Assembly (NCBI GenBank): GCA_026982475.1
Contig: JALSHB010000190.1
Coordinates: 1 to 32,993, forward strand
Direction: 5' to 3'
Length of the DNA: 32,993 nt
Source: Chromatiales bacterium
GTDB lineage: Bacteria > Pseudomonadota > Gammaproteobacteria > SZUA-152
Shown: positions 1-32,993 of the stretch, in pieces
Layout of the letters: the number at the start of each line of letters is the position of its first letter
Position numbering within the stretch: the stretch's first letter is position 1
Program-made: the position numbers and the translations under genes
Notes under the pieces: model-generated
The model's input: only the letters and a program-made list of their open reading frames with translations
What the model was told of the DNA's origin: nothing
Databases searched by the model: none

Positions 1-81
1 CACGGCGGGCGCATCTGGGGCGAGGGAGAGCCGGGGCAGGGGGCGAGCTTCTTCTTCACCCTGGAAGGCGTTCGCGCCTGA
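1..81 (+). CDS. Sensor histidine kinase, C-terminal fragment (5' truncated by window edge)
   Basis: Frame 1 reads HGGRIWGEGEPGQGASFFFTLEGVRA*, resembling an HATPase G2 box and kinase C-terminus. Confidence 0.75.
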   Translation, partial: HGGRIWGEGEPGQGASFFFTLEGVRA

Positions 82-273
82 AGGCGCTACAAGGCGGTGA
101 TGTTTTTCGTTTTAGCGCTCTGCGGTGTAACAAGCCGCAAACAAGGCATCTCCGCCAGGGAAATATTGTGGGGCTTCAGCTGCGAACAGGGTTGTTATTT
201 CTTCGCGGCTGAAGCCGCTCCGACAACTTCATCATTTTTCCTTTCCATCAATCGCGGGCATGGCCCGCTCCTA
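73..273. repeat. Cluster of REP-like palindromic elements between convergent genes
   Basis: gcgcctgaaggcgctac (~74-90), ggcttcagctgcgaa / ttcgcggctgaagccgctcc (~175-222), tcgcgggcatggcccgctcctac (~252-273). Confidence 0.7.
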
Positions 274-1137
274 CGGCCTGACTTTGCCAATATCGGCGGA
301 TTGTCGGGCGTTGCCCGCTGCGCGGCAGGGGGTGACGACCGCCGTGCGCGGCAGGCGCAGACAGAGGTCGCCGTCTTCGTCGGTGCGCAACAGCCGCCCG
401 CCGGCAGCGCGCAGGCGTTGCAGGGTGCCGTCGTGCGGGTAGCCGCGCAGGTTGTCGCGGTTGACGGAGATGAGGCTCCAGGCCGGTCGCACGGCGGCGA
501 GGAAGGCCGCGTCGCCGGTGTCGCTGGCGCCGTGATGGCCGACCACCAGTATCTCCGCGCGCAGGTCCTTCCCCTGTTGCAGCAGCGCCCGCTCCACCAC
601 CTTGCCGGCATCGCCCATCAGCAGCGCGCTGCGCTCGCCGTGGCGGACGTGGAGCACCAGCGAGTGGCGGTTGAGGTTGTTGCTGTCGAAACGGGCGGGC
701 CACAGCACCTCGATGCGGGCGTCGCCCCAGGGCAGGCTGTCGCCGGCGGTGAGGCGGCGGCGCAGGGGGTCGCGGGACAGGGCCTCGTTCACCCAGCGCA
801 CCATGTCCGGCGAGACATCGGCCGGCAGCGGGTGCCGGGCGTCCAGCACCGGGGTGTCCGGCCAGGCCTCGCGCAGGCGGAAATAGCCACTGGCGTGGTC
901 GGGGTGCAGGTGGCTGAGGATGAGCATGTCCAGGTGCCGGATGCCGCTGTCTGCGATGGCGCGCAGCACCTTCGGCGCCTGGCCGGCATGGCCGGTGTCG
1001 ACGAGGATGCCGCGCTCGCCATGGCTGAGCAGCACGGCCTGGCCCTCGCCCACGTCCAGCAGCCGCAGGCGCAGTTCCTCCGCCCCGGCGCTGCTGGCGA
1101 GGCCGGCGAGCAGCAGCACGGCCAGCCAGCGGCGCAT
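271..1137 (-). CDS. ComEC/Rec2-type metallo-beta-lactamase-fold hydrolase, secreted
   Basis: 288 aa ORF with signal peptide, LDVGEGQAVLLSHGERGILVDTG, SHLHPDHASG and VGHHGASD motifs. Confidence 0.85.
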   Translation of the reverse strand: MRRWLAVLLLAGLASSAGAEELRLRLLDVGEGQAVLLSHGERGILVDTGHAGQAPKVLRAIADSGIRHLDMLILSHLHPDHASGYFRLREAWPDTPVLDARHPLPADVSPDMVRWVNEALSRDPLRRRLTAGDSLPWGDARIEVLWPARFDSNNLNRHSLVLHVRHGERSALLMGDAGKVVERALLQQGKDLRAEILVVGHHGASDTGDAAFLAAVRPAWSLISVNRDNLRGYPHDGTLQRLRAAGGRLLRTDEDGDLCLRLPRTAVVTPCRAAGNARQSADIGKVRP

Positions 1138-1640
1138 CAGCGTCCGCCCAGCCGCGCCAGCAGCAGGCCGCCGCCCACCGCCAGCAGGTTGAAGCCCACG
1201 TCGCGCCAGTCGCCCACGCGGTCTGGCAGCCAGTGCTGCAACAGTTCGTCGAGGCCGGCGGCGGCCACGCCCAGGGTGACGGCGAGGGCGACGGGAAAGG
1301 CGCGCCCCGCGGCCAGGCCGAAGGCGCCGAAGACGAGGAAGTGCAGGCGTTCCTCCACCGCCGGCAGGGTCAGCGGCAGCAGGCCGAACAGGGCCAGCGC
1401 CCAGCTCAGGTGCCAGAGGCGGCGGTAGCCGCCGCGCCGTACCTGTTGCACCAGGACGGCGACCACCAGCAGCAGGGTGGGGACGGCGATGAGCCAGGCG
1501 AGCAGGGCTGGGTCGAGGTTGTCGCGGGCCAGGGTCTGCAGGCGCCGGCCATAGATGGAGAGGGCCGGGATGATGGCCAGGGTGAGCAGCCAGGCCAGCA
1601 GCCAGTAGCGCTCTGTGGGGGTGGTCTTTTTGCTGGTCAT
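1137..1640 (-). CDS. VanZ-like family membrane protein
   Basis: Multi-TM protein with ...GLDELLQHWLPDRVGDWRDVGFNLLAVGGG; stop overlaps the start of the downstream MBL gene (ATGA); start set at MTSKK. Confidence 0.7.
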   Translation of the reverse strand: MTSKKTTPTERYWLLAWLLTLAIIPALSIYGRRLQTLARDNLDPALLAWLIAVPTLLLVVAVLVQQVRRGGYRRLWHLSWALALFGLLPLTLPAVEERLHFLVFGAFGLAAGRAFPVALAVTLGVAAAGLDELLQHWLPDRVGDWRDVGFNLLAVGGGLLLARLGGR

Positions 1641-1665
1641 GGCGTGATTGTGCCGCATCGGGGCG

Positions 1666-4545
1666 CTAGAACGAAGCGCCGAGGTTCAGATAGATCTGTT
1701 GCGTGCCGCCGTCGTCCAGGCCGTGGGCGTAGCCCAGGCGCAGGTCCACCGGCAGCCAGTAGCCCAGCACCACCCTGGCGGTGAGCTCGGCGCCGAGGCC
1801 GGACTTCAGTTCGGCCAGGTCGAAGCGCTCGTTCCAGGCGTCGCCGGTGTTGAAGAACAGGGTGCCGTGCAGGCGGTGCAGGCCGATGGGGGGCGACATC
1901 AGGCCGCGTTCGATGAGGGCGATGGGGAAGCGCCATTCCACTTCGAGCAGGCCCATGCGCCGGCCCACCAGGCCGTACAGGCCCTCGGCGTAGCCGCGCA
2001 GGGCGTAGCGGCGGCGGTTGAAGAGGGCGCCGGTGGGGGCGAGGGCGGCGGCGCGCGGGTCGCTGGGGCGGCTGTCCGGGAGGCTGCCGCCGAGGCGGAA
2101 GGGGCGTGGCCGGTCCGTGCCCCAGCCGGCCAGCAGGCGCGCCGCCAGCACCTGTTCGCCTCGCAGGTCGATGAATTCACGCCAGTCCAGGGTGTAGACC
2201 TGGCCGCGGGCGTCGCTGCGCAGGGCGTCGTTGTCCTCGGCGATGAGGCGCAGCTGGCGGCCGTTGCTGGGGCTGATGGCGCGCGCATAGCGGCGGCTGG
2301 AATCATAGCTGACGGCGAGGCCCAGCAGCTGGTCACGCAGCGTCGGCTGGGGGGCGAAGCCGGGCAGGATGTGCTTGTCCGCCTCGATCTCGGAGACCAG
2401 CCCGGCATGCAGGGTCCAGCGCCGGTCGTAGCGGAAGAAGGGCCACAGGGCCTCGAGGCTGAGGCTGTCGCTGCTGCGGTAGTGCACCGGCTTGTCGTTG
2501 CGGTCGCGCAGGGCAAACACTTGTCGTTGGGCGCTGAGCTTGAGGGTGGGGTTCCAGCGGTCGTAGATGTAGTCGAGGCGGCCGACGGGCCAGCCGTTCT
2601 TGGCGTCGTAGGCGAGTGACAAGATATAGTTATGCCGGTTCAGCGGGTCGCTGCCGCTGGTGCTGAAGCCGATCTCGCTGCGTTCGTCGCTGAACGCCAG
2701 CCATGGCCACCACCAGGTGGGGGCGACGCGTCCTAGCGGGCTGTAGTCGCTGATTTCGCCGTCGATGGCCTTGGCGGCGGTTGTCGGCGCGGGCTTGGTG
2801 GCGGGCGCCGTGTGTCGGACGGGGCGCGGCTGCGGGCCGGGCAGGAAGTAGAGGTCGAAGCCGCGCGCGCCGAGGCCGGTGAAGTACAGGCCGCTGCCGT
2901 CGGGCGCCTCGATGGGGGCGAAGGCGCCGCCGATGAGGTTGCTGAGGGTGTGGATTTCACCGCTGCGCAGGTCCAGCCGCTGGATGTTGTAGACGCCGTC
3001 GTAGTCGGCGCTGAACAGCAGGAAGCGGCCGTCGCGCGAATAGCGCGGCGTGGTCTCGATGCCGGCGCTGCGGGTGAGCATCCGCCACTGGCGATCCGCC
3101 AGGGAGAAGGTCTCGAGGTTCCACAGGCTGTCGCGGCGCCACACCGGCAGGGCGAGCCGTTGCCCGTCCGGCGACCAGTCCAGGGCGCCGAGCACGCTGT
3201 GGTCCTCGCCCTGCCACAGCACGTCCAGCAATTTTCCGCTGGCGTCGAGCAGGTGCAGGGCGCTCTGCCCGCCGCTGTTGTGCACCGCGGCGATGCGCGT
3301 GCCGTCCGGGCTCCAGGCGGCGTACAGGTAGCGGCCGCCGTGGGTCAGTTGGGTCTTTTTGCCGCTGCGCGGGTCGAGGTGGTAGAGGTCGGCGAACTGG
3401 TTGGTGCTGCGGGTGGCGTCGATCTCGGCGACGACGATGCCGGCCTCGGGGTGCAGGTCGAAATGGCGGCCACGCATGTCGCCGATGGCCTGCGGCGGCT
3501 GGCCCCGGCGCAGGCGCATCAGGCGGGGTTCGCTCTGCTGATCGTTGCGCAGGAAATAGAGATCGCCATTGCCGGCCAGGCGCGCCATGCCGGTGAAATA
3601 GCCGTAATCGGTGAGTTGCTGCGCCGGGCTCTCGCCGCGCTGGCGGATGGCCTCGATCTCGGCGCCGAAGTCGTCGCGCAGGTATTGCTTGAATGCCGCC
3701 CACAGCCGCGTGAGGTTGGCATCGAGCACCCGCCGGCTGTTGTTGTTGATCATGAAGGGGATGATGTTGTCGCTGTACTGCTCGACCAGTTCCTGCACTT
3801 TGTCGGGCCCGTAGCGCTCGGCCACGAACTGGTAGAAATAGACGCCGTAGAGGTAGCGCACGGTATTCATGGGCCAGCTTTCCAGCGGCTGGTTGACCTG
3901 TTTCACCGGCTTGATGCCGTGTGCCACCTCCATGCGCATCAGCATGCGGAACTGGCTGCTCTGGCCGCGACCGATGTGTGCGTCGGGGTCGGTTTCGTGC
4001 CAGGTAGCGAGGCCTTCGATGAACCACGGCGGTTGCATCACGTTGGGGAACAGCGGCAGCAGGCGGCCGAAGGTTCTTTGCAGCCCGGCGGGCAGGCCGG
4101 CGCGCCTGTCGAGGTGCAGGATGTGGGTGTATTCGTGGGTGATCAGGGTGTCCAGCCAGTCGTTGTAGTCGTTGACGCTGCTGTCGCTACGCGGCGGCGT
4201 GACGATGATGGTCATGGTGTTGCGCGGAAAGGGCGTCGCCGAGCCGTTGGAGAAATCGAAGCGGTCGGTGAGGATGAGTTGGGTGCGCTTGCGCGGCCGC
4301 CAGTTCAGTTCGTCCACCAGCCGCGCGTGGGTCTGCTCGGCAATGGCGGCGACTTCACGGGCGAGGGCCTCTTCGCCGTGGTGAAAATGGATCTCGAAGT
4401 GCGTGCTGGTGAGGGTCTTCCAGTGCAGCGACGGGTCGTGGCTGAGTGCGGCGTACAGGGGGGTGGTGAGCAGTGCGCTGAGCAGCAGGATGGTGAGGGA
4501 GGGGTTCACGATGGTTGCTGACCGCTGTTGGATTTCGGTGCTCAT
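1666..4545 (-). CDS. Large secreted/outer-membrane protein: HEYTH metallopeptidase-like N-terminus, TolB/PD40-like propeller, BamA/surface-antigen-like C-terminus
   Basis: 959 aa; LITHEYTHILHLDRRAG and PPWFIEGLATWHE, repeated WSPDG-type blades, C-terminal beta-barrel pattern ending LNLGASF. Confidence 0.8.
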   Translation of the reverse strand: MSTEIQQRSATIVNPSLTILLLSALLTTPLYAALSHDPSLHWKTLTSTHFEIHFHHGEEALAREVAAIAEQTHARLVDELNWRPRKRTQLILTDRFDFSNGSATPFPRNTMTIIVTPPRSDSSVNDYNDWLDTLITHEYTHILHLDRRAGLPAGLQRTFGRLLPLFPNVMQPPWFIEGLATWHETDPDAHIGRGQSSQFRMLMRMEVAHGIKPVKQVNQPLESWPMNTVRYLYGVYFYQFVAERYGPDKVQELVEQYSDNIIPFMINNNSRRVLDANLTRLWAAFKQYLRDDFGAEIEAIRQRGESPAQQLTDYGYFTGMARLAGNGDLYFLRNDQQSEPRLMRLRRGQPPQAIGDMRGRHFDLHPEAGIVVAEIDATRSTNQFADLYHLDPRSGKKTQLTHGGRYLYAAWSPDGTRIAAVHNSGGQSALHLLDASGKLLDVLWQGEDHSVLGALDWSPDGQRLALPVWRRDSLWNLETFSLADRQWRMLTRSAGIETTPRYSRDGRFLLFSADYDGVYNIQRLDLRSGEIHTLSNLIGGAFAPIEAPDGSGLYFTGLGARGFDLYFLPGPQPRPVRHTAPATKPAPTTAAKAIDGEISDYSPLGRVAPTWWWPWLAFSDERSEIGFSTSGSDPLNRHNYILSLAYDAKNGWPVGRLDYIYDRWNPTLKLSAQRQVFALRDRNDKPVHYRSSDSLSLEALWPFFRYDRRWTLHAGLVSEIEADKHILPGFAPQPTLRDQLLGLAVSYDSSRRYARAISPSNGRQLRLIAEDNDALRSDARGQVYTLDWREFIDLRGEQVLAARLLAGWGTDRPRPFRLGGSLPDSRPSDPRAAALAPTGALFNRRRYALRGYAEGLYGLVGRRMGLLEVEWRFPIALIERGLMSPPIGLHRLHGTLFFNTGDAWNERFDLAELKSGLGAELTARVVLGYWLPVDLRLGYAHGLDDGGTQQIYLNLGASF

Positions 4546-4559
4546 AAATTCCGGCTTGG

Positions 4560-6425
4560 CTACCAGTGTGTGCGGAGCGTCAGTTGCCAGGATGGCGCCA
4601 CTTCCTTTCGGTATTCCAGCAGCACGGAGAATTTTCTAGATGGGCTGTACTGAAGGGTGGCCGTAGGTGTTGTTTGCCAGTTCTTGGCGGTGCTTTCAAC
4701 ACCTACTCCAAGGTTGAGACGAAGGTTATTGCGTAGAGGATATAGAATTCCCCCCTCTGGACGGAGCCGGAAAAAAGGTGTCCGTGAATGGATGGAGGGG
4801 GTAAGAAGGCCATACAGCAATGCCTTGTCCAGTTTTCTGGATCTTCCCAGACCGAGATAGAGTTGGTGATCATATTTTTTGTCAGCTTCTCTCTGTGTGC
4901 GGAGCTGCAGTCGCCATGACCAGGGAGATGTCATTGGCAGTGGCGACAGCGCATGATGAAAGATGCGAAGGTAGTCTATCTTTTGAACTACTGGCTTACC
5001 GGTCGGCAGGCTCAGATGCAGGTCGAGAACTGTCAACTCTCCCCCGTCCAGAGGGTTCCTTCCAGTCGGTTCCTGGGCAAATGCAGTCAGGTTGATCGAT
5101 GCTGCAATTTCACCACTCCTTTCGCGCATTACTCCGGCACCGATAATGGATGATCGTTGCCCCGCTGAGGGTGCAGGGCGATTGGGCGGTTTGCTATCCT
5201 CTGCGGGTGAGGGCGGCAAGGCAAGCCGTTTCACCATCAATGCATGTTTCAGAGAAAGGGTTTCTTGAGAGGGGTCTGGTGATTCCTTGATGAAAATGAA
5301 GTGCTGGTAGGAAAACAGGAAGTCCAGTAGCGTCTGCTGTTCGGCGGGTGTCAAGCCTGCCAGCGTGGCATTAATCTGGTTGCTTTGAGGGTGGCTCAGG
5401 AATTGCTTGGCCACTTTTCTTAGTTTGGCGTTCAGACTTTCATATTCATGAATGAGTTTGCGCTCTGCCGAAGGGTGGTAACGAACTTGCTTGATCAGGG
5501 TTGAATGCTGATTGTCCGAGGCCGATTGGTCGAGATCGTGAAGCCTGTCGAATAGCTCAACCGGAACGTACCAGGCACGAGCTGGTTGGGAGAGTGGTGG
5601 ATCCATAATTACATCGGCAATTCGTGCAAGCTCATAGGCGCAATTCCGAGTAAGGAAAAAATACTGTTTTTTCTTGCCAATGATTTCCCAGATGTGAAGT
5701 TGCAAGAACTTGGCCTGGTCTGGCTTCAGGTTGAGTTCATATTCCCAGATGTCTCTTGCTTCAGTGTTCGTGTATACGACGTCCTGAGTATAAAAGTAGC
5801 GATCCGAGTAGCCAGCTTGATAGCCGCCAAACAGGCCTTTGAAGATATAGACAATAATGGGTTCTTCCGGAGGCACAAGCGCACCGTAATTGATGGTGGT
5901 GCTGAACAGGTCATGGTTGTTGTTGGAGGTATTCAGTTTCAATATGGAGTGGCCGAACATGGAGGCTGGATTGCCCATGTAGCCGCTGACCATCAACAGG
6001 CTGATCGAATGCAGCGGGTTTTCCCTCAACCATTCTCGTAGTTTACGGCAGGCCGACGGGATAGTTTTCCACTGTGGTTGTTGTAGCTGATCGGCCAGCC
6101 AGGTGTATCGAGCGGGGAAGCGGCAACGGGGATGGGATTCTGTCGTCACAGCCGTGTTCGCGGTGTCTAAGGTAGCCTTTAATTCTGCGGCCGGGTTGCT
6201 TTTCCCCTGTTGGCTTAGGTAGAAATCTTCGCTCAGGAAAGTGCCTTGGTGCGTGTCGACGTCATAGTGCAGCAGTCGCAGCCATTTTGGGTGGTGCGCC
6301 AGCTGCTCGATTGAAATCACCGACGGGCCAGTGGCTGCATTGGCAGACCGGAAAAGAGAAACAACAATGAAGGTCAAAAGAAAGAGCCCCCTGCAAGAGG
6401 GGGCCCGGAAAGACAGTGCAGCCAC
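4560..6425 (-). CDS. DUF4105 domain-containing protein
   Basis: 621 aa, signal peptide, MVSGYMGNPASMFGHSILKLN and FLTRNCAYELARIAD motifs. Confidence 0.75.
   Translation of the reverse strand: MAALSFRAPSCRGLFLLTFIVVSLFRSANAATGPSVISIEQLAHHPKWLRLLHYDVDTHQGTFLSEDFYLSQQGKSNPAAELKATLDTANTAVTTESHPRCRFPARYTWLADQLQQPQWKTIPSACRKLREWLRENPLHSISLLMVSGYMGNPASMFGHSILKLNTSNNNHDLFSTTINYGALVPPEEPIIVYIFKGLFGGYQAGYSDRYFYTQDVVYTNTEARDIWEYELNLKPDQAKFLQLHIWEIIGKKKQYFFLTRNCAYELARIADVIMDPPLSQPARAWYVPVELFDRLHDLDQSASDNQHSTLIKQVRYHPSAERKLIHEYESLNAKLRKVAKQFLSHPQSNQINATLAGLTPAEQQTLLDFLFSYQHFIFIKESPDPSQETLSLKHALMVKRLALPPSPAEDSKPPNRPAPSAGQRSSIIGAGVMRERSGEIAASINLTAFAQEPTGRNPLDGGELTVLDLHLSLPTGKPVVQKIDYLRIFHHALSPLPMTSPWSWRLQLRTQREADKKYDHQLYLGLGRSRKLDKALLYGLLTPSIHSRTPFFRLRPEGGILYPLRNNLRLNLGVGVESTAKNWQTTPTATLQYSPSRKFSVLLEYRKEVAPSWQLTLRTHW
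6386..6404 (-). terminator. Intrinsic terminator-like hairpin downstream of the DUF3015-type gene, inside the 5' end of the DUF4105 ORF
   Basis: Minus strand GCCCCCT-CTTGC-AGGGGGC followed by TCTTTCTTTTG. Confidence 0.5.
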
Positions 6426-6428
6426 AGA

Positions 6429-6914
6429 TCAACTGCGTGAAATGACGATGTTGTAGAGCTGCTCGGCCTTTTTCTGACGCGACAGCATTTCATAATCCGG
6501 GGAAGCTGCCTGTTTGGCAAACTCAGCGCGGATGGTCTTGGCAAATTCCGGCCGATCCATGGGGGCTACCTCGGTGACTTCCGCAAGGGCGTCCAGGTAG
6601 CGACCATTGCCCAGTACCAGATCCTTTTCGAGCTGGGCATAGCTCTTGAGGATATATGCTGCGGTCTTGGCGTCACCCCGGGCACAGCTGTTCGGCGAGG
6701 TGATGTTTGAAGAGACGGCAGTGGTACCCAGATCCCATGTGATGTTGGTGACGATGGCAACGATATCCGCTGTGCCTTCATCGTTGATACCCTGGGCAAT
6801 CAAAGCGCCTAGACCGCAGTCTGTATAGATTTCCCCAAAGTTACGGTCAGCCTGTGCGCCGGATGAAAAGGCAAACAGTGAAGCCAAGGATGTGGCTAAC
6901 AAAATCTTTCTCAT
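6429..6914 (-). CDS. DUF3015-family periplasmic protein
   Basis: MRKILLATSLASLFAFSSGAQADRNFGEIYTDCGLGALIAQ...; start at 6914 instead of the read-through ORF 6429..8078. Confidence 0.7.
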   Translation of the reverse strand: MRKILLATSLASLFAFSSGAQADRNFGEIYTDCGLGALIAQGINDEGTADIVAIVTNITWDLGTTAVSSNITSPNSCARGDAKTAAYILKSYAQLEKDLVLGNGRYLDALAEVTEVAPMDRPEFAKTIRAEFAKQAASPDYEMLSRQKKAEQLYNIVISRS

Positions 6915-7039
6915 GATTCTACTCCCTGTTGGATGAAAATTTTGTTCTTTAGTCTCGAGAGACTGTGCAAGCTTAGAACATTTGGCATCTGGTTTGAACA
7001 GTAAAATGCACATCTTGATGTTGCCGTGATTACTGAATG

Positions 7040-10000
7040 TCAGGTTTGGCGCTGCCGCCGGGTGCCGCCCAGGCCCATGAAGGTGCGGTACAGCAGCGGG
7101 ATCACGAACAGGGTCAGCACGGTGGAGAAGGCCAGGCCCCAGACGATGGCGGAGGCCACCGGACCCCATAACAGGGATTCGCCGGCCAGGCCGGTGGCCA
7201 GCGAGAACAGGCCGGCGATGGTGGTCAGGGAGGTGATGATGATGGGGATCACGCGCCGGCGGGCGGCGTAGACGGTGGCGTGCAGTACGCTCATGCCGGC
7301 GGCCAGGCGGGTGTTGGCGGCGTCGATCATGACGATGGCGGCGTTGACGGCGATGCCGGCCAGGGCCACCACGCCATAGAGGGTGTACAGGCTCAGCGGG
7401 TTGTGGGTGACGGCGAGGCCGAACACCACGCCGATGAAGGCCAGCGGTACGGTGGCGAGGATCATGAAGGGCTGGAAATAACTGCGGAACTGGCTGCCGA
7501 GAATCAGGTAGATGAGACCGATGCCGAACAGGAACAGGGCGGCCATGGCGTCGAGGCTCTCCTGGATGTCGTCCAGTTCGCCGGAGAATTCCAGATCCAC
7601 GCCGGGATACCCTACGCGCAGGGTCTGCCATTTTTCCTGTATCAGCCGGTTGGCGGTGACGGTGTCCATCTGCGCCGGGTCCAGCTCTGCCTGCAGGGTG
7701 ATGGTGCGGCGGAAGTTGTAGTGGCGGATGTAGGCCTTGCCGGCGCCGGTGCTGACGTGCACCAGTTCCCCTAACGGGATTTCGCGGGCCTGTCCGGCGC
7801 CTTCGGGCAGGGTGATGGGCTGGCGCAGGGCCTCGTCGATGTCGTCGACGCTGAGCGGCCGCGCACGCACCCGCACTTCCACCTTTTCGCCCTGGTCCTG
7901 CATGCTGGCCACTACCTCGCCGTCGAACAGCAGGCGGATGTCGCGCATCACCTCGCTGGTGCGCAGGCCGCTGCGTTGCAGGGCGTCGGTGTTGAGTCTC
8001 AGGCGCAGCTCGGGCTTGCCTTCGCTGTCGTCGTCGCGGATGTCGCGCACCGCGGGCATGGCCTGCAGTTCGCGCCACAGGGCGTCGGTGGCGGCGCGCA
8101 GTTGCTGGAAGTCGTCGCCGCGCACCTTGATGTTGATGGGGCTGGAGGTGGGCGGGCCGGGTTTGATGACGAAGAAATTGACCCGCGCCGGCCCCGGAAC
8201 CGACAGCACGTCGGCGCGCATGGCGTCGATGATCTCGTCGATGGTGCGGGTGGCGTTGTGGTCGGGGTTGAGGCTGAAGGCGATCTGTCCGTACTGGTCG
8301 CCGAAGTAGGGCGCCATCTCGGTGAACATCTGTCCGGCCACGGAGATGATGCCGCGGGTGTCGTTGTCTTCGAGGTGCTGGCGCGCCCTGTCCTCGATCC
8401 TGAGCAGGGTGTCCATGGTGGTGTGCAGCGGCGTGCCGGGTGGCATCTGCACGTTGATGTAGAACAGCCGCGAGGGGTCGAAGGCGAAGAATTGCACCCG
8501 TACCTGACCGCTGGCGAGCAGGCCCAGGGCCGCCACCAGCAGCAGGCCGATGACGCCCAGCGAGCGCTTGGGGTGGCGCAGCACGCGGATCAGCAGGCGG
8601 CTGTAGGTCATGCGCACCCAGTGGGTGAAGCGTCTGCGCAGGCGCTGCGGGCGGGAGGTCCTGTCGAAGCGGATGCGCGCCGCGCTGATGTGCACCGGCA
8701 GCATCCAGAAGGCCTCGATGAGGCTGATGGCCAGCGCCACCGAGACCACGAAGGGGATGATGAACATGAAGTCGCCCACCAACCCCGGCAGCAGCATCAG
8801 CGGCAGGAAGGCGGCCATGGTGGTCAGCACCGAGGAGGTCACCGGCTTGAACACCTCGCGCAGGGAATCCAGCGCCGCGTCCAGCGCCTGGGCGCCGCGT
8901 TGTAACCGGTAATAGATGGCCTCCACCACCACCACCGCGTCATCCACCAGCATGCCGAGGACGATGACGATGCCCAGCAGCACCGACTGGTTGAGGGTCT
9001 CGCCAATGCTGTTGAGCAGCCAGAAGGTGGCGGCGAGGGTGAAGGGGATGCCGATGCCGATGAAGGCGGCGATGTGCCCGCCGAGAAAGATCCAGGCCAC
9101 CAGCACCACCAGCAACAGGCCCAGCGCGGCGTTGTTCTGCATGATGCGCAGGGCGTCGCGGGTGGCGGCGGTCTGGTCGTCGAGCAGCTTCAGCTCCAGG
9201 CCCAGTGGCGCCAGCACGGCATTCTTTTCGCTGATGTAGTCCTCGATGCGTTGCACCAGTTCCAGGGTGTTGGCGTTGGGTTTCTTGGACACCGCGAGGA
9301 GGACGGCGGGCCTGCCCTCGTGCATCGCCAGCTTGGTGCTCTTTTCGCGCACCCGCTGGACCTCCGCCAGCTCGCCGATGGGGGGGCTGCCACTGGCGGT
9401 GCTCACCGGCAGGCGGGCGATGTAGCCGGGGTCGCTGCTGGTGCCGATCAGCCGCACCAGCCAGGATTGTCCGCCGAGGCGCAGCTCGCCGGCGGAGATG
9501 TCGCGGAAGTGGGCGCGCACCGTGTCGGCCAGCTGGCTGGGGGTGACGCCATGGGCGCGCAGCAGCCCGGGATCGAACTCGATCTGGATTTCGGGATCGC
9601 GCAGGCCGGCGGGGTCGACGGTATCGACGCCGCGCAGGCGGTCGATGTCGTCGCGGATGTTGCGCGCCGCGCGGCGCAGGGTTTCGTCGTTGGCCATGCC
9701 GTGCAGCACCACCATCGCCGTGGGGAACTGGTTGGCGGTGGTGAATTCCATTACGAAGGGTTCGCTGGCCTCGTCGGGCAGGTCGGTGTTGGCCTTGTTC
9801 TGCACCTCGCGGCGCAGGTCGGTGAGGCGTTTGTCGAACAGGCGTTCGTCGATGTCGTCGAAGCGCACGCTGATGTCGGACATGCCCTCGCGGGTGTTGC
9901 TGATGACGAACTTGACGTCGGACAGCCCCTGCAGGGCGTCTTCCAGCGGCTGGGTGACCAGCTTTTCGACATCCTCCGTCGAGGCCCCGGGCAGGGCCGT

Positions 10001-10144
10001 GAATATCGCCACCCAGTTGAAGTTGATCTCCGGGTCCTGGGCGCGGGGTAACTGGAAATAGCTGAGCGTGCCGACCAGCAGCACCACCACGAAGGTGGCA
10101 TTGGCGAGGACGTGGTTTTCCAGGAAGTGGCGCAGGAATTTCAT
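7040..10144 (-). CDS. RND-family efflux transporter permease (AcrB/MMPL type)
   Basis: 1034 aa, typical RND layout (LPRAQDPEINFNWV, GMLVDDAVVVVEAI, GIAVNAAIVMIDAAN). Confidence 0.93.
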   Translation of the reverse strand: MKFLRHFLENHVLANATFVVVLLVGTLSYFQLPRAQDPEINFNWVAIFTALPGASTEDVEKLVTQPLEDALQGLSDVKFVISNTREGMSDISVRFDDIDERLFDKRLTDLRREVQNKANTDLPDEASEPFVMEFTTANQFPTAMVVLHGMANDETLRRAARNIRDDIDRLRGVDTVDPAGLRDPEIQIEFDPGLLRAHGVTPSQLADTVRAHFRDISAGELRLGGQSWLVRLIGTSSDPGYIARLPVSTASGSPPIGELAEVQRVREKSTKLAMHEGRPAVLLAVSKKPNANTLELVQRIEDYISEKNAVLAPLGLELKLLDDQTAATRDALRIMQNNAALGLLLVVLVAWIFLGGHIAAFIGIGIPFTLAATFWLLNSIGETLNQSVLLGIVIVLGMLVDDAVVVVEAIYYRLQRGAQALDAALDSLREVFKPVTSSVLTTMAAFLPLMLLPGLVGDFMFIIPFVVSVALAISLIEAFWMLPVHISAARIRFDRTSRPQRLRRRFTHWVRMTYSRLLIRVLRHPKRSLGVIGLLLVAALGLLASGQVRVQFFAFDPSRLFYINVQMPPGTPLHTTMDTLLRIEDRARQHLEDNDTRGIISVAGQMFTEMAPYFGDQYGQIAFSLNPDHNATRTIDEIIDAMRADVLSVPGPARVNFFVIKPGPPTSSPINIKVRGDDFQQLRAATDALWRELQAMPAVRDIRDDDSEGKPELRLRLNTDALQRSGLRTSEVMRDIRLLFDGEVVASMQDQGEKVEVRVRARPLSVDDIDEALRQPITLPEGAGQAREIPLGELVHVSTGAGKAYIRHYNFRRTITLQAELDPAQMDTVTANRLIQEKWQTLRVGYPGVDLEFSGELDDIQESLDAMAALFLFGIGLIYLILGSQFRSYFQPFMILATVPLAFIGVVFGLAVTHNPLSLYTLYGVVALAGIAVNAAIVMIDAANTRLAAGMSVLHATVYAARRRVIPIIITSLTTIAGLFSLATGLAGESLLWGPVASAIVWGLAFSTVLTLFVIPLLYRTFMGLGGTRRQRQT

Positions 10145-10261
10145 GCTGATCGATGTGCGCGGGCGGCTGTCATGAAACGTTCACGAGGCGGCAATACGGC
10201 CGTCATGCGCCGGCGATAGTGTGGCCGTGCAAACCGCTGAACACGAGAGAGGAAAAACACC

Positions 10262-10495
10262 ATGATCTTTTTTATCAAGGAATGGCCCAACCGCACCGCC
10301 ACCCTGATGGCCGACAACGGCGCCGTGCTGTGGAGCTTTTGCAGCGTGGAAGAGGCGCGCAGGGTGTGCGACGAGTGGTACCGGGTGCAGGGCGAAAAGG
10401 TGGAGTACCGGCTTTACACCCTGCGCGACGAGGAGCCGCCGGTGGAATACGAGGGCTTGCAGGAACTCTCCGGCGCCTGCTGCGCGGTGGCCTGA
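10262..10495 (+). CDS. Hypothetical 77-aa protein
   Basis: GC-rich codon usage matching the genome, AGGA-type RBS (gagaggaaaaacaccATG), intergenic position. Confidence 0.65.
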   Translation: MIFFIKEWPNRTATLMADNGAVLWSFCSVEEARRVCDEWYRVQGEKVEYRLYTLRDEEPPVEYEGLQELSGACCAVA

Positions 10496-10500
10496 GCCGC

Positions 10501-11550
10501 TCACGGTGCTACCCTCACCGCGTCGCCATCCTGCAGGCGAAAGCGGCCGAGGGTGACCACGGGGGTCTGCCCCGGCAGTGAAACAGCCGCCGGGCGGCCT
10601 TCTTCCGCCCGTGGCAGGGGGACGAACCTGGCGTGTGCGTTGTCGATGACGAAGACGCCCAGGCGGCCATCGCGGCGGCTCAGCAGTTCCGCCGGCAGGT
10701 GGGCCTGGGTGCTGCGCCACACCAATTCGCCGGCGCTGCCGGGCAGGGCGCTGTCGGCGCTGAAGCGCAGGCGCGCCTCGCGGGTGCGGGCGCGGGGGTC
10801 GAAGGCCGGCATGATGCGCCGCAGCGCGAGGGGATAGCGTTGCCGCGGGGTCACCAGTTCGGGACGCTCGGCCTGTGGCAGGGAACGCGCCAGATCCGCC
10901 TGCAGCTGGGCGGAGACTTCGAGGTGGCGGTTGTCGACGATCTGCAGCAGGGGGCTGCCGGGACGGGCCAGTTCGCCGACGTTGGCCAGGCGCTCGCGGA
11001 TGACGGCCTCGAAGGGGGCGCGCAGGGTGCACTTTTCCAACTGGCGCCGGGCCTGCGTCAGGGCCACTTCCTGTCCCGCCCGCTGGGCGCGCAGGTGGTC
11101 CAGTTCTGATTGCCGTTGTTTCAGCAATTCCTCGGAAACCGCCTGTTTGCGCGACAGCGCGCGCGCCCGGCTGAGCTGGTACTCGGCCAGTTCGAGGCGC
11201 GCCCGCAGGGCCTCGAGCGCCGCCTCTTCACGCGCCAGGGCCAGCTCGAAATCACGGCGATCCAGCTGTACCAGCACCGCACCCTTTTTCACCACCTCGC
11301 CGACCCGCACCGGGATGGCCTCGATGCGCGCGCTGAGCTCGGCGCTGATGCGGCTGTCGTTGTCGCTGACCACCGAGGCCGGGGCGCGGAACTGCGGATA
11401 CACCGCCAGCTCGGCCAGCGGCTGCGCCGCCACCGGGATGGTCGGCAGGGCTTCCCCGCTGGCGGCCGTCCGGGCCGTGAAGGCCGGCAGCGCGGCGAGC
11501 GCCAGCAGGCCGGCGAGCAGGGCGCGGTGTCTGGTGTCGAGTCGTGGCAT
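10501..11550 (-). CDS. RND efflux periplasmic adaptor (membrane fusion protein)
   Basis: SDNDSRISAELSARIEAIPVRVGEVVKKGAVLVQLD, coiled-coil hairpin, ECTLRAPFEAVIRERLANVGELARPGSPLLQI-like second lipoyl half (CTLRAPF...); start set at MPRLDTRH. Confidence 0.9.
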   Translation of the reverse strand: MPRLDTRHRALLAGLLALAALPAFTARTAASGEALPTIPVAAQPLAELAVYPQFRAPASVVSDNDSRISAELSARIEAIPVRVGEVVKKGAVLVQLDRRDFELALAREEAALEALRARLELAEYQLSRARALSRKQAVSEELLKQRQSELDHLRAQRAGQEVALTQARRQLEKCTLRAPFEAVIRERLANVGELARPGSPLLQIVDNRHLEVSAQLQADLARSLPQAERPELVTPRQRYPLALRRIMPAFDPRARTREARLRFSADSALPGSAGELVWRSTQAHLPAELLSRRDGRLGVFVIDNAHARFVPLPRAEEGRPAAVSLPGQTPVVTLGRFRLQDGDAVRVAP

Positions 11551-11599
11551 GCACATTCCCTTGTGAAGACGCCGCGTGACGGTCGTGGTCCGCCGCCCG

Positions 11600-12880
11600 T
11601 TACAGGCTGGCGAAGACCCTTTCCGCCGCCGCCAGGGTGGCGTCGATTTCGGCATCGCCGTGGGCCGCGGAGACGAAGCCGGTCTCGTAGGCGGAGGGCG
11701 CCAGATACACGCCCTGTTCCAGCATGCCGTGGAAGAACAGCTTGAAGCGGTCGGCGTCGCACTGGGTGACCTGGTAGAAATCCGTCACGCTGTCGGCGTC
11801 GGTGAAGAACACGCCGAACATGCCGCCCACCTGGTTGGTGGTGAGCGCAATGCCGGCGGCGCTGGCGCGTTCCTTCAGGCCCTCGCAGAGCCTGGCGGCG
11901 GTGGCGGAGAGACCGTCGTGGAAGCCCGGCTCTGAGACCAGCTCCAGGGTCTTCAGGCCGGCGGCCATGGACACCGGGTTGCCCGACAGGGTGCCGGCCT
12001 GGTAGACCGGGCCCAGTGGCGCAATCTGTTCCATGATCTCGCGCTTGCCGCCGAAGGCGCCCACGGGCAGGCCGCCGCCGATGACCTTGCCGAGGGTGGT
12101 GAGGTCGGGGGTGACGCCGTAGTGCTGCTGGGCGCCGCCGAGGGCGACGCGGAAGCCGGTCATCACCTCGTCGAAGATCAGCACGCTGCCGTGTTCGTCG
12201 CAGATCTCGCGCAGGCCCTCGAGGAAGCCGGGCACGGGCGGGATGCAGTTCATGTTGCCGGCCACCGGCTCGACGATGATGCAGGCCACCTGGCTGCCGA
12301 CCTGGGCGAAGGCCTCTTTTACCGAGTCGATGTCGTTGTAGGTGAGGGTGATGGTGTGTTCGGCCAGCGCCGCCGGCACCCCCGGCGAGGTGGGCACGCC
12401 CAGGGTCAGGGCGCCGGAACCGGCCTTCACCAGCAGCGAGTCGGAGTGGCCGTGGTAGCAGCCCTCGAACTTGACGATCTTGTCGCGCCCGGTGAAGCCG
12501 CGCGCCAGGCGGATGGCGCTCATGGTGGCCTCGGTGCCGGAGTTGACCATGCGCACCAGCTCCACCGAGGGCACCAGCTCGCAGACCTTGTCCGCCATCT
12601 CGGTCTCGATGCGCGTCGGCGCGCCGAAGCCGAGGCCATGCTGGATCACCCCCTGCACCGCGGCGATCACCGCCGGGTGCGAATGGCCGACGATCATCGG
12701 CCCCCAGGAGCCCACGTAGTCCACGTAGCGCCGGTCGTCCTCGTCGATGATCCAGGCGCCTTCGCCGTGCTTGAAGAAAACCGGATCGCCGCCCACGCCA
12801 CGGAAGGCGCGCACCGGCGAATTGACGCCGCCGGGGATGTGTTTCTGGGCAGCTTGGAACAGGTCGTGGGAACGTGTCAT
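11600..12880 (-). CDS. hemL: Glutamate-1-semialdehyde 2,1-aminomutase
   Basis: [36 protein letters not shown]...; [27 protein letters not shown]. Confidence 0.97.
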
Positions 12881-12938
12881 GGGATAACCTTTTGCTTGCA
12901 GTATTTGTGTCAATGGAATGGGGCGCGCGCCGGGCGCG

Positions 12939-13043
12939 TCAGGGGGCACAGTTTGCGTTGTTTTGGGCGCTGTCGCAATGGTGGCAGCAGTCAGTCTGGC
13001 AGGGTGGGCATTGCCCGCCGCAGGTGCATTTGCATCCCGCCAT
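12939..13043 (-). CDS. Candidate small Cys-rich (metallothionein-like) protein, 34 aa, not in ORF track
   Basis: Minus-strand translation [34 protein letters not shown]; 9 Cys and 2 His in 34 aa; no clear Shine-Dalgarno. Confidence 0.45.
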
Positions 13044-13074
13044 GGTGGGGTGTGTTTATGGGGATCAAGCTGCT

Positions 13075-13149
13075 CACCACGGCGGGCACGGAGGTACACA
13101 GAGAAAACATGAATTCAGTTCTCTGTGTACCTCCGTGTCCTCTGTGGTG
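13075..13149. repeat. Inverted repeat of the CACAGAGA/CACGGAGG family
   Basis: 19-bp perfect arms cacggaggtacacagagaa (13087-13105) / ttctctgtgtacctccgtg (13119-13137), plus outer caccac/gtggtg. Confidence 0.9.
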
Positions 13150-13258
13150 AATGTTTTTTGCTTGATGCTGCGCGCTTGTCTTGCCTTTGACTTGCGTGGC
13201 GGGATTTCCCACTATCAAACGATGATGCATCCTTTGCGCAATACCCCAGCCTCCCGCA

Positions 13259-14086
13259 ATGCCTGAAGGCCCGGAAATCCGCCGCGCCGCTGATGTGGTG
13301 GCGGACTGTATCGTCGGCCGGGTGGCCGAGGCCGTGTGGTTCGCCTTCGCTCACCTCAAGCCCTTCGAGCGACGGCTCAGCGGGGTCGAGGTGTGCGCCG
13401 TGGAGACGCGCGGCAAGGCCATGCTGACGCGCTTCGCCAACGGCTTGGTGATCTACAGCCACAACCAGCTCTACGGCCGCTGGTACTGCTGCCCGCGCGG
13501 CGAGCGGCCCGACATCCGGCGCCAGCTGCGCCTCGCCATTCACAATCGCACGTCGTCGGCCCTGCTCTACAGCGCCTCGGATATCGAGGTGTTGCAGGCC
13601 GCCGAACTGGCGACCCATCCCTTCCTCTCCCGGCTGGGCCCGGACGTGCTGGACCCCGCCACCGACCAGGCCCTGCTGCTGGCGCGCCTGGCCGAGCGGC
13701 GTTTTCGCAATCGGCAGCTAGGCGCCCTGCTCACCGATCAGGGCTTCGTTGCCGGGCTGGGCAACTACCTGCGCTGTGAGATCCTCTTCGTCGCCGGCCT
13801 GCACCCGCAGCGGCGTCCGCAGGCGTTGACGGAGGCGCAGCGAATCCGCCTGGCCGACGCCATGGTGCAACTGCCCCGGCAATCCTATGAAACCGGTGGC
13901 ATCACCAACGACCTGGCGCGTGCGCGTGAGTTGATGGCAAGTGGCGCGGACTTCGAGGCGGCGCGCTTCTGGGTATTCCGGCGCGAGGGCCTGCCCTGTT
14001 ACCGCTGTGGCGCGTCCATCGTCAAGCAGCTGTTGAACGGCCAGCCGACCTATCTGTGCCTGCCATGCCAGCCGGCTGCCGGGTAA
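13259..14086 (+). CDS. nei: Endonuclease VIII (Fpg/Nei family)
   Basis: MPEGPEIRRAADVV N-terminus, GLGNYLRCEILF, C-terminal zinc finger CYRCGASIVKQLLNGQPTYLCLPCQ. Confidence 0.95.
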   Translation: MPEGPEIRRAADVVADCIVGRVAEAVWFAFAHLKPFERRLSGVEVCAVETRGKAMLTRFANGLVIYSHNQLYGRWYCCPRGERPDIRRQLRLAIHNRTSSALLYSASDIEVLQAAELATHPFLSRLGPDVLDPATDQALLLARLAERRFRNRQLGALLTDQGFVAGLGNYLRCEILFVAGLHPQRRPQALTEAQRIRLADAMVQLPRQSYETGGITNDLARARELMASGADFEAARFWVFRREGLPCYRCGASIVKQLLNGQPTYLCLPCQPAAG

Positions 14087-14457
14087 TGTTTTTCACCACA
14101 GAGACACGGAGGCACGGAGACAAAATCTTGTTCTCTCGCCTGGGTCAGAGATAAAGGTCTCACTGGTGACGCTGCTCCGTGGTGTTGCACATTTTGTGGC
14201 GCTCAGCGCTACGCCGCCCCATGGTAGAGTGATCGGCCTGTTTGCGTTACCCCGCAGGGCGGTGTAACGAGAAATGTTTTTCACCACAGAGACACAGAGG
14301 CACGGAGACAAAATCCTGTTCTCTCGCCTGGGTCAGAGATAAAGGTCTCGTTTGTGACGCCGCTCCGCGGTGTTGCACATCTTGCGGCGCTCAGCGCCAC
14401 GCTACCCACGGTAGAGTGATCGGCCTGTTTGCGTTACACCGCAGAGCGGTGTGACGA
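14087..14457. repeat. ~188-bp tandem duplication (two copies) beginning with tgtttttcaccacagagacac
   Basis: Copy 1 starts 14087, copy 2 starts 14275; both carry ...ggtagagtgatcggcctgtttgcgttac...gcggtgt[ag]acga. Confidence 0.85.
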
Positions 14458-14587
14458 AAAAAAGTGCCGTTTTTTGTTTGCGTTGATTGGCGTTTATTTG
14501 CGGATGATGTCGAGACGCGATTGCTGGGGTTCGCTGCGCTTGCCGCCAATCTATGGGGCCTCTGTGTGCTCTGTGTCTCTGTGGTGA
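14094..14587. repeat. Wider inverted-repeat element with CACAGAGA-type arms between nei and thiE
   Basis: Left arm caccacagagacacggaggcacggaga (14094-); right arm cctctgtgtgctctgtgtctctgtggtgaa (14558-14587), inverted. Confidence 0.7.
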
Positions 14588-15210
14588 ATAAACAGTTTTT
14601 GGAATTGCTCGGCGCTGGCACAAACATCGGGCCGACTGAACAGGCCGTCGACCACCGCCAGCATGTCGGCGCCGGCCTCGATGAGCGGGGCGGCGTTGTC
14701 TGCGGTGATGCCGCCGATGGCGACCACGGGGATGTCCAGTTCCTGTTTGGCTTTGTGGATCAGGTCGAGGCTGGCGGGCACGGCGTCGGGCTTGGTCGTT
14801 GACGGAAAGAAGCGGCCGAAGGCGATATAGTCGGCACCGGCCTGTGCCGCTTGCCGGGCTAACTGGAATTGGTTGTAGCAGGAGACGCCGATGAGGGCGT
14901 CCGCGCCCAGCTGGCTGCGGGCCTCGGTCAGGTCGGTATCGTGCTGGCCGATGTGCACGCCGTCGGCCTCACTGTGTGCGGCGAGTTCCACGTCGTCGTT
15001 GATGATCAGCAGGGCGTGGTGGCGGCGGGTGAGCTGGCGCAGGGCCTGCGCCGTCTGCTGGCGGCGTGGCCGGTGGTCGGATTTGTCACGGAACTGGACG
15101 ATGCGCGCGCCGCCGAGCAGGGCCTGTTCGACGGCGCGGGCGATTTTTTGCGGGTCGGTTTCGCGGGCGTCGGTGATGGCGTAGAGGCCGCGCAGGCGTG
15201 TGTCAGTCAT
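14551..15210 (-). CDS. thiE: Thiamine-phosphate synthase (C-terminal tail encoded by repeat)
   Basis: MTDTRLRGLYAITD, VQFRDKS, GVHIGQHDTDL, VAIGGITADNAAPLIEAGAD. Confidence 0.95.
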   Translation of the reverse strand: MTDTRLRGLYAITDARETDPQKIARAVEQALLGGARIVQFRDKSDHRPRRQQTAQALRQLTRRHHALLIINDDVELAAHSEADGVHIGQHDTDLTEARSQLGADALIGVSCYNQFQLARQAAQAGADYIAFGRFFPSTTKPDAVPASLDLIHKAKQELDIPVVAIGGITADNAAPLIEAGADMLAVVDGLFSRPDVCASAEQFQKLFIHHRDTEHTEAP

Positions 15211-16006
15211 CGTCGCCGTGGGCCCAGAAGAAGCGGTCGGGGATCATCTGCCCCATGCCGGGGCGGTAGCCGTGTTGGAGGGCCTCCCAGGTGTATTCCT
15301 GCGCCTCGAGGATGGCGGTGACGGGCTCCATGCCCTGCGCCAGCAGGGCGGTGATGGCGGCGGCGAGGGTGCAGCCGGAGCCGTGGTAGCTTTCCGGCAG
15401 GCGCTCCCAGGTGTAGCTTTCGATCAGGCGGTGGCCGCTGTAGAGATTGTTGACCACGTTGGGGGTGGCCTCGTGACTGCCGGTGATGAGCACGTAGTCG
15501 CTGCCCATGTCGAGCAGTTCCATGGCGCAGGCGTCGAGGTTGTCGGCCTCGGGGGCGAAGATGCGCGCCTCGTTGCTGTTGGGGGTGAGCACGGTGGTGA
15601 GCGGGAACAGCAGGCTGGCCATGGCGTCGAGTATCTCCTCGTTGGCGAGGTCGCCGCCGCCGCCGGCGCTGACCAGGGGGTCGAGCACCACCGGCAGGTT
15701 GGGGTAGTCCATGAGAATGCTGTGGATGGCCTCGGCGTTTTCCACGCTGCCGATCATGCCGATCTTGATGGCGGCGACCGGCATGTCCTCCAGAATGGCG
15801 CGCGCCTGTTCCACCAGCAGGGCGGTGGAGACGGCCTCGTAGCGGATCAGGGCCTGGCTATCCTGGGCGGTGACCGCGGTGACCACCGGCGTGGTGTGCA
15901 CGCCCATGCTGGCGAGGGTTTCGATGTCGGCCTGCAGGCCGGCGCCGCCGCTGGGGTCGGTGCCGGCGAAGGACATGGCGATGGGCAGGCTGGGACGGTC
16001 GTTCAT
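15203..16006 (-). CDS. thiD: Hydroxymethylpyrimidine/phosphomethylpyrimidine kinase
   Basis: AMSFAGTDPSGGAGLQADIETLASMGVH, ESYHGSGCTLAAAITALLAQG; overlaps thiE by 8 bp. Confidence 0.95.
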   Translation of the reverse strand: MNDRPSLPIAMSFAGTDPSGGAGLQADIETLASMGVHTTPVVTAVTAQDSQALIRYEAVSTALLVEQARAILEDMPVAAIKIGMIGSVENAEAIHSILMDYPNLPVVLDPLVSAGGGGDLANEEILDAMASLLFPLTTVLTPNSNEARIFAPEADNLDACAMELLDMGSDYVLITGSHEATPNVVNNLYSGHRLIESYTWERLPESYHGSGCTLAAAITALLAQGMEPVTAILEAQEYTWEALQHGYRPGMGQMIPDRFFWAHGDDD

Positions 16007-16046
16007 GGTGTCGGGCTCCGGGTTGCGGCTGATGCGTAGAGTCTAG

Positions 16047-16066
16047 CCTGAATCCGAAGGTTCAGG
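16047..16066. repeat. CCTGAATCC...GGTTCAGG palindrome
   Basis: cctgaatccgaaggttcagg; related sequence at 21327 and 25778/25829. Confidence 0.6.
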
Positions 16067-16159
16067 GCAGCATTGGGCGGCTTGTATCCGGCCGGTCTGC
16101 AGCGGCCGGGGATGTCGTCTACACTTTTTCCAGTACGGAATGGGTGATGGAGGTTGGCG

Positions 16160-16687
16160 ATGGTTGCAATCCCTTCGCAGTGTGGACAGATGGCGCGGGT
16201 CGCCGAGGAGTATTGTCGCCTGATCGACGATTTCGATCCGGACAGCCTGAGCCGGAGCTGGTGGCTGCAACTGGAAAAGGTGCTGCCGCGGCTGCATGTG
16301 GCGGTGATCGCCCTGGCCGGGCCGCGCGATGGTTATGCGGCCTATTCCCTGCCCGATGATGAACAGCGCTTCGAACTCTACATGCGCCTCCACGACCGCC
16401 TGCACACCAATCCCCTGCTGTGGTCGTCGCTGGGTGAGTACCGCCTGCTGGCGCGCCTCTGTGATCGTCTGGCCGATGATCTCACGGACATGTATTTCGA
16501 TCTGCGGCGCGGCCTCAGCCTGCTCGAGGCCTATCCCGCCGATCCCGCCCGGGCGGTGGGCGACTGGCAGAACAGCTTCTATGTGCACTGGGCCCAGCAC
16601 CTGCTGAGCGCCGAGCGCTGGCTGCACACGGTGGATACCGCCGAGCGTGGCCCGGTGAGCCGGCCGTGGCAGACGATGGTGGTTTGA
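16160..16687 (+). CDS. DUF5063-like hypothetical protein
   Basis: ORF with RVAEEYCRLIDDF...RLADDLTDMYFDLRRGL...NSFYVHWAQHLLSAERWLH. Confidence 0.65.
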   Translation: MVAIPSQCGQMARVAEEYCRLIDDFDPDSLSRSWWLQLEKVLPRLHVAVIALAGPRDGYAAYSLPDDEQRFELYMRLHDRLHTNPLLWSSLGEYRLLARLCDRLADDLTDMYFDLRRGLSLLEAYPADPARAVGDWQNSFYVHWAQHLLSAERWLHTVDTAERGPVSRPWQTMVV

Positions 16688-16720
16688 AGGGCGCAGGACC
16701 GAGGGCCAGGTTTTCAGCCC

Positions 16721-17143
16721 TCAGGGCCGTATATACACCAGCAACACGATGCCGATCAGGCCGATCACCGGGGCCTCGTTGAACCAGCGATAGAACACAT
16801 GGCTGCGGGCGTTGCGGTCGTGCTTGAAATCCTTGACCAGCTTCCAGCACCAGGCGTGGTAACCGATCAGCGCCAGCGCCAGGGTCAGTTTCATGTGCAG
16901 CCACATCTCGCCCTTGAAGGCCTCCCAGGCATAGTCCTGCAGCATCCACAGCCCCAGCACGATGGTGATGATGGCGCCGGGGGTCATGATGCCGTAGAAC
17001 AGCTTGCGCTCCATGACCTTGAAACGCTCGTTGCTGACGGCGTCGTCGCTCATGGCGTGGTAGACGAACAGCCGCGGCAGATAGAACAGCCCGGCAAACC
17101 AGGTCACCATGAAAATGACGTGAAACGCTTTGACCCACAGCAT
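16721..17143 (-). CDS. hemJ: Protoporphyrinogen oxidase HemJ family membrane protein
   Basis: LWVKAFHVIFMVTWFAGLFYLPRLFVYHA; GIMTPGAIITIVLGLWM; 140 aa multi-TM. Confidence 0.92.
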   Translation of the reverse strand: MLWVKAFHVIFMVTWFAGLFYLPRLFVYHAMSDDAVSNERFKVMERKLFYGIMTPGAIITIVLGLWMLQDYAWEAFKGEMWLHMKLTLALALIGYHAWCWKLVKDFKHDRNARSHVFYRWFNEAPVIGLIGIVLLVYIRP

Positions 17144-17167
17144 GTGTGCTTCTCTCTCTGATGGTGG

Positions 17168-18853
17168 TTATCGGTAATGCGCCTCGACACTCTGTCGCGA
17201 CAGGGTGCCGACGATGTTCTCGCCAAAGGTGACGTAGAGGGCATCGACGCTGTGTTCGTTCATCTCGTCCAGCGCCTGCTGCAGGGTGGCCTGCATGTCG
17301 ATGGGGCGGATGTCGTCGCGCTGGGCGGGGATCTCCAGCAGGTCGATCTCCGCCTCGTCGGGATGGGTGGCGAGATAGCGCGCCAGGTCCGCCGCCAGCA
17401 GCAATGATAGCGGCTGCCCGTCCTCCATCACCAGCACGTGCAGGGGTTCGTCGATGAGCAGGTCTTCCGCCGCCTGCCGGCTCAGGGTGCGCGTCGCGGT
17501 GGTCAGCGAGGTATTCATCACGCTGGCCACGCCGATCCGCCGCAGGGCCTGCGCCAGCGGCGTGCTGCGGTAGTCCAGGCCGCGTGCGCGCAGCAGTACC
17601 AGGAACACCGAGTCACGGCCGAACACATGGCTGGCAATGATATCCGATACTACCACCGCCAGCATGCCCGGCAGGATGATATGCGGGTTGTAGGTCAGCT
17701 CCATCAGCGCCATCAGCGCCGCCAGCGGGGCCTGCAGGGTGGCGCTCATCATCGCCCCCATGCCGAGCATGGCGTAGAAGCCGGGTGAGGCCACCTGCCC
17801 CGGAAACAGGTATTCGGCGACGATGCCCAGGGCGCCACCGGCGCAGGCGCCGATCATCAGGGTCGGCCCGATCAGCCCACCCGGCAGCCCCAGCCCCAGG
17901 CCCACGGTGGTGGCCACTACCTTGGCGGCCACCACCAGCAGCAGGAAGCCCAGCCCCAGCTCGCCGAGCATGGCGGCGTTGACGGTGTCGTAGCCGATGC
18001 CCATCACCGCCGGCACCAACAGCCCGCACAGGCCGACGAAGCCGCCGCCCAGGGTCATGCGCTGCCAGATGGGGAAGCGCGCGCCGAAGCGGGTGACGCG
18101 CTGCAACTGGCCGATGAACAGTGCCGCCAGCGAGCCGATGACGATGCCCATCACCAGCATGTTGGGCAGCTCCAGCAGCGAGACCATGTCCATGGGCGGC
18201 ACGATGAAGGCCGGCGCCGCGCCGAAGGCCAGGCGGCTCACGGCGGTGGCGCTCACCGCGGCGAGGATCACCGGCGCGAAGCCGGCGATGGTGTATTCCA
18301 TCAGGATCACTTCCATGGCGAAGATCACTCCGGCGATGGGGGTGTTGAAGGAGGCGGCGATGGCCGCCGCGACGCCGCAGGCGAGCAGGGTCTGGATGCT
18401 GTTGTTGGGCAGTTGCAGGCCCTGGCCGAGCAGGCTGCCGCTGGCCGCGCCGAGATGCACGCTGGGTCCCTCGCGGCCCACCGAGTGGCCGCTGACGATG
18501 CTCAAGGCGCCACCAAAGAATTGCATCAGCATGTTGCGCAGCGGCAGGTGGCCCTGGAAATAGACCAGCCGCTCCAGCACGTGCACCACGCCCACCTGGG
18601 CGCCGCCGGCGAACTGAAACAACAGGCCGATGAGCAGGCCGCCCAGGGTCGGCAGGGTGAAACGCCAGAAGGCCGACAGACCCTCGTAGTTCTCCACGTC
18701 GCCGCCGGGCAGAAAGCCCATTTGCAGCATGTCGATGAGGATGCGAAAGAGGATGATGACGCCACCGGTGACCAGCCCCGTGAACAGCCCCAGCACCGCC
18801 AGCAGGGGCAGGGCGTCGGCGTGGGCCAGGCGGGTGCGCAGTTTATCGAGCAT
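17168..18853 (-). CDS. CLC-family chloride channel/antiporter with C-terminal CBS-like region
   Basis: SGHSVGREGPSVHLGAASGSLLGQ, GLGLPGGLIGPTLMIGA, C-terminal paired CBS-like segments. Confidence 0.92.
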   Translation of the reverse strand: MLDKLRTRLAHADALPLLAVLGLFTGLVTGGVIILFRILIDMLQMGFLPGGDVENYEGLSAFWRFTLPTLGGLLIGLLFQFAGGAQVGVVHVLERLVYFQGHLPLRNMLMQFFGGALSIVSGHSVGREGPSVHLGAASGSLLGQGLQLPNNSIQTLLACGVAAAIAASFNTPIAGVIFAMEVILMEYTIAGFAPVILAAVSATAVSRLAFGAAPAFIVPPMDMVSLLELPNMLVMGIVIGSLAALFIGQLQRVTRFGARFPIWQRMTLGGGFVGLCGLLVPAVMGIGYDTVNAAMLGELGLGFLLLVVAAKVVATTVGLGLGLPGGLIGPTLMIGACAGGALGIVAEYLFPGQVASPGFYAMLGMGAMMSATLQAPLAALMALMELTYNPHIILPGMLAVVVSDIIASHVFGRDSVFLVLLRARGLDYRSTPLAQALRRIGVASVMNTSLTTATRTLSRQAAEDLLIDEPLHVLVMEDGQPLSLLLAADLARYLATHPDEAEIDLLEIPAQRDDIRPIDMQATLQQALDEMNEHSVDALYVTFGENIVGTLSRQSVEAHYR

Positions 18854-18901
18854 CGGCGGGGTGTCCGTGGGCGGCCTGTTCAGCCGAGGTTCATGTGTCG
18901 G

Positions 18902-18930
18902 TTGACTCGCTCGCGGCCATCCAGTAGAGT
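18902..18930 (+). promoter_or_regulatory. Sigma70-like promoter TTGACT-N17-TAGAGT
   Basis: ttgact 18902-18907, 17-nt spacer, tagagt 18925-18930. Confidence 0.5.
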
Positions 18931-18936
18931 CGGAGC

Positions 18937-19013
18937 GTCTGGTGGGAGGAAACTACCGGATTCGAAATAATCATAATAAAACATTTAGAAAGCGGCTTCG
19001 GCCGCTTTTTTTT
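18937..19013 (+). ncRNA. Candidate ~77-nt small RNA
   Basis: Lies between the promoter-like element and a TTCG-loop terminator in the clc-argA gap; no + strand gene there. Confidence 0.35.
18989..19013 (+). terminator. Intrinsic terminator
   Basis: aaagcggc-ttcg-gccgcttt with a run of eight T. Confidence 0.8.
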
Positions 19014-19050
19014 GTCCGCCATTCCTGTCCGCACGCATCGCCTCCCCGCC

Positions 19051-20385
19051 CTATGTCAGCGCCTTCACGAACACCTTCGAATTGCGCCGGTAGTTGTACA
19101 TGGCCTGCCGCCTTGGCGGCAGCATCTTCGGCTTGGCCGGGGCAAAGCCACGCTCGCGGAACCAGTGCGAGGTCTTGGTGGAAAGCACGAACAGGCGCCG
19201 GATGCCTGCATCAGCGGCGCGCCGTTCGAGATACTTTAGGAGGGCGTCGCCGCGCCCCTGACCGCGGTAGTCCGGATGCACGGCGAGACAGGCCAGCTCC
19301 GCGGCCGTGTCGTCGAGGGGGTACAGTGCCGCGCAGGCGATGATGGCGCCGTCGCGCTCGACCACCGTGAAACGGTCGATCTCCATCTCCAGCCGCTCGC
19401 GCGAGCGCCGCACCAGCAGCCCGGCCGCCTCCAGCGGGGCGATCAGCTCGAGGATGCCGGCGACATCGTCGATGCTGGCCTGGCGCGTGCCTTCGTAGCG
19501 ATCGGCGCTGATCAGGGTGCCGATGCCGTCGCGGGTGAACAGTTCCTGCAGCAGGGCGCCGTCGACGTGGCGCGGCACCAGGTGCACGCGCTTGACGTCG
19601 TGCCGGCACAGGTTGACGGCGCTGGCCAGCAGGCGCCGCATCTCCTCCGGCAGCTTGCGCCGCGAGGCCAGCACCCGCTCGGCCTCGGCCAATGCCAGCT
19701 CGCGGGTCAGGCGCCGGCGCGCGTCGCGCAGGCCCGGTCCCTCCACCAGGTACAGCACCTTGTCGGCCCGCAGGGCGATGGCCGCGGAGCTGGCCACATC
19801 CTCGGCGCTGAGATTGAACACCTCGCCGGTGGGCGAATAACCCAGCGGCGACAGCAGTACCACCGAGCCCTGGTCCAGCTGCGCGCGCAGGGCCTCGCTG
19901 TCGATGCGCCGTACCTCGCCGGTGTGCAAATAATCCACGCCCTGGTGCACCCCCAGCGGGCGGGCGATGACAGCATTGCCGGAGGCGACGCGGATGCAGG
20001 CGCCGGCCATGGGCGAGTTGGCCAGGCCCATGGACAGCAGGGCCTCGATCTCCACCCGCACGCTGCCCACCGCCTCCTTGACGCACACCAGCGCCTCGTC
20101 ATCGGTGACGCGCAGGCCGTTGACGTATTGCATGTCGGCGCCGCGCGCCTGCAGCCGCGACTCGATCTGCGGCCGCGCGCCGTGCACCAGCACCAGGCGG
20201 ATGCCGAGGCTGTTGAGCAGGGCGAGGTCATGGATCAGGCCGGCGAACTGGGCGTCCTGCACCGCCTCGCCGCCGAACATGACGACGAAGGTGCGGCCGC
20301 GGAAGGCATTGATGTAGGGGGCGGAGTCGCGGAACCAGCGCACGAAGGCGGGGGGTGATGGCGGCGTGGCCGGCGTGCTTGGCAT
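19051..20385 (-). CDS. argA: Amino-acid N-acetyltransferase (N-acetylglutamate synthase, AAK+GNAT)
   Basis: FVRWFRDSAPYINAFRGRTFVVMFGGEAV..., C-terminal GNAT LAVHPDYRGQGRGDALLKYLE; start set at MPSTPATPP. Confidence 0.93.
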   Translation of the reverse strand: MPSTPATPPSPPAFVRWFRDSAPYINAFRGRTFVVMFGGEAVQDAQFAGLIHDLALLNSLGIRLVLVHGARPQIESRLQARGADMQYVNGLRVTDDEALVCVKEAVGSVRVEIEALLSMGLANSPMAGACIRVASGNAVIARPLGVHQGVDYLHTGEVRRIDSEALRAQLDQGSVVLLSPLGYSPTGEVFNLSAEDVASSAAIALRADKVLYLVEGPGLRDARRRLTRELALAEAERVLASRRKLPEEMRRLLASAVNLCRHDVKRVHLVPRHVDGALLQELFTRDGIGTLISADRYEGTRQASIDDVAGILELIAPLEAAGLLVRRSRERLEMEIDRFTVVERDGAIIACAALYPLDDTAAELACLAVHPDYRGQGRGDALLKYLERRAADAGIRRLFVLSTKTSHWFRERGFAPAKPKMLPPRRQAMYNYRRNSKVFVKALT

Positions 20386-20527
20386 GGGATATATGTCTCT
20401 GAAATGTAATGTTATTCGCCATTGTAGCGCAGCGAACCGGGGATGACAGCCGGGCATTGCCGGCAAGGCATGTATAATTGACGACCGTTTTTTCATCAAC
20501 AGGCCGCGGCCGGCTGAGGATCATATC

Positions 20528-21325
20528 TTGCTGGGAAAAATCATCGGTGGTGTATTCGGCTATCTAATCACCCACAACATCTGGGGCATCCTCATCGGCG
20601 TGTTCCTGGGGCATCAGTTCGACAAGGGGCTGTCGCGCAGCGGCGGTGGTTTCTCCGCCGGCTGGCGGGTGGTCAACCAGGCGCGTGCGCAGCAGGCCTT
20701 CTTCGAAACCACCTTCTCCGTGATGGGGCACCTGGCCAAGGCGGACGGGCGCGTGTCCGAGGAAGAGATCGCCCTGGCGCGGCAGGTGATGGCGCGCATG
20801 GGCCTGCCCGAGGCGGCGCGCCGTGAGGCCGTGCGCCTGTTCGGTCAGGGCAAGGCAGCGGACTTCGATCTGGACGCCGCCCTGACGAACTTCCGCAGCG
20901 TCACCCTCGGCCAGCGCAACCTGTTGCAGATGTTTCTCGAAATCCAGTTCTTTGCCGCCTACGCCGACGGCGCCATGGATCCGGACGAGCGCCGCGTGCT
21001 GCTGCATGTGTGCGAGCTGCTGGGCTTCTCGGAGGTCGATTTCGAGCGCCTCGACGCCATGATCCAGGCCGAGATGCACGGCTTTCAGGGTGGCGGCGCC
21101 CAGCGCCAGGGCCCCTCGCTGGCGGATGCCTATGCGATTCTCGGCATCTCCGAGGATGCCTCGGACAGCGAGGTCAAAAAGGCCTATCGCCGGCTCATGA
21201 GTCAGCACCACCCGGACAAGCTGGTGGCCAAGGGCCTGCCGGAAGAGATGATGAAGCTGGCGCAGGAAAAGACCCACGAGATCCGCAGCGCCTACGAGCG
21301 CATCAAGGAGGCGCGGGGATTCTGA
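20528..21325 (+). CDS. djlA: Co-chaperone DjlA (TTG start)
   Basis: N-terminal TM, TerB-like region, C-terminal J domain YAILGISEDASDSEVKKAYRRLMSQHHPDKL. Confidence 0.93.
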   Translation: MLGKIIGGVFGYLITHNIWGILIGVFLGHQFDKGLSRSGGGFSAGWRVVNQARAQQAFFETTFSVMGHLAKADGRVSEEEIALARQVMARMGLPEAARREAVRLFGQGKAADFDLDAALTNFRSVTLGQRNLLQMFLEIQFFAAYADGAMDPDERRVLLHVCELLGFSEVDFERLDAMIQAEMHGFQGGGAQRQGPSLADAYAILGISEDASDSEVKKAYRRLMSQHHPDKLVAKGLPEEMMKLAQEKTHEIRSAYERIKEARGF

Positions 21326-21326
21326 T

Positions 21327-21344
21327 CTGAATCCACGGATTCAG
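21327..21344. repeat. CTGAATCC palindrome
   Basis: ctgaatccacggattcag, 8-bp arms. Confidence 0.65.
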
Positions 21345-21361
21345 GTCTGAGTCAGGGCATG

Positions 21362-21426
21362 TGGGGAGCGGCTTCAGCCGCGAAGCCTTTGTCGAACAAT
21401 CTTTCGCGGCTGAAGCCGCTCTCACA
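21362..21426. repeat. REP/BIME-like inverted pair
   Basis: gagcggcttcagccgcgaag ... ctttcgcggctgaagccgctc. Confidence 0.85.
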
Positions 21427-21554
21427 GGTTTGCCTCCCCACCGCCGCCCGCTGGCGGCTGAAAAAGCCGCCCAGATAGGGTAAAGTGCGCGATTCGATTT
21501 TAATACCCATGGCCTTGTCGGCCGTGGTGTCATGTCAATTAAGAGGCTAGAACC

Positions 21555-22247
21555 ATGGCTGATTTCAAGATTGCCCCCTCGATTCTGTCGGCGGATTTCG
21601 CCCGTCTCGGCGAAGAGGTCGACAACGTCCTCAAGTCCGGCGCGGACATCGTCCACTTCGACGTAATGGACAACCACTACGTACCCAATCTCACCATCGG
21701 CCCGCTGGTCTGCGAGGCCCTGCGCAAGCACGGTGTCACTGCCGACATCGACGTGCACCTGATGGTCAAGCCGGTGGATCGCATCATCCCCGACTTCGCC
21801 GCCGCCGGCGCCACCTACATCACCTTCCACCCCGAGGCCTCCGAGCACATCGACCGCACCCTGCAGCTGATCAAGGGCGAGGGCTGCAAGTCCGGCCTGG
21901 TGTTCAATCCGGCCACGCCGCTGGACGTGCTCAAGTACGAGATCGAAAACGTGGACATGGTGCTGCTGATGTCCGTCAACCCCGGCTTCGGCGGCCAGAG
22001 CTTCATCCCCACCGCCCTGGACAAGCTGCGCGAGGCGCGCAGACTCATCGATGCCTCCGGCCGTGACATCCGCCTGGAGATCGACGGCGGCGTCAAGGTG
22101 GACAACATCCGCGAGATCGCCGAGGCCGGCGCCGACACCTTCGTGGCCGGCTCCGCCGTGTTCGGCGCCGCCAATGCCGACGACCCCAACACCTACGACT
22201 CCGTGATCCAGGCCTTCCGCGAGGAACTGGCCAAGGTCGGGAAATAA
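21555..22247 (+). CDS. rpe: Ribulose-phosphate 3-epimerase
   Basis: [57 protein letters not shown]. Confidence 0.98.
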
Positions 22248-22252
22248 AAATC

Positions 22253-22346
22253 CAACGCAAAGGCGCAAAGGCGCAAAGGCGCAGAGAACGCAAAGTTTTT
22301 TGATTTGTTTTCTTTGCGTTCCCTGCGCCTTTGCGACTTTACGTTG
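22253..22346. repeat. Octamer inverted-repeat element, site A (rpe|gph)
   Basis: Left arm caacgcaaaggcgcaaaggcgcaaaggcgcagagaacgcaaag, right arm ctttgcgttccctgcgcctttgcgactttacgttg, 16-nt T-rich loop. Confidence 0.92.
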
Positions 22347-22357
22347 AAATCTTTTTT

Positions 22358-23026
22358 ATGAAACTGAAAAAACCCAAGATGATCCTCATCGACGTCGATG
22401 GCACCCTGGTGGATTCCGTGCCCGACCTGGCCTACTGCGTCGATGAGATGATGAAGCGGCTCGACATGCCCGTGCGCGGCGAGGCCGCGGTGCGCAACTG
22501 GGTCGGCAACGGCGTCGAGCGCCTGGTGCGCCGCGCCCTGATCAATGCCCTCGACGGCGAACCGGACGACGAACTGTTCGAGCGGGCCTATCCCATCTTT
22601 CTCGATCTCTACGCCGACAACACCAGCAAGCGCAGCGTGTTGTACCCCGGCGTGCGCGAGGGCCTGGACTACCTCAAGTCACAGGGCTACCGGCTGGGCT
22701 GCGTGACCAACAAGGCCGCCCAGTTCACCCTGCCCCTGCTCAAGGACCTGGGCGTGCACGACGACTTCGAAAGCATCGTCTGCGGCGACACCCTGGCGAA
22801 GAAAAAGCCGGACCCGCTGCCCCTGCTGCACTCCGCCGAAAAACTGGGCGTGAAGCCCGAGGACTCGCTGATGCTGGGTGATTCGATGAGCGACGTGAAG
22901 GCCGCGCGCGCCGCCGGCTTCCAGATCGTCTGCATGAGCTACGGCTACAACCACGGCGAAGACATCCGCGATTCCCACCCGGACGCGGTAATCGACTCCA
23001 TGGCCGAGTTGAAGAACCTGCTGTAG
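22358..23026 (+). CDS. gph: Phosphoglycolate phosphatase (HAD)
   Basis: MILIDVDGTLVDSVPDLA, MLGDSMSDVKAARAAGF; start set at MKLKKPKM after the repeat. Confidence 0.93.
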   Translation: MKLKKPKMILIDVDGTLVDSVPDLAYCVDEMMKRLDMPVRGEAAVRNWVGNGVERLVRRALINALDGEPDDELFERAYPIFLDLYADNTSKRSVLYPGVREGLDYLKSQGYRLGCVTNKAAQFTLPLLKDLGVHDDFESIVCGDTLAKKKPDPLPLLHSAEKLGVKPEDSLMLGDSMSDVKAARAAGFQIVCMSYGYNHGEDIRDSHPDAVIDSMAELKNLL

Positions 23027-23038
23027 AGATACAATGAC

Positions 23039-23125
23039 TCAACGCAAAGACGCAAAGGCGCAAGGACCGCAAAGGCATTTCCTATTTTTTCTTTGCGTTC
23101 TCTGCGCCTTTGCGCCTTTGCGTTG
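23039..23125. repeat. Octamer inverted-repeat element, site B (gph|trpE)
   Basis: caacgcaaagacgcaaaggcgcaaggaccgcaaag / ctttgcgttctctgcgcctttgcgcctttgcgttg. Confidence 0.92.
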
Positions 23126-23143
23126 GATTTTTCGGGCCTAGCC

Positions 23144-24643
23144 ATGACCATGACTGCCGAACAGTTCGCCGAGCTGGCCCGCCAGGGCTACAACCGCATC
23201 CCGGTGATGCGCGAGGTTCTGGCTGACCTGGATACGCCGCTCAGCACCTATCTCAAGTTGGCCGACGGGCCCTATTCCTACCTGTTCGAGTCGGTGCAGG
23301 GCGGCGAGAAGTGGGGCCGCTACTCCATCATCGGCCTGCCCTGCCGGCGCGTGGTGCGTGTGGCGAGGCATCGCGTCGAGCTGCTGGACTCTGGCGACGC
23401 CATCGAGTCACTGGAAGTAGACGACCCGCTGGCCTGGATCGAGGACTTCCAGTCCCGCTACCGCGTGGCCGAGGTGGATGGCATGCCGCGCTTCAATGGC
23501 GGCCTGGTGGGCTATTTCGGCTACGACACCGTGCGCTACATCGAGCCGCGCCTGGCCGAATGCCCCAACCCCGATGAGCTGGGCACGCCGGACATCCTGC
23601 TGATGGTGTCCGACGAGGTGGTGGTGTTCGACAACCTCAGCGGCAAGCTGTATCTCATCGTGCACGCCGACCCGGCCGTCGATGATGCCTATGCCCATGC
23701 CCAGCAGCGCCTGGATGCCCTCAGCGAACGCCTGCGCACCGCCACGCCGCGCCCCGAGCCCACCACTTCCAGTGAGGTGACGGAGAAAGACTTCGTCTCC
23801 GACTTCACCGAGGAGGGCTTCAAGCAGGCGGTGGAGAAGGCGCGTGAATACATCGTCGAAGGCGACGTGATGCAGGTGGTGCTGTCGCAGCGCCTGACCA
23901 TCCCCTACAGCGCCCCGCCGCTGGATCTGTACCGCGCCCTGCGCAGTCTCAACCCGTCGCCTTACATGTTCTACCTGAACCTGCACGACTTCCATATCGC
24001 CGGCTCCTCGCCGGAGATCCTCACCCGCCTGGAAGACGGCAAGGTCACCGTGCGGCCCATCGCCGGCACCCGCCGCCGCGGCCACACGGAAGAAGAGGAT
24101 CGCGCCCTGGAGGCCGAGCTGCTGGCCGACCCCAAGGAGCTGGCCGAGCACCTGATGCTCATCGACCTGGGGCGCAACGACGCCGGCCGCGTCAGCCAGA
24201 TCGGCAGCGTCGAACTCACCGAGAAGATGGTGGTGGAGCGTTATTCCCACGTCATGCACATCGTCTCCAACGTCGAGGGCCGGCTGCGGCCGGGGCTGAC
24301 CGCCATGGACGTGCTGCGCGCCACCTTCCCCGCCGGCACCGTCTCCGGCGCGCCCAAGATCCGCGCCATGGAGATCATCGACGAACTGGAGCCGGTGAAG
24401 CGCGGCGTGTATGCCGGCGCCGTCGGCTATCTGGCCTGGAACGGCAACATGGACACCGCCATTGCCATCCGCACCGCCGTGATCAAGTCCGGCAAGCTCT
24501 ATATTCAGGCCGGCGCCGGCGTGGTCTACGACTCCCAGCCCCAGCTCGAATGGAAGGAAACCATGAACAAGGCCCGCGCCGTGTTCCGCGCCGTGGCCCT
24601 GGCCGAGGCGGGGCTGGACGGGGTTTCGAGGAAACACCGATGA
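23144..24643 (+). CDS. trpE: Anthranilate synthase component I
   Basis: [30 protein letters not shown]-like region, [34 protein letters not shown]. Confidence 0.97.
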
Positions 24644-24651
24644 ACTTCTTT

Positions 24652-25110
24652 AACGCAAAGGCGCAAAGGCGCAAAGGACGCAAAGGAGTGTCTTCATGGA
24701 TGAAAATGCGCTGTCGCGGGAAATCATCGGCGCGGCCATCGAGGTTCATCGAAACCTGGGGCCGGGCCTGCTGGAATCGGTTTACCGGCAATGCCTGGTT
24801 CGAGAGCTGGATCTCCGGCGTATTCCGTGCCTTACCGAGGTGCCGATCCGGGCCGAATACAAGGGGCTGAAGTTTGATGTGGCCTACCGCGCTGATCTGC
24901 TGGTTGCCGACAGGGTGGTTGTGGAGCTGAAAGCCGTGGAAAATGTCCTGGACGTTCACGAGGCGCAGTTGCTTTCGTATCTGCGCATGCAGGACAAGCG
25001 GCTGGGCCTGCTGATCAACTTTCATGTTCGGATGTTGAGGGATGGAATAAAACGTGTGGTCAACGACCTATAGCACTTTGCGATCTTTGCGCCTTTGCGC
25101 CTTTGCGTTG
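24652..25110. mobile_element. Octamer inverted-repeat element, site C, with a GxxExxY ORF between its arms (candidate mobile element)
   Basis: Left arm aacgcaaaggcgcaaaggcgcaaaggacgcaaag (24652-24685); right arm ctttgcgatctttgcgcctttgcgcctttgcgttg (25076-25110); ORF 24696-25073 inside. Confidence 0.55.
24696..25073 (+). CDS. GxxExxY family protein (PD-(D/E)XK nuclease-like, PDDEXK_3)
   Basis: REIIGAAIEVHRNLGPGLLESVYRQCL ... VAYRADLLVADRVVVELKAVENV ... QLLSYLRMQDKRLGLLINF; D and ExK residues present. Confidence 0.9.
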   Translation: MDENALSREIIGAAIEVHRNLGPGLLESVYRQCLVRELDLRRIPCLTEVPIRAEYKGLKFDVAYRADLLVADRVVVELKAVENVLDVHEAQLLSYLRMQDKRLGLLINFHVRMLRDGIKRVVNDL

Positions 25111-25121
25111 GGTTTTTCAAC

Positions 25122-25700
25122 ATGCTGGTAATGATCGACAACTACGACTCCTTCACCTACAACCTGGTGCAGTATTTCGGCGAGCTGGGCGCGGAGGTGC
25201 GGGTGTTCCGCAACGACCAGGTCACGCTGGCGGAGCTGGTCGCGCTGCGTCCCGAGCGCATCGTCATTTCGCCCGGTCCCTGCACCCCCAACGAGGCGGG
25301 CATCTCGCTGGCGGCCATCGGGCACTTCGCCGGCAAGGTACCCTTGCTGGGCGTGTGCCTGGGCCACCAGAGCATCGGCCAGGCCTTCGGCGGGCGGATC
25401 GTGCACGCCCGCGAGATCATGCACGGCAAGACCTCCCTGATCCATCACCGCAACGAAGGCGTATTCAAAGGGCTGGAAAACCCCGTCGAGGCCACGCGCT
25501 ATCATTCACTGGTGATCGAGAAGGCGAGCCTGCCCGACTGCCTGGAGATCACCGCCTGGACCGAGACGCCCGAGGGCGAATTCGACGAGATCATGGGCGT
25601 GCGTCACAAGACCCTGGCGGTGGAGGGGGTGCAGTTCCACCCCGAATCCATCCTCACCCGCCAGGGCCACGACATGCTGAGGAATTTTCTCGAACAATGA
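25122..25700 (+). CDS. trpG: Anthranilate synthase component II (glutamine amidotransferase)
   Basis: [59 protein letters not shown]. Confidence 0.97.
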
Positions 25701-25710
25701 AAAAGGCCTT

Positions 25711-25893
25711 CAACGCAAAGGCGCAAAGGCGCAAAGGCGCAAAGGCGCAAAGAGCGCAAAGAGCGCAAAGTCTAGAACCTGAATCCGTGAGTTCATGACG
25801 GCGACGCGCACAACTGCTTGATTCGCCCTGAACTCACGGATTCAGGTAGAAATTATTTCTTTGCGTCCTTTGCGGCTCTGCGCCTTTGCGTTG
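25711..25893. repeat. Octamer inverted-repeat element, site D (trpG|trpD), with a nested palindrome
   Basis: Left arm 25711-25770, right arm 25859-25893; inner 18-bp perfect IR cctgaatccgtgagttca (25778-25795) / tgaactcacggattcagg (25829-25846). Confidence 0.92.
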
Positions 25894-25916
25894 GATTTTC
25901 AAGAAGGGGATAAACC

Positions 25917-26936
25917 ATGGACATGCCACAAGCCATCCGCGCCGTCACCGATCGCCGCGATCTGAGCCGCGAGGAGATGCGCGCGGTGATGAACACCATC
26001 ATGACCGGCGCCGCGACCCCGGCGCAGATCGGCGGCTTTCTCGTCGGCCTGCGCATGAAGGGCGAGACCATCGACGAGATCACCGCCGCCGCCGAGGTGA
26101 TGCGCGAACTGGCCACCCGGGTGGAGGTGCGGGGCGAGCACGTGGTGGATATCGTCGGCACCGGCGGCGACGGCACCAGTACCTTCAACATCTCCACCGC
26201 CGCCTGCTTCGTGGTGGCCGCCGCCGGCGGCAAGGTGGCCAAGCACGGCAACCGCTCCGTCTCCAGCAAGTCCGGCAGCGCCGACCTGCTGGAGGCCGCC
26301 GGGGTGAACCTGGACCTCGGCCCGGAGCAGGTGGCTCGGTGCGTGGAGCAGGTGGGGGTGGGCTTCATGTTCGCGCCCAAACATCACGGCGCCATGAAAC
26401 ACGCCATCGGCCCGCGCCGGGAGATGGGCGTGCGCACCATCTTCAATGTGCTGGGACCGCTCACCAATCCCGCCGGCGCGCCCAACCAGGTGCTGGGCGT
26501 ATTCGCCCGTGAGCTGGTGGAGCCACTGGCGCGGGTGCTGGCCAACCTGGGCAGCGAGCACGTGCTGGTGGTGCACGCGGAAGACGGCATGGATGAGATC
26601 AGCATCGGCGCGCCCACCCTCGTCGCCGAACTGAAGGACGGCGAGGTGACGAGCTATACCATCACGCCCGAGGACTTTGGCATGTCACGCGCCGACGCCG
26701 CCTCACTGAAAGTAGACGACGCCGCGCAGTCCCTGTCGGTCATCCAGGGCGTGCTGGAGAACCAGCCCGGCCCGGCGCGCGACATCGTGCAGCTCAACGC
26801 CGGCGCCGCCCTCTACGCCAGCGGCCTGGCCGATACCCTGTCCGCCGGCGTGCGGCAGGCCGGCGAGGTCATCGCCAGCGGCGCGGCGCGCAAGAAGCTG
26901 GACGAACTGGCGGCAGTGTCCCATAACCTGGATTAG
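25917..26936 (+). CDS. trpD: Anthranilate phosphoribosyltransferase
   Basis: [52 protein letters not shown]. Confidence 0.98.
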
Positions 26937-26945
26937 CCGCCCCTG

Positions 26946-27002
26946 TAGGAGCGCCTTCAGGCGTGACCCTTTCCGTCGCTGTCGCGCCTAAAGGCGCTCC
27001 TG
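26946..27002. repeat. REP-like inverted pair (trpD|trpC)
   Basis: taggagcgccttcaggcg ... cgcctaaaggcgctcctg. Confidence 0.85.
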
Positions 27003-27024
27003 CAAAAGCGGTGTGGAACCAACC

Positions 27025-27825
27025 ATGACAGACACCCCCGACATCCTGCAAAAGATCATCGCCCGCAAGCGCGAGGAAATCACCGAGGGCCGCCGGGCCG
27101 TGAGCCTGGCGGAGATGGCCGAGCGGGCCCGGGACGCAGAGCCCTGCCGGGGCTTCGCGCAGGCCATGCGCAAGCGCATCGAGGCCGGCGAGGCGGCGGT
27201 GATCGCCGAGATCAAGAAGGCCTCGCCCAGCAAGGGGGTGATCCGCGCGGACTTCCACCCGGCGGAGATCGCCGCCAGCTACCAGCGCGGTGGCGCGGCC
27301 TGCCTGTCGGTGCTCACCGACCGGGATTTCTTCCAGGGGAGTAACGCGTACCTGCAACAGGCGCGCGCCGCCTGCGCCCTGCCGGTGATCCGCAAGGACT
27401 TTCTCATCGACGAGTATCAGGTGCTCGAGGCGCGCGCCATCGGCGCCGACTGCATCCTGCTGATCGCCGCCTGCCTGTCCAACACCCAGCTCGCCGACCT
27501 CGCCGGTCGCGCCACGGCGCTGGGCATGGACGTGCTGGTGGAGGTGCACGACGCCGGGGAATTGCAGCGCGTGCTGCCCCTGGGTCTGCCCCTGGTGGGT
27601 ATCAACAACCGCAACCTGCGCACCTTCGAGGTTAGCCTGCAGACCACCCTCGAGCTGCTGCCGCAGATCCCCGCCGACCGCATCGTGGTCACCGAGAGCG
27701 CCATCCACGCCCCCGAGGACGTGGCGCTGATGCGCGAACACCACGTCGATGCCTTCCTGGTCGGCGAGGCCTTCATGCGCGCCGCCGACCCTGGCGCCAG
27801 GCTTGCCGAGTTGTTTCGGCGCTGA
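27025..27825 (+). CDS. trpC: Indole-3-glycerol phosphate synthase
   Basis: [43 protein letters not shown]. Confidence 0.97.
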
Positions 27826-27900
27826 TTGCCGTCCCCTTTCGCCTTCCGGTTTTTCGGTCGATTTCCCGCTGTCTTTCCTGAGTACTCTTCCGCGGCCCCT

Positions 27901-28905
27901 TCATTCGCCGGCGGTTCGCGCAATGGCGGTACGGATGATGAGGTATCCAGAGGCCACCGACATGATGATGGCGCCGGTCATGGCGCCGTACATCGCACCC
28001 GCGATGGCCGGCAGCCAGCCGGGTTTCAGCTCGTTGGTCTGCGTATTCCAGGTGTCGTAGAAAAAGCAGTAGGCGGTGGCGGAAATGCCGAGCTGTGCAT
28101 CCAGGAACCATACCAGGCCGGCCAGCAGCACGCCGATGGAGAGGACGCTGGCCAGGGTCATGTAGGCGGAGCGGGTCATGCAATGGCGATAGCTGGCGAC
28201 CTCAAACAATAAATAGAAAGCAACGGCGAGAAAGACCGAGATGGCCGAGGTGGAGACGCGGATGAAGGGGCGTCCGTCACTGACGCTGAAGATGAGCGGG
28301 CAAAGCCAGGCGCCAATCAGGGCGCCGAAGACCAGCCCGAACAGCAGCCCTGACGGATAGGGGCGGGCCAGTGAGCGCAGGGCTGGGCGTCGCCGGGTCT
28401 GGCGATCCATCCAGCCGAGCCAGGGCGGGAACAGCAGGCCGACCACCAGGCCCAGGGCCATGCCGACCAGCATGTAGCCAGGGACCAGATCCAGCGGGTT
28501 GGGCGTGCTCCAGATGATCAGCGCGTCCGGCACGGGGGGCACGATATGACACATTTCATTGACGCGGCGCTCGCTGATTTCGACGCGATTGGGTGCGGGC
28601 CAGTCATAGGCCCAGTAGGTGAGGAGAAAGATCAGACCGGTCAGGGCGCCGCCGATGGGGCCGGAGCGCTGCCACTTGAGCCACAGGCCATTGCTTTGGC
28701 CGATGTGGTGAGGCGGGTTGCGCGAGGCGAATACCCCCAGGGTCAGGGCGATGGCAAAGACGATGAAGAAAAACGGCGCCATGCCAGCGGGGGTGGCGAA
28801 GATCGGTGAGCGGCGGTCAAGCAGCAACAGGAAGAACAGCGTGGCGGCCACCAGGGCCGTGAGCAGGTAAGGAAAGAGGTCGGGCTTGCGGGGAGGGGGG
28901 GTCAT
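27901..28905 (-). CDS. Hypothetical multi-TM membrane protein
   Basis: 335-codon ORF, several hydrophobic segments; start set at MTPPPRKPDL. Confidence 0.7.
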   Translation of the reverse strand: MTPPPRKPDLFPYLLTALVAATLFFLLLLDRRSPIFATPAGMAPFFFIVFAIALTLGVFASRNPPHHIGQSNGLWLKWQRSGPIGGALTGLIFLLTYWAYDWPAPNRVEISERRVNEMCHIVPPVPDALIIWSTPNPLDLVPGYMLVGMALGLVVGLLFPPWLGWMDRQTRRRPALRSLARPYPSGLLFGLVFGALIGAWLCPLIFSVSDGRPFIRVSTSAISVFLAVAFYLLFEVASYRHCMTRSAYMTLASVLSIGVLLAGLVWFLDAQLGISATAYCFFYDTWNTQTNELKPGWLPAIAGAMYGAMTGAIIMSVASGYLIIRTAIARTAGE

Positions 28906-28942
28906 GAGCGTGGCTTGCCTGCACCGAATCCCGGGCTTGTCT

Positions 28943-29368
28943 TCAGGTGTTGCGGTCGAGCCAGAGGCGGGCGAGGGCTGTACGCCAGGCGCGCTGGCCG
29001 ATGGCCGGCCAGAGGGTGCGGCGCAGATGCCGACGGGCGGCGGCATGCGTTGAACCGAACTCCGGATCCACCAGGTCACCCAGCAAACCATCGAACAGGT
29101 GTCGGCTGCCCAGCCACTGGCAGATCAGCAGGAAACGGCGGACGTTGATGCCTGGCGGCGCCGGCAGAGGGGTGTCCGTGTCGAAGTGATCCAGGTTGGC
29201 GATGCGGTTGCGCACCAGTGCGTAGAGGAGGGTGGCGGCCAGGGTCAACAGCACACCGGCGGGGGAAATCAGCAGGCAGTTGTAGATGATGCCGCCCAGG
29301 GAAAACAGCAACACGCCGCGATCCAGGGTTTCCAGGGCCTGCCCGGCACTCGTATTGACGACATCCAT
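28943..29368 (-). CDS. Hypothetical membrane protein
   Basis: 141 aa with hydrophobic segments; starts 1 bp after the PadR gene stop. Confidence 0.65.
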   Translation of the reverse strand: MDVVNTSAGQALETLDRGVLLFSLGGIIYNCLLISPAGVLLTLAATLLYALVRNRIANLDHFDTDTPLPAPPGINVRRFLLICQWLGSRHLFDGLLGDLVDPEFGSTHAAARRHLRRTLWPAIGQRAWRTALARLWLDRNT

Positions 29369-29369
29369 T

Positions 29370-29711
29370 TCATGACCTCACCAGAAAACCAGGAATCTGG
29401 GCGACGGCCTCCTCCAGTGTTGCCAGGGCTCGCTCACCCAGCGGGGTCAGCCGGTACATCCGCCGCGGGATGTAGAAATCGCCTTCCTTGATATGGGGCG
29501 GCGGGGAGGTCTCCAGCTCCGATTCGACCAGGCCTTTTTTCTCCATCCGCTCCAGCGTTACGTAGATCGTACCCTTTTTCAGCTGCAACTTGCCAGAAGA
29601 TGAGCGTCGGACCAACTCCAGCCCAAACAGCGGCTGTGGCGAGCTTGCACGCAACAAGTGGGCGATGATGGCTTCGTTCAGGCTGAGTTTTGGGGTGGTC
29701 GTCGTCTTCAT
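29370..29711 (-). CDS. PadR family transcriptional regulator
   Basis: 113 aa; LNEAIIAHLLRASSPQPLFGLELVRRSSSGKLQLKKGTIYVTLERMEKKGLVES...RRMYRLTPLGERAL. Confidence 0.9.
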   Translation of the reverse strand: MKTTTTPKLSLNEAIIAHLLRASSPQPLFGLELVRRSSSGKLQLKKGTIYVTLERMEKKGLVESELETSPPPHIKEGDFYIPRRMYRLTPLGERALATLEEAVAQIPGFLVRS

Positions 29712-29896
29712 GGCGTAGAGGGTCCGCTGGCGTGGAAGCTGATAAGTTTACCTGAATCAGTGAGGTACGGCGTAATGTTGATGCGCTTTCCGTCAGTTTG
29801 GCGGGCGCGGTTGTGTCCTGTCTCAGTCACTGCCTGTCGGGTGCATCGAGGGCTTTATCGGCTGCTGGCTTGACCAGCTTTAATTATCAGCATATC

Positions 29897-29907
29897 TTAC
29901 ATTGTAA
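29897..29907. promoter_or_regulatory. Candidate operator palindrome TTACATTGTAA in the padR/lipoprotein divergent region
   Basis: TTACA-T-TGTAA palindrome. Confidence 0.3.
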
Positions 29908-29961
29908 TCATTGTTCGATGTATGTCCATGTCTGGCTAGCGAGACTCAAGGGAGATGTGTT

Positions 29962-32900
29962 ATGGGGACGCAGTTATTGTTTAAGGGCGCCGTGCTTTTT
30001 TTTACCGGCCTGCTGGTGGCTTGCGGTGGTAGCGGTGGTGATGATGGGGACGGAGGGAATAACCAGGAGGCGCCGGTCATCAACAGCTTTCAGGTGACGC
30101 CTGGTGCCACGCAAACCGGGACGCCGGCTACTTTCAGTTGGGATGTCAGTGATGCCAACGGCGATACGTTGAGCTGCACCCTTGACGCTGATGGCGATGG
30201 TACTGTCGATCACACATATAGCGACTGCGGCAGCACGACGACACAGGCGCATACCTACAATGCCGCAGGGAATTACACGGCCAGATTGAGTGTGGACGAT
30301 GGCAATGGCGGCACGGCGACACAAACTGCCAGCATAACTATAACGGCAAATAGCTCGCCGGTATTTGATGCTGCGCTCAGTGCCGCGCCGGCCACGGTCA
30401 GCGCAGGCGGGACAGTAACGCTGGCCTGGAACATCAGCGATGCAGACGGCGACACGCTGAACTGCACCCTTGATGCCGACGGTGATGGCAACGTCGATCA
30501 TACCTTTAGCGACTGCGCAGGCGCCGGTACGCAGGCGCATGTCTATGCGACCGCCGGCACTTACACGGCCACGCTGAACGTAACGGATGGCAACGGCGGC
30601 ACGGTGACGAGCAGCACGAGCATTACCGCCACTGCTGTGGCGGGCAACAATCCTCCGTTCTTTACTTCGGCCTTGGCGGTCTCACCCAATCCGGCCAGGG
30701 TCGGCGATTCGGTGAGCTTTGGCTGGCAGGTCGGCGACGCCGATGGCGATACCCTGACCTGCACCCTCGATGCGGATGGTGATGGCACCGTCGATCACAC
30801 CTACAGCGATTGCGCCAGCGTCACCACGCAGGGCCACATCTATTCGACAGCGGGTACTTATATGGCCACGCTGAACGTTTCTGACAGCAAGGGCGGATCA
30901 GCGCAGAGCAGTACCGGTGTATCGGTTACGGCGAATATCGTACCGGTGTTTGACAGCAACCTGACTGCTACACCGAACCCGATAGTTGCTGGCGATTCGT
31001 TGACTTTTGCTTGGAACGTCAGCGATGCCGATGGTGATATGCTGGCGTGTAGGCTGGATGTCGATGGCGATAATATCATTGATTACACCATTGACGACTG
31101 TGCCACTGCAACTGCGCAGGCGCACATCTATGCAACGTCAGGCGAGTATGCCGCCATGTTGACTGTCGATGATGGTAATGGTGGGGTGATTACGCAGAGC
31201 TTCAGTGTGACCGTCAACGCCATCAACACCGCACCGGTCATCGATGCCTTTGGGGTCGCCGCGTCGCCGAATTTTACCAATGCAGTGACAACCTTGACCT
31301 GGAGCGTGTCCGATGCTGAGGTCGATACACTGGTGTGCTCGCTGGACGTGGACGCCGACGGGGCGGCCGACTACACCATCAATGATTGCGCCAACAACAG
31401 CTCACAGGATCACATCTTTACTACCGAGGGAGCGCATATCGTTCGCCTGATCGTCAGCGACGGTCAGGCCTCATCCGCGCCAAGTGAGCAGAACATTGAG
31501 GTTCGTCTTCCGCTGGCAATGGATGTCACGGTGGACGAGACACCGGTGGTTGCTGATGAGCGGGCGCGTATCACCGTTACTATCGGCAACCGCTCGCGTG
31601 TGGCCGTTGATGACGTGAGCCTCGTGCATCGCGTGCCGAGCGGGCTGAGCTTCAGCTCCAACGGGGATGCGGAGCCCGATGTCCAGCGTGGCAATTGCGG
31701 CAATACTTGCACCGCCACGGCGGAGGCAACGTGGACGGTGGGGTCGCTTGCAGCGGGCGAAAGTCGCACCATCACCATCAACGCCCTGGTCGATGCCGCT
31801 CTGCTGAGTGGCACCATGATCAACATGCCGTTCGTTCTTAGCGCCACGGGGATGAGTCCGGTTTCCCTCGACAAGGCCATCGAGGTCTACAATACCCCTT
31901 CGGCCGACCTGGCGTTGAGCGCCTCGACGGATCCGGTGATGCCCGGCGAGAGCTTCACCTTCCAGGTTGACGTGGGCAACACCAGCGCCGCCAGCCTGGT
32001 CAACGGCCAACTGCGCGTGACCCTGCCAGCAGGTGTGAGCGTTGACGCGGTCAGCGACAGCGGTACCGACCTTGGCAACGGCGAAGTGAGCTGGGACATC
32101 GCCAGCCTTGCGGTGGGCGCCAGCCTGAGGCGCACCATCAGCGTCACGGCCGACAGCGGCCTGCTGGCCGGTGAAGCCCTGGCGGCCGCCGTGGAACTGA
32201 CCCACGACGGTGGTCAGGCCATCGACAACCGTGCAGAGCATGTGGTCACCGTGGTGGCGGCAGCGACGAAACTGAGCGTCGGTATCGCCACTTCCGCCGA
32301 CCCGGTGGTGGCTGGTGAGCGGGTGCGCTACACCCTGACCCTGAGCAACACCGCCCAGGTCCCGGTCGACAACGTGGCCGTGCAGTTGCGAGTGCCCGCC
32401 GAGCTGAGCTTCCGCTACAACGTGGATGCGGAGCCCGATGCCCAGCGTGGCAATTGCGGCAATACCTGCACCGCCACGGCGGAGGCAACGTGGGCGATGG
32501 GTTCGCTTGCGGCGGGCGAAAGCCGCACCATCACCATCAACGCCCTGGTCGATGCTGCCCTGCTGAGCGGCAACCTGATCGCCACCCCCATCCGGATCAC
32601 GGCGGACGGCCAGGCCGACACCATGGACCGGCTGCACGTGCTCCAGGTGCACAACACCCCCTCGGCCGACCTGGCGCTGAGCGCCTCGACGGATCCGGTG
32701 ATGCCCGGCGAGAGCTTCACCTTCCAGGTTGACGTGGGCAACACCAGCGCCGCCAGCCTGGTCAACGGCCAACTGCGCGTGACCCTGCCAGCAGGTGTGA
32801 GCGTTGACGCGGTCAGCGACAGCGGTACCGACCTTGGCAACGGCGAAGTGAGCTGGGACATCGCCAGCCTTGCGGTGGGCGCCAGCCTGAGGCGCACCAT

Positions 32901-32993
32901 CAGCGTCACGGCCGACAGCGGCCTGCTGGCCGGTGAAGCCCTGGCGGCCGCCGTGGAACTGACCCACGACGGTGGTCAGGCCATCGACAACCG
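29962..32993 (+). CDS. Large lipoprotein with five PKD-like repeats followed by DUF11-type repeats; 3' end beyond window
   Basis: Open frame 1 without stops to window end (absent from track because unclosed); lipobox LLVAC|GG; repeats WxxSDADGDTLxCTLDADGDGxVDHTYSDC. Confidence 0.85.
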   Translation, partial: MGTQLLFKGAVLFFTGLLVACGGSGGDDGDGGNNQEAPVINSFQVTPGATQTGTPATFSWDVSDANGDTLSCTLDADGDGTVDHTYSDCGSTTTQAHTYNAAGNYTARLSVDDGNGGTATQTASITITANSSPVFDAALSAAPATVSAGGTVTLAWNISDADGDTLNCTLDADGDGNVDHTFSDCAGAGTQAHVYATAGTYTATLNVTDGNGGTVTSSTSITATAVAGNNPPFFTSALAVSPNPARVGDSVSFGWQVGDADGDTLTCTLDADGDGTVDHTYSDCASVTTQGHIYSTAGTYMATLNVSDSKGGSAQSSTGVSVTANIVPVFDSNLTATPNPIVAGDSLTFAWNVSDADGDMLACRLDVDGDNIIDYTIDDCATATAQAHIYATSGEYAAMLTVDDGNGGVITQSFSVTVNAINTAPVIDAFGVAASPNFTNAVTTLTWSVSDAEVDTLVCSLDVDADGAADYTINDCANNSSQDHIFTTEGAHIVRLIVSDGQASSAPSEQNIEVRLPLAMDVTVDETPVVADERARITVTIGNRSRVAVDDVSLVHRVPSGLSFSSNGDAEPDVQRGNCGNTCTATAEATWTVGSLAAGESRTITINALVDAALLSGTMINMPFVLSATGMSPVSLDKAIEVYNTPSADLALSASTDPVMPGESFTFQVDVGNTSAASLVNGQLRVTLPAGVSVDAVSDSGTDLGNGEVSWDIASLAVGASLRRTISVTADSGLLAGEALAAAVELTHDGGQAIDNRAEHVVTVVAAATKLSVGIATSADPVVAGERVRYTLTLSNTAQVPVDNVAVQLRVPAELSFRYNVDAEPDAQRGNCGNTCTATAEATWAMGSLAAGESRTITINALVDAALLSGNLIATPIRITADGQADTMDRLHVLQVHNTPSADLALSASTDPVMPGESFTFQVDVGNTSAASLVNGQLRVTLPAGVSVDAVSDSGTDLGNGEVSWDIASLAVGASLRRTISVTADSGLLAGEALAAAVELTHDGGQAIDN
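31666..32993 (+). repeat. In-frame ~759/762-bp tandem repeat within the lipoprotein gene, second copy truncated by window edge
   Basis: 31666 vs 32425 (offset 759) and 31936 vs 32698 (offset 762); about one mismatch over the last ~330 visible bp. Confidence 0.9.

Follow-up and report, generated by a model that had tools for sequence, protein, structure and literature searches.

Insertion of IS200/IS605 elements produces no target-site duplication, and a separate group of proteins, the Rpn/YhgA-like PD-(D/E)XK putative transposases, has been proposed to promote DNA mobility; to our knowledge, no octamer-armed elements are associated with the latter. The described systems closest to the locus considered here include the REPtrons, in which the gene of a RAYT, an HUH tyrosine transposase of the IS200/IS605 type, has inverted REP palindromes on both flanks (PMC3733652). 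The locus itself is built around a GxxExxY protein, a family with an annotated member in Chrysochromulina parva virus BQ1 (PMC12085832) and one that therefore extends to the large algal viruses. Openly readable papers on the arms, GxxExxY, PF13366 and TIGR04256, a body of literature that lies apart from ISfinder and curator notes, hold no description of an armed element. The octamer-armed GxxExxY element appears to be undescribed, although curators may well have remarked on repeats close to TIGR04256.

The window, a stretch of 32,993 nucleotides from a Chromatiales bacterium, contains one gene-bearing element (element C) and three gene-less copies (sites A, B and D) in the gaps of neighboring genes:

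22254..22345, no strand assigned: site A, gene-less copy, rpe-pgp gap
23041..23124, no strand assigned: site B, gene-less copy, pgp-trpE gap
24652..25109, plus strand: element C, complete arm-gene-arm unit, trpE-trpG gap
24652..24685, plus strand: left arm, four CGCAAAG units at a spacing of 8/8/9 bp
24682..24688, plus strand: AAAGGAG, Shine-Dalgarno-like by sequence, 7 bp before the ATG
24696..25073, plus strand: GxxExxY gene (TIGR04256/PF13366, by profile matches), ATG start, 125 aa
25076..25109, minus strand: right arm, four inverted CGCAAAG units
25712..25892, no strand assigned: site D, gene-less copy with a seven-unit left arm and a loop bearing its own palindrome, trpG-trpD gap

As the original prediction had described, the GxxExxY reading frame of the trpE-trpG gap lies between octamer arms, starting 10 bp past the left arm and with its stop 2 bp before the right arm. 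The left arm (24652-24685) reads AACGCAAAG GCGCAAAG GCGCAAAG GACGCAAAG, and its last unit would appear to supply the Shine-Dalgarno-like AAAGGAG of the gene. Within the window the word CGCAAAG occurs 31 times, compared to 6.3 ± 2.2 in shuffles, and the 17-mer arm pattern has 18 matches against 0.26 expected. The exact 15-mer CGCAAAGGCGCAAAG is present 46 times in the whole genome (reversed control, 0), from which approximately 27 distinct inverted-arm elements with CGCAAAG arms were extracted. Two more GxxExxY genes in this genome are accompanied by another unit, CACAGAG/CACGGAG; with this unit, locus L001 bears complete inverted arms and L003 an upstream array only.

The encoded protein matches both TIGR04256 (E 3e-42; 143.6 bits, cut-off 35) and PF13366 PDDEXK_3 (E 2e-40; 138.4 bits, cut-off 22) over its full length. 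Alignment also upheld the assignment to the PD-(D/E)XK superfamily, with the characteristic residues present as G24-E27-Y30, D67, E77xK79 and Q91xxxY95. Among 126 proteins, E27 and D67 are invariant (126/126), E77 and K79 are each found in 125/126, and Q91 and Y95 are nearly invariant. A sequence-based search for a solved homologue found none; the confidently predicted structure (pLDDT 94.9) has as its best PDB matches in Foldseek Cas4 SSO0001, lambda exonuclease, LHK-Exo and AdnAB, at E-values of only ~2.5e-3. From this model the protein is predicted to be a minimal PD-(D/E)XK nuclease of the RecB/Cas4/lambda-exonuclease type. Searches for an HUH tyrosine transposase, or for a DDE, serine or tyrosine IS transposase, returned none, PDDEXK_3 and GxxExxY being the only matches. 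Where computable among the pairs listed, dN/dS ranges from 0.05 to 0.23, and pN is lower than pS in 84/84 close pairs; the protein has therefore been retained for its activity, unlike the decayed copies nearby. The aligned genes show that purifying selection acts on the nuclease, whose active site is intact.

The link between arms and gene extends well beyond this genome. GxxExxY loci were picked by protein alone and comprised those of relatives, 80 loci from across the prokaryote tree, and 29 same-phylum loci kept as a hold-out. The 80 cross-phylum loci span Verrucomicrobia, Planctomycetes, Chloroflexi, Cyanobacteria and Acidobacteria, as well as Bacteroidota, Omnitrophota and methanogenic archaea. 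A tandem array of the generic unit (CRCRRAG at a spacing of 7-10 bp) lies within 200 bp of the gene in 85/96 loci with enough flank, compared to 68/1285 shifted windows. The expectation that inverted octamer arms would be enriched at GxxExxY genes elsewhere was borne out, the gene being enclosed by arms oriented plus upstream and minus downstream in 45/96 loci and in 0/1285 shifted windows of the same loci. Because the discovery set served to define the unit, the hold-out provides the fair figure: here 13/26 genes are enclosed, compared to 0/139 other ORFs in the loci, and 19/26 have any array, compared to 28/139. Several loci lacking CRCRRAG arrays use other words, namely CATGAAGAA, 10-bp CRCRRAT words and AATCCTG.

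At the genome level, arrays and the GxxExxY gene are associated across 299 genomes (37/61 versus 16/238, odds ratio 21), an association that is partly a lineage effect (not significant within the best-sampled family, f66, p 0.10; significant outside it, p 2e-6). Genomes with orphan arrays were searched again with PF13366 and yielded nothing above the cut-off. One genome (G212; L210, contig 1) carries 139 array hits without a GxxExxY gene; its arrays are tandem hairpins with a second repeat in the loops and with left-arm words that differ from those of the right arm. Genes neighboring GxxExxY are mostly co-directional with it (upstream 73/92, downstream 70/89), an orientation bias that suggests expression by read-through from host genes. 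In a distant lineage, from a different class of the same phylum, numerous GxxExxY copies are situated just before a trpC-like gene (MSSILNEI...; L143, L146, L147, L150, L152, L158, L161 and L170). Gaps of the trp operon thus seem, from these gene neighborhoods, to have been struck repeatedly in distant lineages.

Comparison of the loci shows that arms and gene co-occur across phyla and domains, and that the unit word cosegregates with the protein lineage. A tree of 100 proteins of less than 75% identity requires 39 changes of word, compared to 52.7 ± 2.1 when the labels are shuffled (a value this low in 0/300 shuffles), although the shortness of the protein leaves few branches with good support. 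The word is common to a protein and its nearest relative in 25/79 cases against 11 ± 3.6 expected, and a divergent group with 10-bp words comprises L054, L153, L155, L157 and neighbors. Arms agree at 89% within one element and at 82% between elements (0/2000 permutations). This cosegregation of word and protein fits either joint inheritance of arms and gene or a recognition code, without separating the two.

Evidence of movement comes from orthologous gaps in relatives, a set comprised of one genome per species. The trpE-trpG gap holds a CGCAAAG element in G000, G011, G013, G016 and G017, and a decayed or internally deleted form of this type in G003 and G018 (226 bp). In G005 and G009 the same gap is occupied by an element of the CACRGAG type, of which G002 (211 bp) and G006 retain internally deleted forms. 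The empty sites that had been anticipated were found in nine genomes, with gaps of 2-49 bp (e.g. G007, G010, G012, G025, G028, G031-G034). With empty, intact and internally deleted states all present, this one locus reveals how gene-less copies arise: an internal deletion removes the gene from a full element where it stands, and what is left is an arm-loop-arm copy resembling a MITE, like A, B and D. All gene-bearing trpE-trpG copies are in sense; flipping of the gene between the arms, suspected from seemingly antisense loci, was ruled out, as the loci are not flipped. Three different element types occupy the gap between carA and carB (gene identity inferred from sequence) in G000, G004 and G005. 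New sites of insertion are mostly short gaps of operons, entered in the sense direction. Other palindromic repeats, namely TGTAGGAGYGGCTTYAGCCGCG and GTAGGGTGGGCA...GCCCACC (L232, L194, L267; L175, L176, L179, L180), also fill orthologous operon gaps of relatives, and these gaps are therefore general repeat hotspots.

A young subfamily with CATGAAG units, found only in G001, G004 and G006 among seven genomes searched, provides the cleanest case of insertion, at fliP-fliQ. Its pattern gives approximately 18-20 hits each in G004 and G006 and none in G000, G002, G003 and G005. The fliP-fliQ gap, at which the identities of FliP and FliQ were confirmed, is contiguous (empty) in G001, G002, G003 and G005 and occupied in G004 and G006. 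The G004 copy, which holds a decayed GxxExxY gene, reads CCTTTACC-[GTAATTACTTACACC...GGTGTAAATAGTTAC]-CCTTTACC, with an 8-bp direct repeat on both sides; that of G006 is a shorter, internally deleted form with CCTTTAGC/CCTTTATC. Seven CATGAAG copies can be read at both ends; their 8-bp flanks agree at 8, 8, 7, 6, 6, 5 and 4 of 8 positions, so that at least 7/8 is reached by 3/7 elements, compared to 0/42 mismatched flank pairs (maximum 6). The direct repeats in G004, the empty sister gaps and the flank matches together establish that the CATGAAG subfamily inserts with an 8-bp target-site duplication. Among CRCRRAG elements (n=165), where the inverted repeat boundary is TTMAM-CRCRRAG, no fixed-length duplication was detectable, perhaps owing to their age. 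No intact CATGAAG parent was found, because the GxxExxY copies of this type bear stops or are truncated. Several CATGAAG elements of G004 and G006 sit within a larger dispersed repeat, TACGGATTTAATGCCTATTTCG ... TTTAATCGCTGAGGACTCC (L246, L252, L259, L268, L271, L250).

Sites A, B and D had been described as bearing the same arms as element C; they bear variants of those arms around short loops, with an arm word that differs from copy to copy. The rpe-pgp gap of site A is empty in G006 and occupied in the other relatives examined, the pgp-trpE gap of site B has no octamer element in G005, G011 and G017, and the trpG-trpD gap of site D has none in G012, G033 and G025. A search for GxxExxY remnants in the gene-less loops of the same genome, A, B and D included, found none recognizable, and descent of A, B and D from a copy of element C is for this reason not demonstrated. 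The proposal that they are MITE-like derivatives of a candidate parent therefore stands at the level of the family and not for this particular copy. The loops of three gene-less elements (L013, L017, L021) have in common a stretch of another dispersed repeat of the CCGGAATGACG type, a case of nested repeats. In relatives (L231, L234, L238-L242), a short ORF that resembles a leader and contains two Trp codons (MFYTLQINWRKERWRG-like) lies between pgp and trpE, and element B takes its place in the window (23030-23150); a trp attenuator may therefore have been lost in this genome.

Element C is probably a copy of a very widespread family of small mobile elements, with its PD-(D/E)XK nuclease as the likely mobility enzyme. 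Empty and occupied orthologous gaps show the mobility of the family, and the role of the nuclease in it is what we infer. A full-length element is approximately 450 bp long and carries its single gene between inverted terminal arms, in which an 8-bp word (CRCRRAG with a spacer) is repeated in tandem 2-7 times; some clades have words of 9-10 bp. In the proposed mechanism, the nuclease would recognize the octamer word of its own element, probably in the form of a hairpin that is extruded or single-stranded, and would cut at the element ends; a staggered cut of the target by the nuclease, followed by fill-in repair, would yield the 8-bp duplication, and the enzyme may be able to act in trans on gene-less copies. 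We lean, by a modest degree, towards the broader reading that these elements constitute a new transposable element class of bacteria and archaea, in which a minimal RecB/Cas4-like nuclease reads a lineage-specific octamer word, makes 8-bp duplications and has seeded MITE-like intergenic hairpins across a sizeable fraction of environmental genomes.

An unrelated transposase acting in trans, such as a DDE enzyme, could instead move the elements, with GxxExxY as a passenger or a helper in repair, resolution or homing. Several families of DDE transposases typically generate 8-bp target-site duplications, the GxxExxY protein is very small, and the array-rich genome noted above has no such gene. This explanation is nevertheless unlikely, as GxxExxY is the sole ORF of the full-length element, the paired-arm CATGAAG elements of G004 and G006 (75-434 bp, in a search limited to 800 bp) are too small for another transposase, the unit word follows the GxxExxY tree across phyla, and the gene is under strong purifying selection. 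It is more doubtful still that the arms are host regulatory or mRNA-processing hairpins, processed as RNA by GxxExxY and spread by recombination rather than transposition. Placement in operon gaps with a sense bias, the Shine-Dalgarno-like end of the left arm and the strong hairpin potential of the element, which as single-stranded DNA folds back on itself as a whole (z -6.4), would agree with such a role; a clean insertion, with its target site duplicated and the sister genomes empty, would not, nor would gaps that in relatives are empty or hold different element types. Furthermore, the fold relatives are mainly DNA nucleases, and no Rfam family reached its gathering score, the sub-threshold hits being mostly miRNA-type hairpins. 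Least credible is a defense or conflict module, in which a Cas4-like nuclease would serve against phages or competitors and the arms would act as an immunity or addiction signal. The Cas4-like fold is accompanied by a weak match to a Cas4 HMM, but that match (E 0.004) is the only one in PADLOC; gene-less arm copies outnumber the genes, elements decay by internal deletion at orthologous sites, and carriage by phages and plasmids is essentially absent, with matches in 0/50,697 phage records and only 8/72,556 plasmid records.

If the nuclease proves to be a transposase, the family would represent a new transposon class, adding an enzyme class to the known transposition chemistries of prokaryotes. 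It would also provide natural word-enzyme pairs for studying the recognition of a short DNA word by a minimal nuclease, and would explain much of the operon-gap repeat content of uncultured lineages. Many genomes have annotated GxxExxY proteins to which no role has been assigned, and the recurrence of dispersed octamer repeats (e.g. CACAGAGGCACAGAG) in unrelated genomes has lacked an explanation; the link between the two gives each a testable function.

Set beside known systems, the GxxExxY protein resembles the Cas4, RecB and lambda-exonuclease nucleases in its E, D, ExK and QxxxY motifs and its predicted fold. It differs in being a stand-alone protein of 125 aa within its own armed element, with no iron-sulfur cysteine set evident in the alignment. 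The Rpn/YhgA-like proteins are likewise PD-(D/E)XK enzymes with a proposed part in mobility and differ in family and size. As in the REPtrons, palindromic repeats in inverted orientation bracket the gene, extragenic copies lacking it are numerous, spread is chromosomal and the repeat word is specific to the lineage. However, the REPtron RAYT is an HUH enzyme whereas GxxExxY belongs to the RecB/Cas4-like PD-(D/E)XK nucleases, and the arms are tandem octamer arrays in place of GTAG-tagged hairpins. Unlike IS200/IS605, octamer-armed elements of the CATGAAG subfamily show an 8-bp target-site duplication. Like MITEs (PMC10969869), the elements are short, with terminal inverted repeats, internal-deletion derivatives and, in the CATGAAG subfamily, target-site duplication. 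Terminal inverted repeats without a transposase gene are found at A, B, D and more than 20 other copies, and derivation from a gene-bearing parent is seen at trpE-trpG (G002, G003, G006, G018) and fliP-fliQ (G006). In contrast to MITEs, the parent is a one-gene PD-(D/E)XK element of no recognized IS family, and the terminal repeats are octamer arrays of variable word. By analogy, the family would work in the manner of a REPtron/MITE system, and it is placed outside the REPtrons because it has no HUH transposase.
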